Origin: Dolomitihabitans soli
GTDB taxonomy: Bacteria > Actinomycetota > Actinomycetes > Streptosporangiales > Streptosporangiaceae
Direction: 5' to 3'
DNA: 64,000 nt
NCBI RefSeq assembly: GCF_022213955.1
Contig: NZ_JAKNTW010000005.1
Span: 124,001 to 188,000, forward strand
The notes under the pieces were generated by a model, which saw nothing but the letters and a program-made list of their open reading frames with translations, was not told the DNA's origin and did no database searches. Below, piece by piece: positions 1 through 64,000 of this stretch. The position numbers were made by a program, and so were the translations under genes. Numbering within the stretch: the first letter of the stretch is position 1; the number at the start of each line of letters is the position of its first letter.

Positions 1-564
1 GACACGGTGGCCAGCGAGGCGAGCTGGTCGTCGCTGAGATACCTGCTGGCCGCGCCCGTGCCGCGGAGCAGGCTGCTCCGGCAGAAGCTGATCGTGGCGC
101 TCGGCTACTCGGCCGCGGCCGTGATCTCGCTGCCGCTGATGGCCCTGCTGGCCGGCACCGTGGCCTTCGGCTGGGACGACATCCAGGTGCCGATCACCGG
201 CGAGATCATCCCCGCCGCCGCGGCGCTGCCCAGGTTCGGCATCGTGATCGGCTACGCCCTGGTGAGCCAGCTCGTCGTCGCCTCGGTCGCGTTCCTGCTC
301 TCGACCACGACCGACTCCCCGCTCGGCGCCGTGGGCGGCGCGGTCGGCCTGGTCATCGTCAGCAACATCCTGCAGGCCGTCGAGGCGCTCGGGGTGCTCC
401 GCGAGTTCCTCCCGACGTTCTGGAACTCGGCCTGGCTCGACGCCCTCGCCCCGGAACTCGAGTGGGGCGGGATGCTCAAGGGCGCCTCGGTGTCGGTGAC
501 CTACTCGGTGATCCTGCTGGCGCTGGCGTTCCGCCGCTTCCGCCGCAAGGACATCGTCTCCTGA
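1..564 (+). CDS. ABC-2 type transporter permease, C-terminal part
   Basis: The reading frame is open from the window edge, so the 5' end is missing and 187 codons remain. The visible part has about four hydrophobic spans (roughly residues 35-55, 75-100, 105-125 and 160-180), and the opening segment carries the 'R-Y-L-L-A-x-P-V-x-R' pattern that ABC-2 permeases show between their first two spans. It ends in a basic tail (FRRFRRKDI). In this family the permease pairs with an ATPase encoded just upstream, which would lie outside the window. The stop codon sits inside a 14-bp tandem duplication (558-585). Membrane exporter permease is a family-level call; substrate unknown. Confidence 0.75.
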   Translation, partial: DTVASEASWSSLRYLLAAPVPRSRLLRQKLIVALGYSAAAVISLPLMALLAGTVAFGWDDIQVPITGEIIPAAAALPRFGIVIGYALVSQLVVASVAFLLSTTTDSPLGAVGGAVGLVIVSNILQAVEALGVLREFLPTFWNSAWLDALAPELEWGGMLKGASVSVTYSVILLALAFRRFRRKDIVS

Positions 565-585
565 CCGGCCACTCCTGACCGGCCA
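558..585. repeat. 14-bp tandem duplication spanning a stop codon
   Basis: CTCCTGACCGGCCA occurs twice head to tail. The TGA stop of the upstream permease lies in the first copy, so the second copy carries a redundant stop. One of several cases in this window. Confidence 0.85.
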
Positions 586-709
586 CCGGGCCACCGGTCT
601 CCGGCTCGCTTCGGCGCGTGCCGTTCGCGTGACCCGCCGTACAGTGTGCGCCGGTGACGCCGAACGGTGTCGTGGCCCGCTCAGGCGGCTGCGCCGGGAG
701 GCGGGCCGG

Positions 710-883
710 TCACCAGTGCGGCGGGCGTTCCGCGATCAGCCGTGCGGTGTCGTCGTCAGGCTCACGCCAGCCGCCCCACCCGAGGTCGGTGTCGTCACTC
801 GTCTGATCTTCCAGCACCGGTGGCCCCTCGTCGGAGAGATCCACGGGGCGCAGGTCGTCCGGCCCGTGTGTCACGTCCTCCAT
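710..883 (-). CDS. Small acidic conserved-type protein (57 aa)
   Basis: A 57-codon gene starting ATG at 883, preceded by AAGGGG about 11 bases upstream. The product is very acidic in its middle (several Asp/Glu runs), with a Trp-Gly-Gly-Trp-Arg motif near residue 36-40, an Asp-Asp-Asp cluster and the ending ERPPHW. Small actinobacterial proteins with a 'TDLGWG ... PDDD ... RPPHW' layout are familiar to me as conserved hypotheticals, often near membrane or transport genes; no function is known to me. The frame stays open further upstream, but the internal ATG with its ribosome site fits the short form. It is divergent from the membrane protein at 968 with 84 bases between them. It could also be missed by automatic callers because a longer spurious frame covers it. 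Confidence 0.7.
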   Translation of the reverse strand: MEDVTHGPDDLRPVDLSDEGPPVLEDQTSDDTDLGWGGWREPDDDTARLIAERPPHW

Positions 884-967
884 CGTAGCGCCGCACCCCT
901 TGGCCTGCGCCTCCATCAGGGTCATCCCCGATTGCGCGGCGGGTGGTCGCCCGGCATCATTCGACGC

Positions 968-2116
968 GTGAACGTAGGAGCAACCCTCAGACAAGCCCCC
1001 TCCCGGATCCTGGCGTGGGCCCTTCCCTACTGGACTCGCGGGGAGGCGGGACGCGAGACCCCCACCGAGCTCTTCAGGGTGCTCTACCTCGGTTGGCTGG
1101 TGGCCTTCGCGCTCAAGGTCCTCGGCTCGTCGTGGGACGTGTCGTGGCACTTCAAGTGGCTGCGCGACGACCTTGCGCCCCCCCATCTGATCAACAGCGT
1201 CGGGACCGCCATCGCGGTCGCCCTGACGATCATCCACGGTTACACCGGCTACGGCGCCGACAAGACGGCGCTGCGGCTCATCCAGTGGGGCACCGGCATC
1301 TTCCTGGTCGCCGTCCCGCTCGACCTGATCAACCACGCGGTGAACGGCCTGGACATCACGTCGTGGAGCCCGTCCCACGTCATGCTGTACGGCGGGACCG
1401 CCGTCATGATCGCGGGAGTGACCCGCGGCTGGTTCCTCGGCGCCCCCGAGGGCAGCCGCCGCCACCTGATCCTCGCCGCCTTATTCCTCTTCTCCCTGGA
1501 GAACACCTTCTTCCCCAACCAGCACCAGGAGTACGGCGTGCTGGGGATCGCCGCCTGGGACAGGGGCACCCCCACGGCCGAGCCGATCCTGCTCCAGTTC
1601 GCCGCGGACCAGCTGAACCGGCCGGTCGACCGGGGGATGGTCGTGCAGTTCTCGTTGCCCATGCCCGACTGGCTCTACCCGGTCTACACGGTGGCCGCCT
1701 GCCTGCTGGTGCTCGTCATCGCCCGCATGCTGGTCGGCAGGACGTTCACCGCCACCGCGATCGCCGCGGCCTTCGTCGCCTACCGGTGCGTCATCTGGCC
1801 GCTGCTGACCGTCGCCGACTTCCCGCCCTCCGCCGTGCCGTTCTTCCTCATCGCGGGGGCGCTCTGCATCGATCTGGCGTTCCTGATCCGGGTCTGGGCC
1901 GTCCGGGCCGTCGCCGGGGCGGCGCTGGTGACCGCGGGCACGTACGGGGCGCTGGCCGTACAGGGGGAGGTGCTGGCCGCGCCGCCGGTGGCGGTGGGCT
2001 CGGCGCCCGTCGCCGCGGCGTTGCTCGGGGTGCTGTGGCTGGGCGCGGAGTGGGCGGCCAGGCGGCCGGCCGTTCAGCCCACCGGTGCCCTGCTCAACAC
2101 CACCGCGATGCCGTAG
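968..2116 (+). CDS. Multi-span membrane protein of unknown function
   Basis: 382 residues from a GTG at 968; the frame upstream of this is open but has no coding character, so the GTG just before 'NVGATLRQ' is preferred. About nine or ten hydrophobic spans fill the protein from residue 40 to the end. A conserved-looking stretch near residue 55-75 (SWDVSWHFKWLRDD) and another with His-Ala-Val-Asn near residue 120 lie between spans. I do not recognise the family with certainty; no catalytic motif stands out. Its 3' end overlaps the convergent copD by 43 bases, so the two transcripts must run into each other. Confidence 0.75.
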   Translation: MNVGATLRQAPSRILAWALPYWTRGEAGRETPTELFRVLYLGWLVAFALKVLGSSWDVSWHFKWLRDDLAPPHLINSVGTAIAVALTIIHGYTGYGADKTALRLIQWGTGIFLVAVPLDLINHAVNGLDITSWSPSHVMLYGGTAVMIAGVTRGWFLGAPEGSRRHLILAALFLFSLENTFFPNQHQEYGVLGIAAWDRGTPTAEPILLQFAADQLNRPVDRGMVVQFSLPMPDWLYPVYTVAACLLVLVIARMLVGRTFTATAIAAAFVAYRCVIWPLLTVADFPPSAVPFFLIAGALCIDLAFLIRVWAVRAVAGAALVTAGTYGALAVQGEVLAAPPVAVGSAPVAAALLGVLWLGAEWAARRPAVQPTGALLNTTAMP

Positions 2117-3147
2117 GCCACACCCATCACGGTCAGTTCCACGGCCACCCAGCCGACCAGGGCCGTCGCCTGCTGCCGTTCGATCCGCGGCAGCAGGCGG
2201 TAGCGGATGTGCGCGGCGAGCGGGATCAGCACCGCCACGCAGGCCACCTTGGCCACCCCCAGCAGGCCGTACGAGCTGGTGAGGATCGCGCCCGGCAGTT
2301 CCACGCCGGGGGTGAGGGCCAGCGTCGCCAGCCCGGTGATCACGCCTGACGCCGAGACGAGCAGCAGGCAGACGGTGGCCAGTCTGGAGAACCTCGGCAG
2401 CACCTCGGCCAGCAGGTCACGCCGGCGGGCGAGGTACAGCACGGTCACGGCGAGCCCGCCGGTCCAGGCCGCCGCGCCCATCACGTGCAGCTCCATCGAG
2501 ATCATGATCGGGTCGTGCCAGACCGAGTCGACCGCGTGGCCGGTCACCGGGATCGGCAGCAGCCCGAACAGCGCGACCACGATCCGCAGCTCGGCCGGCA
2601 CCTTCTCGCCGAACCGCACCGCCAGCAACCCCACCGCCGCGTACGCCAGGGCGCACGCTCCGCTGATCACGAGTCCCTGGCCCGCGCCGACGTCGTTGAC
2701 GTAGCTCGCGATCGACCCCGGCGTCGGGAACGCGCCCGGATTCAGCTCGGCCGCGTGGAACACGACCGCGGTGAACGCGCACACCGCCCAGATCCACGCC
2801 GCCGTCACCGCGACGGGCCTGACCCGGCGCATGACGGGCTCGGTCCGGTCGGGGTCGCGCCAGCCGAGGAGCTTGGGCAGCAGGCTCAGGCCGACCACCG
2901 CCAGCGCGGCGAGGTCGAGCAGCACCCGCACCACCGGCAGGCCGTACTCCACGACCGGCCCCGGCAGCATGATCGCCGGCACCGCCTCCGCCGCCGTCAG
3001 CGACGTTCCCGCGAGCGCGGCCAGCACCGCCGCCGTCACCATCGGCCCGGCGAGCACCGTCCACCGCCATACGGGTGCGCCGGTGGACGGTGGACTGCCG
3101 GCGGGCGGGGACGCGGAAGGGCCGGGGCTGGTCTCTGTCAGGGACAT
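2074..3147 (-). CDS. copD: CopD-family copper resistance membrane protein
   Basis: 357 residues with about nine membrane spans. The span arrangement and His-containing patches near residues 131 (FHAAEL), 204-212 (GHAVDSVWHDP) and 220 (MELHVMG) are those of the CopD/PcoD family, which works with CopC in periplasmic or extracytoplasmic copper handling and uptake. It lies 11 bases after copC on the same strand, so the two are co-transcribed. The N-terminal 25 residues are Pro/Ser rich and precede the first span. The 3' end overlaps the convergent membrane protein gene. Family call is firm; direction of copper movement is not shown by sequence. Confidence 0.88.
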   Translation of the reverse strand: MSLTETSPGPSASPPAGSPPSTGAPVWRWTVLAGPMVTAAVLAALAGTSLTAAEAVPAIMLPGPVVEYGLPVVRVLLDLAALAVVGLSLLPKLLGWRDPDRTEPVMRRVRPVAVTAAWIWAVCAFTAVVFHAAELNPGAFPTPGSIASYVNDVGAGQGLVISGACALAYAAVGLLAVRFGEKVPAELRIVVALFGLLPIPVTGHAVDSVWHDPIMISMELHVMGAAAWTGGLAVTVLYLARRRDLLAEVLPRFSRLATVCLLLVSASGVITGLATLALTPGVELPGAILTSSYGLLGVAKVACVAVLIPLAAHIRYRLLPRIERQQATALVGWVAVELTVMGVAYGIAVVLSRAPVG

Positions 3148-3158
3148 GGGAGCGGCGC

Positions 3159-3782
3159 CTACTTGTCTGAGGGCTTGTCAGAGGGCTTGTCAGAGAGCTG
3201 GGTGGAGTCGCGGGGGGCGCTTCTGCGCATGGCCACGACGGTGGCGCCGCCGAGCAGCACGAGGGCTCCGGCGATCCAGACGACCGCCATGCCGGCGCCG
3301 CCGTTCTGCGCCGCCTCGGTCGCCTGCGCGCTCAGCTCGCCGCCGTCGGCCTGCCGGGACTGGAGGGTCGCGGTGGCGGCCGGTTCGTCGACGGGTACGG
3401 TGACCGCGTCGCCGCCCTCGGAGGCGTCGAGCGTGAAAGTGATCTTTCCGGTGACCGGGTGGCCGTCCGACGACAGGATCCGGTAGCCGATCACGTAGGA
3501 GCCCGCTGGACCGGGAGCCTTCAGCTCGGCGGTCACCTTGACGCCCGACGTAGACGGCTTGCCCTGGTCGAACCGCACTCCGCCCGGCCCCGTCACGGTC
3601 ACCTGCGAGAAGCCCCGCCGGGCCGGCTGGTCGAATTCGAGGGTGACCTTCGAGGGCCACCGGGACAGCTTCGCGTTCTTCTCGGGATCGCTGCCGACCA
3701 GTACGTTGTGGGCCTGCGCGGGGGCCGCCACCGTCGTGAGCGCGGCGCAGGCGAGCAGCAGGACCGTCAGTAGCCGCCTCAA
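3159..3782 (-). CDS. copC: CopC-domain copper-binding exported protein
   Basis: Start is TTG at 3782, preceded by GGAAGGA with a 6-base spacer; the frame extends 16 codons upstream but without a ribosome site. The 207-residue product has a signal peptide (about residues 1-24, ending PAQA), then a mature N-terminal His (HNVLVGSDP) and a CopC beta-sandwich with the closing motif SSDGHPVTGKITFTL. In CopC proteins the N-terminal His and the later His/Asp bind Cu(II). A linker and one C-terminal membrane span (about 165-187) anchor it, followed by a basic then SDKP-repeat tail. The tail comes from a 12-bp tandem triplication that ends at the stop codon (3162-3197). Transcribed with copD. Confidence 0.9.
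   Translation of the reverse strand: MRRLLTVLLLACAALTTVAAPAQAHNVLVGSDPEKNAKLSRWPSKVTLEFDQPARRGFSQVTVTGPGGVRFDQGKPSTSGVKVTAELKAPGPAGSYVIGYRILSSDGHPVTGKITFTLDASEGGDAVTVPVDEPAATATLQSRQADGGELSAQATEAAQNGGAGMAVVWIAGALVLLGGATVVAMRRSAPRDSTQLSDKPSDKPSDK
3162..3197 (-). repeat. 12-bp triplication at the copC stop codon
   Basis: Three near-identical 12-base units (CTTGTCTGAGGG, CTTGTCAGAGGG, CTTGTCAGAGAG on the + strand) encode the SDKP/SDKP/SDK tail of CopC and abut the stop codon at 3159-3161. Confidence 0.85.
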
Positions 3783-4144
3783 CGAGATTCCTTCCAGCGG
3801 GACACATCCGTCACTCAGCCATGGTCCCACCAGTCAGCCGCGGCCCTCCCCTGGACATGGCCCGGGACATGTCCATGGGACGGCGGCCGGTCCCGCGGGG
3901 CGCTCGCTCCGTCCGGCTCGCGTGCCGTACGGACGAGGGAAGTCGTGTGGCACCGGATGCTCGCCGGTATTAAGTCTGACATCTAATAACGTGTGAAGAG
4001 CGTGCATAATTCATTACCGTCAGCTATGAAGACGCTTTAAGAATGAGACTCGGTGTGAGGCCATCCACCCCGAGTGGAACAGGAGCAAACCCCTCTGCGA
4101 GGAGTGACACGCCGGTAGCGATTGGTAGTGGGAGGCTGCCTGCC
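3783..4144. other. Intergenic region between copC and the EamA transporter
   Basis: 362 bases between divergent genes. It holds the inverted repeat at 3852-3875 and a markedly AT-rich patch at about 3968-4038 that must contain promoters; no clean -35/-10 pair could be assigned. The EamA frame stays open for 34 codons into this region (from 4043), but that part is not membrane-protein-like and is treated as leader. Confidence 0.6.
3852..3875. promoter_or_regulatory. 8-bp inverted repeat upstream of copC
   Basis: TGGACATG, an 8-base spacer, then CATGTCCA: perfect arms, about 70 bases upstream of the copC start. The size and place fit an operator for a dimeric regulator of copCD. It does not look like a standard CsoR box, so the regulator is not named. 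Confidence 0.4.
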
Positions 4145-5797
<1,653 letters not shown>

Positions 5798-5850
5798 CGG
5801 CGCCCGAACCGGGGGATCGATGAGAGGAGTGGGGGAGCGCCGGTTCGGCG

Positions 5851-7233
5851 TCAGCGGGTCGCGCTGTGGCGGGGGACGATGTTCTCGCAGTGCGCGAGCG
5901 GGAAGCGGGCGACCAGCTTGGCGCCGTGGGGGGAGTCCTCCACCGTGAGGGTGCCGCCGTGTTCCTTGGCGATCTCCCTGGCGATCGGGAGTCCCAGGCC
6001 GGTGCCGCCGGCGTCCTTGCTGCGGGCCGCGTCGAGGCGGGTGAAGCGCTGGAAGACCTCCTCACGCTTCTCGGGCGGGATTCCCGTGCCGTCGTCGACG
6101 ACCTCCACCACCGCCATGCCGGCCTCCGGGCGGACCGTCACGGCGACGTGCCGGCTCGCGTGCCGTTCGGCGTTGTCCACCAGGTTGGTCAACAGCCGCG
6201 CGAGCCGTAGCTGGTCGCCCGTCACCTTCACGCCGGGGGTCAGTCTCCTGGTGATCGGCACCCGGCGGGGGCGGCGGTCCAGTTCGCTGCGTATCAGCTC
6301 GGTCAGGTCGAGCCGCTCGCGCAGGGCGGGCGCGCCCGCGTCCAGTCTGGCCAGCATCAGCAGGTCGCTGACCAGCGCCTCCAGGCGTTCGAGGCTGCCG
6401 AGCAGGGCGACGGACACCTCGGGCCAGTTGGTCTCGCGGGGGTGCAGCAGCGCCGCCTCCACCTGGGCGCGCATCGCGGTGAGCGGGCTGCGCAGGTCGT
6501 GTGAGGCGTCGGAGGCGAAGCGGCGCTGACGTTCGACGAGGGACTGCAGCCGGTCCAGCGTCTGGTTCACCGTCTCGGCGAGCCGCCGGATCTCGTCCTT
6601 GTACTGCGGGATCGGGACCCGGCGGCCGATGTCGGTGGCCTTGATCTCGGCCAGTTCCGAGCGGATGGCGTCCACGGGCGCCAGGGTCCTGCTGACGGTG
6701 CGGTAGGTGCCCGCGGCGGTCACCCCGACCAGCAGGAGCGATCCTCCGAGGAGCACGAGGATCAGCGCCGGGCTGACGTACCACTCGACATGGGGGCTGG
6801 CGGCGTAGACGATGTAGTCGCCGTTCGGCTGGTAGACGCGGGTGCCCACGATGATCAGGCACTCGCCGGGCGGGAAGGCGGGGGAGTCGCAGACCACCCG
6901 GTCGGTTCGCACGCGATCCTCGCTCCCGGCGAACCGTGCCATCGGGGGCTTGCCCCTCATCGGGGGCGTGATTGCGACGATCTTCCCCTGCGGGTTCAGG
7001 ACCTGGATGTACGGCACGTTCTCCACCGGGAGATCCGGCCGCAACTGGTCGCGCTGCACCAGGTGAGTGACCCTGAGCGTCGCCTTGACGGTCTGCTCGC
7101 GCCGGTGCTGGGCCACGAGGTCGCGTAGCCCGATCAGTACAAGAACGGAGCAGAGCAGGCAGATCAGGGCCATCGCGGCGCTGGCGATCAACGTCATGCG
7201 CTTTCTGACCGACCAGTCATGCCTCCGGCTCAC
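5851..7233 (-). CDS. HAMP-domain sensor histidine kinase (orphan)
   Basis: GTG at 7233 follows a GGGGGG run and is preferred over a TTG five codons earlier. The 460-residue protein has two membrane spans (about 12-34 and 155-177) around an extracytoplasmic sensor region, a HAMP segment (about 178-230), then DHp and ATPase domains. The phosphorylated His is about residue 245 in SDASHDLRSPLTAMRAQ; the N box reads NLVDNAERHA, G1 DDGTGIP and G2 GGTGLGLPIA, so all catalytic boxes are present. No response regulator lies beside it: upstream is a divergent HAD gene and downstream the convergent EamA gene. It therefore acts with a distant partner. Signal sensed unknown. Confidence 0.9.
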   Translation of the reverse strand: MSRRHDWSVRKRMTLIASAAMALICLLCSVLVLIGLRDLVAQHRREQTVKATLRVTHLVQRDQLRPDLPVENVPYIQVLNPQGKIVAITPPMRGKPPMARFAGSEDRVRTDRVVCDSPAFPPGECLIIVGTRVYQPNGDYIVYAASPHVEWYVSPALILVLLGGSLLLVGVTAAGTYRTVSRTLAPVDAIRSELAEIKATDIGRRVPIPQYKDEIRRLAETVNQTLDRLQSLVERQRRFASDASHDLRSPLTAMRAQVEAALLHPRETNWPEVSVALLGSLERLEALVSDLLMLARLDAGAPALRERLDLTELIRSELDRRPRRVPITRRLTPGVKVTGDQLRLARLLTNLVDNAERHASRHVAVTVRPEAGMAVVEVVDDGTGIPPEKREEVFQRFTRLDAARSKDAGGTGLGLPIAREIAKEHGGTLTVEDSPHGAKLVARFPLAHCENIVPRHSATR

Positions 7234-7327
7234 CCGACCCCCCGGCAATCAAATGATCACACTAGGCATATGTTGCTCGGAGTCGTGGAGATTCATCCCC
7301 AAGGCAGGCTAAAAATAGCTTTCTATG

Positions 7328-7363
7328 ATGCAAACGGCGTTATATGCATGATTAAGGCGTTAT
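7328..7363. promoter_or_regulatory. AT-rich divergent promoter region with repeated GGCGTTAT
   Basis: Between the kinase and HAD genes the octamer GGCGTTAT occurs twice, 22 bases apart, in a patch much richer in AT than its surroundings. Likely promoter or operator DNA; strand and regulator not assignable. Confidence 0.3.
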
Positions 7364-7434
7364 GACCGGTATCGCATCCCGGGGCCTGGACACCCACCTG
7401 ACGTCCGGACGGCCGGGCACGTGACAATGGGACG

Positions 7435-8124
7435 GTGAGTGACTTCGCCTATCGCGAGCCGGTGGCTCCGGCGTTCCTGTTCGACCTCGACGGCACCCTG
7501 ATCGACAGCGTCTATCAGCACGTGATCGCCTGGCGTTCGGCGCTGGAGGGGCTCGGCATCGACCTGTCGGTGTGGCGGATCCACCGGCGGATCGGGATGA
7601 GCGGCGGGCTGTTCGTCTCCGCGCTGCTGCGGGAGACCGGTCTTTCCCTGACCCAGGAGCAGATAGACGACCTGCAGCGGGCGCACGCCGCGGCCTACAC
7701 GGAGCAGATCGACACCGTGGGCCCGCTGCCCGGCGCCGTCGACCTGCTCGCGGAGCTGACCGAGCGTGCGATCCCGTGGGCGATCGCCACCAGCGGATAC
7801 GCCATGACCGCGCGCCCCGCGCTGAACATGCTGGGACTCCCCGAGGACACCCCGATGGTCACCCGCGACCGGGTACGGCACGCGAAACCCGACCCCGACC
7901 TCTTCCTGGCCGGTGCCGCCCTGCTGGACATCGACCCGCGGTCCGCCATGGTGGTCGGCGACAGCGTGTGGGACCTGCTGGCCGCGCGCAGGGCGGGCGC
8001 GCTGGGCATCGGGCTCCTCTCCGGCGGCTACGGGCGCGACGAGCTGGAACGCTCGTCCGCCTTCCGCGTCTACGCGGACCCCGCCGAAATGCTCAGCCGC
8101 CTCGACGAACTGGGCGTCCGGTAG
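7435..8124 (+). CDS. HAD-superfamily phosphatase
   Basis: 229 residues from a GTG. Motif I is FDLDGTLIDS (nucleophile and acid Asp, about residues 15-17), motif II includes the ATSG stretch near residue 121, motif III Lys is in HAKPDPD, and motif IV is VVGDSVWDLLAA. The helical cap between motifs I and II resembles beta-phosphoglucomutase / phosphoglycolate phosphatase type (subfamily IA). These soluble enzymes hydrolyse small phosphorylated metabolites or isomerise sugar phosphates; the sequence does not tell which. It stands alone, divergent from the sensor kinase and convergent with the subtilase. Confidence 0.88.
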   Translation: MSDFAYREPVAPAFLFDLDGTLIDSVYQHVIAWRSALEGLGIDLSVWRIHRRIGMSGGLFVSALLRETGLSLTQEQIDDLQRAHAAAYTEQIDTVGPLPGAVDLLAELTERAIPWAIATSGYAMTARPALNMLGLPEDTPMVTRDRVRHAKPDPDLFLAGAALLDIDPRSAMVVGDSVWDLLAARRAGALGIGLLSGGYGRDELERSSAFRVYADPAEMLSRLDELGVR

Positions 8125-8163
8125 GACGGCCACGGGGTCCCGTGCCCCGTGGCCGTCATCCGG

Positions 8164-11100
8164 CTATCTCAGCGCGTACGCCCGCTTGACGGTCTGCGTC
8201 GTCGAACCGCCCTTCTTGTCCGAGGCATGCACCCGGAGCGACACGTAGCCACTGGTGGCACCCAGCGGCGGGTGGTCCACGGTGACCCGGTAGCCGTCGT
8301 GGCCGTGCTTCCACACCCGCCGGGCGTCCCGCCAGGTGGCTCCGTCGTCGACGGAGTACTCCACCTCGACCTCGCGCACGTCGGGCGCGCGGCGGATCGA
8401 CGAGTGCGCGCCGGCCCGCAGGCCGAAGGTGAACGCGCGCCCGGCCGGGGCCCGGTTGAGCAGGTCGAGCGGCACGTCGTAGGTCACCTGGATCGCCGGC
8501 TGGAACGAGCAGGCGGGGCCGAAGGTGCAGGAGTACCCGCCGGGCGTGCCGGTCGGCGGCGTGGAGGTGAACCGCGAACTGGTGGTCACCTGCTCCGACA
8601 GCTTTCGGTCAGAGGTGTCCACGGCGTCGAGCCGGTAGGCGGCGGAGCCGTCCGGGACGATGAACGAGCGGGGACGCCGCCCCTGCGGAGTGATCACCGC
8701 GTCGCCGGCGGTCAACCGGGGATCGGCTTTCAGCGGGCTCAGGCGGCTGTAGTGCCGGGGATCGGAGTCCAGCCAGTACTCGGCCGGGACGAACCGGTCG
8801 CCGTCCCGGCACAGCACGCACGGCACCTGGGCCGGATAGCCGTCCGGCACGTCCGCGGCACCGGGCACCAGGGGCGCCTTGAACCAGCTCTCGTCCAGCC
8901 GGGCGCGGGAACGCGGGAACCGGTCGTGCGCGAAGAGGTCCAGGCCCTGGCTGCTGATCTCGCGCGACCAGACCACCTCGCCGGACGCCGGGCCGAAGTA
9001 CTCGGTCCTGGAGAGCGGCAGCTTCATCGCTTCGCCGTACGACAGGCTGGTGGACGCGTCGCCCGCGGTGGACTGGCCGAACTCCCAGCCGCTGGTCTCC
9101 GGCTGGTCGGCGTGGTAGTCGGACTCGATGCGGATGAGCTCGCGGTTGTCGAGGCGTTCCGGCTTGGCCGGCACCCGGCCGCGTTCCTCGAAGCGCAGCC
9201 GGTAGACGGTCTCGCGCCCGGTGTACGGCTCCAGCTTGATGGACAGGCCGTTGCCGGACTCCACGGCGGCGCGCAACGCGCGTCCCTCGGTCACGTTCAG
9301 GCCGAGCCGGTGGGTGGTGTAAGCCCCGCCGGGAACGCGCGGCCCGGCCCCGTCCACGTCGAAGTAGCCGACGAAACCGGCCGCGCCCCGCTGCCCGGCG
9401 AATCTGGCCGCGGTATCCATCTGCTTCGCCGCGTCCAGGTACGGCGAGGCGCCGGAACCGACGGGGACACCGGTCAGCACCAGCTGGCCCGTCACGTCGA
9501 GGTTCTCGAAGTCCTCGGCCCGGCCCTGACCGGCCCACACGACCGGATACGACACCGGGCCGGTCAGCATCTTGCTCATCGACACGCGGTCGTAGGTCGG
9601 GTGCAGGTCCAGCCGGCCCGCCGTGGCACGATCCAGTACGGCCCGCTCCAGGCTCCACTGGTGGGAGAGCCGCATCTTGCCCGACTTCACCTTGGAGACG
9701 GGCGTGATGAAGAGATCGTGGTCGGCCCCTCCGTCGGACGTGCCGCCGTAGACCATCACGGGGGAGGGCCTGTCGGTGAACGTCCGGGTGTAGCGCACGT
9801 GGCCGCTGCCGTCGGTGGCCTGCGGGGTGATCGGGCGCAGGGGCACGGTCTCGCGGGCGTCCAGGGCGACCTTCTGGTCCTTGTCCAGGGACACCTCCTT
9901 GATCACCCAGCTGTTGCGGGTCCGGGGGTAGTACTCGCTGGCGATGCCGACGATCTCCCAGTCGCCGCCGGGCAGGTAGAGCTCGCCGTCGCCGGAGAGG
10001 TCGAGCCGGAAGGAGTACCAGGCGTAGGGGTTGAAGGGATCCTCGGGGCTGTTCGTCCGCTTCATCGGGATCGCGTAGACGAGCGGGCCGAACTGGGAAC
10101 TGGTGTAGAACTCCTTGGTTCCGTAAGAGTTGGTCATGGAGAACGAGAGCCGGTGCGTGTCCGGGCCGGTGTAGTAGCTGAACGGGGTGGTGAGCCGGAC
10201 GTCGCCGCCGCTCGCGGTGACCCACCCGCCGTACGCGCCGGTCCTGGCGGCGGCGGGATCGACCCTGAGGTCGACGGTGGCGGTCCCGCCCGCCGGCACG
10301 GTGACGGTCTGGGAGCCGAGACCGATCGCCTCGGCGGGGGCGGCGGCGCCGCTCCAGCCACGGGTGTGCAGCGCGACGTCCAGCGTGACCGCCTCGCCGC
10401 CCGTGTTGCGGTAGGTGACCTGCCTGGTGACCGGTCCCTTGGCCGGATCGAGGAGACGGAAGTCGACGACCGAGGTCGCGAACACCGTCTGGGTCACCGC
10501 ACGGCCCGCGTCGAGACGACCGGAGCCCTGCTCGAACCAGTTGTGCGCCTCGTTCCGTTCGGCCGTCGAGGTCAGCGCCTCGCGCAGTTCCCCCGCCCGC
10601 CAGTCCGGGTGCTGCTGGGCCAGGAGGGCGGCGGCCCCGCTGACGTGCGGGGTGGCCATCGAGGTGCCGCTGTTGGCGGTGTACCTGTCGTTGCCGGGGA
10701 TCGGCTTGGCGGCCGAGTCGGCGGAGCGGGCGGCGACGATGTCGACACCCGGGGCGACGATGTTGGGCTTGACCGCCGCGTCGTCGAGCCGGGGCCCGCG
10801 GCTGGAGAACTCGGCGAGGGTGGTGCCGGTGGTCTTGTCCACCGCGCCGACCGCCAGGGCCTGGTCGGCCGCCGCGGGGATGCCCACGGTGAGCGGGTCG
10901 GACTCGTTGCCCGCCGCGACGACGAACAGCGTGCCGTGCTGCTCGGTGAGGCGGTCGACCGCCTGGCTCATCGGGTCGGTGCCGTCGCCGCAGCAGGAGC
11001 CGAGGCTCAGGTTGACCACGTCGGCGCCCTGCTCGGCGGCCCATTCCATGCCGGCGATGGCCCAGGACCAGTCGCCGTTCCCCGCGTCGTTCAGCACCTT

Positions 11101-11994
11101 GCCGACGAGCAGGGAGGCGGCGGGCGCGACACCCTTGTACTTGCCGTCCGAGGCGCTGCCGGAGCCCGCGATCGTGGAGGCGACGTGGGTGCCGTGCCCT
11201 GACCGGTCGGCGAGGGCGGGGGCGTCGGAGAAGTTCTCACCGGCGACGATCCGGCCCGCGAAGTCAGGATGGGCGGCGTCGATGCCGGTGTCGAGGACGG
11301 CGACCTTGGTTCCCTTGCCGTCGAAGCCGCGGTCCCAGGCGGTGGGCGCGCCGATCAGGGGGACGCTCTGGTCGAGGGACACCTCGATCCGGCGGTCCAG
11401 CCAGATCTTGGACATGCCGCCCGCCAGGGTGGGCCGGTCGCCGAGCGCGGCCCAGAACTTCGGCGCCTCCGCGACACGCACCGTGACCGCGGCGCCGTTG
11501 ACGGCGTCGAGGGTGCGGGTGGTCTCGGCGGCGGGCAGCGCCGCCGCGGCCTTCGCGACGGCGGACTCGGCGGGGTCGCCGGCGTAGGTGACGATCAGCG
11601 GGATCGTCTCGGTGCGCTGCTCCGCGGCCAGCGTCTCGACGTCGAACAGTTCGTCGTCGAGGGCTCCCGAGGCGATCATCCCGGCGGCGTCGGAGGGCAT
11701 GACCAGGTGGCCGCCGTCGCGGTCGGGGAGGGTGGTGAAGGTGACGGGCGCCCCGTCGGGCCTGGGCGCCTCGCGGATGTCGAACGACGGCACGCCGCCG
11801 TCCTTCGCCGGGGTGTACTCGACGACGTCACCGGTGATCAGCGTGACGGTGGTCGTGGCCGTGACGGCCTGCCCACCGGGTTCGGCGCCGACCGGTTCGG
11901 CCGGGGTGGCCGCCGATCCGGGAGCGGCGAACGCGGTGAGCACGAGTGTGGCACCGGATAAGACCGCGGTGATTCTGGCGCGGGTGCGAGACAA
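8164..11994 (-). CDS. Secreted S8-family subtilisin-like serine protease, very large
   Basis: TTG at 11994 is preceded by GAGAGGGA and opens directly into a signal peptide (LSRTRARITAVLSG... to about residue 31), so it is chosen over an upstream ATG. The 1276-residue precursor has a propeptide region (about 35-205), then the S8 catalytic domain with Asp235 (VAVLDTGID), His267 (SGHGTHVAS), the oxyanion Asn in AAGNES and Ser445 (GTSMATPHVSG). Some 800 residues of beta-rich C-terminal sequence follow, as in the large secreted subtilases of streptomycetes and relatives, probably for substrate or surface binding. All triad residues are present. Monocistronic, with paired CebR/CelR-like palindromes about 40-60 bases upstream of the start. 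Confidence 0.93.
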   Translation of the reverse strand: MSRTRARITAVLSGATLVLTAFAAPGSAATPAEPVGAEPGGQAVTATTTVTLITGDVVEYTPAKDGGVPSFDIREAPRPDGAPVTFTTLPDRDGGHLVMPSDAAGMIASGALDDELFDVETLAAEQRTETIPLIVTYAGDPAESAVAKAAAALPAAETTRTLDAVNGAAVTVRVAEAPKFWAALGDRPTLAGGMSKIWLDRRIEVSLDQSVPLIGAPTAWDRGFDGKGTKVAVLDTGIDAAHPDFAGRIVAGENFSDAPALADRSGHGTHVASTIAGSGSASDGKYKGVAPAASLLVGKVLNDAGNGDWSWAIAGMEWAAEQGADVVNLSLGSCCGDGTDPMSQAVDRLTEQHGTLFVVAAGNESDPLTVGIPAAADQALAVGAVDKTTGTTLAEFSSRGPRLDDAAVKPNIVAPGVDIVAARSADSAAKPIPGNDRYTANSGTSMATPHVSGAAALLAQQHPDWRAGELREALTSTAERNEAHNWFEQGSGRLDAGRAVTQTVFATSVVDFRLLDPAKGPVTRQVTYRNTGGEAVTLDVALHTRGWSGAAAPAEAIGLGSQTVTVPAGGTATVDLRVDPAAARTGAYGGWVTASGGDVRLTTPFSYYTGPDTHRLSFSMTNSYGTKEFYTSSQFGPLVYAIPMKRTNSPEDPFNPYAWYSFRLDLSGDGELYLPGGDWEIVGIASEYYPRTRNSWVIKEVSLDKDQKVALDARETVPLRPITPQATDGSGHVRYTRTFTDRPSPVMVYGGTSDGGADHDLFITPVSKVKSGKMRLSHQWSLERAVLDRATAGRLDLHPTYDRVSMSKMLTGPVSYPVVWAGQGRAEDFENLDVTGQLVLTGVPVGSGASPYLDAAKQMDTAARFAGQRGAAGFVGYFDVDGAGPRVPGGAYTTHRLGLNVTEGRALRAAVESGNGLSIKLEPYTGRETVYRLRFEERGRVPAKPERLDNRELIRIESDYHADQPETSGWEFGQSTAGDASTSLSYGEAMKLPLSRTEYFGPASGEVVWSREISSQGLDLFAHDRFPRSRARLDESWFKAPLVPGAADVPDGYPAQVPCVLCRDGDRFVPAEYWLDSDPRHYSRLSPLKADPRLTAGDAVITPQGRRPRSFIVPDGSAAYRLDAVDTSDRKLSEQVTTSSRFTSTPPTGTPGGYSCTFGPACSFQPAIQVTYDVPLDLLNRAPAGRAFTFGLRAGAHSSIRRAPDVREVEVEYSVDDGATWRDARRVWKHGHDGYRVTVDHPPLGATSGYVSLRVHASDKKGGSTTQTVKRAYALR

Positions 11995-12299
11995 GGGGTT
12001 TCCCTCTCGATCTATGACGTGGAGCGGGAGCGCACCCGATCGCGGGAGCGCTCCCATATGCAAGATGCATGCTTCCACGCCCAGTGATCAAATCATGCCG
12101 AATGTCGCCATATGGGATGACCGAATTCGAGTGACCTGTCAGGTGCTCCGCGTGATCGCCGCGCGGAGTTCTGGGGCAGTGAGCCGGCCACTGGCGATCG
12201 AGGGGGTGGCCGCTCTGCCGTACAGATCAATGCTCTGTACGGGTGGTGGGTCGCTGGTTAGAGTAAGTAAGCACTGATTTCCGATGCGGTGGAGCGAAG
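11995..12299. other. Divergent control region, subtilase / acyl-CoA dehydrogenase operon
   Basis: 305 bases without a gene. It contains the CebR/CelR-like boxes near the subtilase and, next to the other operon, an element GAGTAAGTAAGCACTGA (about 12259-12276) that could be an operator for a TetR-type fatty acid regulator. No clear -10/-35 pair was assigned. Confidence 0.5.
12026..12055. promoter_or_regulatory. Tandem CebR/CelR-like palindromes upstream of the subtilase
   Basis: GGGAGCGCTCCC (12044-12055) is a perfect 12-base palindrome followed by A, matching 13 of 14 bases of the published CebR/CelR operator TGGGAGCGCTCCCA. A weaker copy, GGGAGCGCACCC, lies at 12026-12037 with centres 18 bases apart. 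Both sit between the subtilase start and its likely promoter. Confidence 0.55.
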
Positions 12300-13463
12300 A
12301 TGGATCTTGAGGAATACCGTCGCCGGGCCAGGGCGTGGCTCGTTGAGAACGCCGTGGAGGGTGCCGAAGGGGTCGCGGCGGCCAGGCGTTTCATGGCCGC
12401 GATGTACGACGCGGGCTACTCGGGGATCTCCTGGCCGAAGGAGTGGGGCGGCCAGGGGCTGACCCAGGCGGAGGAACTGGCCTTCGCCGCGGAGGCCCGC
12501 GACTTCACGCTGCCGATCTACGCCTTCTCCATCGGGCTGGGCATGTGCGGTCCCACGATCGTCGACCTGGGCACCGACGAGCAGCGCCGCCGCTGGGTCC
12601 GGCCGCTGCTGCGCGGCGAGCGGATCTGGTGCCAGCTCTTCTCCGAGCCGGGCGCGGGCAGCGACGTCGCGAGCCTGCAGACCAGGGCCGAGCCCGCCGA
12701 GGACGGCTGGATCGTCAACGGCCAGAAGGTGTGGACCAGCGTCGCCCAGTACGCCGACCTGGGCCTGCTGCTGGCCAGGACCGACGTCGAGGCGCCCAAG
12801 CACCGCGGCCTGACGATGCTGGTGATCGACATGCACGCGCCCGGCGTGACCGTCAGGCCGCTGAAGGACATGAGCGGGCGCAGCAACTTCAACGAGATCT
12901 TCTTCGACAACGTGCACATCCCGGCGGAGAACCTGATCGGGCAGGTCGACGACGGCTGGAGCTGCGCGGTCACGACCCTGCTGCACGAGAGGCTGTCGAT
13001 CTCCGGCGGGGTCGGCATGAGCGGGGCGCGGGACAACCCGGCCTCGTTCGAGCGGCTGCGCGAGGTGGTCGACACCGGCGACCCGATCGTCCGCGACCAG
13101 CTCGTCGAGCTCTACGTGCGCTCCCGCGCGCTCACCCTGTTCAACCAGCGGCTCGCGGAGGAGACCAGGGCGGGCGTCTTCCCCGGGGCCAGGGGCAGCG
13201 CCGCCAAGCTGCTGCTGGCCGAGCTGACCAACTTCGGCGCCGACCTGGCGATCTCGCTCGCCGGTCCGGAGGCCGTCGCCTACGACGACGACGGCGGCGG
13301 CCTGGCCCGCGCCGTCTCCCAGGCGCCGGGGCTGTCCCTCGGCGGCGGCACCAACGAGATCATGCGCAACATCGTCGGCGACCGGGTGCTGAACCTGCCC
13401 CCCGAGCCGAGGTCGGACAAGAACGTGCCGTTCAAGGACCTGAAGGTGGGGACCCAGCAGTGA
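12300..13463 (+). CDS. Acyl-CoA dehydrogenase, large-type subunit
   Basis: 387 residues from ATG with GGAG seven bases upstream. The FAD/substrate motif FSEPGAGSDVASLQT (about residues 117-131), GQKVWTS (about 141) and the C-terminal GGGTNEIMRNIVGDRVL are those of acyl-CoA dehydrogenases. It overlaps the next gene (a second, divergent acyl-CoA dehydrogenase) by a 4-base GTGA. Adjacent pairs like this form alpha2-beta2 FadE-type enzymes in actinobacteria, where only one subunit carries the full catalytic set, and typically act on branched, steroid side-chain or CoA-ring substrates. The pair plus the following synthetase makes an operon for activating and oxidising an acid. Substrate unknown. 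Confidence 0.93.
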   Translation: MDLEEYRRRARAWLVENAVEGAEGVAAARRFMAAMYDAGYSGISWPKEWGGQGLTQAEELAFAAEARDFTLPIYAFSIGLGMCGPTIVDLGTDEQRRRWVRPLLRGERIWCQLFSEPGAGSDVASLQTRAEPAEDGWIVNGQKVWTSVAQYADLGLLLARTDVEAPKHRGLTMLVIDMHAPGVTVRPLKDMSGRSNFNEIFFDNVHIPAENLIGQVDDGWSCAVTTLLHERLSISGGVGMSGARDNPASFERLREVVDTGDPIVRDQLVELYVRSRALTLFNQRLAEETRAGVFPGARGSAAKLLLAELTNFGADLAISLAGPEAVAYDDDGGGLARAVSQAPGLSLGGGTNEIMRNIVGDRVLNLPPEPRSDKNVPFKDLKVGTQQ

Positions 13464-14497
13464 AGCTCGTGCTCAGTCAGGAGCAGCAGGATCTGCGTGG
13501 CTCGGTCCGCTCCTTCCTCGCCTCGGTCTCGCCCATGTCCGGGGTCCGCGAGGCGATGGAGTCCGCCGACGGCTACGACCGTTCGGTCTACGACCGCCTG
13601 AACGGCGAGCTGGGCCTCGCCGGCCTGATCGTCCCCGAGGAGTACGGCGGGGCCGGGGCCGGGCACGCCGACCTGGCCGTAGCGCTGGAGGAGACCGGGG
13701 CCGCGCTGCTTCCCGGGCCGTTCCTGGCCACCGTCTTCGCCACGATCGCGCTCCTCCCGGAGCGGGACAAGGAGTTGCTCACCGCGGTCGCCGGCGGCGG
13801 GCTCACCGCGACCGTCGTCTCCGGGCCGTCGGCCGGGCCGGACGGCGTGGTCAGCGGCATCGCCCCCCAGGTGATCAACGGCCTGGACGCCGAGGTGCTG
13901 CTCGTCCGCGACGGCCGGCACGGACTGGTGGCCGTCGACGCGGACGCCGGCGGTGTCACCCGCGAGGCGCTCGGCACCCTGGACCCCACCCGCCGCCAGG
14001 CCAGGATCACCTTCGACCGGGCGTCCGGCCGGGTCATCGCGGGCAGCGCGGCGGGGGAGGCGCGCAGCCGCGACCTCATCGCGGTGGCGCTGGCCGCCGA
14101 GCAGCTCGGGGTGCTGCGGGCGAGCCTTGACGCGATCCTCGCCTACAGCAGGATCAGGGTCGCCTTCGGCCGTTATATCGGGTCCTACCAGGCGGTGAAG
14201 CACAAGCTCGCCGACATGCACTGCAAGCTGGAGCAGGCCGAGTCGATCGTCCGCCACGCCGCCTGGGCGGCCGACGAGTCGCCCGGCGAACTGCCGGAGG
14301 CCGCCGCGCTCGCGCAGATCTACCTGGGCCGCGCCTGCTTCGAGGTCGCTCGCGACCACTTGCTGCTGTTCGGCGGCATCGGCTACACCTGGGAGCACGA
14401 CGCGCACCTGTACTACAAGCGGGCCAAGGCGGACGAGGTGCTCCTCGGCCCGCCGCGCGCCGCCCGCGCCCGTCTCGCCGACCTGCTGGAGCTCTGA
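13460..14497 (+). CDS. Acyl-CoA dehydrogenase, partner subunit
   Basis: GTG at 13460 overlaps the stop of the preceding gene. The 345-residue product is shorter and less canonical than its neighbour: it keeps the N-terminal helical part (GLAGLIVPEEYGGAGAG), a weak middle beta domain without the SEPxAGSD motif, and a good C-terminal helical domain (GRYIGSYQAVKHKLADMH; LLLFGGIGYTWEHDAHLYYKR). That pattern is seen in one partner of heterotetrameric acyl-CoA dehydrogenases. The middle-domain loss suggests FAD is held mainly at the interface with the first subunit. Translational coupling supports a complex. Confidence 0.9.
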   Translation: MKLVLSQEQQDLRGSVRSFLASVSPMSGVREAMESADGYDRSVYDRLNGELGLAGLIVPEEYGGAGAGHADLAVALEETGAALLPGPFLATVFATIALLPERDKELLTAVAGGGLTATVVSGPSAGPDGVVSGIAPQVINGLDAEVLLVRDGRHGLVAVDADAGGVTREALGTLDPTRRQARITFDRASGRVIAGSAAGEARSRDLIAVALAAEQLGVLRASLDAILAYSRIRVAFGRYIGSYQAVKHKLADMHCKLEQAESIVRHAAWAADESPGELPEAAALAQIYLGRACFEVARDHLLLFGGIGYTWEHDAHLYYKRAKADEVLLGPPRAARARLADLLEL

Positions 14498-14512
14498 CGA
14501 TCGGAGGCCCCG

Positions 14513-16021
14513 ATGCCTGAGATCAGCCGGTTACCCGGCTTCTACAAGATTGCGGAGGCCGACCCCGGCCGCCGGGCCGTGATCGACGCCGACGGCTCCG
14601 TGACGACGTACGGCGAGCTGCTCGCCCTGGTGAACCAGGTGTCGCACGGCCTGCGCGCGCGGGGTCTCGGCACGGGCGACGTGGTCGCGGGGGTGCTGCC
14701 CAACGGGCTGGACGCGGTGGCCATGCTGATGGCCACCGGGCAGCTCGGCCTCTACTACGTGCCGATCAACTGGCATCTCACGCCGGGCGAGATCGAGTAC
14801 ATCCTCGGCGACTGCGACGCCCGTCTCGTGGTCTCCGCCGAGCCGTACGCGCAGTCGGTGCGGGCCGTCGCGAAGGAGGTCGTGACCGGGGCCGGGGCGC
14901 TGGCGGCCGGGCAGCCCGCCACCGCGCCCGCGGACCGTACGGCAGGCAACGTGATGTGGTACACCTCGGGCACCACCGGCTTCCCCAAGGGGGTGCGGCG
15001 ACCGCTCTCCGGCGCCGAGCCCGAGCAGGTCGTGCCGCTCTACCTCTGGTTCCTCGGCGAGGTGTGCGACCTGGTGCCGGGCGACGGCGTCCACCTGGTG
15101 ACCTCGCCGATGTACCACTCCTCGCCGTGCGCGCACTCCACCTTCGCGCTGCACCTCGGCCACACGCTGGTCATCACCCCCCGCTTCGAGCCGCAGACCA
15201 TCCTGGAACTCGTCGAACGGCACCGGGTCACCAACGCGATGATGGTGCCGACGATGTTCCACCGGATGCTCCAGCTCCCCGAGGAGACCAGGCGGGGATA
15301 CGACGTCTCCTCACTCGCCCAGGTGATCCATACCGCCGCGGCCTGCCCCGTCGCGGTGAAGAAGGGAATCATGGACTGGTGGGGGCCGGTGCTGTACGAG
15401 TACTACGGCTCGACCGAGTCCGCGATCGCCTTCGCGGTCAAGCCGCACGACTGGCTGGCCCACCCGGGCACGGTGGGCAGGACCGCGCCCATGTTCGAGG
15501 CGCGGATCCTCGACGAGGACGGCGCCGAGCTGCCGCCGGGCGAACCCGGCATGATCTACGTCAAGTCGTCCCTGGGCCGGTTCGAATACCTCAAGGACCC
15601 GGCCAAGACCGCCGCCGCCATGCGCGGAGAGTGGTACGCCCCCGGCGACATCGGCTACCTCGACGAAGACGGCTTCCTGTTCCTCTGCGACCGGCGCACC
15701 GATCTGATCATCTCCGGCGGGGTGAACATCTACCCCGCCGAGATCGAGGCCGCCCTGCTCGAACACCCCGCGGTGGCCGACGTGGCGGTGATCGGCGTGC
15801 CCGACGAGGAGTGGGGCCACTCCGTGGTCGCGCTGATCCAGCCGGTCGAGGGCGTCACGGGCGACCCCGGCCTCACCGCCGCGCTGCTGGCGCACTGCGG
15901 CCCCCGGATCGCCCGCTTCAAGCACCCCAGGCGGATCGAGTACCGCGCCGAACTGCCCCGCACCCCCACCGGGAAGCTCTCCCGGTCGAAGGTGCGCGAG
16001 GAGTATCTGGCCGCCCGCTAG
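14513..16021 (+). CDS. AMP-forming acyl-CoA synthetase
   Basis: 502 residues; ATG follows GGAGG at the proper distance and lies 15 bases after the dehydrogenase stop. The P-loop YTSGTTGFPKGV is about residues 149-160, the adenine motif YEYYGSTES about 297-305, the hinge YLDEDGFLFLCDR about 382-394, and the catalytic Lys is in PTGKLSRSK near the end. It activates a carboxylic acid via an acyl-adenylate to its CoA ester, feeding the two dehydrogenase subunits upstream. Chain length or ring type cannot be read from sequence. Its stop overlaps that of the convergent racemase gene by four bases (CTAG). Confidence 0.92.
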   Translation: MPEISRLPGFYKIAEADPGRRAVIDADGSVTTYGELLALVNQVSHGLRARGLGTGDVVAGVLPNGLDAVAMLMATGQLGLYYVPINWHLTPGEIEYILGDCDARLVVSAEPYAQSVRAVAKEVVTGAGALAAGQPATAPADRTAGNVMWYTSGTTGFPKGVRRPLSGAEPEQVVPLYLWFLGEVCDLVPGDGVHLVTSPMYHSSPCAHSTFALHLGHTLVITPRFEPQTILELVERHRVTNAMMVPTMFHRMLQLPEETRRGYDVSSLAQVIHTAAACPVAVKKGIMDWWGPVLYEYYGSTESAIAFAVKPHDWLAHPGTVGRTAPMFEARILDEDGAELPPGEPGMIYVKSSLGRFEYLKDPAKTAAAMRGEWYAPGDIGYLDEDGFLFLCDRRTDLIISGGVNIYPAEIEAALLEHPAVADVAVIGVPDEEWGHSVVALIQPVEGVTGDPGLTAALLAHCGPRIARFKHPRRIEYRAELPRTPTGKLSRSKVREEYLAAR

Positions 16022-17118
16022 AGGGGGATCCACTCGGTGGCGGTGGTGACCTCGTCGAGGATGGCGGTGATCGGCTCGACGCCGAGGCCGGGGCCGGTCG
16101 GGACGGGGAGATGGCCGTCGTCGAGGATGAACGGCGGGGTGATGTCGGTGGCGAAGTAGCGGTCCGAGGCGGAGGTGTCGCCCGGCAGGGTGAAGCCGGG
16201 CAGCGCGGCCAGGGCGATGTTGGCGGCGCGGCCCAGGCCGGTCTCCAGCATGCCGCCGCACCACACGGCGACGCCGTGGGCGCGGCACAGGTCGTGGATG
16301 CGGCGGGCTTCGAGGTAGCCGCCGACCCGGCCGGGTTTGACGTTGATGATGGAGCAGGAGCCCAGGGTGATCGCCGCGGCGGCGTGCTGGGCCGACTCGA
16401 TCGACTCGTCCAGGCAGATCGGCGTGGTCAGGCGCTTGGCGAGCAGGGCGTGCTGAACGAGGTCGTCGTTGGCGAGGGGCTGTTCGATCAGTAGCAGGTC
16501 GTAGAGGTCCAGGCGGGCCAGGTGGGGGGCGTCGGTGAGGGTGTAGGCGGCGTTGGCGTCGACCTGGAGCAGGACATCGTCGCCGAGCCGTTCGCGGACC
16601 GCCCGCACCGGGGCCAGGTCCCAGCCGGGCTGGATCTTCAGCTTGATCCGCACGTAGCCCTGCGCGCGGTAGCCCTCGACGGCGTCCAGGAGCTGCGGGA
16701 TGGAGTCCATGATGCCGACCGAGACTCCGCACGGGACCCGGTCGCGGGCCGCCCCCAGGAAGGACCCGAACGACTGGCCGGTGGCCCGGAGCCGGGCGTC
16801 GAGCACCGCGGTCTCCAGCGCGGCCTTCGCCATCCGGTGCCCCTTGACCGGTGCCAGCGCCCGTTCCACCGCGTGGACGTCGGCTCGGTCGGGGAGCGCC
16901 GGGATCAGGAACCGCCGCAGCACCTCGGCGGCGCCCTCCACGTACTCGGAGGAGTAGAGCGGCTCGGCCATCGCCACGCATTCCCCCCAGCCCTCCGCCT
17001 CGGGGGTCACCACCCGGACCAGCAGCACGTCCCTGGCCGTCTCGGTGCCGAACGAGGTGCGGAACGGCGACACCAGCGGCAGCGCGATCCGCCGCAGCTC
17101 CACTCCGGTGATCTTCAT
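16018..17118 (-). CDS. Enolase-superfamily racemase (N-succinylamino acid racemase / o-succinylbenzoate synthase type)
   Basis: 366 residues from ATG at 17118. Fold markers of the MLE/OSBS subgroup are all present: KLK (catalytic Lys pair, about residue 162-164), metal ligands in LQVDANAAY, LLIEQPLA and ICLDES, and the opposite-face Lys in INVKPGRVGG. In this subgroup the same active site can make o-succinylbenzoate for menaquinone or racemise N-succinylamino acids. No other men gene is nearby; instead a GNAT acyltransferase, an M20 deacylase and a dipeptidase precede it with 4-base overlaps. That neighbourhood matches the N-succinylamino acid racemase pathway described in Geobacillus, so the racemase role is favoured. 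It is the last gene of the operon. Confidence 0.85.
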   Translation of the reverse strand: MKITGVELRRIALPLVSPFRTSFGTETARDVLLVRVVTPEAEGWGECVAMAEPLYSSEYVEGAAEVLRRFLIPALPDRADVHAVERALAPVKGHRMAKAALETAVLDARLRATGQSFGSFLGAARDRVPCGVSVGIMDSIPQLLDAVEGYRAQGYVRIKLKIQPGWDLAPVRAVRERLGDDVLLQVDANAAYTLTDAPHLARLDLYDLLLIEQPLANDDLVQHALLAKRLTTPICLDESIESAQHAAAAITLGSCSIINVKPGRVGGYLEARRIHDLCRAHGVAVWCGGMLETGLGRAANIALAALPGFTLPGDTSASDRYFATDITPPFILDDGHLPVPTGPGLGVEPITAILDEVTTATEWIPL

Positions 17119-17927
17119 GCTTTCCTCTCGAGCACGTAGTAGGTCCTGCGATGGAAGCCGGTGACCCGGGCGCCGTCCGCCAGCAGCCCGCCCAGCACCT
17201 CCCGCACCGCGTGCCGCCACTCCGCGGCGACCTCCGGCGCGCCGCGGCGCAGCGCCTCGACGTCCTCGGGCACCGCGACCAGCACCACCGCGGCGTCGGC
17301 CCGCCCCGGGACGGGACGGCCCGCCCGGTCCTCCAGCGCGATCACCGCGTCCGGCGGCACCTCCGGCCGGTACGGCTCGCCCCCGGCGGCGGCCACCACG
17401 TGCGGCGCGCCCAGCTCCCATGCGGCGAGAATCCGGTCGGACTCGTCGCCCGCGTTGACCTCGTCGTCCATCGCGCCGTAGAACCGCTGGAGGTACTCCA
17501 CCGGTGCGGCACCCAGCTTGGCCAGATTGAAGTAGGCGTTGCGGCGCACCAGCGGGTCGTAGGTCCAGGTGATCCGATCCAGGCCGCGGGCCAGCGCCCA
17601 GGCGCGCTGGTGCAGTTTGAGCGCGAAGCCGGTGCCGCCGAGCGTGACCCCGGTGACGTGGGAGTGCATCCCCCGCCCCACCGGCTCGGCCAGGAACCCC
17701 ACCGAGCCGCCCACCAGCTGATCGTTCCGGTAGGCCCCGGCCACGTAGTTGCCCGAATGCGCCAGCGCGCGCATCAGCTCCACCGTGATCGGCGGGTTGG
17801 TCGGGGTGGGATGCCAGATCTCGTCGAAGAGGCGGGACACCTGTTCGAAGTCCTCGATCTCCCGCAGCTCGCACACCCGTACGCCACGGCTCGCTGCGGC
17901 CAGGCTCGCCGCCTCCCCGGCGTTCAC
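17115..17927 (-). CDS. GNAT-superfamily acyltransferase (putative D-amino acid N-succinyltransferase)
   Basis: 270 residues from a GTG that overlaps the stop of the M20 gene. The sequence is of the larger 'predicted GNAT' kind: an N-terminal arm (EIEDFEQVSRLFDEIW), a VAGAYRNDQLVGGSVGF strand pair, the acetyl-CoA region SHVTGVTLGGTGFALKLHQRAWA (note Gly-rich pyrophosphate loop, split here as text), then TWTYDPLVRRNAYFNLAKLG and a long C-terminal extension. Proteins of this layout accompany enolase-type N-succinylamino acid racemases and transfer succinyl groups to D-amino acids. Role assigned by operon context; the acyl donor and acceptor are inferred, not seen. Confidence 0.75.
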   Translation of the reverse strand: MNAGEAASLAAASRGVRVCELREIEDFEQVSRLFDEIWHPTPTNPPITVELMRALAHSGNYVAGAYRNDQLVGGSVGFLAEPVGRGMHSHVTGVTLGGTGFALKLHQRAWALARGLDRITWTYDPLVRRNAYFNLAKLGAAPVEYLQRFYGAMDDEVNAGDESDRILAAWELGAPHVVAAAGGEPYRPEVPPDAVIALEDRAGRPVPGRADAAVVLVAVPEDVEALRRGAPEVAAEWRHAVREVLGGLLADGARVTGFHRRTYYVLERKA

Positions 17928-19030
17928 CGGGCGGCCGTCCGCCCCGAGAGGACCGCGGTGACCAGCGCGGCCAGCAGTTCGGTACGGCGCGGCAGTTCGG
18001 CCACGATCATGTGCTCGTGGTCGGCGTGCGCGCCCCCGCCCACGGCTCCCAGCCCGTCGAGTGTCGGGCAGCCGACCCCCGCCGTGTAGTTGCCGTCGGA
18101 CGCGCCGCCCACCGCGACCTGTTCGAGCGGGCCGAGGCCCAGTTCGGCGGCCAGTTCGGCGGCGAGCGCGAACAGCCCGGCGGAGGACGACGGCTCCATC
18201 GGCGGCCGGTTGGGGCCGCCGATGAGCTCCAGGCGGGTGCCGGCCAGCCGTGGCGTCAGCGCCCGCATCCGCCGGTCGACGCGCTCCTGGGCGACGAGAT
18301 CGGTCACCCGCACGTCGACCTTGAGCCGCGCCTCGGCGGGCACAGTGTTGGGGCTGGTCCCGGCGGACAGCACGGTCGGGGTGACCGTCGTGGCGCCCTC
18401 GGCGAGTCCGGCGATCGCGATCACCTGGTACGCCAGCTCGATCCCCGCGTTCGCGCCCAGTTCGGGCTCCAGCCCGGCGTGCGCGGCCTTGCCGTGCACC
18501 ACCAGTTCGTACCGGGAGACGCCCTTGCGGGTCGTCTTCAGCGCGCCGCCGTCGGCGCTCGCCTCCAGCACGAAAGCGGCGTCCATGCCCCGCGCGCAGT
18601 CTTCGATCAGCGTCCGGGAACTCGGCGAGCCGAGCTCCTCGTCACCGGTGACGAGGACGGTCACCCCGTCGAGGGACGGCAGCGAGGCGAGCGCGTGGAA
18701 GGTCTGCACGAGTCCGGACTTCATGTCGAACACGCCGGGCCCCCTGGCGACCCCGTCGACCACCGACCACGGGTGGGTGGCCAGCGAGCCGATCGGCCAG
18801 ACCGTGTCGTGGTGCCCCACCAGCAGCACCTTCGGCGTGCCGAAGCGCCAGCGCAGGTGGGTGACGCCGTCGATGACGATCGTCTCCGGCGCGGCGCCGA
18901 GCAGGCGGGCGCCCAGCGTGGCGACCACCTTGGCGCTGCGCGCGACGGCGGCGAGGTCGGCGGAGAAGGACTCGCACAGGACGAGCTCCTCCAGGTCGGC
19001 CAGCATCCGCCGCTGATCGAACGGGCTCAC
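17924..19030 (-). CDS. M20-family metallo-deacylase/peptidase (putative N-succinyl-L-amino acid hydrolase)
   Basis: 368 residues; GTG at 19030 overlaps the stop of the dipeptidase gene. Metal and catalytic positions of family M20 are intact: LVGHHDTVW (first His and general Asp), GVFDMKSG (bridging Asp), TGDEELGS (general base Glu and metal Glu), an Asp/Glu-containing LEASADGG and a closing HADHEHM. The dimerisation lid domain lies at about 175-285 (KAAHAGLEPELGANAG). M20 enzymes remove N-acyl groups or cleave dipeptides. Between a dipeptidase and a GNAT/racemase pair, the likely job is hydrolysis of an N-acyl-L-amino acid, making the D-to-L conversion irreversible. Confidence 0.85.
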   Translation of the reverse strand: MSPFDQRRMLADLEELVLCESFSADLAAVARSAKVVATLGARLLGAAPETIVIDGVTHLRWRFGTPKVLLVGHHDTVWPIGSLATHPWSVVDGVARGPGVFDMKSGLVQTFHALASLPSLDGVTVLVTGDEELGSPSSRTLIEDCARGMDAAFVLEASADGGALKTTRKGVSRYELVVHGKAAHAGLEPELGANAGIELAYQVIAIAGLAEGATTVTPTVLSAGTSPNTVPAEARLKVDVRVTDLVAQERVDRRMRALTPRLAGTRLELIGGPNRPPMEPSSSAGLFALAAELAAELGLGPLEQVAVGGASDGNYTAGVGCPTLDGLGAVGGGAHADHEHMIVAELPRRTELLAALVTAVLSGRTAAR

Positions 19031-20064
19031 GCCTGGCGTCCGAGCTCGGCGCGGAACAGGCGCAGCACGTTACCGCCGACGATCTTCGTGACGTCGTCCT
19101 CGGCCAGGCCGCGTTTGAGCAGCCCCTCGGTGACCAGCGGCAGGCCGGCGGGCCCGTCGACGCCGGGCAGGACCGCCTTGACGTCGACGCTGCCGTAGCT
19201 GAAGTCCTCGCAGCACGGCGGGGTGAGGTCGGCCATCACCTCGCGGATGAAGTCGGGGCCCAGGCCGACGTGGTCGATCCCGGCGACGCCGGCGACGTGC
19301 TCGATGTGGTCGAGCAGCCGTTCGACGGTGAAGTCGACGGGGTCCTCGGCCAGGAAGCCGGGCAGGAAGTTGACGCAGACCACGCCGCCCGTCGCGGCGA
19401 CGCCCCTGAGCTGGTCGTCGGTCAGGTTGCGGTGGTGGTCGCGCAGGGCGCGGGCCGAGGAGTGGGTGGCCATGACCGGCCGGGTGGCGAGTTCGAGCAC
19501 GTGGGCGACGCCCGAGGCGCCCAGATGGGACACGTCGAAGATCATGCCCAGCCGTTCCATCCGGGCGAGCGCCGCGACCCCGGGCGCGGTGAGCCTGCTC
19601 CCGGTGGCGTCCTCACCGCTGCCGTCGGCCAGTGCCGTACGGCCCCAGTGGGCGATCGACGCGACGCGCACTCCGAGCCGGTGCATGGTCGGGAACAGTT
19701 CCACGTCGGCGTCGAGGCCGGGCGCGCTCTCCAGCGCGAGCACCAGCGCGATCCGGCCCGCGGCGAGCGCGTCGTCGATCTGCCGGCCGTCGAGGCAGAG
19801 CCGTACGGTGTCGGGGTTGCCCTCGGCGATCACGTGTGCGCACTCGATCATGCGCAGTGTCTGCCGGAGCGCGCCCTCGGGACGATACTGGTTGTCGATG
19901 AAGACGGGCAGCACCTGGAGGTTCACCCCGCCGGCGGTGAGCTGGGGGAGCCAGCGTTCGCGGAAGAACGACGCCCAGTGCTCCGGTGGCCGCGCGCTGA
20001 CCGCCATCAGCAGGTCGTTGTGGGTGTCCGCGACGACTGCGCGGTCATGAAGATCAGGTGCCAC
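19027..20064 (-). CDS. M19 renal-dipeptidase-family membrane dipeptidase homologue
   Basis: 345 residues; GTG at 20064 follows GGAGGG. The zinc ligands appear as ADTHNDLL (His, Asp), a Glu in LALESAPG, and the two His residues in DVSHLG and ATHSSARALRDHHRN, in family order; GLGPDF near residue 270 is also typical. There is no signal peptide, so it acts in the cytosol. M19 enzymes cleave dipeptides and, unusually, accept D-residues at the C-terminal side, which would release D-amino acids for the downstream acyltransferase and racemase. First gene of the four-gene operon; promoter lies in the short space before it or upstream of the monooxygenase gene (27 bases apart). Confidence 0.88.
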   Translation of the reverse strand: MAPDLHDRAVVADTHNDLLMAVSARPPEHWASFFRERWLPQLTAGGVNLQVLPVFIDNQYRPEGALRQTLRMIECAHVIAEGNPDTVRLCLDGRQIDDALAAGRIALVLALESAPGLDADVELFPTMHRLGVRVASIAHWGRTALADGSGEDATGSRLTAPGVAALARMERLGMIFDVSHLGASGVAHVLELATRPVMATHSSARALRDHHRNLTDDQLRGVAATGGVVCVNFLPGFLAEDPVDFTVERLLDHIEHVAGVAGIDHVGLGPDFIREVMADLTPPCCEDFSYGSVDVKAVLPGVDGPAGLPLVTEGLLKRGLAEDDVTKIVGGNVLRLFRAELGRQA

Positions 20065-20091
20065 GGTCTCGCCCTCCGATACGTCGATGCC

Positions 20092-21513
20092 TCAGCCCCA
20101 ACCGTAGGCTTCCAGGCGGGGGGAGCGGGTCAGGCGGCGGTAGAGCGTCGTGGTGCCGGGCCAGTTGCCGGTCACCTTGCCGTCGGCGTTCTGATACCAG
20201 CTGCGGCAGCCGTCCTGCCAGACCATCTCGCCCATCTTCCGCTCCAGCCGTTGACGCCAGGCGTCCATCGCGTCCTGACGCACCTCCATCGGACCTCGCG
20301 CGGCGATGTGCGGGAGGCAGGCCATGATGTACCGCACCTGACATTCGATCATAAAGACGATCGAGTTGTGGCCGAGGTTGGTGTTGGGCCCGTACAGCAG
20401 GAAGAGGTTGGGGAAGTTCGGCACCGTGATCCCCAGATACGCCTCGGCGCCCCGCTTCCACTGCCCGGCCAGCGTACGGCCCGCCCGGCCGGTGATCTCG
20501 ATGGGGGCGAGGAAGTCGGAGGTCTCGAAGCCGGTGGCGTAGATGATCGTGTCGTGCTCCCTGGAGCCGACGCCGCGGGGTGTGATCCGGGTGATCGGAT
20601 CGGTGACGACCTCCACGTTCGGCCTGGTCAGCGCGGGATAGAAGGCGTTGTCCAGGAGGATTCGCTTGCAGCCGATCCGGTAGCCGGGGGTCAGCCTGGC
20701 GCGCAGCTCCGGGTCCGGTACCTGGTCGCGGAGGTGTTTGAGCGCCAGACCGCGGACGTATCCGGCGCTCCAGCCGTTCCTGCGCAGCGCCGGGTAGAAC
20801 GTGGCCTCCACCCGCCGGTAGATCCACTCGCGGTAGGCGCGCTGGAGGAACGGCAGGTAGCGGAAGGAGAGCCGGTGCGGCAGGGTGAAGCCCGCGTCCG
20901 GCTTGGGGATCACCCAGTTGGGCGTGCGCTGGTAGAGGTCCACCCGCCGGGCGATCGGCGCGATCCGGGGGACGAACTGGGCGGCCGACGAGCCGTTGCC
21001 GATCACGGCCACGTCGCGGCCGGTGAGATCGTGGCCGTGGTTCCACCGGGCGGAATGGAAACTGGTGCCCGTGAACTCCGTCATTCCCTCTATGTCGGGG
21101 AGATGGGGGCGATTCAGCTGGCCCACTCCGGCCACGAGCACGTCGAACTCCTCGACGTCGCCCGCGGCCGTGGTGACCCGCCATCTCTCGCCGGTGAACT
21201 CGGCGGCGACGACCTCGGTGTTCAGCCGGATCCGGGGCCGCACGCCGTACTTGTCGGCGCATCGCTCCAGGTAGGCGAGGATCTCGGGTTGCTCCGGGTA
21301 GCGGCGGGTCCAGCTCGCGTACTTCTCGAAGGAGTAGGAGTACAGGTGGGAGGGTACGTCGCAGCCCGCGCCCGGGTAGGTGTTGTCGCGCCAGGTGCCG
21401 CCGATGTCTCCGGCCTTCTCGAAGACCGTGTAGGTCGCGGTGCCCGCCATCTGGAGGCGGATGGCCATGCACAGCCCGCCGAAACCGGCGCCGATGATCG
21501 CGACACTGGGCAT
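20092..21513 (-). CDS. Flavin-containing monooxygenase, Baeyer-Villiger-like
   Basis: 473 residues from ATG. An FAD-binding GxGxxG (IGAGFGGL) opens the protein, a second Rossmann motif for NADPH is VIGNGSSAAQFVP (about 178), and between them FTGTSFHSARWNH fits the class B fingerprint FxGxxxHxxxW, with Asn where BVMOs usually have Pro or Asp. ATGFETSDFL near residue 350 is also typical. It should oxygenate a ketone or heteroatom with NADPH and O2. It is the gene immediately before the dipeptidase operon on the same strand (27 bases), so it may share transcription, yet it may belong with the lipid-catabolic operon instead. Substrate unknown. Confidence 0.9.
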   Translation of the reverse strand: MPSVAIIGAGFGGLCMAIRLQMAGTATYTVFEKAGDIGGTWRDNTYPGAGCDVPSHLYSYSFEKYASWTRRYPEQPEILAYLERCADKYGVRPRIRLNTEVVAAEFTGERWRVTTAAGDVEEFDVLVAGVGQLNRPHLPDIEGMTEFTGTSFHSARWNHGHDLTGRDVAVIGNGSSAAQFVPRIAPIARRVDLYQRTPNWVIPKPDAGFTLPHRLSFRYLPFLQRAYREWIYRRVEATFYPALRRNGWSAGYVRGLALKHLRDQVPDPELRARLTPGYRIGCKRILLDNAFYPALTRPNVEVVTDPITRITPRGVGSREHDTIIYATGFETSDFLAPIEITGRAGRTLAGQWKRGAEAYLGITVPNFPNLFLLYGPNTNLGHNSIVFMIECQVRYIMACLPHIAARGPMEVRQDAMDAWRQRLERKMGEMVWQDGCRSWYQNADGKVTGNWPGTTTLYRRLTRSPRLEAYGWG

Positions 21514-21528
21514 GCCCGGCCTCCTCGC

Positions 21529-21552
21529 TGTCAGTAATCACTTACATTACGA
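21529..21552. promoter_or_regulatory. Imperfect palindrome between monooxygenase and NIF3 genes
   Basis: GTAAT-CACTTAC-ATTAC, an AT-rich element with 5-base inverted arms, sits directly upstream of the monooxygenase start. It shares a GTAAG core with the element before the acyl-CoA dehydrogenase operon. Possible TetR-family operator; regulator unknown. Confidence 0.3.
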
Positions 21553-21606
21553 GATCTGGCGCGTGTAGTGAATACCGTTCTGCGGTACGGCGATAGGGTG
21601 CGCAAC

Positions 21607-22443
21607 GTGCCTGGTTCAACGCTCGCCGCCATGGTCGCGGAGCTGGAGACGATGTACGACCCCACGTGGGCCGAGACGTGGGACGCGGTCGGCCTGGTCT
21701 GCGGCGACCCCGGGGCGGAGGTGCGCAGGGTGCTGTTCGCGGTCGATCCCGTCCGCGCGACGGTGACCGAGGCGCTCGACTGGAAAGCCGACCTGATCGT
21801 CACCCACCACCCTCTCTACCTGCGCGGCACCACCAGCGTGGCGGCCACCACCGCCAAGGGCCGGGTGATCCACACCCTCATCCGGAACGACGTCGCCCTC
21901 TACACCGCGCACACCAACGCCGACGTCGCCGACCCCGGCGTCTCCGACTCGCTGGCCCGTGCCGTCGGCCTGACCGGCGACCTCGTCCCGCTGCTGCCCG
22001 CGGGCGCGGAACCCAGGCGCGGCCTCGGCCGCGTCGGCTCACTGCCCGCCCCGCTCACCCTCGCCGAGTTCGCCGCCCGCGCCGCCGCCGGCCTGCCCCG
22101 CACCGCCTCGGGCCTGCGCGTCGCCGGCGACCCCCACCGCGTCCTGCACAGGGTCGCCGTCAGCGGCGGAGCCGGCGACTCCCTCCTCAGTACGGCCCGC
22201 GCCGCCGGCGTCGACGCCTTCCTCACCGCCGATCTTCGCCACCACCCGGCCAGTGAGTTCGTCGAATCCGGCGGCCCCGCCCTGATCGACGCCGCCCACT
22301 GGGCGACCGAATGGCCCTGGCTGGCCGATGCGGCCCGCCAGTTGACGACCAGACTGCGCGCGCGGGGGATTACTGTTGAGACGCGCGTATCCGAGACGGT
22401 CACGGACGCCTGGACGACAACAGCACAGTGCGAGGAAACGTAG
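21607..22443 (+). CDS. NIF3-like dinuclear metal-centre protein
   Basis: About 278 residues from the GTG at 21607, which follows AGGG; GTGs at 21568 and 21598 are in frame alternatives. Metal-binding features are THHPLYLRG (two His), YTAHTNAD (His), and the C-terminal DAAHWATEWP (His and Glu). GVGDSL-like SGGAGDSLL precedes the last domain. NIF3/YbgI proteins form hexameric toroids; GTP cyclohydrolase-like fold, but the physiological role is poorly known. The order NIF3, zinc-ribbon protein, RNase H-phosphatase equals M. tuberculosis Rv2230c-Rv2229c-Rv2228c, so this is core synteny. The stop overlaps the next start by one base (TAGTG). Confidence 0.88.
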   Translation: MPGSTLAAMVAELETMYDPTWAETWDAVGLVCGDPGAEVRRVLFAVDPVRATVTEALDWKADLIVTHHPLYLRGTTSVAATTAKGRVIHTLIRNDVALYTAHTNADVADPGVSDSLARAVGLTGDLVPLLPAGAEPRRGLGRVGSLPAPLTLAEFAARAAAGLPRTASGLRVAGDPHRVLHRVAVSGGAGDSLLSTARAAGVDAFLTADLRHHPASEFVESGGPALIDAAHWATEWPWLADAARQLTTRLRARGITVETRVSETVTDAWTTTAQCEET

Positions 22444-23183
22444 TGAAAGCAGCCCCGGAAGCCCAGAAGCGCCTGCTCGAATTGGCCAAGCTCGACTCCG
22501 TCCTCGACCGGCTGGCACATCGCCGGCGCACTCTGCCCGAGCTCGCCGAGATCGACGAGCTGTCCGCCCAGCGCGCCCGCCTGGGCACGGCCGCCATCAC
22601 GGTCGCCACCGAGGCCGGCGACCTCGGACGCGAGCAGACCAAGGCGGAGAGCGACGTCGACGCGGTGCGTGCCCGCGCGGCACGCGACCAGCAGCGACTC
22701 GACTCCGGCCAGGTCTCCTCCGCCAGAGACCTGTCCGGCCTCCAGTCGGAGATCGCCTCCCTGCAACGCCGCCAGAGCGACCTTGAGGAGGTCGTCCTGG
22801 AGATCATGGAGCGCCGGGAGGCCGCCGACGCCCAGGTCGCCAAGCTCGGCGGCGAAAGCGAGCGGGTCGCCGCCGACCTCGCCGCCGCCGAGGAGCGCCG
22901 CGACGCCGCCCTCGGTGAGATCGACAAGGAGCACGGCGAGGTGGCCGGCACCCGTTCGGGCCTGTCCGGCGAGATCCCCGCCGACCTGCTCGCCCTGTAC
23001 GAGAAACTGCGCGGCCAGTACGGCGTGGGCGCGGCGATGCTGCACGGCGGACGCTGCCAGGGCTGCAAGGTGACCCTCTCCATCGCCGACATCAACCGGA
23101 TCAGGGTCGCCGCCCCCGACGAGGTGATCCGCTGCGAGGAGTGCCGCCGAATCCTCGTCCGCACCCCCGAGTCAGGACTGTGA
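22443..23183 (+). CDS. Coiled-coil C4 zinc-ribbon protein (Rv2229c-like)
   Basis: 246 residues; GTG at 22443 follows GAGGAAA. Residues 10-190 are long charged heptad-rich helices forming an antiparallel coiled coil; the C-terminus holds a four-Cys zinc ribbon, GGRCQGCK...CEECRR. Homologues in mycobacteria and Chlamydia/Helicobacter show the same hairpin-plus-ribbon shape and are thought to contact nucleic acid. It sits between NIF3 and rnhC with coupled starts on both sides. Function not established. Confidence 0.88.
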   Translation: MKAAPEAQKRLLELAKLDSVLDRLAHRRRTLPELAEIDELSAQRARLGTAAITVATEAGDLGREQTKAESDVDAVRARAARDQQRLDSGQVSSARDLSGLQSEIASLQRRQSDLEEVVLEIMERREAADAQVAKLGGESERVAADLAAAEERRDAALGEIDKEHGEVAGTRSGLSGEIPADLLALYEKLRGQYGVGAAMLHGGRCQGCKVTLSIADINRIRVAAPDEVIRCEECRRILVRTPESGL

Positions 23184-24469
23184 CCTCCTTCGTCATCGAG
23201 GCCGACGGCGGGTCCCGCGGCAACCCCGGGCCCGCCGGCTACGGCGCGGTCGTCATGGACGCGGCCGACGGCCAGACCCTGCTGGAGACCGCCGAGGCCA
23301 TCGGCACGGCCACCAACAACGTCGCCGAGTACCGCGGGCTGATCGCCGGCCTCGCCGCCCTGCTGACGCTGAGCGGCGACGGCGCGGTGGTCGAGGTCCG
23401 GATGGACTCCAAGCTCGTCATCGAGCAGATGGCCGGCCGCTGGAAGATCAAGAACGAGGGTCTGCGTCCGCTCGCCCTGGAAGCCGCCTCCCTGGCCCGG
23501 CGCCTCCAGGTCACCTGGACGTGGATCCCCCGCGAGCGAAACCGGCACGCCGACCGCCTGGCCAACGAGGCCATGGACGCCGCCGCCAAGAACCTCCCCT
23601 GGCACCCCTCCGGAGCTGCCCCCGGAACCTCTCCGAAGGGCGACCGTCCGGCTCAGGACGGCCCGGGGCGCACCCGTGACGGCGCCGGCGCCGCCTCCCG
23701 AGGCGGTGACCGTACGACGGCTCAGGACTCCGCGAGCGGCGTCCGTGTCGTGTCCGGCGAGATCGGGCAGGCGTCGCTCTTCGACGAACCCGACGCCGAC
23801 ACCCCCGTCGCCGCCGCGGCCACGCCGGGAACCGGCTGGCGCGCCCCGGCCAGTTCGGCGATGACCCTGCTGCTGCTCCGGCATGGTGAGACCCCGTTCT
23901 CGGTGGAGCGCAGGTTCTCCGGGATCGGCGACCCGGAGCTGACCCTGAACGGCGTGGCCCAGGCGGAGGCCGCCGCCGCCCGTTTCAAGCGCGAGCCGTA
24001 CGAGGTCGACGTGATCGTGACCTCCCCGCTGAGACGGGCACGGGCCACCGCGGAGATCATCGCCGGGCGGACACGCGCCAAGGTGGTCGTCGACGAAGGG
24101 TTCAGGGAGACCGACTTCGGTGACTGGGAGGGCCATACCTTCACCGAGATCCAGCGTCGCTGGCCCGATGAACTGGCCGCGTGGCTCGCGGATCCGGACG
24201 CCGCGCCGCCGCGAGGGGAGAGTTTCGCGGTCGTGGCAGAGCGGCTCCAGGAGACCAGGGAGCGGCTGCTCGGCGAGTACACGGGCAAGACCGTGCTCGT
24301 CGTCTCCCATGTGACCCCGATCAAGATGCTGCTCCGGTTCGCGCTGATGGCTCCCCCCGCCGCGCTCTACCGGATGCACCTCGACCTGTCCTCCCTCTCG
24401 GTGATCGAGTACTACGAGGACGGTCCCGCCGTCGTCAAGGCGGTCAACGACACGGGCCACCTCCACTGA
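23180..24469 (+). CDS. rnhC: Bifunctional RNase H / acid phosphatase
   Basis: 429 residues; GTG at 23180 overlaps the preceding TGA. Residues 1-135 are an RNase H type I domain with the DEDD set: Asp in IEADGGSRGNPG, Glu in NVAEYRGL, Asp in VRMDSKLVIEQM and Asp in NRHADRLANEAM. A low-complexity linker (about 145-225) leads to a histidine-phosphatase domain with LLRHGETPFS (catalytic His) and VVSHVTPIKM (second His). The M. tuberculosis counterpart Rv2228c removes RNA from RNA:DNA hybrids and has alpha-ribazole/acid phosphatase activity in its CobC-like half. All active residues are present. Followed by rnpB. Confidence 0.93.
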   Translation: MTSFVIEADGGSRGNPGPAGYGAVVMDAADGQTLLETAEAIGTATNNVAEYRGLIAGLAALLTLSGDGAVVEVRMDSKLVIEQMAGRWKIKNEGLRPLALEAASLARRLQVTWTWIPRERNRHADRLANEAMDAAAKNLPWHPSGAAPGTSPKGDRPAQDGPGRTRDGAGAASRGGDRTTAQDSASGVRVVSGEIGQASLFDEPDADTPVAAAATPGTGWRAPASSAMTLLLLRHGETPFSVERRFSGIGDPELTLNGVAQAEAAAARFKREPYEVDVIVTSPLRRARATAEIIAGRTRAKVVVDEGFRETDFGDWEGHTFTEIQRRWPDELAAWLADPDAAPPRGESFAVVAERLQETRERLLGEYTGKTVLVVSHVTPIKMLLRFALMAPPAALYRMHLDLSSLSVIEYYEDGPAVVKAVNDTGHLH

Positions 24470-24510
24470 CCTGACCGGGTGGATCTCCGGCCGGCGCGCT
24501 CGTCGGCCGG

Positions 24511-24538
24511 TTGGAGCCCGCTTGGGACGCGTTAGGCT
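24511..24538 (+). promoter_or_regulatory. Likely rnpB promoter
   Basis: TTGGAG (24511-24516) and TAGGCT (24533-24538) are separated by 16 bases and end eight bases before the first paired base of RNase P RNA, the expected place for a vegetative sigma promoter. Confidence 0.55.
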
Positions 24539-24546
24539 GGATATAC

Positions 24547-24952
24547 GGCGGACGAGCCGGCCGGGCGGTCGCGTCGGGTCCTTCAACGGGCCCGCCGAGG
24601 AAGGTCCGGGCTCCACAGGGCAGGGTGGTCGGTAACGCCGACCCGGGGTGACCCGCGGGACAGTGCCACAGAGAACAAACCGCCTCCCGGCGACGGGAGG
24701 TAAGGGTGAAACGGTGGTGTAAGAGACCACCAGCGCCCACGGTGACGTGGGCGGCTAGGTAAACCCCACCCGGAGCAAGGTCAAGAAGGGGCGGTCCGCA
24801 AGGATCGCTCCGCGCGCGACGTTCGAGGGCTGCCCGCCCGAGCCGCGCGGGTAGACCGCTTGAGGCCGTCGGCAACGACGGCCCTAGATGGATGGCCGCC
24901 GCCCGCCAAGCGCGGGCACAAAACCCGGCCTACAGGCCGACTCGTCCGCCCT
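24547..24952 (+). ncRNA. rnpB: RNase P RNA, bacterial type A
   Basis: The conserved blocks occur in order: GAGGAAGGTCCGGGCTCC near the 5' end, ACAGGGCAGGGTG, AGAACAAACCGCC, GGTAAGGGTGAAACGGTG, AGGTAAACCCCACCCGGAGC, CTAGATGGATGGCCGCC and ACAAAACCCGGCCTACAGG. The 5' GGCGGACGAG pairs with 3' CTCGTCCGCC to form P1, which sets the ends. It is the ribozyme that matures tRNA 5' ends. One point: the usual GAGGAAAGTCC is GAGGAAGGTCC here. Placed right after rnhC as in related actinomycetes. An open frame across its 3' part is not a gene. Confidence 0.96.
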
Positions 24953-25047
24953 TAACGCGCTGGCCTGGTGTGGAGAATCCACCGGGCAAGATGGCGCATT
25001 TAGCTGGCAATCGTCGTAGCCCGTGCCGGCCGGTGGATTCCGCCGTT

Positions 25048-25247
25048 CTGTGCGCGACTGCCGGGCGGATTGTCGGTGAAGCCCTCACTCGGAGCCTCGC
25101 CGCAGCCGAACGACCCGGTTGTGAGGAAGGCTCGGGAGCTAGATGCGCCAGAAGGCGCAGGTGAACGGCCTACCTGGAATTAACCAGGTGAGAAGGAAGC
25201 TCTCGAATGGCCTCACGACCGGGATGCGAGGAAAGCGGGGAGACTAG
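25048..25247 (+). mobile_element. Probable group II intron remnant (5' domain I only)
   Basis: From GTGCGCGACTGCCGGG (resembling the GUGYG group II 5' splice consensus) the DNA runs through blocks that look like domain I of bacterial group II introns: GTGAAGCCCTCAC, GCCGCAGCCGAACGACCCGG, GGTGAACGGCCTACCTGG, CCAGGTGAGAAGGAAG, ACCGGGATGCGAGGAAAGC. No reverse transcriptase frame and no domain V hairpin were found nearby, so it would be a truncated relic. The recognition is from memory of intron sequence style and needs a covariance search; it could be another structured RNA. Confidence 0.5.
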
Positions 25248-25300
25248 AGTCAAAAAAATCATTTTTTGAGAAGGAAGTCCTCCCATGGCCTCGCGGGCCC
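25189..25300. repeat. Two diverged copies of a 33-base segment
   Basis: GAGAAGGAAG..CTC..ATGGCCTC.CG occurs at about 25189-25221 and again at about 25268-25300, 79 bases apart. Between them lies a perfect A/T hairpin (CAAAAAA-ATCA-TTTTTTG, about 25250-25268), the most AT-rich spot nearby. This looks like two partial copies of the same element joined. Confidence 0.6.
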
Positions 25301-25307
25301 AACCGTA

Positions 25308-27419
25308 TCAGGCAGGGATCAGTTCATGCAGAGTCCCAGGCGTGTACACCTGCGATCCCGGTGGGAGGTCGGCCGGAGCCTCCAGTCCGATGTAGGTCGT
25401 GTGCTCGGCTGAGGAGCCTTTCGTGTTCAGCAGGTCGGCCAGGTAGCGCACGCGCAGGTGGTCGCGTTCCACGATCGAGCGCACCAGCAGGGCCGCGGTG
25501 ACCCGGTTGCCTTCCACCTGGTTGAAGCTGGGATGCCCCTTCAGGTAGAGGTGCAGCCATTTGACCCGCCATGCGCCATCGTCGCCGCGGAGGAAGACGA
25601 GCGGCAGGGCGACCCGGCCGGAGCCGCGCAGATCGGACTTCATACGCACGGTGCGCGGCTCGAACGGCCTGCCTTCCTGCTCGGCGTCCCTGGTCATGTA
25701 TCCGAAGAACGCCTCGGCTGCTTCGCCGAACGGCTCGCCGTCGTAGACGTTCACCTGGGGAATGATGATCGGCTGGGTCGCGTCGGCGAGCCGGATGTTG
25801 ACGAACTCCGACGCGCCGTCGGGGGCCTCGGTGAGGTCGCCGGAGTACTCGGCGAAGCCGTTGGCGTAGTTCGTCCACGAGATGTGCGTCGCATTGTCGT
25901 AGGAGGCGTCGAGCATGAGCGCCGACAGGTCGTAGTCGGTGCGCCGTTCGGCCTGGCGCCAGTGCACGAAGAACCTGAGCAACTCGCCGTCCACCGCCGA
26001 GAGCGAGCCGCGAGGCAGCATGCCGAGCCCGGGAGAGAAGGCTTTGCCGGACAGCGGCAGGGCGACGTCGAGTACGTCGGGATCGACGATCAGCCGGCCG
26101 GGTTCGGGGAGGCGGCGGGTGATCTCCTCGTCCAGGATGGCCACCGCCCGCCAGAGGACCTCCTCATCGAGCGGTGAGCGGGAGTCGGGCACCGTCCACG
26201 CCTTGCCGTGCTGGTTGGTGAAGATGCGGCCGGCGGCGGGGGCGAGCCGATTCTGCAGGTGCTCGCGCAGAGACAGCAGGACGCGGCCGGAGGCGTCCGC
26301 CACGGTTCTCTCCACGGCGTCCAGTACGGCCGACGCGGACTGGCTGGTCCGCAGCAGATGGTCGAGGCGGCGCAGCAGCGCGCCGGGCGCGTTCTCCAGC
26401 AGCTTGACGGCGTCGGCGGTACGGCCCGCCGACAGGGCGGCTTCGACGCGGCTGTCGAAGCCGGCGGCCTCGCGCACGCCCCTGGCCACCTCGAAGACGC
26501 CGGCGGCACGTGGGAACTGCGGGTACTCGTGGGGATGCAGCCGCTCGCCGAGCCGCTTCCACTGCTCCCGGTGGCGCCGTACGTCGCCGAGCTTGGCCGG
26601 GGTGGCGACGGTGTCCAGGGCCTGCAGGAGGGCACGGCGCTCGGCGCGGCGGAACGAGCGGAACCTGGTGCGGGTGGCCAGCGTGACATCGCCGCCGGAG
26701 CAGCCGCAGGCGAGCCGGAGCACGTCGGTCACCGTGTCGACGAGCAGCGTACGGCCGGCGGCCAGCCGTACCTCGTTGACGACGGCGCGGTTCTCGCGAA
26801 CGGGGATGTGCTCCGGCTGGTCGGCGCAGAACGAGGCGAGGGAGCGCAGGGCCGTCAGATCCTCGGCGGCCGGCGGCGTCTCGGAGCCCGCCAGCGAGAA
26901 GTAGAGCTCACGCGCCTCGGACTCCAGGCTCCCGCCCAGCTCCAGCACGGTCACCCGGTCCCCGGCCAGCGGGATCAGCTCGGCGTGCGCGGCCAGCAGG
27001 TCGGTGTAGGCGTGCTGGTAGCGGCCGTAACCCGGCAGGGTCAGCAGGTTGAGCGTCGGCGCCTGGACACGCGCGGCGGTGACCGGGTCGAGCAGGGCCT
27101 CGCGCAGCAGGCCGGCCCAGAACTCCAGGGTGTCGGGCACGTTCTCGGGGAAGTCGATGAAGTAGGCGTTGTGCTGGACATGGTCGCCTACCAGGTCGCG
27201 GACGGCGGCCAGGACCCGTACGCCGAGATCCACCACGGTCTCACCCCGTAGCCGCGTCAGGCGTTCGAGCAGGGCCGCCGAGCACGTGAAGCCGACGCTC
27301 AGCAGCGCGGCGTCGAGTTGGCGGGCGGCAATCTCTCCCCAGTCCGGCGTGGAGTCGGCGGGGGCGTCGATGGGGACGCGTAGCCGCCTGGCGATGATGA
27401 GGCTTTCAAGATTGTCCAC
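25308..27419 (-). CDS. Large TerD-related protein, MXAN_6230/SCO0854-like
   Basis: 703 residues from a GTG with AAGGTG upstream. Residues 1-410 are mainly helical and unfamiliar, with the short CGCSGGD motif near 240. From about 440 the protein resembles the TerD/stress-protein fold: LPRGSLSAVDGELLRFFVHW, then DYDLSALMLDASY (TerD proteins have D-x-D-L-S-A, binding Ca2+ by acidic residues), a SGDLTEAPDG turn, PQVNVYDGEPF and TVRMKSDLRGSGRVALPLVF. I connect it with the family that NCBI names MXAN_6230/SCO0854 RING-domain protein, but no Cys/His RING cluster is visible at its N-terminus. It is cytosolic. Such genes often belong to tellurite-resistance-like stress or conflict loci; no other ter gene is next to it. 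Confidence 0.6.
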   Translation of the reverse strand: MDNLESLIIARRLRVPIDAPADSTPDWGEIAARQLDAALLSVGFTCSAALLERLTRLRGETVVDLGVRVLAAVRDLVGDHVQHNAYFIDFPENVPDTLEFWAGLLREALLDPVTAARVQAPTLNLLTLPGYGRYQHAYTDLLAAHAELIPLAGDRVTVLELGGSLESEARELYFSLAGSETPPAAEDLTALRSLASFCADQPEHIPVRENRAVVNEVRLAAGRTLLVDTVTDVLRLACGCSGGDVTLATRTRFRSFRRAERRALLQALDTVATPAKLGDVRRHREQWKRLGERLHPHEYPQFPRAAGVFEVARGVREAAGFDSRVEAALSAGRTADAVKLLENAPGALLRRLDHLLRTSQSASAVLDAVERTVADASGRVLLSLREHLQNRLAPAAGRIFTNQHGKAWTVPDSRSPLDEEVLWRAVAILDEEITRRLPEPGRLIVDPDVLDVALPLSGKAFSPGLGMLPRGSLSAVDGELLRFFVHWRQAERRTDYDLSALMLDASYDNATHISWTNYANGFAEYSGDLTEAPDGASEFVNIRLADATQPIIIPQVNVYDGEPFGEAAEAFFGYMTRDAEQEGRPFEPRTVRMKSDLRGSGRVALPLVFLRGDDGAWRVKWLHLYLKGHPSFNQVEGNRVTAALLVRSIVERDHLRVRYLADLLNTKGSSAEHTTYIGLEAPADLPPGSQVYTPGTLHELIPA

Positions 27420-27538
27420 GAGCGCACCTTATAGCCGAACCACGCCTGCAATCTGCGGGTTTCTTGTGCTAGAGGCGTGCAAGCGTAGTTCCTGCTCAGA
27501 GGCCCTGAATGCGGTGTGAGAACGGACGTCCGCGCGGG

Positions 27539-27925
27539 TCAGCGGCGGCCGGCGGCGCAGGTGACGCAGGTCCTGGTGGCCGGGAGGACCATCAGGCGCT
27601 CGAGGGCGATGCGTTGCCCGCAACCCGCACAGATCCCATAGGTGCCGTCGTGCAGTCGCTCGAAGGCGAGGTCCAGCTCGGCGAGGTGCGTCAGGGCCTG
27701 GTCGAGGAGAGCCTGGATGTGGGCCCGCTCGAACGCGGTGGACGTTCCCTCGGGGTCGTGCTCGTCGTCGGAGGCCGTCGTCGCCGACGATTCGACCATC
27801 TCGTCCCGGTCACGGCCCAAGATGGCGACGCGGGCCGTGGTCATCTGATGGTCGGCGTCGAGAAGTTCTCGCATGGTCGCCTGTTCCGAGGGGGAGAGCG
27901 CGGCGTCCCCATGGCGTTCGGTCAT
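27539..27925 (-). CDS. DksA/TraR-type C4 zinc-finger protein
   Basis: ATG at 27925 follows GAAGGTGAG; the upstream 31 in-frame codons are not credible. The 128-residue product has an acidic helical N-terminal half (a coiled hairpin as in DksA) and a C-terminal zinc finger CAGCGQRI...CVTCAAG. The line DGTYGICAGCGQRIALERL is characteristic of the TraR/DksA group, which binds the secondary channel of RNA polymerase and alters promoter choice under stress. At 128 residues it is near the usual size. It is a single gene between the TerD-like gene and the decarboxylase-like gene, all leftward. Confidence 0.88.
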   Translation of the reverse strand: MTERHGDAALSPSEQATMRELLDADHQMTTARVAILGRDRDEMVESSATTASDDEHDPEGTSTAFERAHIQALLDQALTHLAELDLAFERLHDGTYGICAGCGQRIALERLMVLPATRTCVTCAAGRR

Positions 27926-28322
27926 CACGGTTCTCACCTTCCCCGACCAGGCTGTTCGCAGTCCTTTCAACTGGTACGGGCGGCCGGTGGCCGGGCGCTT
28001 GTCCAACGAAAGCCGCATGCCCTAGCTTTGCGGCGAGTTGACAGGGTGTGGTGGGTCGCCGCGTGTGGTGCCGGTCACGGTCCAGGCCAGGCGGCGCCGT
28101 CATGAGCAGCTCAGCGCTGTACCACGTAGTCGGTGCCGGTCGTGTGCGATCCATGGGCGATGGCGTCGAACGCTGCGAACACACCGGTAGGTCGAGGAAG
28201 TAGTCGGCCATGCGGGACTGCTGGCCCGCCCCACGTCTTCGACGTGGGGCGGGCCGCGCGCAGGTTCGCGAGGGTCCAGAGTGCGCCCGTGGGGAACGCC
28301 GCTTCGATGCTGTGGTCGGCGG
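27926..28322. other. Gene-free stretch with hairpin and possible relic
   Basis: About 400 bases. Apart from the hairpin at 28223-28255, the - strand at about 28106-28211 can be read, with one frame change, as MADYFLDLP / TGVFAAFDAIAHGSHTTG..., which has protein-like composition and may be the decayed end of a gene lost in the same rearrangement that trimmed the neighbouring sigma factor. Nothing else seen. Confidence 0.35.
28223..28255 (-). terminator. Perfect 15-bp hairpin downstream of the decarboxylase-like gene
   Basis: GGCCCGCCCCACGTC, a 3-base loop TTC, then the exact complement. It lies 68 bases past the stop of the leftward gene at 28323. No U tract follows on either strand, as is common for actinobacterial terminators. 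Confidence 0.6.
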
Positions 28323-28790
28323 TCAGGCCGGCATGGGTGTCGGCTTGTTGATGAGCGCGATGTTCATCCAGAAGCCGGCCGAGGCGAGCACCATCATCAG
28401 GGTGGCCATCGCCTTGTCGTCGTAGTGTTTCGCGACCTCGATGTACTGGTCGTCCGGTACCCGTTCCCCGCCACGCGCGGCGGGCTGGAAAACGGCGTCG
28501 GTCAACGCCAGTGCCGCCCGCTCGGCGTCGGTGAAGTACGGCGCGTCCCGCCAGGTCGCCACGGCGGCGATCCTGGCCTCGGACTCGCCCGCCTCACGCA
28601 GGTCGACCGAGTGCCGCTTCACCTGGTAGGTGCTGCCGACGATCTGGCCGGCACGCAGGTAGACCAGGCTGGTCGTGGTCGCCGGCACCGAGCCGTTGCC
28701 GGTGGCCTTGACCATCGCGCCGGCCAGCTCCTGGATCTCGGGCAGGTGTGTGTTGGCGTCGGGGATCCGTGGTCCCACGGTGTCCTCCAT
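28323..28790 (-). CDS. Carboxymuconolactone decarboxylase-like (AhpD fold) protein without the Cys pair
   Basis: 155 residues from ATG at 28790. The AhpD-like helical core is clear: LVYLRAGQIVG...H near residues 43-60 and DAPYFTDAERAALALTDAV. In AhpD and most relatives this core carries CxxC and a following His for peroxidase chemistry; here the aligned stretch reads GSTYQVKRH, so both Cys are replaced by Ser and Gln while the His stays. It may be non-redox, or use another chemistry. CMD genes are typical targets of ECF41 sigma factors, and an ECF41-like fragment lies just upstream with an identical promoter pattern. Confidence 0.85.
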   Translation of the reverse strand: MEDTVGPRIPDANTHLPEIQELAGAMVKATGNGSVPATTTSLVYLRAGQIVGSTYQVKRHSVDLREAGESEARIAAVATWRDAPYFTDAERAALALTDAVFQPAARGGERVPDDQYIEVAKHYDDKAMATLMMVLASAGFWMNIALINKPTPMPA

Positions 28791-28814
28791 GGTGCTCGGG
28801 AAATGTTGTCGCCC

Positions 28815-29099
28815 CTATGAACCCTCGCGTGCCGTAGATGTGACAGGCGGCGGAGGAATCCCGGCGGCGTCGGCGAACTGGCGGACCCGCTCGGGGTCGC
28901 GGAGCCCCCGGGCCACAACGGTGGTCAGCCAGCCGCCGAGGTTGTCGATCTGGTCCGCGTCGGACCGGCAGAGCCGCAGCCAGGCGTCCTGGACGGCGTC
29001 ATCGGCCTCGGCCATCGAACCCAGCATCCGGTAGGCCGCCGCCCGCAGCCGGGGCCGGTGCTGCTCGAAACACTCGGCCAGCCACTCGGTCTCCTCCAT
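28815..29099 (-). pseudogene. Internally deleted ECF41/SigJ-type sigma factor gene
   Basis: The 94-codon frame begins as a normal SigJ/ECF41 protein: FEQHRPRLRAAAYRMLGS..., DDAVQDAWLRLCR (sigma region 2) and LGGWLTTVVAR. It then jumps, in frame, to GLRDPERVRQFADAAG, which resembles the C-terminal tail of ECF41 factors, so region 4 and the SnoaL-like domain (about 200 residues) are missing. The last codons coincide with the promoter of the next gene. A factor lacking region 4 cannot read a -35 box, so it is called a pseudogene, though a small region-2 protein could still be made: the frame is open and its promoter is intact. Confidence 0.75.
28817..28845 (-). promoter_or_regulatory. ECF-type promoter of the decarboxylase-like gene
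   Basis: On the - strand: TGTCACA, exactly 16 bases, then GTTCAT, ending 27 bases before the ATG. The -35 equals the published ECF41/SigJ -35 (TGTCACA); the -10 differs from the consensus CGTC. The same two boxes and spacing stand before the sigma fragment at 29134-29162. Confidence 0.65.
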
Positions 29100-29133
29100 C
29101 GGTCACATCATCCCCTCGTCAAGGCTCAAGGAC

Positions 29134-29162
29134 ATGAACCCGCGAAGGCGCCGAATGTGACA
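29134..29162 (-). promoter_or_regulatory. ECF-type promoter of the sigma fragment
   Basis: TGTCACA - 16 bases - GTTCAT on the - strand, 35 bases before the ATG of the sigma fragment. Same boxes and spacing as at 28817-28845, in keeping with ECF41 autoregulation. Confidence 0.65.
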
Positions 29163-29396
29163 GGAGACCGGCTCAGGAACATCGAAAAAGCCTCAACAAA
29201 TGGGGTTCTACGTCATCTCCATGCACCGCCGGTTTCCGTGGAAGGGCGGATGCTGGAGGAGGTGTGCACCGAGCTCGGGTTCGATCTGGAGGCTCACGAC
29301 GGCGCCCAGGCCCGCCAGTCCAGCACCTCACCTCGACCAACTCCGCGGGAACATTTGTCCAAGACTGATAGTCGACCGCCCGTGCATAGTCTCCGC

Positions 29397-30206
29397 ATGA
29401 GTCAGTACGACATTGAGCACTCGCATGGGATGCACGTGGTCCACGAAGGCCCGCGGCAGGCGCCGCCGTTGTTGCTGATCCACGGATCGGGGGCCTCGGG
29501 CGGCTTCTGGAGCCCGATGGTCCCGGCACTGGTCGGCCACCATCACGTCATCCGGGTCGACCTCCCGGGCTGCGGCCAATCCCCGCCCGCGCCCTCGTAC
29601 GACGTGCCTGCGCAGGCGGGCCGGCTGGCGGCGCTGCTGGACGACCTCGGTCTTCGTCACGTCGCCGCGGTCGGGCACTCCAGCGGCGGCTACGTCGCCA
29701 CCGCGCTTGCCGAACAACGTCCCGACCTCGTGGGTTCGCTTGCACTGATCAGTAGCGGCCCGAGTCTGGATGCGCTCCTTCCGCAGCCGTTCATCCTTCG
29801 GGTCCTGTTGGCCCCGCCTGTGGGCCCGCTCCTGTGGTCGAGGCGTTCGGATGCGTTGATCCGCAGGGGGATCAGCGCGACGGCCGCTCGCCCGGTGGAC
29901 GTCCCGGACGACGTGGTCGCCGACGTACGGGGCATCACCTACCGCGTGATGAGGACGGTGCTGCGCTGGAACACCGCGTACATCGCCGAGCGGAGCGTGC
30001 CCGAGCGTCTCGCCGTCCTCGGGGTCCCCGTGCTGGTGATCTTCGGCGCTGCCGACCCCCGTTGGGAGCCGTCGTCGGCGCACCAGTACGACGCGGTGCC
30101 GAACGCGCGGGTCGAGCTGCTGCCCGGCGTCGGGCACCTACCCCTGTTGGAAGCGCCCGAGACGACCAGCGAACTGCTGCTGGGCTTCACGGCAACGGAC
30201 CGCTGA
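29397..30206 (+). CDS. Alpha/beta-hydrolase
   Basis: 269 residues from ATG at 29397; the frame is open upstream but only this part has the fold. The oxyanion motif LLLIHGSGASGG (about 25-36), the nucleophile elbow GHSSGG (Ser about residue 98), an Asp in VFGAADPRW and His in LPGVGHLPL give a complete triad and acid site. It hydrolyses an ester, lactone or C-C bond; substrate unreadable. No strong ribosome site is visible, so translation may be leaderless or weak. It is divergent from the ECF fragment, and some ECF41 regulons include hydrolase genes, but no TGTCACA box faces this gene. Confidence 0.88.
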   Translation: MSQYDIEHSHGMHVVHEGPRQAPPLLLIHGSGASGGFWSPMVPALVGHHHVIRVDLPGCGQSPPAPSYDVPAQAGRLAALLDDLGLRHVAAVGHSSGGYVATALAEQRPDLVGSLALISSGPSLDALLPQPFILRVLLAPPVGPLLWSRRSDALIRRGISATAARPVDVPDDVVADVRGITYRVMRTVLRWNTAYIAERSVPERLAVLGVPVLVIFGAADPRWEPSSAHQYDAVPNARVELLPGVGHLPLLEAPETTSELLLGFTATDR

Positions 30207-30459
30207 CAGCCCGCCCGAGATCCCTGAGACCTAGACCGGTCACGTGTTGTCGACCGGGACGCCACCTGACCGGGCGTGGGTGGACTGGAGCCGGCCGGAG
30301 GCAGGGACGCTGCAGCCGCGTCGTGTCCACCACGAACCCGGGTCCGGGTGTCGCTGAACTGCACCAACCCGGCACCGCGCAGGATGATCCAACACCGGGA
30401 CTTGGCGGCCGGTTCAAACGGCTGCGGTGCTCGCCGTACCTTTTTTGGGTGAATGTTTG

Positions 30460-30969
30460 TCAGGTGGGTTCTTCCCAGTTGACGGGGCGGCTCAGGGGAG
30501 GGATGAGCCAGTTCGCGACCCGGTAGCCGGGTTGGATGTAGCCGATCGGGACATAGTCGTCCTGGGGGCAGGATGATTCGGGTGGGGAGTGGTGACGGTC
30601 GCCGCGTTGAATTCTTTCGGCGACGATGTCCTTCTCGTTCTGCCCGTAGGCGGTCCGCACCCCGGAAATGGACATTCCGGTGGCGGTGGCGAGCGCGTGG
30701 AGGCGGTACGGCTCGGGGCGGGTGAAGTCGCGGGCATAAGCGAGGAGCAGGCGAATCAGCTCCTCCAGGTGCTGTTTGGCGATGCTCAGCTGGTTGAGCT
30801 GGTCCAGGACGGGGTCACTGGGCTCTATCGAGGTGAAATATGCCTCGGCCGCTTTTCTGGCGGCTTTGATGGCCTTTAGTTGCTCTTGGTAGAAATTGTC
30901 GTTCTCTTCTGTGCTTTCCGGGGGATCCGGATGAAAGATCAGGGCAAGCTCACGTGCGGTATCCGTCAT
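30460..30969 (-). CDS. Hypothetical protein with helix-turn-helix-like segment
   Basis: 169 residues from ATG at 30969 with AAGG eight bases upstream. Residues 20-85 are helical and charged (coiled-coil-like, KAIKAARKAAEAYF... and LSIAKQHLEELIRLLLAYARD), followed by a segment LATATGMSISGVRTAYG that reads like the two helices of an HTH (Ala-Thr-x-x-Gly-Met-Ser turn). The C-terminal 45 residues are Pro/Asp rich. The composition is lower in GC than neighbouring genes. Similar small proteins in actinomycetes are DNA-binding hypotheticals. I do not recognise a named family. Confidence 0.6.
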   Translation of the reverse strand: MTDTARELALIFHPDPPESTEENDNFYQEQLKAIKAARKAAEAYFTSIEPSDPVLDQLNQLSIAKQHLEELIRLLLAYARDFTRPEPYRLHALATATGMSISGVRTAYGQNEKDIVAERIQRGDRHHSPPESSCPQDDYVPIGYIQPGYRVANWLIPPLSRPVNWEEPT

Positions 30970-31337
30970 GTGCTGCGCCTTACGTGAGGTGCTGTGGTAG
31001 GCGCACGAGAATACCCGTTGCGTCGTCCTCGACAGCACCGTCCGCCGTGCTCTGTGGATACTGCGGTGGGGTATATATACGCGTTTGTGGGATATATATG
31101 TGTTCAGAGGTGGATAAATCCTACTCTGGGATTCCAGCGACGCTCATCGGTTGGATCGCTTCACGATCACTGCGGTGAGGGAAGGCCGGGAGGCCACGGG
31201 ACGGATCACTCCGGTGTCGCCACGCGCCCCGAGTACAGGTGACTCGACGGGGAGGGGCCGATCCGGGGCTGGAGTGGGTACGGTCGGAAGCAGGTTCCCG
31301 GTGTGGGATCTGATGACTTGTGTGAAGGATGAGATCG
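30970..31337. other. Divergent intergenic region before the aldo/keto reductase
   Basis: 368 bases holding the TATATAT repeats at 31073-31112 and otherwise nothing recognisable. Short frames inside have no ribosome sites. Confidence 0.5.
31073..31112. promoter_or_regulatory. Direct repeat of GTGGG(G/A)TATATAT upstream of the hypothetical gene
   Basis: The sequence GTGGGGTATATATACG is followed about 21 bases later by GTGGGATATATATGTG. In DNA this GC-rich the two TATATAT cores stand out strongly. Either tandem operator sites or a promoter with unusual AT content, about 110 bases before the leftward gene's start. Confidence 0.45.
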
Positions 31338-32177
31338 ATGAGTGGAATACCCGCGGCCCCGACCGCTGACCTGGTCAACGGGGCGTCGATCCCGCGGATC
31401 GGGCTCGGCACCTGGCCGATGTCGGACGCCGAGGCGGAGAAGGCCGTCGCGCAGGCGGTCGAGCTGGGCTACCGGCTGGTGGACACCGCGTACGCCTACG
31501 GCAACGAGGTGGGGGTCGGGCGTGGGCTGCGGGCGTCGGGAGTGCCGCGGGAGGAGCTGTTCGTCACCACCAAGCTCAACGGCGAGTGGCATGGTCACGA
31601 CGCGGCCCAGGAGGCGTTCGCGGCCAGCGCCGAGCGGCTGGGCGTCGACTACGTCGATCTCTACCTCATTCACTGGCCGTTGCCCGCGCAGGACCGATAC
31701 GTCGACGCGTTCAGGGGTATGGCCGAACTTCTGGAAGACGGCAGAGTCCGGGCGATCGGCGTGTCGAACTTCAAGCCCGCGCAGATCGACCGGCTGCTCG
31801 CGGAGACCGGGGTGGTCCCCGATGTCAACCAGATCGAGCTCGACCCGACGCTCACCCGCGACGCCGCCCGGGCCTGCCACGCCGCGCACGGCATCCTCAC
31901 GCAGTCGTGGAGCCCCATCGGCCAGGGCGGCGACCTGCTGGAGAACCCGATCGTGCGCCGGATCGCCGAGCGGTACGGCAGAGCCCCGGCGCAGATCGTG
32001 CTCCGCTGGCACATGGAACTGGGCCTGGCCGCCGTGCCCAAGTCGGTCAACCCCGAGCGGATGCGGGCGAACATCGACGTCTTCGACTTCGAGCTGACGC
32101 CCGAGGAGGTCGCGGAGCTCTCGTCGCTGGACCGGGGCGAGGCCGCCGCCACCGACTCCGACCTGGCCGGTCACTGA
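31338..32177 (+). CDS. Aldo/keto reductase
   Basis: 279 residues; the second of two in-frame ATGs (31338) has AAGGA at the right distance. The AKR barrel signature is complete: GLGTWPMSDAEAEKAV, catalytic Asp/Tyr in LVDTAYAYGNE, Lys in VTTKLNGEW, His in LYLIHWPLP, GVSNFKPAQI, and the NADPH phosphate-binding AAVPKSVNPERMRANIDVF. Enzymes like this (2,5-diketo-gluconate reductase type) reduce small aldehydes and keto compounds with NADPH. Its last four codons plus stop (AGH*) sit in a 12-bp tandem triplication. Single gene; regulation unknown. Confidence 0.93.
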   Translation: MSGIPAAPTADLVNGASIPRIGLGTWPMSDAEAEKAVAQAVELGYRLVDTAYAYGNEVGVGRGLRASGVPREELFVTTKLNGEWHGHDAAQEAFAASAERLGVDYVDLYLIHWPLPAQDRYVDAFRGMAELLEDGRVRAIGVSNFKPAQIDRLLAETGVVPDVNQIELDPTLTRDAARACHAAHGILTQSWSPIGQGGDLLENPIVRRIAERYGRAPAQIVLRWHMELGLAAVPKSVNPERMRANIDVFDFELTPEEVAELSSLDRGEAAATDSDLAGH

Positions 32178-32201
32178 GCCGGTCACTGAGCCGGTCACTG
32201 A
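32166..32201 (+). repeat. 12-bp triplication across the aldo/keto reductase stop
   Basis: GCCGGTCACTGA three times in a row; each copy codes Ala-Gly-His-stop in the gene's frame, so stops are stacked. Confidence 0.92.
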
Positions 32202-32322
32202 GCCGGAGCCCGGCCATCGTCCCTGGGGGTGATCGTGAATCCTCCTCAGGGGCGATGCGGCCGGCGGGCCCCAGGCCCTAGGTTTCTCAACCGATGACGC
32301 CGGATGCCACGGGAAGGATCAG

Positions 32323-32976
32323 ATGACGCGGTTGCGCGAGATTCCAGACATGATGCACCGGGTGCTCTTCAAGAGCCTGTCGCTGCTGGCTCCGGGCAAG
32401 CAGGGGGCGGTGCTGGGCCGCTACTTCGACTGGTGGCACCGCAGACCTGATCCCTGGAGTCTGTCGAGCGACGCCTACGAGCGCTACAAGTACACGACCA
32501 CGCTGAGTCAGGTGCCCGGCCGGCCGTACCGGAAGATCCTCGACGTGGGATGCAGCGAGGGGGTCTTCACCGAACTCCTGGCCATGACCTACCCCGAGGC
32601 GGAGGTGACCGGGGTGGACGTCTCCGCGCGGGCGCTCGGCCGAGCCCGTGACCGTGCGGGCGGACGGGCCAGGTTCATCGAAAGCGACATCCTGACCCAC
32701 AGCTCGAAGGAACGCTTCGACCTGGTGTTCTGCGCCGAGACGCTCTACTACCTCGGCCGGGACGAGCGACTCCGCCTGGCCTCCACACGGCTGAGCGACC
32801 TGCTCGAACCGGGAGGGCTGCTGGTCCTGGTCCACCCGTGGCCGGAGGCCCGCCGGCTGCATGGCTACCTCGACTCCAACCCCGCGGTGTCGCGGATCGC
32901 GGAGCAGGTGGACGAGATCGAACAACGACCCTTCGCCGTCTCGCTCTACCAGGCGCCGCTAGGAACTGTTTCTTAG
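32323..32976 (+). CDS. SAM-dependent methyltransferase, C-terminus altered by an IS relic
   Basis: 217 residues from ATG with GGGAAGGA upstream. Motif I is ILDVGCSEGVFTELLA (about 69-84), motif II GVDVS, and DLVFCAETLYYL near residue 132 is the post-I/II acidic region; the layout recalls NodS/trans-aconitate-type class I methyltransferases acting on small molecules. The last few residues (about QAPLGTVS) and the stop come from sequence that looks like the left end of an IS5-family element, so the native C-terminus was replaced. Core domain is intact and may still work. Confidence 0.82.
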   Translation: MTRLREIPDMMHRVLFKSLSLLAPGKQGAVLGRYFDWWHRRPDPWSLSSDAYERYKYTTTLSQVPGRPYRKILDVGCSEGVFTELLAMTYPEAEVTGVDVSARALGRARDRAGGRARFIESDILTHSSKERFDLVFCAETLYYLGRDERLRLASTRLSDLLEPGGLLVLVHPWPEARRLHGYLDSNPAVSRIAEQVDEIEQRPFAVSLYQAPLGTVS

Positions 32977-33214
32977 ATCTCCTGACAGTAGGTGCCTGAC
33001 TTGTCACGCTTGGCGTATGGGTCGTGGTGACTTAACGAACGCCGAACGGGAACGGCTGGCGCCGCCTACTGACTGCCGTCCAGGCCGCCACCGATGCCGA
33101 GGGCCGCGTGGACTGGGACATCTCGGTGGACTCCACCACTATCCGGGCGCATCAGCACGCGGCTGGTGCGCCTCGCAACGCCCCACCGCCGGCCCAGTTG
33201 CGATCGCACCCAAG
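32961..33214 (+). mobile_element. IS5-family element relic with deleted transposase
   Basis: It starts near GGAACTGTTTCTTAGATCTCCTGACAG, typical of an IS5/IS427-group end. A transposase start MGRGDLTNAERERLAP (33017-33064) is joined, with a large internal deletion and frame change, to TAVQAATDAEGRVDWDISVD and STTIRAHQHAAGAPRN (about 33069-33190), the part just before the catalytic Asp region. The right end was not found. Confidence 0.75.
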
Positions 33215-33533
33215 CTAGGCCGCCTGCTCACCGAACTGCTCGACAACGCCCGCCGGCACGCCCGGCACACGGTGCGGGTACTGGCCTGCCGGACCGGGGG
33301 CCTGAACACCCAATCGGGGCCCGAGCGACAAATGCTCGTGTATCCCGGCGGCCGACAGCAATGATGCATGGGAGGCACGCCAGGCACATGGAAATCGCCG
33401 ACCGCGACGAGTTCGGCAGCGTGACGCTTCCAAGAAGCCTCGCGTGATCAGCCGCTACATCGCCTGACGATACAGGCACGCTTGAGACGAATGGCTACAC
33501 GTAGTCACCAGCAAGGCGAGCGTTGCAGATGCT
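32977..33533. other. Eroded region of gene remnants
   Basis: About 560 bases containing the IS relic, the kinase fragment and, at about 33385-33447, a short reading EIADRDEFGSVTLPRSLA of unknown origin. No intact gene. Confidence 0.6.
33208..33300 (+). pseudogene. Fragment of a histidine kinase-like ATPase domain
   Basis: PKLGRLLTELLDNARRHARH followed by TVRVLACR reads as the N box and following helix/strand of an HATPase_c domain. There is no start and the rest of the gene is absent; it abuts the IS relic, suggesting one rearrangement removed the rest. Confidence 0.6.
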
Positions 33534-34901
33534 CTACCCCTCGGGCACGTCACGCGCGTCAGAGCCGGCCGGGTATTCCTCAAGGGGGACAAGGTCTCTG
33601 GACCAAGCGGACATGACAGGTTCGAGCACCCGCCATGCCTCTTCCGCTTCGTCGCCCCGGATCGACAGGGCGGCGTTCCCGTTCAGTACGGCGAGCAGGA
33701 GCCGGCCGTAGGCGGGGAGATCGGCGGGCTCCATCTGGGCGGTCAGCGTGAGTGGGGCAAGGGCGCGCGTGCCAGGGCCGATGCCGGTCAGGGCCAACGT
33801 CATGCTCTCCGGTTCGAGTCCGAATCGAAGCACGTTGGGGGTGGCCTCCTCGCTCTCCTCGAACGGCAGATGAGGCACCGATCGGAAGCGTACGGCGACC
33901 TCTTTGCGGTCGTTTCCGAGCGCCTTGCCGGTGCGGAGGCGGAAGGTGGTGCCGGACCAGCGCCAGTTATCGAGTCGCAGCTCCACCTCGGCGAAAGTCT
34001 CGGTGCGGCGGCGGGGGTCCACACCGTCCTCCTCAACATATGCGGGGACTTCGCGATCACCGATGCGGCCGGCCAGGTAGCGTGCGCGGCGCGTACGGCG
34101 TACGACGTCGTCGTCGGTGAGCGGGCGTACCGAGCGCAGCACGTCGATCTTCCGGTCACGGAGGTCACGTTCGCCGAGGCTGAGCGGTGGTTCCATGGCC
34201 ACCAGGCACAGCACCTGGAGCAGGTGGTTCTGCACCATGTCCTTCAGCGCCCCGACCCCGTCGTAGTAGCCCGCTCTGCCCTCCAGAGCCAGGGTCTCGT
34301 TCCAGACGATCTCCACTTCGGCGATGTGGGAGCTGTTCCAGATGGGCTCCAGCACGCGGTTGGCCAGCCGGCTGCCGAGCACGTTCTGGACGGTCGTCAT
34401 GGCCAGGAAGTGGTCGACGCGGAACACCGCCTGCTCTGGCACGACGCCGGCGAGCAGCCGGTTCAGCTCCGCGGCACTGTTCAAGTCCTCGCCGAACGGC
34501 TTTTCCAGCACGATGCGGCTGCCTGAGGGCAGGCCCGCGCGGTGCAGCGCGGTGACCGTGCTGGGAAAGATCACCGGCGGGAGGGCCAGGTAAACGACGA
34601 CGGGCCCCTCCCCTGCGATCATCGGCGCGAGGTCAGCGGCTTCGGTGGCGTCCGCCTGACGGTAGCGTGCTAGGTCGGCGATCGCCTGCTTGACGCCGGC
34701 GGGCTCGGACGGGCAATGCCGGTCAAGCTGATCGTTCACCCAGGCTCGGAACTGCTCGCTGGTCCAGTCTTCCCGGTCGGCGCACGTCAACACGAAGCGG
34801 TCGTCGAGGTGTCCGGCCGCGCGCAAGGCGGTCAGCGCCGGTAGCAGGTAGCGGGCGTTGAGGTCGCCGGTGGCACCGACGATGACCAGCCGGTCGATCA
34901 T
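33534..34901 (-). CDS. zwf: Glucose-6-phosphate 1-dehydrogenase
   Basis: 455 residues from ATG that overlaps the GH15 stop (ATGA). The nucleotide motif is VIVGATGDLNARYLLPAL (GATGDL), the Pro-containing EKPFGEDL is present, and the catalytic centre reads RVDHFLAM in place of the usual R-I-D-H-Y-L-G-K; the His-Asp pair is kept, Lys is replaced by Met. LKDMVQNHLLQVLCLVAMEPP is also standard. It oxidises glucose 6-phosphate to 6-phosphogluconolactone, making NADPH. The altered RIDHYLGK site hints at a divergent paralogue. It is translated together with the GH15 gene, which could supply glucose. Confidence 0.9.
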   Translation of the reverse strand: MIDRLVIVGATGDLNARYLLPALTALRAAGHLDDRFVLTCADREDWTSEQFRAWVNDQLDRHCPSEPAGVKQAIADLARYRQADATEAADLAPMIAGEGPVVVYLALPPVIFPSTVTALHRAGLPSGSRIVLEKPFGEDLNSAAELNRLLAGVVPEQAVFRVDHFLAMTTVQNVLGSRLANRVLEPIWNSSHIAEVEIVWNETLALEGRAGYYDGVGALKDMVQNHLLQVLCLVAMEPPLSLGERDLRDRKIDVLRSVRPLTDDDVVRRTRRARYLAGRIGDREVPAYVEEDGVDPRRRTETFAEVELRLDNWRWSGTTFRLRTGKALGNDRKEVAVRFRSVPHLPFEESEEATPNVLRFGLEPESMTLALTGIGPGTRALAPLTLTAQMEPADLPAYGRLLLAVLNGNAALSIRGDEAEEAWRVLEPVMSAWSRDLVPLEEYPAGSDARDVPEG

Positions 34902-36727
34902 GCCGTGCCACCTGCTTTCGCTCGCGCGAGGTTGACGCCGCTGGCGATGATGCCGATGTGGCTGAACGCCTGCGGGAAATTGCCCATGAACGTGCCGGTG
35001 GACGGGTCGATCTGTTCAGGCATCAGCCCGAGCGGGCTGGCGCGGGCGCACAGTGACGCGTACAGGTCTTCGGCTCGTTCGAGGTGGCCTTGCAGGATCA
35101 GGTTGTCGACCAGCCAGAAGCTGCACAGCAGGAAGGCGCCCTCGTCACCGGGCAGCCCGTCGGGTGAGCGATGGTGCAGGTAGCGGTAGAGCAGGCCGTC
35201 ACCGGCGGACAGGCGTTCGGCGATGGCCGCGGTGGTGGCCGCCATCCGCGGATGGTCTGCCGGGATGACCTGCCGCAGCGGAAGCGCGAGCAGGCTGGCG
35301 TCGAGACTTCCACCGCCGTCGAGGTGCTCGCTCAGGCACTGTGCCTTCTCATCCCAGGACTGGTCGAGGATGAGCCCGCGCAGCTTCTCGGCTTCTGCGC
35401 GCCATCTCGCTATCTGTCCGGGCAGGCCGAGCCGCTCGCCGATCGTCGCGGCCCGATCGAGGGCGACCTGGCACATCCCGGCCGAGTAGGTGAAGACCCG
35501 GCCTTCGCTGCGTACCTCCCAGATGCCCTGATCCGGCTGCCGCCACATGGCCGCGGCGGACTCGGCCAGCTCCGCCAGGCCGGACCACAGCGCGGACTGG
35601 AGCTCGTGGCCGGGGCGCAGCCACTGGTCGGCGCAGTCCAGCACCTCGCCGTAGACGTCGTGCTGGCGCTGGTCGGCCGCGCCGTTGCCCCATCGCACCG
35701 GAGCCGAGCGCCGGTAGCCTTCCAGCTCGGCGTCCTGGATCTCCTCGGGTACGGGGTCGCCGCCCAGGGTGTACATGATCCGTGGATAGCGGCTCTGCTC
35801 GAAGGCGTCGAGAACCCAGCCGAGAAAGGCGTCGGCCTCCTCGCCGAAACCGACGCGGCGCAATGCGAACACGGCATAGGCGGCGTCCCTGATCCAGGTG
35901 TAGCGATAGTCCCAGTTGCGGACACCGCCGATCGGCGCGGGCAACGAGGAGGTGGGGGCCGCGAGGAGCGAGCCGTTGACCCAGTCGTCGCACAGTTTCA
36001 ACGTGATCACGGCGCGCCGGACCAGCGCTTCCTGCGGGCCGCTGTAGTCGCACTTCGACATCCAGCGGCGCCACGCGTCGGCGGTCTCCCGCAGCATCAC
36101 CTCGGGCGCGAACCGGTGATGGCGGTGGATGCGCCCCCAGGACAGCACCAGATCGAGCCGGTCGCCCTCTTCCAGGTCATGCACGGTGCGCAGACCGGTC
36201 AGGGGTCGGTTGGACCGCAGATGCAGGCGCAGATCCGGCCGCCGCAAAGCCCGTACTTCCAGGCCGCTGCCCAGGGCTCGGGCCTGTCCGCCGCCACGCG
36301 GCTCCAGCTCCGCCCGCAGGCGCACGGTCCCGGTCAGGACGACGGCGGAACGGACGAGCTCGGCCCGGCCGGCGCCCGCGTCATCGCTGAGGTCGGCGCC
36401 GGCGCGCAGGGCCAGCGCGTCGGTGATCCTGACCAGGCCGGTCGGGCCACGCATCTCGGTCACCAGCACCGCGGTGTCGGGCTCGTAGCGCTGGCGCCCC
36501 TCCAGCAGATCCTCCACGGTCAGCGTGAAATGCCCGCCCTGCGCGTGATCCAGCAAGCCGCACAGCAACGGCTCGCTGTCGAAACGAGGCAGGCACAGCC
36601 ACGGAATCGAACCGTCCAGGCCGATCAGCGCCGCCGTCGCGCCATCGCCGATGAGACCGAGATCTTCCAGAGGCAGGTAGCCATCCCGGCGGCGTACCGG
36701 GCGAAACGGTGGATCAGGATCAAGCAT
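34898..36727 (-). CDS. Glycoside hydrolase family 15 protein (glucoamylase / trehalase-like)
   Basis: 609 residues. The N-terminal 30-230 is the beta-sandwich linker domain (YLPLEDLGLIGDGATAALI, GSIPWLCLPRFDSEPL), then the (alpha/alpha)6 barrel with GGVRNWDYRYTWIRDAA, WGNGAADQRQHDVYGE and AFLLCSFWLVDNL. These are hallmarks of bacterial GH15 enzymes of the trehalase/glucoamylase group; actinobacterial members often hydrolyse alpha,alpha-trehalose. No signal peptide, so cytosolic. It overlaps zwf by four bases, suggesting that glucose released here is channelled to the pentose phosphate path after phosphorylation. Confidence 0.92.
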   Translation of the reverse strand: MLDPDPPFRPVRRRDGYLPLEDLGLIGDGATAALIGLDGSIPWLCLPRFDSEPLLCGLLDHAQGGHFTLTVEDLLEGRQRYEPDTAVLVTEMRGPTGLVRITDALALRAGADLSDDAGAGRAELVRSAVVLTGTVRLRAELEPRGGGQARALGSGLEVRALRRPDLRLHLRSNRPLTGLRTVHDLEEGDRLDLVLSWGRIHRHHRFAPEVMLRETADAWRRWMSKCDYSGPQEALVRRAVITLKLCDDWVNGSLLAAPTSSLPAPIGGVRNWDYRYTWIRDAAYAVFALRRVGFGEEADAFLGWVLDAFEQSRYPRIMYTLGGDPVPEEIQDAELEGYRRSAPVRWGNGAADQRQHDVYGEVLDCADQWLRPGHELQSALWSGLAELAESAAAMWRQPDQGIWEVRSEGRVFTYSAGMCQVALDRAATIGERLGLPGQIARWRAEAEKLRGLILDQSWDEKAQCLSEHLDGGGSLDASLLALPLRQVIPADHPRMAATTAAIAERLSAGDGLLYRYLHHRSPDGLPGDEGAFLLCSFWLVDNLILQGHLERAEDLYASLCARASPLGLMPEQIDPSTGTFMGNFPQAFSHIGIIASGVNLARAKAGGTA

Positions 36728-36786
36728 TGCCGAGTTCTCTTCCGTTGGGCGCCCTTAGCGTGGACGAACATCGCCCGGTCGTGGCC

Positions 36787-37836
36787 CTAGAAGGTGATCA
36801 GAACCTTCACGACATCTTCCAGTTTCTTGTCCGAGATCTCGAAGCCTCGTTCCATCTCGTCGAAGCGAAAGGTATGGGTCGTCAGGTGTGTGGGGTCGAG
36901 TCGCCGCGTCAGGAGCATGCGCAGCAGCCGTTCCATGCGCAGCCGACCTCCTGGGCACAGGCCGGTGGTGATCGTCTTGTCAGCCATCCCGACACCCCAT
37001 TCGACACGGGGAATGCGGACGAATTCACCTTCTCCGTAATAGCCGATGTTGGACACCGTCCCACCGGGCTTGGTGATCTTGATGGCCGCCTGGAAGGTCG
37101 CGTCCGCGCCGAGGGCCTCGATCGCGGTGTCCACCCCCTGCCCCTGGGTCAGTTCGTGAACCCGTTCGACGACGTCCACAGCAGTGAAGTCCACGATTTC
37201 GTCGGCGCCGTAGGTACGCGCGAGTTTCTGCCGGCTGGGGACCGATTCGACCCCGATGACAAAGCCGGCGCCGCGGAGCTTGGCACCTGCGGTGGCCATG
37301 AGTCCCACCGGCCCCTGGGCGAGCACGGCCACGGTCCCGCCCATCGGGATGTTTCCGTGCTCCGCGCCCATGAATCCGGTCGAGAGCATGTCGGCACAGT
37401 AGACCGCCATCTCATCGGGAATCTCATCAGGTATTTTCGCCAAATTAGCGTCAGCGTCGTTCACATGGAAGAACTCGGCGAACACCCCGTCCTTGGAATT
37501 GGCGAACTTGAACCCTCCCAAAGGCCCGCCCGACTGGGACGGGTGGCCGTTCTGCGAGGCGAGGTCGCCCCAGTCCGGAGTGATCGCGCCCACTAGGACG
37601 CGATCGCCAGGCCGAAAGACCCGCACCTCGCTTCCCACCTCACGCACCACGCCGACCGCCTCATGGCCCAGGGTCAGGTTCTCGCGCGGGCCGATGCCAC
37701 CCTTGACGGTATGCGAGTCGGACGTGCAGATCAGGGCTGCCGTCGCCTGCACGACGGCGTCGAGCGGGCCCGGTTCGGGAAGAGGTTTCTCCATGAAACC
37801 GACGCGCCCGATCTCCTTCATCACGAACGCTTTCAC
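36787..37836 (-). CDS. Zinc-dependent secondary alcohol dehydrogenase
   Basis: 349 residues that can be followed along Clostridium/Thermoanaerobacter NADP(H) secondary alcohol dehydrogenases: MKAFVMKEIGRVGFMEKP, Zn ligands Cys37 (ICTSDSHT), the GHEAVG His and Asp in CADMLSTGF, FFHVNDADANLA, the Rossmann LAQGPVGLMATAGAKLRG and the C-terminal CPGGRLRMERLL. Those enzymes interconvert ketones such as acetone and 2-alcohols with NADPH. The residue set after beta-2 (VESVPSRQK) has no clear acidic NAD discriminator, in keeping with NADP. Upstream of GH15-zwf on the same strand (59-base gap), so probably one transcript with an NADPH source. Confidence 0.92.
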   Translation of the reverse strand: MKAFVMKEIGRVGFMEKPLPEPGPLDAVVQATAALICTSDSHTVKGGIGPRENLTLGHEAVGVVREVGSEVRVFRPGDRVLVGAITPDWGDLASQNGHPSQSGGPLGGFKFANSKDGVFAEFFHVNDADANLAKIPDEIPDEMAVYCADMLSTGFMGAEHGNIPMGGTVAVLAQGPVGLMATAGAKLRGAGFVIGVESVPSRQKLARTYGADEIVDFTAVDVVERVHELTQGQGVDTAIEALGADATFQAAIKITKPGGTVSNIGYYGEGEFVRIPRVEWGVGMADKTITTGLCPGGRLRMERLLRMLLTRRLDPTHLTTHTFRFDEMERGFEISDKKLEDVVKVLITF

Positions 37837-38317
37837 GTCGCCCCCGGTTCGTTCTTACGCCTGTACTTACCGATGTGCCGACACCGCCGACGACTAAGCG
37901 CGCCATCCGCCTAATCCAACAACCCTCGAACGGGCGGCATCATCGGTCACGAGAAATGCCGCGATCCCCTGACGTGTCTACCCTCAAGAAATCATCTCTT
38001 AACGCCGATCTCTTCACCCGGCCGTTAATGTGTTCTTGATGAATATCTGGTCGCCGAATTACTGCGCGGCAGGGTGCAGGTCGCTCGCCTGGCAGTTGAC
38101 GCCGACCACGGTGGGCCCGCCCGGCGGGCTGTCCACCCAGAAGCGGCTGTCCAGCCCCACCCCGGACGGCAGTGGGCCGAACGCGGTGGAAAGCACAAGG
38201 ACCCCGATCGCGATCCCAGAGCCCGCCGCCGGGCGACCTACACCCGGCGGAACAAGCACGCCGCCGACGAACAACTACACAGGGTCGTCAACAGGGCAAA
38301 CGCTGCCTGACACGGCA
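37837..38317. other. Gene-free stretch between alcohol dehydrogenase and DHA2 exporter
   Basis: About 480 bases. The left third (37840-38035) is AT-richer and probably holds the dehydrogenase promoter. The right part has short overlapping frames on both strands (for example 38059-38274 on the - strand, TTG start, Gly/Pro/Val rich), none with a ribosome site or recognisable motif. Treated as non-coding. Confidence 0.45.
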
Positions 38318-39901
38318 CTAGGAGTGGGCCTCGGCGAGCACCTCCTCGGGGATCACGTCGGGGACCCCGCGCAGTCCGAAGAGCGAGACCACCGCGAGAA
38401 CGGCGACCACCACGCTGGTGGCCAGGGTGGTCACCGCGATCGCGTCGACGAATGACTGTTTGGCGGTGGCGGCGACCGCTGTGGCCAGTTCTACGGGCAG
38501 GGCCGAGGCGGCCTCCAGGGCGGTGGGCAGCGACTCCCTGATCGGGTCGACGGCCTCGGCGGGCAGCCCGGCGGGAAGCCGCAGGTTGGTGCGATAGAAG
38601 CCGCTGAGGATGCTGCCCAGAACGGCGATCCCCAGCGCGCCGCCCAGCTCGAAGGAGGACTCCGAGATCGCCGCCGCCGCGCCCGCGCGCTCCCTCGGGA
38701 CGGAGGCGAGCACCGTGTCGTTGGTGACGGCGAAGGTCAGCCCCATGCCCACGCCGCCGATGATCATCGGGGCGAGGAAGTAGAGGTAGGTGCTGTCGAG
38801 GCCCATCTGGCTGTAGAAGACGAAGGAGACGGAGGCCATCGCCAGGCCCAGGGCGACGACTCGCGCCCGGCCCCACCATGAGATCAGCGTGCCCGCGATC
38901 ATGCCGCCGACCGCCGCGGACATGCCGCCGGGGAGTCCCGCCAGCCCTGCCTGGAGCGGGGACCAGCCGAGGACGAGCTGGAAGTACCACGCGAAGACGA
39001 GTGACAGCGCGGACATGCCGAAGATGGCCACCAGGTTGGAACCGACCGAGGCGGTGAAGGCCCGGCTGCGGAACAACCGGACATCGATCAGGGGCTCGGT
39101 GAGCCGGGTCTGGCGCTTGGCGAATACCACCATGGAGAGCACGCCGACGACGGCGGAGACCAGGACGTTCGTCTGGGCGAGGCCGCCGGTGGCCGCCTCC
39201 TTGATCGCGTAGATGATGCCCACCATCCCCAGCACGGACAGCAGCACGCTCGCCGGATCCAGCCGTCCGGCGCGGGGGTTGCGCGACTCGGGGAGCACCA
39301 GCGCGCCGCCGATCAGGACGAGCGCCATCACCGGCAGGTTGATCAGGAAGACCGAGCCCCACCAGAAGTCGTCGAGCAGCAGACCGCCGACCACCGGGCC
39401 CAGCGCGAAGCCCGCGGCGCTCATCCCGCTCCAGATGCCGACCGCGGTGGTCCGCTCGCCCGGCTCGGTGAAGACGTTCCGGATGATCGACAACGTGGAC
39501 GGCATGATGGTCGCTCCGGCGACGCCGAGGAGCACGCGGGCCGCGATGAGCAACTCGGCGCTCGGCGCGTAGGCGGTCACCAGCGAGGCGGCGCCGAACG
39601 CGGCCGACCCGATGAGCAGCAGCCGCTTCCTGCCGATCCTGTCGCCGATGTTGCCCATCGTGATGAGCAGGCCGGCCAGGGCGAAGCCGTACGCGTCGCT
39701 GATCCAGAGGATCTGCGTGGCCGAGGGCGAGAGGTCGGCCGCCAGCCTCGGCAGCGCCAGGTGCAGCACGGTCAGGTCGATGGCCAGGAGGAGTACGGCG
39801 AGGCAGGCGATGACGAGAGTCGCCCATTTGCGCCGCCCGCTGACAGGGATGTGGTTCATGCCCGTGAGCGTGACGGGAGCCGCTGACGGGTCGCGCACCA
39901 T
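38318..39901 (-). CDS. MFS exporter, DHA2 (EmrB/QacA) family, 14 spans
   Basis: 527 residues from the ATG at 39901; a second ATG 14 codons later (39859) lies nearer the first span and may be the true start. Fourteen spans are seen. Motif A reads GNIGDRIGRKRLLLIG in loop 2-3, motif C is GIWSGMSAAGFALGPVVGGLL in span 5 (split: GxxxGPxxGG), and the acidic Asp in span 1 (LLLAIDLTVLHLALP) is that of proton-driven DHA2 drug exporters. It should pump lipophilic or cationic compounds out with H+ exchange. No regulator gene is adjacent. Confidence 0.92.
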   Translation of the reverse strand: MVRDPSAAPVTLTGMNHIPVSGRRKWATLVIACLAVLLLAIDLTVLHLALPRLAADLSPSATQILWISDAYGFALAGLLITMGNIGDRIGRKRLLLIGSAAFGAASLVTAYAPSAELLIAARVLLGVAGATIMPSTLSIIRNVFTEPGERTTAVGIWSGMSAAGFALGPVVGGLLLDDFWWGSVFLINLPVMALVLIGGALVLPESRNPRAGRLDPASVLLSVLGMVGIIYAIKEAATGGLAQTNVLVSAVVGVLSMVVFAKRQTRLTEPLIDVRLFRSRAFTASVGSNLVAIFGMSALSLVFAWYFQLVLGWSPLQAGLAGLPGGMSAAVGGMIAGTLISWWGRARVVALGLAMASVSFVFYSQMGLDSTYLYFLAPMIIGGVGMGLTFAVTNDTVLASVPRERAGAAAAISESSFELGGALGIAVLGSILSGFYRTNLRLPAGLPAEAVDPIRESLPTALEAASALPVELATAVAATAKQSFVDAIAVTTLATSVVVAVLAVVSLFGLRGVPDVIPEEVLAEAHS

Positions 39902-39946
39902 TCGCTGACGGCGCGGGTCAGCCCCGGCCGGGGCGCTTCTCCAAGG

Positions 39947-40777
39947 TCAGGACTTTCTGGCTAGGCCGCCGACGAAGGTATGGTAGGTGATGCCCTGATC
40001 GGAGAGGTGGCCGTCCTCGGGACGCCACTCCGGCAGGGGCACCAGGCCCGGCTCCAGGAGGTCCATGTCGCCGAAGAAGGCGAGGATCTCCTCCCGCGAG
40101 CGCCACCTGCCGGTGCCCAGCGTCTCGTTGAAGATCTTCTCGGCCGATGCGGCCTGCGCGGCCACCTCGGGACGCAGCGCGCCGGGATTGTGGAAGTGCG
40201 AGATGGCCAGGTGGCTGCCGGGGGAGAGGGCGGTACGGTAGCGGGCCGCCAAATCCTGCGGATTCTCGTCGTCGTTGAGGTGGTGCAGGATCGCGAAGAG
40301 GAGCAGGCCCACCGGCCGGCTGAAGTCGATCAGTTCGAGCACCTCGGGGTGGGTCAGGATGCCCTCCGGTTCCCTGACGTCGCCGGCGAGGACCAGGGTG
40401 TGGCTGCTCTTGGTGAGCAGCGCCCTGCCGTGCGCGAGCACCATCGGGTCGATGTCCACGTAGACGATTCGTGCGTCCGGCGCGATCTCCTGGGCGATCT
40501 CGTGCACGTTGCCCTGCGTCGGCAGGCCGGAACCGATGTCCAGGAACTGCCGGATCCCCGCCTCGGCGGTCAGGTGGCGTACCACCCGGCGGAGGAAGTC
40601 ACGGTTGGCGCGCGCGGCCTCGGGCGCGTCCGGCGCGATCTTCAGCGCCATCTCGGCGACCTTGCGGTCGGCGGCGAAGTTGTCCTTGCCGCCGAGCATG
40701 AAGTCGTAGACACGGGAGATGTTGGGCTGGTTGACGTCGATTTCCGGCGGCACCCGCTCGGGATCTGTGTCGGACAC
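39947..40777 (-). CDS. DUF574-family SAM-dependent methyltransferase
   Basis: GTG at 40777 follows GGGGAGG with seven-base spacing, so the long upstream open frame is ignored. The 276-residue product starts DTDPERVPPEIDVNQPNISRVYDFMLGGKDNF, the usual opening of this actinobacterial family (text split for length), and has motif I RQFLDIGSGLPTQGNVHEIA, acidic motif II VYVDIDPMVLAHGRAL and FAILHHLNDDENP. Family members are numerous in streptomycetes and allies, and their targets are mostly unknown. Single gene. Confidence 0.93.
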   Translation of the reverse strand: MSDTDPERVPPEIDVNQPNISRVYDFMLGGKDNFAADRKVAEMALKIAPDAPEAARANRDFLRRVVRHLTAEAGIRQFLDIGSGLPTQGNVHEIAQEIAPDARIVYVDIDPMVLAHGRALLTKSSHTLVLAGDVREPEGILTHPEVLELIDFSRPVGLLLFAILHHLNDDENPQDLAARYRTALSPGSHLAISHFHNPGALRPEVAAQAASAEKIFNETLGTGRWRSREEILAFFGDMDLLEPGLVPLPEWRPEDGHLSDQGITYHTFVGGLARKS

Positions 40778-40960
40778 GGCAGACCTCCCCGTTCGACCCC
40801 TTTGTAGTGGAGCGTAACGCGAATTCTCCCGAAATATCGTGATTCTGTGGTCTTTAGGTATTTCTAGGGCTGTGTACGGCGGGCGGACAGAGCCGAAGGT
40901 AGGGGGCGGGAAATACCTTCGTTCGATGACGGCTCCGCAGGGCCGTAGAACCATGGGGAC

Positions 40961-41158
40961 ATGGCGTTCATCGGTGTCCTTCTTATGATCCAAGGCTTCG
41001 GGAGTCTTATCGCCAAGCACTTGTTCGACCGGGATTTCGGATTGTTGCAGCGGGTGTTCGATGGGGGCGCACATACGTTGGCAGGAGCCGCCGAAGGCCT
41101 GCTCGGTCTGGCGTTGGTGGTGCTCAGCGTCCGGCGCGAGGCGAAGAAGGGGTCGTGA
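40961..41158 (+). CDS. Small two-span membrane protein (65 aa)
   Basis: ATG at 40961 is preceded by GGGGAC. The 65-residue product has a hydrophobic stretch at 3-20, a short charged loop (KHLFDRDFGLLQRVFDGG) and a second span at 38-57, then a basic tail REAKKGS, so both ends face the cytosol or the tail does. Small proteins of this shape occur widely in actinobacteria without known role. Stop lies about 30 bases before the 20-bp repeat tract. Confidence 0.65.
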   Translation: MAFIGVLLMIQGFGSLIAKHLFDRDFGLLQRVFDGGAHTLAGAAEGLLGLALVVLSVRREAKKGS

Positions 41159-41190
41159 GGGCTTCCTGCGCTGGTGTCCCCGCGGTGTTT

Positions 41191-41349
41191 CGCGGCCGGT
41201 CCTGACGGGACGCGGCCGGTCCTGACGGGACGCGGCCGGTCCTGACGGGACGGCCGGTCCTGACGGGACGCGGCCGGTCCTGACGGGACGCGGCCGGTCC
41301 TGACGGGACGGCCGGTCCTGGCGGGGTGCGGCCGGCCCTTGGCGGGGCG
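41191..41349. repeat. 20/18-bp tandem repeats forming small hairpins
   Basis: Six exact units of CGCGGCCGGTCCTGACGGGA (the fourth lacks one CG, giving 18 bases), followed by about two degraded units. Each unit contains GTCC-TGACG-GGAC, a potential 4-bp stem. The tract fills most of the space between the small membrane gene and the ArsR-like regulator. Confidence 0.95.
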
Positions 41350-41402
41350 AGTGCCGGACGGCGTTGGCCCCGGCCGCCCAAGCCGACAACTATCGTCGCC
41401 TT

Positions 41403-41418
41403 GACAATAAAGATTGTC
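41403..41418. promoter_or_regulatory. Operator-like inverted repeat before the ArsR gene
   Basis: GACAAT-AAAG-ATTGTC, perfect 6-base arms, 18 bases before the ATG, overlapping a TTGACA box. Position and symmetry fit autorepression by the ArsR-type protein. Confidence 0.6.
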
Positions 41419-41435
41419 GGTGGCACGCTGGTCTC

Positions 41436-42032
41436 ATGTTCGATGTGGCGGTGATCGACGACCCGGCCGCGGCCGAGGCCTCCCTGGATCCGATGCGATC
41501 CAGATTGCTCGCCGAGTTGGCCGAGCCCGGCTCGGCCACGATGCTGGCCGTCAAGGTCGGCCTCCCCCGGCAGAAGGTCAACTACCATCTGAAGGCGCTG
41601 GAGCGGCACGGGCTGGTCGAGCTGGTGGAGGAGCGCAGGAAGGGCAACGTCACCGAGCGGGTGATGCGTGCCACCGCCGCCTCCTACGTGATCTCACCCG
41701 CAGCGCTCTCGGCGGTGCAGCCGGATCCGTCCCGCTCGCCGGACCGGTTGTCGGCGCGCTGGCTGCTGGCGGTCGCCTCCCGCCTGGTGCGCGATGTCGG
41801 CGACCTCCTCGCCGGCGCCGCCAAGGCGCGTATGCGGGTCGCGACGTTCGCGCTCGACGGGGAGGTGCGATTCGCCTCGGCGTCCGACCGCGCCGCCTTC
41901 GCCGAAGAACTGGCGACCGCGGTCACCGCACTCGTCAGTAAATACCATGATGAGACGGCAGAAGGCGGGCGCGAGCACCGGTTGATCGTTGCCGTCCATC
42001 CGAGCGTCAAGGCAGAGACCAAGGAGCCCTGA
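41436..42032 (+). CDS. ArsR-type helix-turn-helix regulator
   Basis: 198 residues from ATG at 41436; upstream codons in frame run into the operator, so this start is best. The winged HTH covers residues 15-75: DPMRSRLLAELAEPGSATML, VGLPRQKVNYHLKALERHGL and the wing RRKGNVTERVMRAT. No metal-binding Cys cluster is seen, so a metal sensor is unlikely. The C-terminal 110 residues are a helical domain of unknown ligand. Its stop is three bases from the SRPBCC gene, a common pairing in which the regulator controls itself and the partner. Confidence 0.9.
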   Translation: MFDVAVIDDPAAAEASLDPMRSRLLAELAEPGSATMLAVKVGLPRQKVNYHLKALERHGLVELVEERRKGNVTERVMRATAASYVISPAALSAVQPDPSRSPDRLSARWLLAVASRLVRDVGDLLAGAAKARMRVATFALDGEVRFASASDRAAFAEELATAVTALVSKYHDETAEGGREHRLIVAVHPSVKAETKEP

Positions 42033-42035
42033 GAG

Positions 42036-42779
42036 ATGCCGCACGCGTTCGAGGTGCACAAGGAGCTGACGCTCGACGCCACCCCCGAGCAAGTCTGGCA
42101 GGCGATCGCCACCGGCCCCGGCATCGACTCGTGGTACATGGGACGCAACGAGATCGACCCCGGCGCGGGCGGGGCTACCCGCCTCACGATCGGCGGTCAC
42201 ACCGAAGCGGCGGATGTGACCGCCTGGGAGCCGTCGAAACGGCTTGCATATCGGGGTGAAACAGGTGAAAACGGGGCCTTTATGGCCTTCGAGTGGCTTA
42301 TCGAGGCCCGCGATCGTGGCAGCACCGTGCTCAGGCTCGTGCACAACGGATTCCTCGGCGACGACTGGGAAACCGAATACGACGCCCTGAACAAGGGCTG
42401 GGATATGTATCTCCACAAGCTGGTCCAATACCTCACCTACTTCCCCGGCCGGACCGCGACACCCGTCTTCGCCGCGCGCCCCGAGGCAGGCGCCCCCGAT
42501 CACGCGTTCGCGTCGATCAGAGCCGCCCTCGGCCTCACCGCTCCCGTCGCCGAGGGCGATCACGTCCGGCTCACCCCCGACGGGTTCGCCCCCATCGAGG
42601 GCGTCGTCGACTACGTCTCCCCGACCTTCCTCGGCGTCCGCACGAGCGACGCGCTCTACCGTTTCATCTACGGCATGCGCAGCACGTTCGTCGTGGGCCA
42701 CCACCTTTTCGCCGGCCACCCGGACCCGGAGCGGGCCGACGCGGCCTGGCAGTCCTGGCTGGACCACACCTTCGCCTGA
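42036..42779 (+). CDS. SRPBCC / AHSA1-type ligand-binding protein
   Basis: 247 residues. The first 135 residues are an AHSA1-like START-fold domain: HKELTLDATPEQVWQAIATG, SWYMGRNEIDPGAGG, VTAWEPSKRLAYR and FEWLIEARDRGSTVLRLVHNG. The second half (150-247) repeats a weaker related fold. Such proteins bind hydrophobic small molecules or help toxin/polyketide handling. It is co-transcribed with the ArsR-type gene directly before it, which likely responds to the same ligand. Confidence 0.88.
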   Translation: MPHAFEVHKELTLDATPEQVWQAIATGPGIDSWYMGRNEIDPGAGGATRLTIGGHTEAADVTAWEPSKRLAYRGETGENGAFMAFEWLIEARDRGSTVLRLVHNGFLGDDWETEYDALNKGWDMYLHKLVQYLTYFPGRTATPVFAARPEAGAPDHAFASIRAALGLTAPVAEGDHVRLTPDGFAPIEGVVDYVSPTFLGVRTSDALYRFIYGMRSTFVVGHHLFAGHPDPERADAAWQSWLDHTFA

Positions 42780-43111
42780 TCAACTCCTGCCGGGTTTAGC
42801 GCCTGACCTGATTCGCCAGATTCGCCGTCCAACGAGCTTTGCGCCTGACCGACCTGAGCGGGCCGACGCCGGGACGAGCCCACCCCGAAGATCCCTGGAG
42901 TCAGGACCGCCCCGCCACGGCATTCGGGCGATCGACCAGTCGGCTGACCCCCGGGTGGATGTCGCCCCGGCGCCTTCGGCCGCTTGTCAAGAGAGCGGGG
43001 CGGTCGGAGCCCCCGGAAACAGTCGCCGGGGAGCATACGGCCGCCGACCGGGGCCGGCCGCGCCTTCGACGCCAGAACCCTTTCCTGTCCCTTCTGCGGA
43101 GCGATGCAGAC
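42780..43111. other. Gene-free convergent region
   Basis: 332 bases between convergent genes. No gene, strong hairpin or repeat recognised; frames across it are shadows. Confidence 0.5.
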
Positions 43112-44113
43112 TCAGCGGGACGACCATTCGGCCAGGATCTTTGCCTCCTTGGCGGGATCGATTCCGTGCTGGAGCTTTTCGGTGCTGAAGACCCGTCGCT
43201 CCTCCGGGATGTCGCGGAGCCACTCCCAGGTGTCGCGGACGGTCTCCGCGACGGGACGGCAGCGCAGTCCGGCGCCGAGGGCCTTGGCCGACGACATCTT
43301 CCAGAGGTTGGGCATGGTTCCCGTCCACAACGGGAACTCCGTCCAGGGCTGCACACTCCTTTCGAGCAGGAAGGAGTCGTCGGCCCAGACGAACTCGGCG
43401 TCTGCGCCGGTCACCGCCGCGCACTCGGCGAGCCAGCCCCCGTAGGTGACGGCGCCGGGCACCCCGCTGGTCAGGAACCGGTCGTCGGTGCCCGCCTCCG
43501 CCTGGTCGAGCGTGAAGACGGCGATGTCACGCGCGTCGATGAGCTGGATGGGGGTCGCCGGGTCGCCGGGCGCGAGGACCTGGCCGCCCCGGGCGATCCT
43601 GGTGAGCCACCAGGGGAGCCGGCCCACGTTCTCGTGCGGGCCGATGATGAGACCGGGCTGGATGATCAGCCGGTTGCCGTCGAAGCCCTCCTCGACGGCT
43701 CGCTCGCAGCCTGCCTTGAGCGTGCCGTACTCGCCGTCGTCGGGACCCGCGTCGGAGGCGCAGGCGAACAGCGGAGAACTCTCGTCGACCGGTTCGGCCG
43801 GAAAAGTGGAGATCGCGGAGATGCTGGAAATGAAGGCGTAGGTGGCGGCGTGACCGGACAGCGCGCGCACCGACTCGCCCACGTTGCGGGGCACGTAGCC
43901 GCACACGTCGATGACCGCGTCCCACTCGCGGCCCTCGGCGAGGCGATCGAGGTCGGCCGGTACGTGACGGTCGCCGCGCACCGCGTCGACACCGGGCAGG
44001 TCGGGCCCGGTTCTGCCCCGGTTGAACGTCGTCACCTGGTCCCCGCGCCGCAGCGCCTCCGCCACGATCGCCCTGCCGAGAAACTGGGATCCACCGATGA
44101 TCAGAACTTTCAT
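43112..44113 (-). CDS. NAD(P)-dependent epimerase/dehydratase (atypical SDR)
   Basis: 333 residues from ATG at 44113 (another ATG lies three codons earlier). N-terminal KVLIIGGSQFLGRAIVAEAL is the nucleotide-binding Rossmann motif; GRTGPDLPGVDAVRGDR and DVCGYVPRNV follow, and YGTLKAGCERAV gives a Tyr-x3-Lys like that of extended SDRs. The C-terminal half binds substrate. Chloroplast mRNA-binding-like and sugar epimerase-like relatives share this layout; substrate not evident. Directly downstream of, and on the same strand as, the SulP-carbonic anhydrase gene with about 100 bases between. Confidence 0.9.
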   Translation of the reverse strand: MKVLIIGGSQFLGRAIVAEALRRGDQVTTFNRGRTGPDLPGVDAVRGDRHVPADLDRLAEGREWDAVIDVCGYVPRNVGESVRALSGHAATYAFISSISAISTFPAEPVDESSPLFACASDAGPDDGEYGTLKAGCERAVEEGFDGNRLIIQPGLIIGPHENVGRLPWWLTRIARGGQVLAPGDPATPIQLIDARDIAVFTLDQAEAGTDDRFLTSGVPGAVTYGGWLAECAAVTGADAEFVWADDSFLLERSVQPWTEFPLWTGTMPNLWKMSSAKALGAGLRCRPVAETVRDTWEWLRDIPEERRVFSTEKLQHGIDPAKEAKILAEWSSR

Positions 44114-44181
44114 ACGCGCCATTCTTGGCGGATCGCCCGCGCCGCGTCGCCTTCCTTTCACTCGCAGCGCAAACCGTACGC

Positions 44182-44220
44182 GCAGAGCTGATCGGCAGAG
44201 CTGATCGGCAGAGCTGATCA
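44182..44220 (-). repeat. 13-bp triplication at the SulP-CA stop codon
   Basis: GCAGAGCTGATCG twice and GCAGAGCTGATCA once, head to tail on the + strand; the third copy ends with the gene's stop (TCA on this strand, 44218-44220). Confidence 0.88.
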
Positions 44221-46485
44221 GCAGATCTGGCGGCTGCGGTCGGTGGCGAGCGGCTCGAAGTTCTCGCGGTCGAGGACGTGCACCCGCGCGGACGGGATGT
44301 CGAAGTAGAGGCCGACCAGCTCCAGCCGGCCCGCCGCGACCTGCTCGACCACCTGCGGATACGTATGCAGGTTGGCCAGTTGCTGGATCACGTTCAGCCG
44401 GCAGAGCCGGTCGAGCGGCCCCGCGTCGGTGCCGTCGCTGTCCGTGCCGATGAACCTGGCCAGGCTGTGGTCGCCGTGCCGCAACCAGCGGCGCAGCCCC
44501 GGCAACTCCTCGACCTCGACCCCGCCGCTGAGCAGGGCGGCCATCGCCCCGCAGCCGGAGTGCCCGCAGACCGTGATCGTCCGTACGCCCAGGACATGGA
44601 TGGCGTACTCGATGGTGGCCATCACCGAGTCCTCCGGCGGAGCTGAGCCCATGCGCGGCACCAGGTTGCCGATGTTGCGCAGGGTGAACAGGTCGCCCGG
44701 CCCGCTCGCGGTGATCAGGCTGGGCACGATCCGCGAGTCGGCACAGGTGATGAACAGGTGGGAGGGCTCCTGCTTGCGGGCCATCCGGGTCAGGATCGGC
44801 CTGATCAGGTGCGCGGTCCTGCGGTGGAACTCGTGCGCGCCCGCCAGCAGATCGGGCCCGCCGGGGCCGCCCGCGGGGCTCCGGGCGGTGGTCACGGCGG
44901 TCGCTCCCGCGTTCGGCAACCCCTTGCGGCGGCGGTCGGCCCACGGCAGCCACCACCGCTCCGGGGCCCGCAGGGGTGTCTTGGCGGGGAACATCCTGGC
45001 GCCGCTGGCGGCCAGGGAGTACCACTCGTCGTGGAGTTCGTCGATGTGCACGATGCCGCCGGACCGCTCGTGCTCCAGCCGCCACGCGTGGATCGCCTCG
45101 AAGGCGGCGTTGTCCATGAAGTCGATGTTGAGGTCGAGGTCGACCGCCGTTCCCGGTGGTACGGCCCGCAGCCCGGCGGTGACCCGTGGCACGCCGAGAA
45201 AGGTGAGCGAACCGGCGATCAGCACATGCCACCGGCCGCCCGCGTCGGGCCTGAGCCGAACCGTCACCCAGGTGAGGCGGCGCAGGGCGAGCAGCGCGGC
45301 CAGGCCGAGGCCCAGCAGCACCCCCTCGGCCAGCCCGAGCAGCGCGACACCGCCGAACGTCACCACGTAGACCGGCACCTCGCCGTGGCCCCGCAGGTGC
45401 GGGATGTGGCCCAGGTTGATCATCTGGATGCCGATGAAGACGAGCAGCGCCGCCAGCGCCTCCATCGGGATGAGCTGGACGGTCCAGGCGAAGCCGACGG
45501 AGAACAGCAGCACCCACACCCCGTGCAGCGTCGCCGACCAGCGGCTGCGGCCGCCGGCCCGGACGTTGGTGGTGCTCCGGACGATCACCCCGGCGACCGG
45601 CAGCCCGCCGAGCGACCCGGACACGATGTTGGCGAGACCCTGCCCGGTGAGGTCCCTGTCGAGATCGGTGCGGGGACCGTCGTGCAGCCGGTCCACACCC
45701 ACCGAGCAGAGCAGGGACTCCACCCCGGCGAGCAGCGCGACCAGCAGGACGGCGCCGACGATCCCGTGCCAGTCACCCTGCGGCCACAGCGGCGACACCC
45801 AGCCGTCGAGGCTGCCGGACAGGTCGACGCGGCTCACGTCCCACCCGAACATCCAGGCGGTGATCGCCGCGACCAGCAGCGCGGCCAGCGGCGCGGGGAA
45901 CATCCGCAGTCCGGCGGGGAGCCGGGTCCAGATGATGAGGACCACGATGGTGAGCAGCCCGACACCCACCGCGTGGCTGTGGTTGCCCGCGATCTGGGCG
46001 GGCAGTTCCACCAGGTTCTCGATCGCGGACCGCTGCGGGCTGCCGCCGAGCACCACATGGAGTTGCGACAACGCGATGACCGCGCCGACGCCGGCCAGCA
46101 TGCCGTGCACGACCGCGGGAGAGACGGCGAGCGCCGCCCGGGCGACCCTGAAGACCCCGAGGACGAGTTGCACGACCCCGGCCAGCAAGGTGATCATGCA
46201 GGTCGCGCGCCAGCCGTAGGTGTGGACCAGGTCGGCCACGACCAGCGAGAGACCGGCGGCCGGACCGCTGACCTGCACCGCGGAACCGCCGCACAGACCT
46301 GCCACCACACCCCCCACCACGGCTGCGATGAGGCCGGCCACCAACGGTGCGCCGGAGGCCACCGCGATGCCGAGTGAGAGGGGCATGGCCACGAGGAAGA
46401 CCACCAGAGAGGCGGGCACGTCGTGTCTGAGCACGGAGGTGAGGCGACGCTGTGGAGTCGTCGTATCACTCAGAGTGTTCGTCAT
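44218..46485 (-). CDS. SulP-family anion transporter fused to beta-carbonic anhydrase
   Basis: 755 residues. Residues 20-405 are a SulP transporter: VPASLVVFLVAMPLSLGIAVASG, GGSAVQVSGPAAGLS, LTGQGLANIVSGSLGGLPV and about 11 spans. A STAS-like stretch (about 425-500, GTAVDLDLNIDFMDNAAFEAI) follows, then a beta-class carbonic anhydrase with zinc ligands Cys and Asp in LFITCADSRIVP and His/Cys in VCGHSGCGAM. The fusion couples bicarbonate/sulfate-type anion transport to CO2 hydration at the membrane; M. tuberculosis Rv3273 has the same build. All zinc ligands are intact. Promoter region is short (about 85 bases to the next gene). Confidence 0.93.
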   Translation of the reverse strand: MTNTLSDTTTPQRRLTSVLRHDVPASLVVFLVAMPLSLGIAVASGAPLVAGLIAAVVGGVVAGLCGGSAVQVSGPAAGLSLVVADLVHTYGWRATCMITLLAGVVQLVLGVFRVARAALAVSPAVVHGMLAGVGAVIALSQLHVVLGGSPQRSAIENLVELPAQIAGNHSHAVGVGLLTIVVLIIWTRLPAGLRMFPAPLAALLVAAITAWMFGWDVSRVDLSGSLDGWVSPLWPQGDWHGIVGAVLLVALLAGVESLLCSVGVDRLHDGPRTDLDRDLTGQGLANIVSGSLGGLPVAGVIVRSTTNVRAGGRSRWSATLHGVWVLLFSVGFAWTVQLIPMEALAALLVFIGIQMINLGHIPHLRGHGEVPVYVVTFGGVALLGLAEGVLLGLGLAALLALRRLTWVTVRLRPDAGGRWHVLIAGSLTFLGVPRVTAGLRAVPPGTAVDLDLNIDFMDNAAFEAIHAWRLEHERSGGIVHIDELHDEWYSLAASGARMFPAKTPLRAPERWWLPWADRRRKGLPNAGATAVTTARSPAGGPGGPDLLAGAHEFHRRTAHLIRPILTRMARKQEPSHLFITCADSRIVPSLITASGPGDLFTLRNIGNLVPRMGSAPPEDSVMATIEYAIHVLGVRTITVCGHSGCGAMAALLSGGVEVEELPGLRRWLRHGDHSLARFIGTDSDGTDAGPLDRLCRLNVIQQLANLHTYPQVVEQVAAGRLELVGLYFDIPSARVHVLDRENFEPLATDRSRQIC

Positions 46486-46569
46486 GAAACAGACCCTACG
46501 TGCAGGGCCCGTGCAGATTTGAAGTGGCTGAGAAACTGCTTTACATCTGGCGGAGAAAGGGTCGGGAAA

Positions 46570-48453
46570 TCAGCGGTAATAGTCGGGATAGTCGGGCTCG
46601 GCGGGGGCCCGGTGGTGGCCGCCGCGTCCGCCCGTCGCCGGCGAGGTGTCCGGCACGGCGGTCGGCTCGGGAGCTCCGCCGTACAGGTCGCTGTAGGTGG
46701 GCCAGTTGTTGTTGCCCGGCACGGCCGCCGAGGTCTGCTCGGACCAAGCGGGCGCGGGAACGGGGGCCGGGGTGGGCGCCTGGTAGCCGCCGGTGTTGTA
46801 GGAGTAGCCGGAGCCGCCGGACAGCACGTCGTCGGCGGGCGGTGTGTAGTCGTAGCCGGAGCCGGAGACGGCCCTGCTCGGACTGGTGGGTGTGCCGGTC
46901 GCGGGGGAGGGGCCGGTCACGGTGTCGGAGTCGTCGATCGTGGCCCAGCCGGCGCTGACCTCGTAGGACGGCGCCGCGTAGGAGCTGTCGTACGACGCCG
47001 CGGGGCGCTGGGGCTCGGCGGGGGCCTGCCAAGGGGAGGTCGAGGGGCCGGGGTCGTCGAGGATGTCGGCGGTGGCGGGCCAGCCGCCGTATCCCGGCTG
47101 CTGCTCGGAGACGGGGCTGGACAGCGGGTCGGACCCGCCGTAGGGCGTGGTGGCGAACGAGGTCGTCGCGGCGGGGGCGGCGGGGAACTGGCCGCTGGAA
47201 GCCGCGGGCCTGGCACCGGAGTGCGCGGCCGCGGGCCTGGCGCCGCTGCCCAGAGGATCGACGGAGAAGGAGCCGGCGCCGCGTGTCTGGGCGGCCGGGT
47301 AGGAGCCGCCCGACAGCGGGTCGTTCGTGACGGTGGGCCGGGGGCCCGTCAGCGGATCGGAGGAGATCACGGGGCGGGGCCCGGTGAGCGGGTCGGGCCT
47401 GACGGCGGGTCGCGGGCCGGTCAACGGGTCGTGCCCGTTGGCTCGCGAATCCATCAGCGGGTCGCGGGGTCCGGCGAGCGGGTCGTTCGTGACGGTGGGC
47501 CGGGGACCGGTCAGCGGGTCGTGTGCGGCGCCTCGCGGGCTGGTCAGCGGATCGTGTGCGGCGGCTCGCGGAGCGGTCAGCGGGTCGGGGCGCGACGGGG
47601 TGCGCGGGTCCTGCCGGGACGGGGTGCGCGGGCCGGTCAGCGGGTCGGGACGCGACGAGGTGCGGGGCTCGGGCCGGGCAGGAGTGCGCGGTGCGGCGGG
47701 ATCGGGTCGCGAGGGTGTGCGCGGCTCGGAGCGGGGAGCGGGCGGCGTACGGCGCGTGGCGCCGTTGGACCCCCGCCGTGGGGTGCCCGCGGGAGCGCGA
47801 CGAGGAGACCCGGCGGACGGCTGCGGCCTGGAAGGCAGGCGGTTCGGAGCCTCGCCGGCCTCAGGAGTCGGCGCGGAGAAGGTGACCGTCCGCTGCTCGG
47901 ACGCCATGGCCGCGGCGGAAACGGGGGCGGGAGTGACGGGCTCGACGAGATCGGCCAGACCGCTGGCGCGCGAGGCCGCCGGGGCGGGCATCTGGGTGGT
48001 CCGCTCGCCGGAGTCGGCGGCGGACTTCGCTTCTTCCTCGGACAGCGGGCGGCTGGCGCCCTTCCTGGCCGCGATGGTTCCGCCGAAACCGCCTTCGTCG
48101 GCGCGGACCCTGGTCCAGTAGCCGTCGTCGTAGTCGTCGGCGCCGCCGAACTCGTCTACACCGCGTTTACCGCGGGGCCCGGGGCGGCCGCCCGGCGGGC
48201 GGGGGCGCGGCGCGGGCTTCTCCACCGGCTCGTCGATGGGGCTGAGGTCGGGGCTGAAGTGGTGGACGCGCGGCTCTCTGGTGGCGAAGTCGTCGCAGGA
48301 GAGCTCACCCGCGACCTCCGCCTGTTCGGCCATCTTCTTACGCCGGTCGGCTGGAAGGGAGCTCTCCCGTCGGTTCATCGACCGCATACCCAGCACGACG
48401 ACGACGAGCACGAGGAGCACGACGGCGACCAGACTACCTACGACCGGGATCAT
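46570..48453 (-). CDS. Membrane-anchored Pro/Ser-rich repeat protein
   Basis: 627 residues from ATG with GAGGG upstream. One N-terminal span (VVGSLVAVVLLVLVVVVLG) is followed by a basic/acidic region with LSCDDFATREPRVHHFSPD, then 500 residues of low complexity rich in Pro, Ser, Thr, Arg and Gly. Its centre (about 270-400) repeats DPLTGPR(P/T) about a dozen times in variants such as NDPLAGPRD and HDPLTSPRG. The C-terminus is Tyr/Gly/Ser rich. Type II-like topology with the single span first suggests a cytosolic or cell-wall disordered tail, as in mycelial actinomycete scaffold proteins. No catalytic motif; function unknown. Confidence 0.75.
   Translation of the reverse strand: MIPVVGSLVAVVLLVLVVVVLGMRSMNRRESSLPADRRKKMAEQAEVAGELSCDDFATREPRVHHFSPDLSPIDEPVEKPAPRPRPPGGRPGPRGKRGVDEFGGADDYDDGYWTRVRADEGGFGGTIAARKGASRPLSEEEAKSAADSGERTTQMPAPAASRASGLADLVEPVTPAPVSAAAMASEQRTVTFSAPTPEAGEAPNRLPSRPQPSAGSPRRAPAGTPRRGSNGATRRTPPAPRSEPRTPSRPDPAAPRTPARPEPRTSSRPDPLTGPRTPSRQDPRTPSRPDPLTAPRAAAHDPLTSPRGAAHDPLTGPRPTVTNDPLAGPRDPLMDSRANGHDPLTGPRPAVRPDPLTGPRPVISSDPLTGPRPTVTNDPLSGGSYPAAQTRGAGSFSVDPLGSGARPAAAHSGARPAASSGQFPAAPAATTSFATTPYGGSDPLSSPVSEQQPGYGGWPATADILDDPGPSTSPWQAPAEPQRPAASYDSSYAAPSYEVSAGWATIDDSDTVTGPSPATGTPTSPSRAVSGSGYDYTPPADDVLSGGSGYSYNTGGYQAPTPAPVPAPAWSEQTSAAVPGNNNWPTYSDLYGGAPEPTAVPDTSPATGGRGGHHRAPAEPDYPDYYR
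47300..47690 (-). repeat. Degenerate DPLTGPRP-coding repeats
   Basis: GGTCAGCGGGTCG-type units recur irregularly every 30-45 bases across the middle of the Pro-rich gene, coding about twelve DPL(T/A)(G/S/A)PR motifs. Confidence 0.8.
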
Positions 48454-48636
48454 TGCACCACCCTCAAGGCCATGGCCTGCCAGCGGCGCCGGTGAGATCG
48501 CGCGGCCATTGACGCGACCTGCCCAAATTGATCATCTACGCTCAGCGGTTGGATCTGATTGTGTCGGACCACTATGACCGTTGTCACACCCTAAGTGAAG
48601 AATTGGTAACCATTACTACCTCCGGTGCTCGGCAGG

Positions 48637-49215
48637 TCACTCGATGTGAACCGATGTCAGGCGACCCCGGGCGATGGTCCGGTCCGCGATGCGCTCCAAG
48701 GTGTCGGAGAGTAGGGCACCCTCCTTGAGGTTCACCTTGGCACTGAGCGCATAGACAGTGAAACGATAGTTGCCATCGGGCCTGCATGGGGCCGAGTAGC
48801 CAACCTTGCCACTCGTCGTGCGCCCCTGTCTGGCACCTTTCGGGAGGTTGGCGTCGAGGTTCTCCCCCAGCTCGGTGGTGCGCGGGTCGATGTCGAACAG
48901 CACCCAGTGCACCTCCGCTCCGGCTCGAGCGTTGTCGGCGTCGACCACGACGGCCATCGACTTGGTCTGTGGTGAGGGGACCCCCGACCAGCGCAACGGC
49001 GGGCTGCCGAGCTTGCCCTTGCAGGAGTAACCCGCCGGAAGCGGGGCACTCTCACTGAGGCGCGGGCTTGACACGCTGATCGAATCGAGGGGCTGGCCCG
49101 TGGCCGAGCCGTCGCCCAGGATCCCGCAGCCGGTGGCGACGCTCGCGAACGCGCAGGCAGCCACCGTGTGTACGGCGGCGCGCCACGCGTGCGCTGATCT
49201 CCTAGGCTGCCCCAT
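48637..49215 (-). CDS. YbhB/YbcL-type (PEBP) lipoprotein
   Basis: 192 residues. A signal sequence with a lipobox-like end (FASVATGC, Cys about 30) suggests a lipoprotein. The remainder is a phosphatidylethanolamine-binding/Raf kinase inhibitor-like fold: LGSPPLRWSGVPSPQTKSMAVVVDD-type core (here VVVDADN), VHWVLFDIDP, and YSAPCRPDGNYRFTVYALS. Bacterial YbhB/YbcL proteins bind small anionic ligands and are of unclear role. No ribosome site precedes the ATG, so the transcript may be leaderless. Stands apart between the Pro-rich gene and the BTAD regulator. Confidence 0.85.
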   Translation of the reverse strand: MGQPRRSAHAWRAAVHTVAACAFASVATGCGILGDGSATGQPLDSISVSSPRLSESAPLPAGYSCKGKLGSPPLRWSGVPSPQTKSMAVVVDADNARAGAEVHWVLFDIDPRTTELGENLDANLPKGARQGRTTSGKVGYSAPCRPDGNYRFTVYALSAKVNLKEGALLSDTLERIADRTIARGRLTSVHIE

Positions 49216-49309
49216 GACCGTTGATGCTACGCGGATCTGGAAGAAGTGCTGACCGGATCGACGGGTTCAGTACCGTCGAGATGACCGGGAATCAGCCACA
49301 ATCGAGGGC

Positions 49310-52300
49310 ATGGACAGGGTGAGCGGGGACCCGCGCGTGAGCTTCGCCGTCCTCGGCCACCTGGAGATCCGTCTCGACGGCGAGGTCGTCGAAGTGAGCG
49401 GGCACCGGCTCAGGACACTGCTCTGTCTCCTCCTCCTGGAACCCGGCCGGACGGTCGGTCTGGGCACCCTCGTCGCGGGAGTCTGGGAAGATCATCCGCC
49501 GGTGGGCGTCGGCAACGCGCTTCAGTCGCTGGTCTCCCGGTTGCGATCGGTGCTGGGCCCGCGACTGGTCGCCGCCGACAACTCCGGCTACCGTCTCGCG
49601 ATCGAGCCCCGGCAACTCGACTCCCATCGCTTCGCCCGCCTGGCGGCCGAGGGAGCGAGGGAACTGGACGGGGGAGCCCCCGACGCCGCCGCCGAGACCC
49701 TCCGGGCCGCGCTCGCGTTGTGGCGCGGTCCCGCCTTCGCCGACCTCACGGGCAACCAGGCCGCCGCCGCCGAAATCACCAGGCTCGACTCGCTCCGGCT
49801 GGCCGCCGTGGAGGACCGCTTCGAGGCCGGCCTCCTGCTCGGCCGTACCGCCGAGGCGGTCGCCGAACTGCCCGCGCTGATCGCCGCCCACCCGCTCCGC
49901 GAGCGACTGCGCGGCCAGCAGATGCGCGCCCTGTACGGCACGGGCCGTCATGTTGAGGCCCTCGCCGCCTACGAGAGGGCACGCGCGAGTTTCGCCGCCG
50001 AACTCGGCGTCGATCCCTCGCCCGAACTCTCCCGCCTGCACGTCGCGATGCTCCGCCGTGACTGGACCGAACCCCGGCCCGCCCAGCCGGTACGGCCCGC
50101 CCGAGACGCCCACGACGACGGCCGCACCCAGGACACCCCTCCCACCCAGGACACCCCTCCCACCTGGGGCGACCCGGACGCCCGGGGCGTCCGCGAGCCC
50201 GCCGCCGGGGACGTCTCCGATGCCCGGGAGCTTCGCGAGCCCGCCGCCGGGGGCGTCGAGGACGTCCGTGAGTCCGCTACCCGCGACGCCCCTGCCGCCC
50301 AGAGTGTCCGCGATCTCGCCACACTGGACGCCCCCGGGACCCGGGAGGCCGCCGATGCCCCCGGACCCCGGCAGATCCACCGTCCCGCCCCCCACGACGA
50401 CGACAGGGGCAGACGGCGAGGCAACCTGCGGGCCCGTCTCACCAGCTTCGTCGGGCGTGAGCGCGACGTGGCCAGGACCGGGGAACTGCTCGCCGAGCGG
50501 CGGCTGGTCACCCTGCTCGGCCCGGGAGGCGCGGGCAAGACCCGTCTCGCGATCGAGTCGGCCGAGGCCATGGCCGAAACAGGGACCGAAACAGGGACCG
50601 GAATAGGGGCCGGAATAGGGGCCGAGGTCGAGACCGGGGATGCGATCAGGCGGATGCCCGACGGGGTGTGGCTGGCCGAACTGGCCTCGGTGCGGGATCC
50701 GGGGGAGGTGCCGCAGGCGGTGCTGACCGCGATGGGCGTGCGTGACCCGATCGCGTCGGCGGCCCGGCCGGCGACGCAGCCGGACGGCGACCCCGTCGAC
50801 CCGAGCACCCGGCTGGTGGACGTGATCGCCCGGCGTGAGCTGCTGCTGATCCTGGACAACTGCGAGCACGTGGTGGAGGCCGCCGCCGTACTGGCCGACA
50901 GGTTGCTGGCCGAGTGCCCGAGGGTGCGCGTCCTCGCGACGAGCCGCGAACCGCTCGGCATCACCGGCGAGACCCTGTGGCCCGTCGGACCGCTCGGCCT
51001 GCCCCCCGACGACGTGATCGGCGACCTGACCGAGGAGGACGCCCTGCGCCACCCGGCGGTCAGGCTGTTCGCCGACCGGGCCTCCGCCGTACGCCCGGGA
51101 TACCGTTTCGGCGATGAGGTGTCCGCCGTGGCCCGGATCTGCCGCGAGCTCGACGGCATGCCGCTGGCCATCGAGCTCGCCGCGGCCCGTCTGCGCGCAC
51201 TGTCCGCCCGTCAGATCGCCGATCGGCTCGGCGACCGGTTCCGGCTGCTCACCGGCGGCAGCCGTACCGCGTTGCCCCGCCACCAGACGCTGCGCGCGGT
51301 CGTCTCCTGGAGCTGGGACCTGCTCGACGACGCCGAGCGCACCCTCGCGGCCCGGCTGGCGGTGTTCGGCGGCGGCGCGACGCTCGACAGCGCGGAACAG
51401 ATCTGCGCGGGCGGCGGCGTCGACCCGGCCGACGTGCTCGAAGTGCTGGCCCGCCTGGTCGACAAGTCCCTGCTGACCGCCGAGGACGGCCGCTACCGCA
51501 TGCTGGAGACCGTCCGCGCCTACGCCGCCGAGCGCCTCGCCGAGTCCGGCGAGGAGGACCGGGTACGGCAGGCGCACGCGCGGTTCTTCACCGGATTCGC
51601 CGAGTCGGCGGAGCCGGGGTTGCGTGGCGGCGAGCAACTCGGCCGGATCGCCGATCTGACGGCCGAACACGACAACCTGGCCACGGCCCTGCGCTGGTCG
51701 ATCGACGCGGGCGTCAGCGATCTGGTGTTGCGGCTGGTGGGAGCACTCGCGTGGTACTGGTGGCTGGTCGGGCACCGGGTCGAGGGCGCGCACCGGGCAC
51801 GCGAGGCGCTGCGGCTGGCCGGTGACGCGGATCCGGACCTGCTGGCGATGGCGCACATGTCGTTCGCCATGAACGCCAGTGGCGCCTCGATCTTCGGCCA
51901 GGAGCCGTACGCCTCACTGGAGACCGCCGTCAAGCTGGTCCGTGATCACTGCACGCCGCCGCTGACGCCGTTCCTCGCGCTGGCCGAGCCGATCCACGCA
52001 CTCTACGGCGGCCGCTGGTCCGAGGAGGTGGAAGAGATGTTCGACGGGCTGATCGGGCATCCCGACCCGTGGGTGATCGCGGCGGCCTACATGATGCGCG
52101 GGCACGTCCACTTCAACGGGGGCCGGATCGCGGAGGGCCGGGCCGACCTCACCGAGTCGCTGCGGCGGTTCCGGGTGACCGGCGACCGGTGGGGCATCGG
52201 CAACGCCCTCGCCACGCTCGCCGAACTGGACTTCCTCAAGGGCGAGCCGGCACGGTCGATCTCCGCGATGCGCGAGGCGATCGCCTACATCGAGGAGCTC

Positions 52301-52954
52301 GGCGCGGTGGAGGACACCCTGTACATGCGGTGCCGCCTGGCGGCCGGACTCAGGCTGGCCGGTGACCGGGAGGCGGCCGACCGGGTCCTCGCGGAGGCGC
52401 TGGCACTGGCGTCCGGGGTGGGAGACGTGATCGGGGAGTCGGGCGTGCAGACCGTGCTCGGCGACTTCGCCCGCGAGGACGGCGACCTGACGACCGCCCG
52501 CCGCCGTTACGCCGCCGCGTCGGCTCTGATCGACGACCGGGAGAGGATGCCGGAGCAGGTGAGGTCGCTGCTGGACAGTTCGCTCGCGATGCTGGCAGAG
52601 GCCGAGGGCGAGCTGGAGCAGGCCCGGCTGCTGCACATGCGGTCGCTCGCGCAGGCCGAGCGAGTCGCCGACGGGCCCGCGCTCAGCGTGGCGGTCATCG
52701 GCTGCGCGGCGCTGGCGCTCGCCGACGGGGACGCCCCGCTCGCCGCCACCCTGCTGGGCGGTGCGGCGGCCATCAGGGGCATCGACCAGGTGATCGACTT
52801 CGATCATGTACGGGTCACCGAGACGGCGAAGGCCGCGCTCGACCCGGAAGACTTCTCCCGGTGCTTCGAGCGCGGCCGTGGCCTGCCGTCCACCGAGATC
52901 GCCGCCCTCGCGGGCGACCTCGGCCGAGGCGGCGATCCTGGCGCGGAGATCTAG
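49310..52954 (+). CDS. BTAD/AfsR-like large transcriptional regulator with ATPase domain
   Basis: 1214 residues. Residues 10-95 are a winged-helix of the OmpR/SARP kind (FAVLGHLEIRLDGEVVEVSGH, ALQSLVSRLRSVLG), 100-250 the BTAD helical domain (FEAGLLLGRTAEAVAELPALI), 250-385 a low-complexity linker with short repeats, then an NB-ARC/STAND ATPase with Walker A LLGPGGAGKTRLAIE (about 400), Walker B LLLILDNCEHVVEA, CRELDGMPLAIELAAARLRAL. From about 690 to the end tetratricopeptide-like helices follow. AfsR-type proteins activate secondary metabolism or stress genes in an ATP-dependent way. No biosynthetic cluster is adjacent. ATG has a short-spaced GAGGG and a CACAAT box just upstream; transcription may be near-leaderless. 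Confidence 0.9.
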   Translation: MDRVSGDPRVSFAVLGHLEIRLDGEVVEVSGHRLRTLLCLLLLEPGRTVGLGTLVAGVWEDHPPVGVGNALQSLVSRLRSVLGPRLVAADNSGYRLAIEPRQLDSHRFARLAAEGARELDGGAPDAAAETLRAALALWRGPAFADLTGNQAAAAEITRLDSLRLAAVEDRFEAGLLLGRTAEAVAELPALIAAHPLRERLRGQQMRALYGTGRHVEALAAYERARASFAAELGVDPSPELSRLHVAMLRRDWTEPRPAQPVRPARDAHDDGRTQDTPPTQDTPPTWGDPDARGVREPAAGDVSDARELREPAAGGVEDVRESATRDAPAAQSVRDLATLDAPGTREAADAPGPRQIHRPAPHDDDRGRRRGNLRARLTSFVGRERDVARTGELLAERRLVTLLGPGGAGKTRLAIESAEAMAETGTETGTGIGAGIGAEVETGDAIRRMPDGVWLAELASVRDPGEVPQAVLTAMGVRDPIASAARPATQPDGDPVDPSTRLVDVIARRELLLILDNCEHVVEAAAVLADRLLAECPRVRVLATSREPLGITGETLWPVGPLGLPPDDVIGDLTEEDALRHPAVRLFADRASAVRPGYRFGDEVSAVARICRELDGMPLAIELAAARLRALSARQIADRLGDRFRLLTGGSRTALPRHQTLRAVVSWSWDLLDDAERTLAARLAVFGGGATLDSAEQICAGGGVDPADVLEVLARLVDKSLLTAEDGRYRMLETVRAYAAERLAESGEEDRVRQAHARFFTGFAESAEPGLRGGEQLGRIADLTAEHDNLATALRWSIDAGVSDLVLRLVGALAWYWWLVGHRVEGAHRAREALRLAGDADPDLLAMAHMSFAMNASGASIFGQEPYASLETAVKLVRDHCTPPLTPFLALAEPIHALYGGRWSEEVEEMFDGLIGHPDPWVIAAAYMMRGHVHFNGGRIAEGRADLTESLRRFRVTGDRWGIGNALATLAELDFLKGEPARSISAMREAIAYIEELGAVEDTLYMRCRLAAGLRLAGDREAADRVLAEALALASGVGDVIGESGVQTVLGDFAREDGDLTTARRRYAAASALIDDRERMPEQVRSLLDSSLAMLAEAEGELEQARLLHMRSLAQAERVADGPALSVAVIGCAALALADGDAPLAATLLGGAAAIRGIDQVIDFDHVRVTETAKAALDPEDFSRCFERGRGLPSTEIAALAGDLGRGGDPGAEI

Positions 52955-53020
52955 CCGGCCGCCCCGGATCGCGTCGATCTCGCCGCAGCCCGCCCCCCCG
53001 GCGCACGCTGCGGCGCCCAC

Positions 53021-53824
53021 TCACGTCCGGCGGAAGACGCGGATCGCCAGCGGGGCGAACACCAGCACGAAGCCCGCCGACCAGAGCAGCGAGATCAGCG
53101 CCGGCTGGGCCACGTCGCCGCCGATCAGCAGCCCGCGGATGGCGTCGGCCAGGTGGGTGACCGGGTTGATGTCGGACCAGGTCTGCAGCCAGGAGGGGAA
53201 AGTGCTGGAGGGCACCAGCGCGCTGCTGGTGAAGGTCAGCGGCATCATCGTCGAGAAGGCGATCATCTGCACCTTCTCCGGGCTCGACGCCTTGAGCCCG
53301 ATCACCACCGACATCCACGACATCGCCAGCGCGACGACCACCAGCAGGGCCAGCGCCCCGACCAGCCCGGCGACGCTGGTCGTCACCCGGAAACCGAGGA
53401 TCATGCCGAACCCGACGAGCAGCAGGAACGCCCACACCTGCTTGAAGGTGTCGGCGATGATGCGGCCGGACAGCGGGGCGGTGCGCGCGATGGGCAGGCT
53501 GCGCAGCCGGTCGAACACGCCCTTGGTGATGTCGGTGTTGAGCCCGATCGCCGTCGACAGGGTGTAGAACAGGGCGTTCTGCACCAGCAGCCCCGGCAGC
53601 GCGAACTGCAGGTAGTCGCCCGTCGAGCCGGAGATCGCGCCGCCGAACACGTAGGTGAAGAGCAGCAGGAACATGATGGGCTGGATGCTGAGATCCAGCA
53701 GTTCCCACGGGTTGTGCTTGATCTGGACCAGGCTCCGCCAGGCCAGCGTCATCGTCTGGCTGATCGTGGCGCCGGGACTGACCCGCTTCGCCACGGGGGG
53801 CGCCGTCGTCGTCATCGTGGTCAT
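53021..53824 (-). CDS. ABC-2 permease of a DrrAB-type exporter
   Basis: 267 residues; ATG overlaps the stop of the ATPase gene. About six spans. TLAWRSLVQIKHNPWELLDL at the N-terminus, FDRLRSLPIARTAPLSGRI in the loop between spans 2 and 3 and VDFINPVTHLADAIRGLL-like DINPVTHLADAIRGLLIGG near the end are family signatures of daunorubicin/antibiotic exporters. It forms the membrane part of the exporter with the adjacent ATPase. Substrate unknown; convergent with the BTAD gene. Confidence 0.92.
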   Translation of the reverse strand: MTTMTTTAPPVAKRVSPGATISQTMTLAWRSLVQIKHNPWELLDLSIQPIMFLLLFTYVFGGAISGSTGDYLQFALPGLLVQNALFYTLSTAIGLNTDITKGVFDRLRSLPIARTAPLSGRIIADTFKQVWAFLLLVGFGMILGFRVTTSVAGLVGALALLVVVALAMSWMSVVIGLKASSPEKVQMIAFSTMMPLTFTSSALVPSSTFPSWLQTWSDINPVTHLADAIRGLLIGGDVAQPALISLLWSAGFVLVFAPLAIRVFRRT

Positions 53825-54789
53825 GCGAACGCCTCCTCCTTCTCCGTCGCGATCTCGTCTTCGGCACGGTGTCCGGTCAGGGCCAGGAACACCTCGTCGA
53901 GGCTCGACTTGCGCAGCGTCAGCTCCGAGGCGATCACCCCGAGCTCGTCGAGGCGGCGGACGATCGCCGGCACCACCGCGGGGTCGTGGACGGCGGCCGT
54001 GACCTTGCCGCCGGACGTCTCGGGCGCGGTCTCGACCATGTCGCCGACCACCTGGACGACCAGGTCGAGATGGCCCTCCTGGAGCGGCCGGACCTCCAGG
54101 ACCTGGGCCCCGGTGGTCGACTTGAGCTGGTCGGAGGTGCCTGAGGCGATCACCTTGCCGTGGTCGAAGACGATGATGTCGTCGGCGAGCTGGTCGGCCT
54201 CCTCCAGGTATTGCGTGGTGAGCAGCACCGTCACCCCGTCGGCCATCAGACCGCGCACGACCTCCCACAGCTCGGTGCGGCTGCGCGGGTCGAGACCGGT
54301 CGTCGGCTCGTCGAGGAACAGCACCTGGGGCCTGCCGATCAGGCTGGCCGCGAGGTCGAGCCGCCGGCGCATGCCGCCGGAGTAGGTTTTGGTCGCCCGT
54401 GCGCCCGCGTCGGCCAGGTTGAAACGGGCGAGCAGCTCGTTCGCCCGCTGCTTGGACGCGCTCCGCGACAGGCCGAGCAGCCTGCCGATCATCACCAGGT
54501 TCTCCGCCCCGGTCAGCATCTCGTCGACCGCGGCGTACTGCCCCGTCAGCCCGATCAGCGAGCGAACCTGGTGAGACTCACTCGCGATGTCGTACCCGCC
54601 GACGGCGGCCCGGCCCGCATCGGGTCGGAGGAGCGTCGCCAGGATGCGCACCGCGGTCGTCTTGCCCGCCCCGTTGGGACCGAGCACGCCGAGCAGGCGG
54701 CCCTGCGGCACCACGAGGTCGACCCCGTCGAGCGCCTTGGTCTGCCCATAATGCTTCACCAGCCCCTCGGCTTCGATCGCATATGCCAT
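53821..54789 (-). CDS. ABC ATP-binding protein of a DrrAB-type exporter
   Basis: 322 residues from ATG at 54789, with AAGAAGGGA upstream. Walker A GPNGAGKTT (about 39), Q loop GLTGQYAAVDEMLTG, signature YSGGMRRRLDLA, Walker B VLFLDEPTTGLDP and switch His loss: the H loop reads LLTTQYLEEADQ, with Gln where many ABC proteins have His, which is normal for DrrA. The C-terminal 90 residues, ending SLDEVFLALTGHRAEDE, are the DrrA-type assembly domain. It energises export through the coupled permease. First gene of the two-gene operon. Confidence 0.94.
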   Translation of the reverse strand: MAYAIEAEGLVKHYGQTKALDGVDLVVPQGRLLGVLGPNGAGKTTAVRILATLLRPDAGRAAVGGYDIASESHQVRSLIGLTGQYAAVDEMLTGAENLVMIGRLLGLSRSASKQRANELLARFNLADAGARATKTYSGGMRRRLDLAASLIGRPQVLFLDEPTTGLDPRSRTELWEVVRGLMADGVTVLLTTQYLEEADQLADDIIVFDHGKVIASGTSDQLKSTTGAQVLEVRPLQEGHLDLVVQVVGDMVETAPETSGGKVTAAVHDPAVVPAIVRRLDELGVIASELTLRKSSLDEVFLALTGHRAEDEIATEKEEAFA

Positions 54790-55252
54790 GTCCGTGGATC
54801 CCTTCTTCGTCACCTCCGCAACGATGCACCAAGGCACTGACAATTCTCTGAGCCGCGGCCGTCCCGTCCGCCGCCCGCTGAGATCTCGCTGGCACCACGC
54901 TGAGACCCCCCGCGAAACCGCAGGCCACGGACTCGCCGTACGCGTGGCGCCCGACAAGCCGACCTGCTTGCCCGGCAGCGCCCAGCTGTGCCACCCGAGC
55001 GTGTGGACCGGCTCGCGGGGCCTGGCGCGGTCCGGTGAGGTGAGCGGGTGGACCGCGTCCGGTGAGGTGAGCATGATGGGCCGGCTCGCGGGGCCCGGCG
55101 CGCACCGGTGAGGCGAGCGGGTGAACCCGCTCGCGGAGGACGGCTCACACTGGTGACGTGAGCGGGTGAATCCGCCCGTACGGCACGGCTTAGGCTGGCA
55201 ATGTGAGCGAGCGATCGAGCTTGTACGGCACGGCCGTCCACCGGGAGGCCCG
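54790..55252. other. Divergent region between ABC exporter and PH-domain genes
   Basis: 463 bases. The right half is made of degenerate GTGAGCGGGTG repeats (55005-55185); the left half holds no gene and must contain the exporter's promoter. No clean boxes assigned. Confidence 0.5.
55005..55185. repeat. Degenerate repeats upstream of the PH-domain genes
   Basis: Variants of CCGGTGAGGTGAGCGGGTG(A/G)A recur about five times in 180 bases between the divergent ABC and PH genes. Irregular spacing; low-complexity, GTGA-rich. Confidence 0.7.
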
Positions 55253-55768
55253 GTGACCGTTCCCCTGCGTGCGCCCGCCAACCAGGTCTCCCGCAAGGCC
55301 ATCACGTTGTGGCTGCTGGAGGCGTTGTTCGGCTTCGTGCTCCTGGTGGGCGGCTCGATCCTGGCCGCCACCTGGATCGGCGGCAGCGGCTGGTCCTGGG
55401 TTCCCGGCTGGCTGTCGGACAACATCTGGCTGCTGCCCGTCGTGGTCGGCGTCGTGATGGCGCCCCTGGTGGTCATCGAGCCCTTCTGGCGCTACGCCGT
55501 ACACCGGTGGGAGCTCTCCGGCGACGTGGTCTACGCCCGCGCCGGTTGGATCAGCCGTGAATGGGTCTTCGTCCCGGTCAGCCGCATCCAGACCGTCGAC
55601 AAGGCCCAGGGCTGGTTCGAGCGGCTCCTCGGCCTGGCCACCGTCGAGATCCGGACGGCCTCGTACGCGGGCTCCTCCAGCATCAAGGGCCTCGACTACG
55701 CCATCGCCGCCAGGCTCTCCGAAGACCTCGCCCGCCGCGCCGAGGAGCTCAGGGACGACGCCACATGA
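55253..55768 (+). CDS. Bacterial PH-domain membrane protein (YdbS-like)
   Basis: 171 residues from GTG with GGGAGG upstream; the longer upstream frame lies in repeats. Two spans (about 20-43 and 58-80) are followed by a bPH2 domain: YAVHRWELSGDVVYARAGWIS, FVPVSRIQTVDKAQGWFERL and GLATVEIRTAS. It overlaps the next gene by ATGA and surely works with it. In Bacillus the homologous ydbST pair belongs to the sigma-W envelope-stress regulon and contributes to bacteriocin resistance; whether this holds here is unknown. Confidence 0.9.
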   Translation: MTVPLRAPANQVSRKAITLWLLEALFGFVLLVGGSILAATWIGGSGWSWVPGWLSDNIWLLPVVVGVVMAPLVVIEPFWRYAVHRWELSGDVVYARAGWISREWVFVPVSRIQTVDKAQGWFERLLGLATVEIRTASYAGSSSIKGLDYAIAARLSEDLARRAEELRDDAT

Positions 55769-57774
55769 CCGCCGGCGAGCCCCCACGAGACCCGGACGTC
55801 CCACCGTCCCGCAGACCTGGTCCCCCCTGGCCGCCGCCTGACCCGGGCGGGGCCCGGCGGCCGGGTGCCCCGCCGGCCGAGGAGGGGCGGCGAGCTGAGG
55901 GAGGGGCAGATCGGCCGCCGTTCGAGAATCAGGGCGGGGCAGGTCGGCCGCCGTTCGAGGAGGGGCAGGCGGCGCGGCCCGGAGCTGAGGGTCAGGCCGG
56001 TCCGCAGGAGCGTCCGGGTGCCGGAGACCGGGCCGTGGCCGAAGGGTTCGCGGGGGCTCCGCCGTACGGGGTGGCGCCGGTGGGGGTGCCTTCGAGGCTG
56101 AGCCCGCGGGTGCTGTTGATCGATCCGGTCCGGATGCTGCCCTCGTTGTTCCTGCCGCTGGCCGGTGTGCTGTTCGTCGGCGGGTTCTCCCCGGCGTCGT
56201 TCGGGTGGGCGGCGATGGGGATCGTCGGGTCGATCGTCTTCTCGGTGGTGCGGTGGGCGACGTTCACCTATCAGATCGTCGGGGGACGCCTGGAGCTGAC
56301 GCGTTCGCTGGTCAGCCGTTCGGTCAGGACCATCCCGCTGGAACGGGTGCGCGGCGTGGACATCAGCACGCCGCCGTTGCACCGCCTGCTCGGCCTGTCC
56401 GTGCTCAGGCTCGACACGGGCGCCCACGGCGGAGGCGACAAGCAGGAGGGGGAGCTCAACGGGGTCACGGTCGCGGAGGCCGAGCGGCTCAAGACCGTTC
56501 TGCTGCGTACGGCGAAGGCCCGCCGCGGAGAGCCGGCCGTACTGCCGCAGGACGTCTCCCGGTCGTTCCCCGGCATCCCCGAATCGCGCGCGGAGCCGGG
56601 CGATCCGTCCGGCCCGCTCGCCCGCCCTCCAGCGCAGGAGGGCGGGCCGGGAGACCGGGAGGGGCAGCGGGCGGGCGATCAGGCCTACGGACGTCCCAGC
56701 GTGCCCTTCGAGGGCCGCGCGGGGGTGGCTGAGGGTGGGGGAGTGGCGAGTTCCGGGGCGGAGGAGGTCGTCTACGCCCGGGTGTCTCGCGGCTGGCTCA
56801 CCTATGGGCCGCTCTCCGGCGCCTATCTGCTCACGCCGTTCGCCCTGATCGCCGGTGCGGTGGGGCTGGTCTTCCAGTGGGGGGAGCAGCTCGGGCTGAG
56901 CCGGAACCAGGCGTGGAGCGCGGGGATGTGGCTGTGGGAGCGGCCGTACCTGCTGGTGGTCTTCGTGATCCTGTTCATCCTCGCCATGCCCGTCGCCGGC
57001 GGCGTGATGTACGCGGTGTTCAACTGGGATTTCACGCTGCGCGCGCGAGACGGTTACCTGGTCGCCGAACGCGGGCTGATCAACCGGCGCAGCGTGTCGC
57101 TCGAACGTCGCAGGGTCAGGGGCTACGAGATCGTCGAGGGACTCGCCGAGCGGTGGGCCGGGGTCATGAGGGTCTGGGCCATCGTGACCGGCCTCGGCGA
57201 CTCGGAGACCCGCGGTCAACTGCTGCCCGTCGTGCCGCGCGCGGCGGCGCTCGGCGTCACCACGGAGGCGATCGGCGCCCTCGGCGCACCGCTGCGCCCC
57301 CATCCGCCGGCCGCCCGCCGGAGGCGGCTCTTCCGGGCCATCGCCCCCTGGCTGGCGGTCGCGGTGGCCGGCGCGGTTCCCGCCCTGCTCACCGGGCCGT
57401 GGGAGTGGTGGCTGCCGGCGTCGCTCGGACTGCTGCTCGCCGTACTCGGCATTCCCCTCGGCCTCGACCGCTACCGCTCACTCGGGCACACCTACGACGG
57501 GACGCGGCTGTCCGTCCGATCCGGCTCGCTGCGCCGTTCCCAGGCGGTCGTCGAGCGCCGGGCCGTGGTCGGCTGGACCATCAGGCAGACCTGGTTCCAG
57601 CGGCAGGCAGGAGTCCTCACGGTGATCGCGGGCGTGGGCGCGGGGAGCGGCGGGTACGCCGCGCTCGACGTCGCGGAATCCGCGGGCCCGGTCTTCGCCG
57701 CCGAGGTGACCCCCGACTGGCTCACCCCGTTCCTGCTGACGGAGCCTGCTGCCGGGACCTCGCGGCCGGAGTGA
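55765..57774 (+). CDS. Large bacterial PH-domain membrane protein (YdbT-like)
   Basis: 669 residues. A Pro/Gly-rich cytosolic head (1-110) precedes two spans, a bPH2 domain (RLELTRSLVSRSVRTIPLER), a second low-complexity insert (about 255-330), two more spans (about 352-415), a second bPH2 (DGYLVAERGLINRRSVSLER) and, after two further spans near 535-570, a third (GTRLSVRSGSLRRSQAVVER). Three PH repeats with paired spans are the YdbT layout, but the long inserts are unusual. Coupled to the YdbS-like gene. The stop region is copied in the downstream repeats. Confidence 0.9.
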   Translation: MTAGEPPRDPDVPPSRRPGPPWPPPDPGGARRPGAPPAEEGRRAEGGADRPPFENQGGAGRPPFEEGQAARPGAEGQAGPQERPGAGDRAVAEGFAGAPPYGVAPVGVPSRLSPRVLLIDPVRMLPSLFLPLAGVLFVGGFSPASFGWAAMGIVGSIVFSVVRWATFTYQIVGGRLELTRSLVSRSVRTIPLERVRGVDISTPPLHRLLGLSVLRLDTGAHGGGDKQEGELNGVTVAEAERLKTVLLRTAKARRGEPAVLPQDVSRSFPGIPESRAEPGDPSGPLARPPAQEGGPGDREGQRAGDQAYGRPSVPFEGRAGVAEGGGVASSGAEEVVYARVSRGWLTYGPLSGAYLLTPFALIAGAVGLVFQWGEQLGLSRNQAWSAGMWLWERPYLLVVFVILFILAMPVAGGVMYAVFNWDFTLRARDGYLVAERGLINRRSVSLERRRVRGYEIVEGLAERWAGVMRVWAIVTGLGDSETRGQLLPVVPRAAALGVTTEAIGALGAPLRPHPPAARRRRLFRAIAPWLAVAVAGAVPALLTGPWEWWLPASLGLLLAVLGIPLGLDRYRSLGHTYDGTRLSVRSGSLRRSQAVVERRAVVGWTIRQTWFQRQAGVLTVIAGVGAGSGGYAALDVAESAGPVFAAEVTPDWLTPFLLTEPAAGTSRPE

Positions 57775-57873
57775 CCCGGCCGCCGGGTCGGCCCGGTCCT
57801 CGTGGCCCAAGCGACGCGGCCGGTCCGTTGACGGGCCGGCCCGGGTCCTCGTGGCCGGAGTGACGCGGCCGGC
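57763..57873. repeat. Repeats copying the YdbT-like stop region
   Basis: GGCCGGAGTGAC(C/G)CGGCCG occurs at the gene's stop (57763-57781) and again at 57853-57871, with a third variant (GGCCCAAGCGACGCGGCCGG, about 57802-57821), each preceded in the later copies by GTCCTCGT. Confidence 0.75.
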
Positions 57874-57970
57874 TCACCGACGGACCCGGCCGGTCTCGTA
57901 GTCGTGCGGGTCGATCTTCGGCCGGAGCTCGATCTCCTTGATGATCGTGTGCGCCTGGTTGCGGCGCGTC
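57874..57970 (-). pseudogene. Fragment of translation initiation factor IF-3 gene (infC)
   Basis: On the - strand the frame reads [20 protein letters not shown] then [10 protein letters not shown] and a stop. This is the end of the linker helix and first strand of the C-terminal domain of IF-3 (actinobacterial IF-3 has K[18 protein letters not shown]). Only about 30 codons remain, with no start and none of the RNA-binding remainder. Confidence 0.7.
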
Positions 57971-58036
57971 CCAGGGCTTGATGATCATCGCTTGGGTGTG
58001 TTCTGCGCCGTTTGCGGAGCCGCTGGGTGTGAGGTG

Positions 58037-58195
58037 GCTGGGCATTCCGCGTGAGGGCGGCGTGCCGGAGCCGTTGAGGTAGCCGGGTATCAGAAAGCTG
58101 GGCGTCCCGCGTGAGCGGCGTGCCGGAGCCGTTGAGGTGGTCGGGCATCAGAAAGCTGGGCGTCCCGCGTGCGGGCGGGACGCCGGAACGTGGCT
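58037..58195 (-). repeat. 58-60-bp tandem repeats downstream of sepH
   Basis: GCTGGGC(A/G)T(T/C)CCGCGTG...GCCGTTGAGGT...ATCAGAAA starts at 58037, 58097 and 58155; the first two units are about 90% alike, the third is truncated. They lie just past the sepH stop. Confidence 0.88.
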
Positions 58196-58203
58196 GGTCG
58201 GAG

Positions 58204-60600
58204 TCAGTCCTGGCGGCGGGCGCCGAACATGATCTCGTCCCAGGAGGGGACCGAGGCGCGTCGGCCACGGCTCTTCTTGGCGGGGCGGGCGGGGGCCGGC
58301 TTGGGCTGGGGCGGCGGAGCAGGCTGGGCAGGGGGCTCCGGCACCTGGTCGGACGGGGGTTCCTCGGCGGGTGCCTGGGCGTCGTCCTGCTCGGCGGGGT
58401 CGTTCTTCGGGGCGTCCTTCGCCGCGGGCTTGGCGGACGCCGCCGCGGCGGGTGCGGCCTGCTCCTCTGACCGGGCCGGTGCCGGGGACTTCTTCTGCGC
58501 CGTCTTCTCGGCGGGCTCACGCGAGGTCGCCGCCTCGGTGGACGCCGTGGGCGGCACCTCCTGCGCCGCCTTCTTCTGCTCGGTGGCGGCCTCGGAGGGA
58601 TGCTCCTCCTGGGCGGTGGCCCGCTCGGCTGGGGCCGGGGGCGCCGGAGGGGCGATAGAGGCCGCGTCGTCGGCCGCCGCGGCGTGCTCTGCGGCGACCG
58701 GCTCCGCGGGAGTCACCGGGGGCGCGGATTCGGGAGCGGTGGGCTCGGCCGACGGCGTCGTGGGCTCCGCGGCGCCGGTGACCGCAGCTGGTTCGTCGTG
58801 CGCGGGCGTTGACCGCGTGTCCGCCGACGCTGCGCGCTCGTCCTGCGACACGGGCACGGGCTCCGGCACGAGCTCCGGCGAGGTGGCGGGCGTGGGCGTG
58901 GTGGCGGGCGTGGACTGAGCGGTGCTGGGCTCGGCGGCCACCGGGGTGGCAGGGGCGGCCACAGGCTCGGCCGCCGGTGCCGTCTGGGGCGGTGTGGCGG
59001 CGGCCTCAGCAGGCGCTGCCGCCGGCTCTGCTTGAGGTGGCGTGGTGGCAGCGGGTGTGGCGGCCGGTGTGTCGGCGACCACGGGAGCCGCCGTGGTGTC
59101 TCCGGCTGCCGGAGACGCCGGGGCCGATGCGAGATCGGTGGCCTCCGGGACGGACGTCACCGCGTCCGGAGCCGGTTCCACCCTCTCCACCGGCGCCGGT
59201 GCGAGCTCGGACTCCGCCGGGGTGGGCTCCGCCGATGCCGGGGCGGTGTCCGCCGCCGGTTGGGTGGGCTCCGCCGGAGCCGTGAGGTCGTTCACCGGGG
59301 CCGCCGGCCGTTCCGTCGGCGTGAAGCTCGCGGGGTCCGTGGTCGAGTCTGTGGTCTCCGCCGGGGTGGTGGCGGCTGCCGGTGCGGCCTCGCGAGCCGG
59401 GGCCGGCGAAGCCGACGCGGTGGGAGCCGACGGCTGAGGAGCGGGTGCGGTGGGAGCCGGCGCCTGGGGAGCGGGTGCGGTGGGCATCGGCGGAGCCGAT
59501 TCCGTGGGAGCCGAGACCTGGGGGGCGGAAGGCGGGGGAGGGACGGCTTCCTGGCGGGTGACGTCGGGGTACTGGGGCGGCGTGGGGGTGCTTCTCGGGG
59601 GGGAGTAGCTCTGCTCGGGGCGCGCGGGAGGGGCGCTCTGGTCGCCCGCCGGGCGGTACGGCTGCTTGGCGTCGGCGGGGCGGGAGGGGGTGAACGTGGG
59701 ATCCGGGCGGGAGGGGGTGAAGCCGGGGTCCCGGCGGGACGGGGTGAAGGTCGGCTCGGTCGGCCGGGACGGGGTGAAGGTCGGCTCGGCGCGGGAGGAG
59801 GCGAAGCCGGGCTCGGCGCGCGGCAGGGCCGGGGGCTCCGCGCGAGGGAGGGCCGGCAGGGCCGGGCGGGGGTCGGCTTCCGGGCCGGGGGGCTCGTGCC
59901 GTACGACGGAGGGGAAGTGGACGGGCGGCTGGGAGAGCGGCTCGGGAGCCAGCGAGGGAACGGGCTGGAGTTTGGCGACGCGCGGCACGAAGGGCGTCAC
60001 GGTGGTGTCGGCGGCGGGCTCGACGTAGTCGGCGGCGGACAGGCGCATGGCCTCGTCGTCGTGCGGGGAGACGTGCCGGCGGCGGGCGTCGAAGAGCCAT
60101 TCCGCGTGGCGGGTGTGACCGTTCCATACGTAGCCGAGCTTGACTCGCCACAAACCGTCGTCGCGCTTGCAGGAATCCCAGTCGATCTCGTCGGCGGGCA
60201 CGCCGCGCCTGGTCAGCCGTTCGGCGACCAGGTCGCCGAGGGTGGGACCGGGCACGGACTCGCCGGGCAGCCGCACCGCGACGCGCTGCGCCTGCTGGGC
60301 GACGTACTCCCGCTCTTGCAGGACGGGACCCTCGAACCAGCGGACACGCTCCACGGGGATCCCCGCGGTCGCGGCGATCTCCTCGGCGGTCTCACCAGCG
60401 CGGATGCGAGCCTGGATCTCCTTGGGACGCAACGGACTCTCCACTTCGATCTCGTACTGGCCGAGACGGGAGAAGTTGCCGCGAACCGCAGCTCGGAGCC
60501 GGTCGTCGACGGGAAGCGTGAACCGCGTACCACGGCCGGCCGTCGCCAGCACGAGGTAGGTGCCGTCCTCGCTCACCGCGACGAGTCGGAGCTCCTGCAT
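58204..60600 (-). CDS. sepH: Septation protein SepH
   Basis: 798 residues from ATG at 60600. Residues 1-185 are the conserved DUF3071 part: MQELRLVAVSEDGTYLVLAT, an HTH-like stretch RIRAGETAEEIAATAGIPVE, WFEGPVLQEREYVAQQAQ and GYVWNGHTRHAEWLFDARRR. A very long disordered Pro/Ala/Glu/Thr segment (about 190-770), including repeated FTPSRP units near 310-360, leads to the conserved end RRASVPSWDEIMFGARR. In Streptomyces and mycobacteria SepH binds FtsZ through its folded N-domain, promotes FtsZ assembly and supports septum formation. It is much longer than the roughly 340-residue S. venezuelae protein, by linker expansion. Confidence 0.92.
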   Translation of the reverse strand: MQELRLVAVSEDGTYLVLATAGRGTRFTLPVDDRLRAAVRGNFSRLGQYEIEVESPLRPKEIQARIRAGETAEEIAATAGIPVERVRWFEGPVLQEREYVAQQAQRVAVRLPGESVPGPTLGDLVAERLTRRGVPADEIDWDSCKRDDGLWRVKLGYVWNGHTRHAEWLFDARRRHVSPHDDEAMRLSAADYVEPAADTTVTPFVPRVAKLQPVPSLAPEPLSQPPVHFPSVVRHEPPGPEADPRPALPALPRAEPPALPRAEPGFASSRAEPTFTPSRPTEPTFTPSRRDPGFTPSRPDPTFTPSRPADAKQPYRPAGDQSAPPARPEQSYSPPRSTPTPPQYPDVTRQEAVPPPPSAPQVSAPTESAPPMPTAPAPQAPAPTAPAPQPSAPTASASPAPAREAAPAAATTPAETTDSTTDPASFTPTERPAAPVNDLTAPAEPTQPAADTAPASAEPTPAESELAPAPVERVEPAPDAVTSVPEATDLASAPASPAAGDTTAAPVVADTPAATPAATTPPQAEPAAAPAEAAATPPQTAPAAEPVAAPATPVAAEPSTAQSTPATTPTPATSPELVPEPVPVSQDERAASADTRSTPAHDEPAAVTGAAEPTTPSAEPTAPESAPPVTPAEPVAAEHAAAADDAASIAPPAPPAPAERATAQEEHPSEAATEQKKAAQEVPPTASTEAATSREPAEKTAQKKSPAPARSEEQAAPAAAASAKPAAKDAPKNDPAEQDDAQAPAEEPPSDQVPEPPAQPAPPPQPKPAPARPAKKSRGRRASVPSWDEIMFGARRQD

Positions 60601-61013
60601 GCGAGTCCCTTCGTCGTCGTGCTCAATCTTCCCCCGGACCCTTGAGTCTCTCGCGTGTGCCGGTTGCCTGCCAGCACCGTACCCGGCATGTCCGAACATC
60701 GCCTTCCTGGAGGGTACGCCGATCGATGTGACGCCGGTCACATTGAGCGCGTTCACCGGTCTGCAACCCCGCCCGTGATCAGGAGAAGGTTCCTTGACGG
60801 ATTCTGTCCTATGCGACGGCGATGCGGCGAGGGGGGCGCGACAGGAGGCACGGAGGGAGGCGTGAACGGCATGCGGGAGGCGGTCATCTCCGGGGAACTC
60901 CCTCGGGATCGGGCGGCGGGAAGGCGGTCACGAATGTGCCGGTCGCGCGGACCGCGCAAACGGCGGGACACGCCGACGCGTCCATTCCGAGGAAGCTCTT
61001 TACCGGGGGAGGG
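60601..61013. other. Intergenic region upstream of sepH
   Basis: 413 bases: sepH leader/promoter (about 60601-60720), the CRP-like palindrome, and beyond it a stretch to 61013 with no gene or strong structure recognised. Confidence 0.5.
60727..60742. promoter_or_regulatory. CRP-like site upstream of sepH
   Basis: TGTGA-CGCCGG-TCACA, a full match to the CRP/cAMP-receptor consensus TGTGA-N6-TCACA, flanked by A and T so the arms reach seven bases. It lies about 127 bases upstream of the sepH ATG. Streptomycete Crp binds GTGA-N6-TCAC sites. Confidence 0.6.
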
Positions 61014-62321
61014 TCAGCCGAGCACCCCTTGCAGATAGTCGTTGGTGAACAGGCGGTCCGGGTCGAGCCGGTCACGCAGGGCGACGAAATCGGTGAACCT
61101 GGGATAGACGGCGGCCAGGTACGAGGCGTCGCGGGTGTGCATCTTGCCCCAGTGCGGCCGGCCGCCCAGTCTGACCATGATCTCCTCGACGGCCTCGAAG
61201 TAGGCGGGGTGCGGGGTGGACCGGTAGACGTGGCAGGCGAGGTAGGCCGACGGCCTGCCGTACGCGGTGGAGAGCCAGGCGTCGCTCGGCGGGGTGACGC
61301 GGATCTCGACGGGGAAGCTGATGTTCCAGCCCTTCAGGTCGATCAGGTCGCGTATCTCCCGGATGCCCTGTGCGAGGTGTTCGCGGGGGATGGCGTACTC
61401 CGTCTCCAGGAAGCGCACGTCCCGGACGGTGGCGAAGATCCGATGCGAGACGTCGACGGAGGCCGACTCCGACAGCAGCCGGCTGGAGATCTGGTTGATG
61501 GCCGGGATCGCGCCGGGCAGCCGGGCGCCCACCGCGCAGGCCGCGCCGAAGAGCGTGTTCTCCAGGAATCGCTCGTCGAGCCAGCGGCGGAACGGGCTCG
61601 GCGGTGCGGCGGGGCCGGGGGAGCGGTTGTTGCGCTTGGTCAGGCAGGTGTCGGTGTGGGGCAGCCAGAAGAAGTCGAGATGCTCGTTCTCCGCGGTGAG
61701 CCGGTCCAGATCGGCGAGCATCGCGCTGAGCGCCATCGGCCGGCGCACGTTGTGCAGCAGGAACGCGGGCTCGACCCGGAAGGTCACGGCGGTGATCACG
61801 CCGAGCGCGCCGAGCCCCACCCGGGCGGCGTCGAACAGGTCCTGTTCGGCGACGCCCTCCCTGACCGTGGTCGCGCCGCCGTCGCGAACCGTGACGATCT
61901 CCCCGTCGGCGAGCACCAGTTCGAGCGCGGTGACCTGGTCGGCCATGCCCCCGGTGTCCCGGCCCGTGCCGTGGGTGCCGGTCTGGATCGCGCCCGCCAC
62001 GGTCTGCACGTCGATGTCGCCCATGTTGGCCAGTGCCAGGCCGAGCCGGTCCAGTTCGGCGTTGAACACGTGCAGCGGGGTGCCGGCGGCGACCGTCACC
62101 CAGTCCGCGCCGGCCGCGCGGATCCCGGTCAGCGCCTCCGGGCGCAGCAGCAGGCCGTCGGTGAGGGCCACGCCGGTGAAGGAGTGACCGGTGCCCACCA
62201 TCCGGACCCGCCGCCCCGCGGACGCCGCGTCCCGTACGGCCCGCGCCACCTCCTGCGGGGACGCCGGAACCCGGATCTCGGCGGGCGTGACGGACTGGTT
62301 GCGCGCCCAGTTGCGGAACAC
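61014..62321 (-). CDS. FAD-linked sugar/alditol oxidase (ALO/VAO family)
   Basis: 435 residues from GTG at 62321 with GGGGAGGAGG upstream. The FAD-binding PP-loop part is VRMVGTGHSFTGVALTDG, where the His in GHS is the usual site for covalent FAD; TGTHGTGRDTGGMADQV follows. The C-terminal ALO domain has GRPHWGKMHTRD. Relatives include L-gulonolactone, D-arabinono-1,4-lactone and alditol oxidases, which oxidise a sugar alcohol or lactone with O2, making H2O2. Cytosolic. Followed downstream only by the sepH intergenic space, and preceded by an MFS gene on the same strand (81 bases), maybe its importer. Confidence 0.9.
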   Translation of the reverse strand: MFRNWARNQSVTPAEIRVPASPQEVARAVRDAASAGRRVRMVGTGHSFTGVALTDGLLLRPEALTGIRAAGADWVTVAAGTPLHVFNAELDRLGLALANMGDIDVQTVAGAIQTGTHGTGRDTGGMADQVTALELVLADGEIVTVRDGGATTVREGVAEQDLFDAARVGLGALGVITAVTFRVEPAFLLHNVRRPMALSAMLADLDRLTAENEHLDFFWLPHTDTCLTKRNNRSPGPAAPPSPFRRWLDERFLENTLFGAACAVGARLPGAIPAINQISSRLLSESASVDVSHRIFATVRDVRFLETEYAIPREHLAQGIREIRDLIDLKGWNISFPVEIRVTPPSDAWLSTAYGRPSAYLACHVYRSTPHPAYFEAVEEIMVRLGGRPHWGKMHTRDASYLAAVYPRFTDFVALRDRLDPDRLFTNDYLQGVLG

Positions 62322-62402
62322 CTCGGCCTCCTCCCCTCTGACAGCTCAAGGAATTCGATGAACGCGAACGATACTCATGAACAGCGGGGTGTAACAGGGG
62401 CC

Positions 62403-63605
62403 TCAGACCCGCCCGCCGGCGGGCTCCGGGGAGCGCAGCAGGCCTGAACCGCCGATCCCGACGGCCACCGCCAGCAGGGCGCAGCCGAACGAGAACGAGT
62501 ATGCGGCCGAGGCCCCGAACGTGTCCGTCAGATGCCCGCCCACCCAGGCTCCCAGGGCCACCCCGGACCCGACGGACGTGGAGATCCACGACATGCCCTC
62601 GGTGAGCAGGCGCGGCGGGACCAGCCGCGCGGTCAGCGAGTAACCCGTGATCACGGTCGGGGAGATCGCCAGCCCGGCCAGGAACAGCGAGACGGCCATC
62701 AGGGGGACGTTGCCGATGAGGGTGATCGGGGCGAGGCCCGCGGCGAAGACCCCGAGGCTGCGGACGAAGCGCCGGCGCAGCGAGATCTTCCAGTCGTGCG
62801 CGCCGTACCAGAGGCCGGAGACCAGGCTGCCCGCCGAGAAGGACGCGAGCAGCACCCCGGCCAGGCCCGCGGAGCCGTGCTCGGCCGCGAAGGCCACGGT
62901 GATCAGGTCCACCGAGCCGAAGACCGAGCCCATCGCCAGGAACACGCCGCACATCAGGGCCACCCCGGGGATGGTGATCGGGCTGCCCCCGCTCAGGCCG
63001 CCCGGGCGGATCGGCGGCTCGGTACGGCGTTGCAGGGCGAAGACGATCGTGCCGGCGACCGTGGAGACGAGCGCCACGATGAGTCCCGCGTAGCTGTTGA
63101 CGGCGCTCGCCAAGCCCGTGACCAGGGCGGGACCGGCCACGAAGATGACCTCGTCGGCCACCGACTCGAAGGAGAACGCGGTGTGCAGCTTGGCCGAGCC
63201 GCCGAGCAGGTGGCTCCAGCGGGCCCTGACCATCGAGCCGAGCGAGACCGCCGCCGCGCCGACCACCACGCCGGTCGTGTAGAGCGTCCACTCGGGCGCG
63301 CCGTACTCCACCGACAACATGAGCGCGACCAGCGCGGCACCGTGCACGAGGACCAGTGGGATGAGTACCTTGGCCTGACCGAACCTGTCCGCCAGACGGC
63401 CCGACAGCGGTGCGGCGACGGCGTAGGCGATCGACACGGTGGCCGCCACGGCTCCCGCGGTGGCGAAGGACCCGGTGAGCGCGTGGACGAGCAGCACGAT
63501 GCCCAGGCCGAGCATCGACATGGGCATCCGCCCGATGAAGCCGCTGATGACGAAGCCCTTGACGCCGGGCATCGCGAACAGCCCGCGATACGAAGCCACC
63601 ACCAC
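62403..63605 (-). CDS. MFS transporter, 12 spans
   Basis: 400 residues from a GTG near GGGAGGAG; three GTGs in a row make the exact start uncertain by two codons. Twelve spans, with motif A-like SGRLADRFGQAKVL in loop 2-3 and a second half starting after a basic loop (FALQRRTEPPIRPGG). It resembles the actinobacterial MFS group often labelled arabinose-efflux-like. The last residues are Pro/Gly rich. Placed 81 bases before the alditol-oxidase-like gene, so co-transcription is plausible. Substrate unknown. Confidence 0.9.
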   Translation of the reverse strand: MVVASYRGLFAMPGVKGFVISGFIGRMPMSMLGLGIVLLVHALTGSFATAGAVAATVSIAYAVAAPLSGRLADRFGQAKVLIPLVLVHGAALVALMLSVEYGAPEWTLYTTGVVVGAAAVSLGSMVRARWSHLLGGSAKLHTAFSFESVADEVIFVAGPALVTGLASAVNSYAGLIVALVSTVAGTIVFALQRRTEPPIRPGGLSGGSPITIPGVALMCGVFLAMGSVFGSVDLITVAFAAEHGSAGLAGVLLASFSAGSLVSGLWYGAHDWKISLRRRFVRSLGVFAAGLAPITLIGNVPLMAVSLFLAGLAISPTVITGYSLTARLVPPRLLTEGMSWISTSVGSGVALGAWVGGHLTDTFGASAAYSFSFGCALLAVAVGIGGSGLLRSPEPAGGRV

Positions 63606-63895
63606 GACGAAACTCCTCCCGCACGCGCACGGCGTGAATCAGAACGCTTTCACCCGCCCGCGTGCCCGGTACGGCGTCTGCCGACTCGGGTCGCCTGGTG
63701 GCACGCGGGATCATCTCCCCGCCGCGTGCCTGTTCCCGCGCGAGCGTGCGCGTTCCATCTGGGACGCGCCGCCCGCCGGCGGTTTGCTGGACAGCTGACT
63801 GCCCAATCTGACGATGACCCACGATTGAGCGGCAGATCAAGTGATTTTTCGCATCATTCAGCTGCCATGTCACCGTATCGGCTACTGTGAGCCGG
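63606..63895. other. Divergent intergenic region at the right end
   Basis: 290 bases between the MFS gene and the last, rightward gene. AT-rich near 63835-63860. A TACTGT box (63885-63890) five bases before the last gene's ATG suggests a leaderless transcript. Nothing else seen. Confidence 0.4.
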
Positions 63896-64000
63896 ATGCC
63901 CGCTCCTCCCCGGCCGACGCTGCTGCGCGCCCTCGTGGCGGGACTGGCCACGACGATCGTGCTCACGATCGCGGGCGGCGGCGTCTTCCTGCTCCGGCAG
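63896..64000 (+). CDS. Start of a membrane-anchored or secreted protein (truncated by window)
   Basis: ATG at 63896 begins a 35-codon open frame that runs off the window: a short Pro/Arg head then LRALVAGLATTIVLTIAGGGVFLL, a single N-terminal span or signal anchor (split for length). No ribosome site; a -10-like TACTGT lies just upstream, so leaderless expression is possible. Identity cannot be told from this piece. Confidence 0.55.
   Translation, partial: MPAPPRPTLLRALVAGLATTIVLTIAGGGVFLLRQ

Follow-up and report, generated by a model that had tools for sequence, protein, structure and literature searches.

Four genes of Dolomitihabitans soli form what is probably, on the evidence of sequence, an operon converting the D-amino acids of dipeptides to usable L-amino acids. 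With moderate confidence we favour a D-to-L salvage operon of the N-succinylamino acid racemase (NSAR) type, whose enolase would be bifunctional and would also supply o-succinylbenzoate (OSB), the product of o-succinylbenzoate synthase (OSBS). The window analyzed is a stretch of 64,000 nucleotides (contig NZ_JAKNTW010000005.1, positions 124,001 to 188,000), and all coordinates below refer to it. We infer the enzymatic steps, the acyl group and the substrates as follows: the M19 dipeptidase would free amino acids, D-forms included, from dipeptides; the GNAT would N-succinylate the D-amino acid; the enolase would racemize the N-succinyl-amino acid; and the M20 hydrolase would take succinate off the L-form, which would render the change to the L-form irreversible. 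Because the men locus no longer contains menC, o-succinylbenzoate for menaquinone would also come, in the same cell, from an NSAR/OSBS enzyme, most likely the enolase of the window.

Gene layout and family membership

The four open reading frames lie on the minus strand and run in one direction. The head gene (19027..20064) encodes an M19 dipeptidase of the renal-dipeptidase family (345 aa). It is followed by a carboxypeptidase G2-like M20 metallo-hydrolase (17924..19030, 368 aa), the putative N-succinyl-L-amino acid hydrolase; by a GNAT acyltransferase with a C-terminal extension (17115..17927, 270 aa), a candidate D-amino acid N-succinyltransferase; and by an NSAR/OSBS enzyme of the enolase superfamily (16018..17118, 366 aa), proposed to be both N-succinylamino acid racemase and o-succinylbenzoate synthase. 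The first-pass annotation had each gene overlapping the next by exactly four bases, and the coordinates agree: the junctions are 19027-19030 (GTGA), 17924-17927 (GTGA) and 17115-17118 (ATGA). The enolase starts at the ATG at 17118, and the open frame that runs to 17874 is a mere upstream extension. Taken alone these overlaps only suggest co-translation of the four genes. On the same strand, a gene for an FAD-dependent monooxygenase-like protein (20092..21513, minus strand; Pyr_redox_3 / FMO-like) ends 27 nt upstream of the M19 gene, and the transcription unit may therefore be longer and possibly includes it; relatives of this gene occur in 7 of the 80 GNAT loci compared below. On the other side, an acyl-CoA ligase gene (14513-16021), convergent with the enolase gene, overlaps its stop by 4 nt, and the convergent neighbours of the set comprise this ligase and two acyl-CoA dehydrogenases. 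The ligase was considered as a MenE and rejected (menE score 208 against 330).

The family assignments proposed earlier for the four genes hold, three by profile scores and the GNAT by an AlphaFold2 model. The M19 protein scores 261.7 bits against Peptidase_M19 (Pfam gathering threshold 26). It resembles the M19 membrane/renal dipeptidases, scoring 129.5 bits against Sco3058 (3id7), with the HxD, Glu, two His and Asp motifs aligned; we take these motifs to play their usual roles in the family. The window protein differs from Sco3058 in its genetic linkage to M20, GNAT and NSAR. The M20 protein matches Peptidase_M20 (86.3 bits) and M20_dimer (59.9 bits) in Pfam. Its best solved relative is 1cg2 (110 bits), with which its HxD, D, EE, E and H, presumably the metal-site residues, are aligned. 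The GNAT gave no match to Pfam and NCBIfam models and chance matches only in direct searches against solved sequences; Acetyltransf_1 is matched by 31 of 42 aligned GNAT members at E up to 1, the window protein not being one of them. Its AlphaFold2 model has a mean pLDDT of 96.0, and residues 14-179 align with GNAT N-acetyltransferases (Foldseek, VIA), with a VIA Z of up to 14.9 and an rmsd of 2.3 over 145, the C-terminal part being barely covered. Residues 14-179 of the model thus have the GNAT fold.

The enolase belongs to the NSAR/OSBS subfamily (TIGR01928, 322.5 bits for a cut-off of 200.65; MR_MLE_C, 175.1 bits). Its closest known system is the N-acylamino acid racemase / OSBS of Amycolatopsis sp. 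T-1-60 (PDB 1SJA-1SJD): with 1SJA it shares 71.4% identity over 364 residues and the catalytic residues. As announced from the sequence at first pass, all catalytic residues are in place: K161, K261, D187, E212, D237 and R264 are conserved without exception across the 118 sequences aligned. We take them to be the catalytic lysine pair, three acidic metal ligands and the second-shell arginine (264 here, 266 in Amycolatopsis numbering). These residues cannot separate racemase from OSBS because standalone copies, those lying away from any GNAT, keep them too; the arginine fails as a discriminator as well, since none of the 118 sequences, standalone or not, lacks it. When 15 standalone enzymes were compared column by column with 98 operonic ones, a shift was seen only at positions 2 and 158 and mostly within one Microbispora-type clade, and we therefore claim no signature of OSBS specialisation. 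The classical actinobacterial MenC (PRK02901) belongs to the same superfamily and, if our reading is right, would catalyze a common reaction; the window enolase scores only 69.3 bits (genome search) or 70.8 bits (protein scan) against it, for a cut-off of 288, and sits in the TIGR01928 branch.

Recurrence of the gene set and probable D-to-L salvage

The distribution of the set was examined in 80 GNAT loci. M20 adjoins GNAT in 51 of them and NSAR adjoins GNAT in 66; the trio M20-GNAT-NSAR is present in 48, and all four genes stand in order in 14. As the same order recurs in other genera, it is not due to chance. The first-pass annotation knew of no actinobacterial four-gene version and had proposed to look for its conservation; the arrangement proves to be widespread. 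In 18 of the 80 loci M19 immediately precedes M20 or GNAT, and in 14 of 48 it stands directly before the trio; since most M20-GNAT-NSAR loci lack it we regard it as accessory. Searches of the open-access literature returned nothing coupling an M19 dipeptidase with NSAR, although an earlier description elsewhere is possible.

Geobacillus kaustophilus is said, after work by Sakai et al. in 2006, to convert D- to L-amino acids irreversibly with a GNAT succinyltransferase, an NSAR and a desuccinylase. The same three enzyme classes are encoded by adjoining genes in the window, where the GNAT, NSAR and M20-type deacylase genes expected for a D-to-L pathway stand side by side; the likeness is one of enzyme class. 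The window set differs in its additional M19 dipeptidase and its actinobacterial host. Closer at hand, A. orientalis DSM 43388 and A. dendrobii each have an enzyme 97.3% identical to that of Amycolatopsis sp. T-1-60, encoded in an M20-GNAT-NSAR-PucR operon. In the Amycolatopsis loci M20 is preceded by an Amidohydro_3 gene and the flanks examined hold no M19, whereas the window has M19; a separate MenC is kept in the four Amycolatopsis genomes tested (4/4), and the window genome has none over the cut-off.

Representative neighbours in other genomes are an oligopeptide ABC ATPase, SBP_bac_5, Peptidase_S9 fused to a PF00144 domain, PF00144 alone, Amidohydro_3, M24 and a PucR regulator. The peptide transporter and the hydrolases of the S9 and beta-lactamase families are in keeping with D-peptide salvage, and these neighbourhoods strengthen the salvage reading proposed at first pass. 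A rival reading keeps the genes but changes the chemistry: the GNAT would use another acyl-CoA, or the set, instead of serving growth on D-amino acids, would detoxify or recycle N-acyl-amino acids or antibiotics of peptide-like structure; we judge this decidedly unlikely. Beta-lactamase-family hydrolases (PF00144, PF13354) and S9 peptidases do recur as neighbours, but PF00144 takes in D-aminopeptidases as well. The convergent acyl-CoA ligase and dehydrogenases of the window would also suit such chemistry, but FadD relatives occur in only 6 of the 80 loci. A broad N-acyl promiscuity of NSARs, reported in PMC7431475, points the same way; a racemase followed by a deacylase is nevertheless best fitted to stereo-inversion.

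Menaquinone genes and the loss of menC

The absence of men genes near the set had been taken at first pass as an argument against a menaquinone role. This argument fails, as men genes are present elsewhere in the genome, without menC. MenD (430.7 bits) and MenB (417.4 and 483 bits, over the cut-offs) were found, with menB 21 nt from menD, and a MenE scored 305.5 bits, under its cut-off of 345. The best score for the classical MenC (PRK02901) in the genome is 80.2 for a cut-off of 288. The futalosine pathway was rejected for this genome, the MqnA family reaching 21.2 for a cut-off of 26. An enzyme of the NSAR/OSBS type is very likely needed as OSBS, because the men genes lack menC, and very likely fills the missing step.

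The first-pass annotation would have given up its reading for an enolase that was the genome's only OSBS, with a menaquinone need and no racemase activity. The need is there, together with the lack of a classical MenC; a lack of racemase activity does not follow from it, and the enolase is not alone of its type. A second TIGR01928 enzyme (306.7 bits, over the cut-off) lies on another contig, C27, near GNAT and M20 genes of its own, so that the window copy need not be the OSBS. The window operon could then serve D-to-L salvage only, OSB coming from the C27 enzyme, a reading that we hold unlikely. It is favoured by G037, a MenC-less genome that has the C27-type enzyme only. However, with GNAT and M20 genes close by, the C27 copy has no better claim than the window copy to be a dedicated OSBS, and in 12 other MenC-less genomes with all NSAR near GNAT, 9 have the window type as their only TIGR01928 enzyme of at least 248 bits. 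Between the two copies, we infer from sequence that the window enolase is most likely the NSAR/OSBS that makes o-succinylbenzoate.

The association was extended to 121 genomes of the order, counting TIGR01928 matches over the cut-off as NSAR/OSBS. MenC is absent in 28 of them, and NSAR/OSBS is present in 28/28 of these versus 29/93 of the others (Fisher p 6.6e-12, a value that ignores relatedness). Assembly gaps were rejected as a cause of the missing menC: the men loci of the MenC-less genomes are contiguous without it in 28/28 cases, with <=211 nt between flanking matches. In genomes that keep MenC, the primary men locus includes menC in 32/32 cases. The futalosine pathway was also rejected in the four named MenC-less genomes tested. 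On the MenD tree, the MenC state changes 7 times, at least 6 of them forced. NSAR lies away from any GNAT in 15/28 MenC-less genomes versus 1/28 MenC-bearing genomes with NSAR. In a relatedness-controlled pairs test NSAR differed in 0 to 2 of 6 independent pairs (p >= 0.5), a test that is uninformative because the sisters of MenC-less genomes nearly all carry NSAR. Overall, MenC looks to have been repeatedly displaced by NSAR/OSBS. The same literature searches brought up no paper on a MenC replacement by NSAR/OSBS in these actinobacteria; an earlier description elsewhere is possible.

The missing MenC, together with the men genes and the name o-succinylbenzoate synthase that NCBIfam gives to TIGR01928, might suggest that the enolase does no more than serve the genome as OSBS, its operon partners having nothing to do with racemization. 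We find this highly improbable, as the enolase stays beside GNAT where it is unneeded as OSBS: MenD and MenC occur together in 17 named genomes with the operon, including four of Amycolatopsis, and 6 more named genomes with the operon carry MqnA-family genes and neither MenD nor MenC; the frequent adjacency of NSAR to GNAT noted above argues likewise. MenC loss does not speak against racemase activity, because the operon is kept beside MenC or a futalosine pathway, and for the same reason both activities, racemase and OSBS, look physiological.

A proposed role of a salvage enzyme in quinone synthesis

On balance we think it rather likely that a salvage-operon racemase took over an essential quinone step in this actinobacterial family, with six or more independent deletions of menC from its place between menB and menD. 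In some of the lineages both pathways would still run through operon copies; in others the enzyme would have left the operon, or the operon decayed around it, leaving a pure OSBS. The window genome would stand at the bifunctional stage. Whether the OSBS activity of NSAR/OSBS is a function or a by-product has, as set out in PMC4215206, been debated since the Amycolatopsis enzyme was renamed. The genomes offer a natural experiment in three states: the operon with its own MenC, the operon without the Men pathway, and a copy, operonic or standalone, beside men genes that lack MenC. These states open the question to direct tests on close orthologues and predict, genome by genome, the dependence on either activity. 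Automatic annotation would be corrected in both directions, and peptide-bound D-amino acids would have a concrete route in soil actinomycetes. If this is true, a single active site ties dipeptide scavenging to respiration.

Conservation and neighbourhood of the four-gene set

The four genes lie on the minus strand in the order M19 dipeptidase (20064-19027), M20 hydrolase (19030-17924), GNAT acyltransferase (17927-17115) and enolase (17118-16018), joined by three 4-nt overlaps, as described in the first-pass annotation, which had proposed a D-to-L amino acid conversion operon. Its families were also recovered: profile matches identified M19, M20 and a TIGR01928-branch member of the enolase superfamily (N-succinylamino acid racemase/o-succinylbenzoate synthase, NSAR/OSBS), and the GNAT was recognized through its relatives and a structural model. 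The GNAT of the window has no match of its own in the Pfam and NCBIfam profile libraries. Of the 42 members in the alignment, 31 match Acetyltransf_1 at E up to 1, and residues 14-179 of the AlphaFold2 model (mean pLDDT 96.0) form a GNAT fold. The M19 gene is preceded, on the same strand and at a distance of 27 nt, by a flavin monooxygenase gene; at the other end of the set, an acyl-CoA ligase gene in convergent orientation overlaps the enolase stop by 4 nt. The divergent NIF3 / zinc-ribbon / RNase H-phosphatase block (21568-24469) also adjoins the operon at ten or eleven other loci and is a stable chromosomal address of the operon. The 703-aa protein encoded at 25308-27419 matches no Pfam family.

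Named bacterial and archaeal genomes were scanned with a GNAT profile, which yielded at least 591 relatives, of which the best 80 loci were kept; they are ranked by similarity to the window GNAT, and counts are not frequencies for all actinobacteria. Operons were defined as matches on the same strand separated by at most 400 nt. Among these best 80 of at least 591 loci, NSAR follows the GNAT in 66, M20 precedes it in 51, the M20-GNAT-NSAR trio is present in 48 and M19 lies directly ahead in 18. Conservation of the complete order in other genomes, suggested earlier as a check, was observed at 14 of the 80 loci, including Planotetraspora, Sphaerisporangium, Sinosporangium, Acrocarpospora, Microbispora, Rhizohabitans, Streptomyces, Embleya and Yinghuangia. 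In four Nonomuraea variants (L073, L074, L083, L095) the GNAT is followed by a 478-aa protein without Pfam match, which is not an NSAR; these clusters also hold a WYL regulator, a penicillin-acyltransferase-family (AAT) protein and, in three of the four, zinc dehydrogenase domains.

Neighbouring genes were clustered over the same best 80 of at least 591 loci, and one or two representatives of each cluster were scanned with Pfam. PucR-type regulators occur at 40 loci, ABC ATPases at 36 (the representative being of oligopeptide type), PF00144 beta-lactamase-family hydrolases at 24, S9 peptidases at 20 (some with a fused PF00144 domain), permease clusters at 16 and 12, an Amidohydro_3 protein at 8, SBP_bac_5 at 7 and an M24 peptidase at 5. 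At Lentzea and Nocardia loci the M19 gene is flanked by ABC ATPases on one side and by the S9 gene on the other. These neighbourhoods read as peptide uptake and breakdown, with the GNAT-NSAR-M20 trio handling D-residues. M19 enzymes take D-residues at the C-terminal position; the D-amino acid freed by M19 would be N-acylated by the GNAT, the enolase would racemize the N-acyl amino acid, and the M20 hydrolase would remove the acyl group from the L-form. The acyl group would be succinyl, by analogy with the succinyl-based Geobacillus pathway and with the substrate that the Amycolatopsis enzyme prefers. The gene set is predicted to be a conserved actinobacterial form of a pathway already known, to which an accessory dipeptidase is added.

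The window enolase shares 71.4% identity with the Amycolatopsis T-1-60 enzyme (1SJA, 364 residues) and 48.5% with the Deinococcus enzyme (1R0M, 344 residues), as computed on the reference stretches printed in the search alignments. All 118 aligned relatives, some of them from the same genomes reached twice, retain the catalytic lysines, the metal ligands and the second-shell arginine. PMC8142540 lists 42,000 per M per s as the kcat/Km of the Amycolatopsis enzyme for N-succinyl-S-phenylglycine.

Menaquinone genes and the absence of MenC

In the D. soli genome, the genes for MenD (430.7 bits) and MenB (417.4 and 483 bits, both above the cut-offs) are 21 nt apart; a MenE-like gene (305.5 bits versus a cut-off of 345) lies divergent from menB. 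The best match to the classical actinobacterial OSBS, MenC (PRK02901), scores 80.2 bits against a cut-off of 288, and the MqnA/D family of the futalosine pathway is not over cut-off (21.2 versus 26). Since MenD and MenB are present and both PRK02901 and MqnA/D stay below cut-off, this genome has a classical men pathway without the usual OSBS. The first-pass annotation had considered that its reading would fail if the enolase were the only OSBS of the genome, with a menaquinone need and no racemase activity: classical MenC is indeed missing above cut-off, but two TIGR01928 enzymes are present, in the window and on contig C27, 43-44% identical. The C27 copy has its own divergent GNAT (27-32% identity) nearby, as well as an M20 gene transcribed divergently; its locus (C27, 7093-12586) also holds genes for an SIS/RpiR-like protein and an antiporter-like transporter, and is followed by a D-aminoacylase-like amidohydrolase (C27, 5442-7040).

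Across 121 genomes of the order, D. soli included, MenD is over cut-off in 119 and MenC in 92; in one further genome (G127) MenC is divided between two contigs, so that MenC-bearing genomes number 93 and MenC-less ones 28. The TIGR01928 cut-off is exceeded in 57 genomes: all 28 MenC-less ones versus 29 of the 93 MenC-bearing ones, one of which (G148) is barely above it (202.3 bits). Men loci were compared between all 28 MenC-less genomes and 32 MenC-bearing ones (33 loci). No MenC match was found in the former, where menB (23 cases) or menE (5 cases) is directly followed by menD; menC stands directly ahead of menD in all 32 primary loci of the latter. The 33rd locus, a second menD locus in G139, is without menC. 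This second menB-menD locus (L202, L203) encodes proteins with about 52-56% identity to MenB and MenD of D. soli, and two MenD matches also occur in other members of the same genus code.

When mapped on a 60-genome MenD tree, the MenC state requires 7 changes, at least 6 of them on well-supported branches; within genus code g4, MenC is missing in G097 and G132 and kept in five others. A pairs test controlling for relatedness had little contrast to draw on, because nearly all sister genomes carry NSAR. From gene content, the NSAR/OSBS enzyme type is predicted to have repeatedly displaced MenC in the order.

NSAR copies with and without the operon

Among 56 genomes with an NSAR of at least 248 bits, a standalone copy (no GNAT within 3 kb) is present in 15 of 28 MenC-less versus 1 of 28 MenC-bearing genomes. 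On the NSAR tree (73 rows) standalone copies need 8 label changes, at least 4 of them forced. In genome G121, M19-M20-NSAR persists, the last two genes overlapping by 4 nt, and no GNAT match occurs genome-wide; G105 and G012 likewise carry NSAR but lack any GNAT match. In two genomes, one being Microbispora catharanthi, all four genes of the set are found together at about 6-7 kb from menD. In G068, GNAT-M20-M19 fragments lie beside menD (L146) and the only NSAR is at a separate site (L206); the operon seems to be decaying there while the OSBS candidate stays. Residue 158 of the window enolase (17118-16018), beside the catalytic KxK motif, is isoleucine, as in 94% of 98 operonic copies; valine occupies it in 9 of 15 standalone copies, 7 of these 9 belonging to one clade.

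Conversely, 29 named genomes were searched for MenC and MenD. Both were found in 18, MenD only in 4 (Planotetraspora phitsanulokensis, two Sphaerisporangium and M. catharanthi, which is G064 of the order sample) and neither in 7. Of these 18, Actinocrispum (L086) lacks an NSAR next to its GNAT; operon, MenD and MenC coexist in 17 genomes, including all 4 Amycolatopsis. MqnA-family genes are over cut-off in 6 of the 7 genomes without MenD; Actinomadura alba (G187, L052; completeness not given) has no MenC, MenD or MqnA-family match. In these 17 + 6 genomes the enolase is predicted to be unneeded as OSBS, and the GNAT-NSAR pair is still retained. PMC4215206 states that OSBS is the biologically relevant function of the Amycolatopsis enzyme; retention of the operon beside MenC in Amycolatopsis speaks against this.

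Twelve other MenC-less genomes have every NSAR near a GNAT. In 9 the sole TIGR01928 enzyme is of the window type; of the remaining 3, two have two copies and one (G037) only the C27 type. By analogy, the window enzyme is the likelier OSBS of D. soli, with the C27 copy a less probable candidate. All enzymatic steps of the operon, and the OSBS role, are predictions. The less expected part of these results is the putative repeated displacement of MenC by the enzyme type found in this operon; it would allow a direct test of the biological role, now disputed, of NSAR/OSBS promiscuity.
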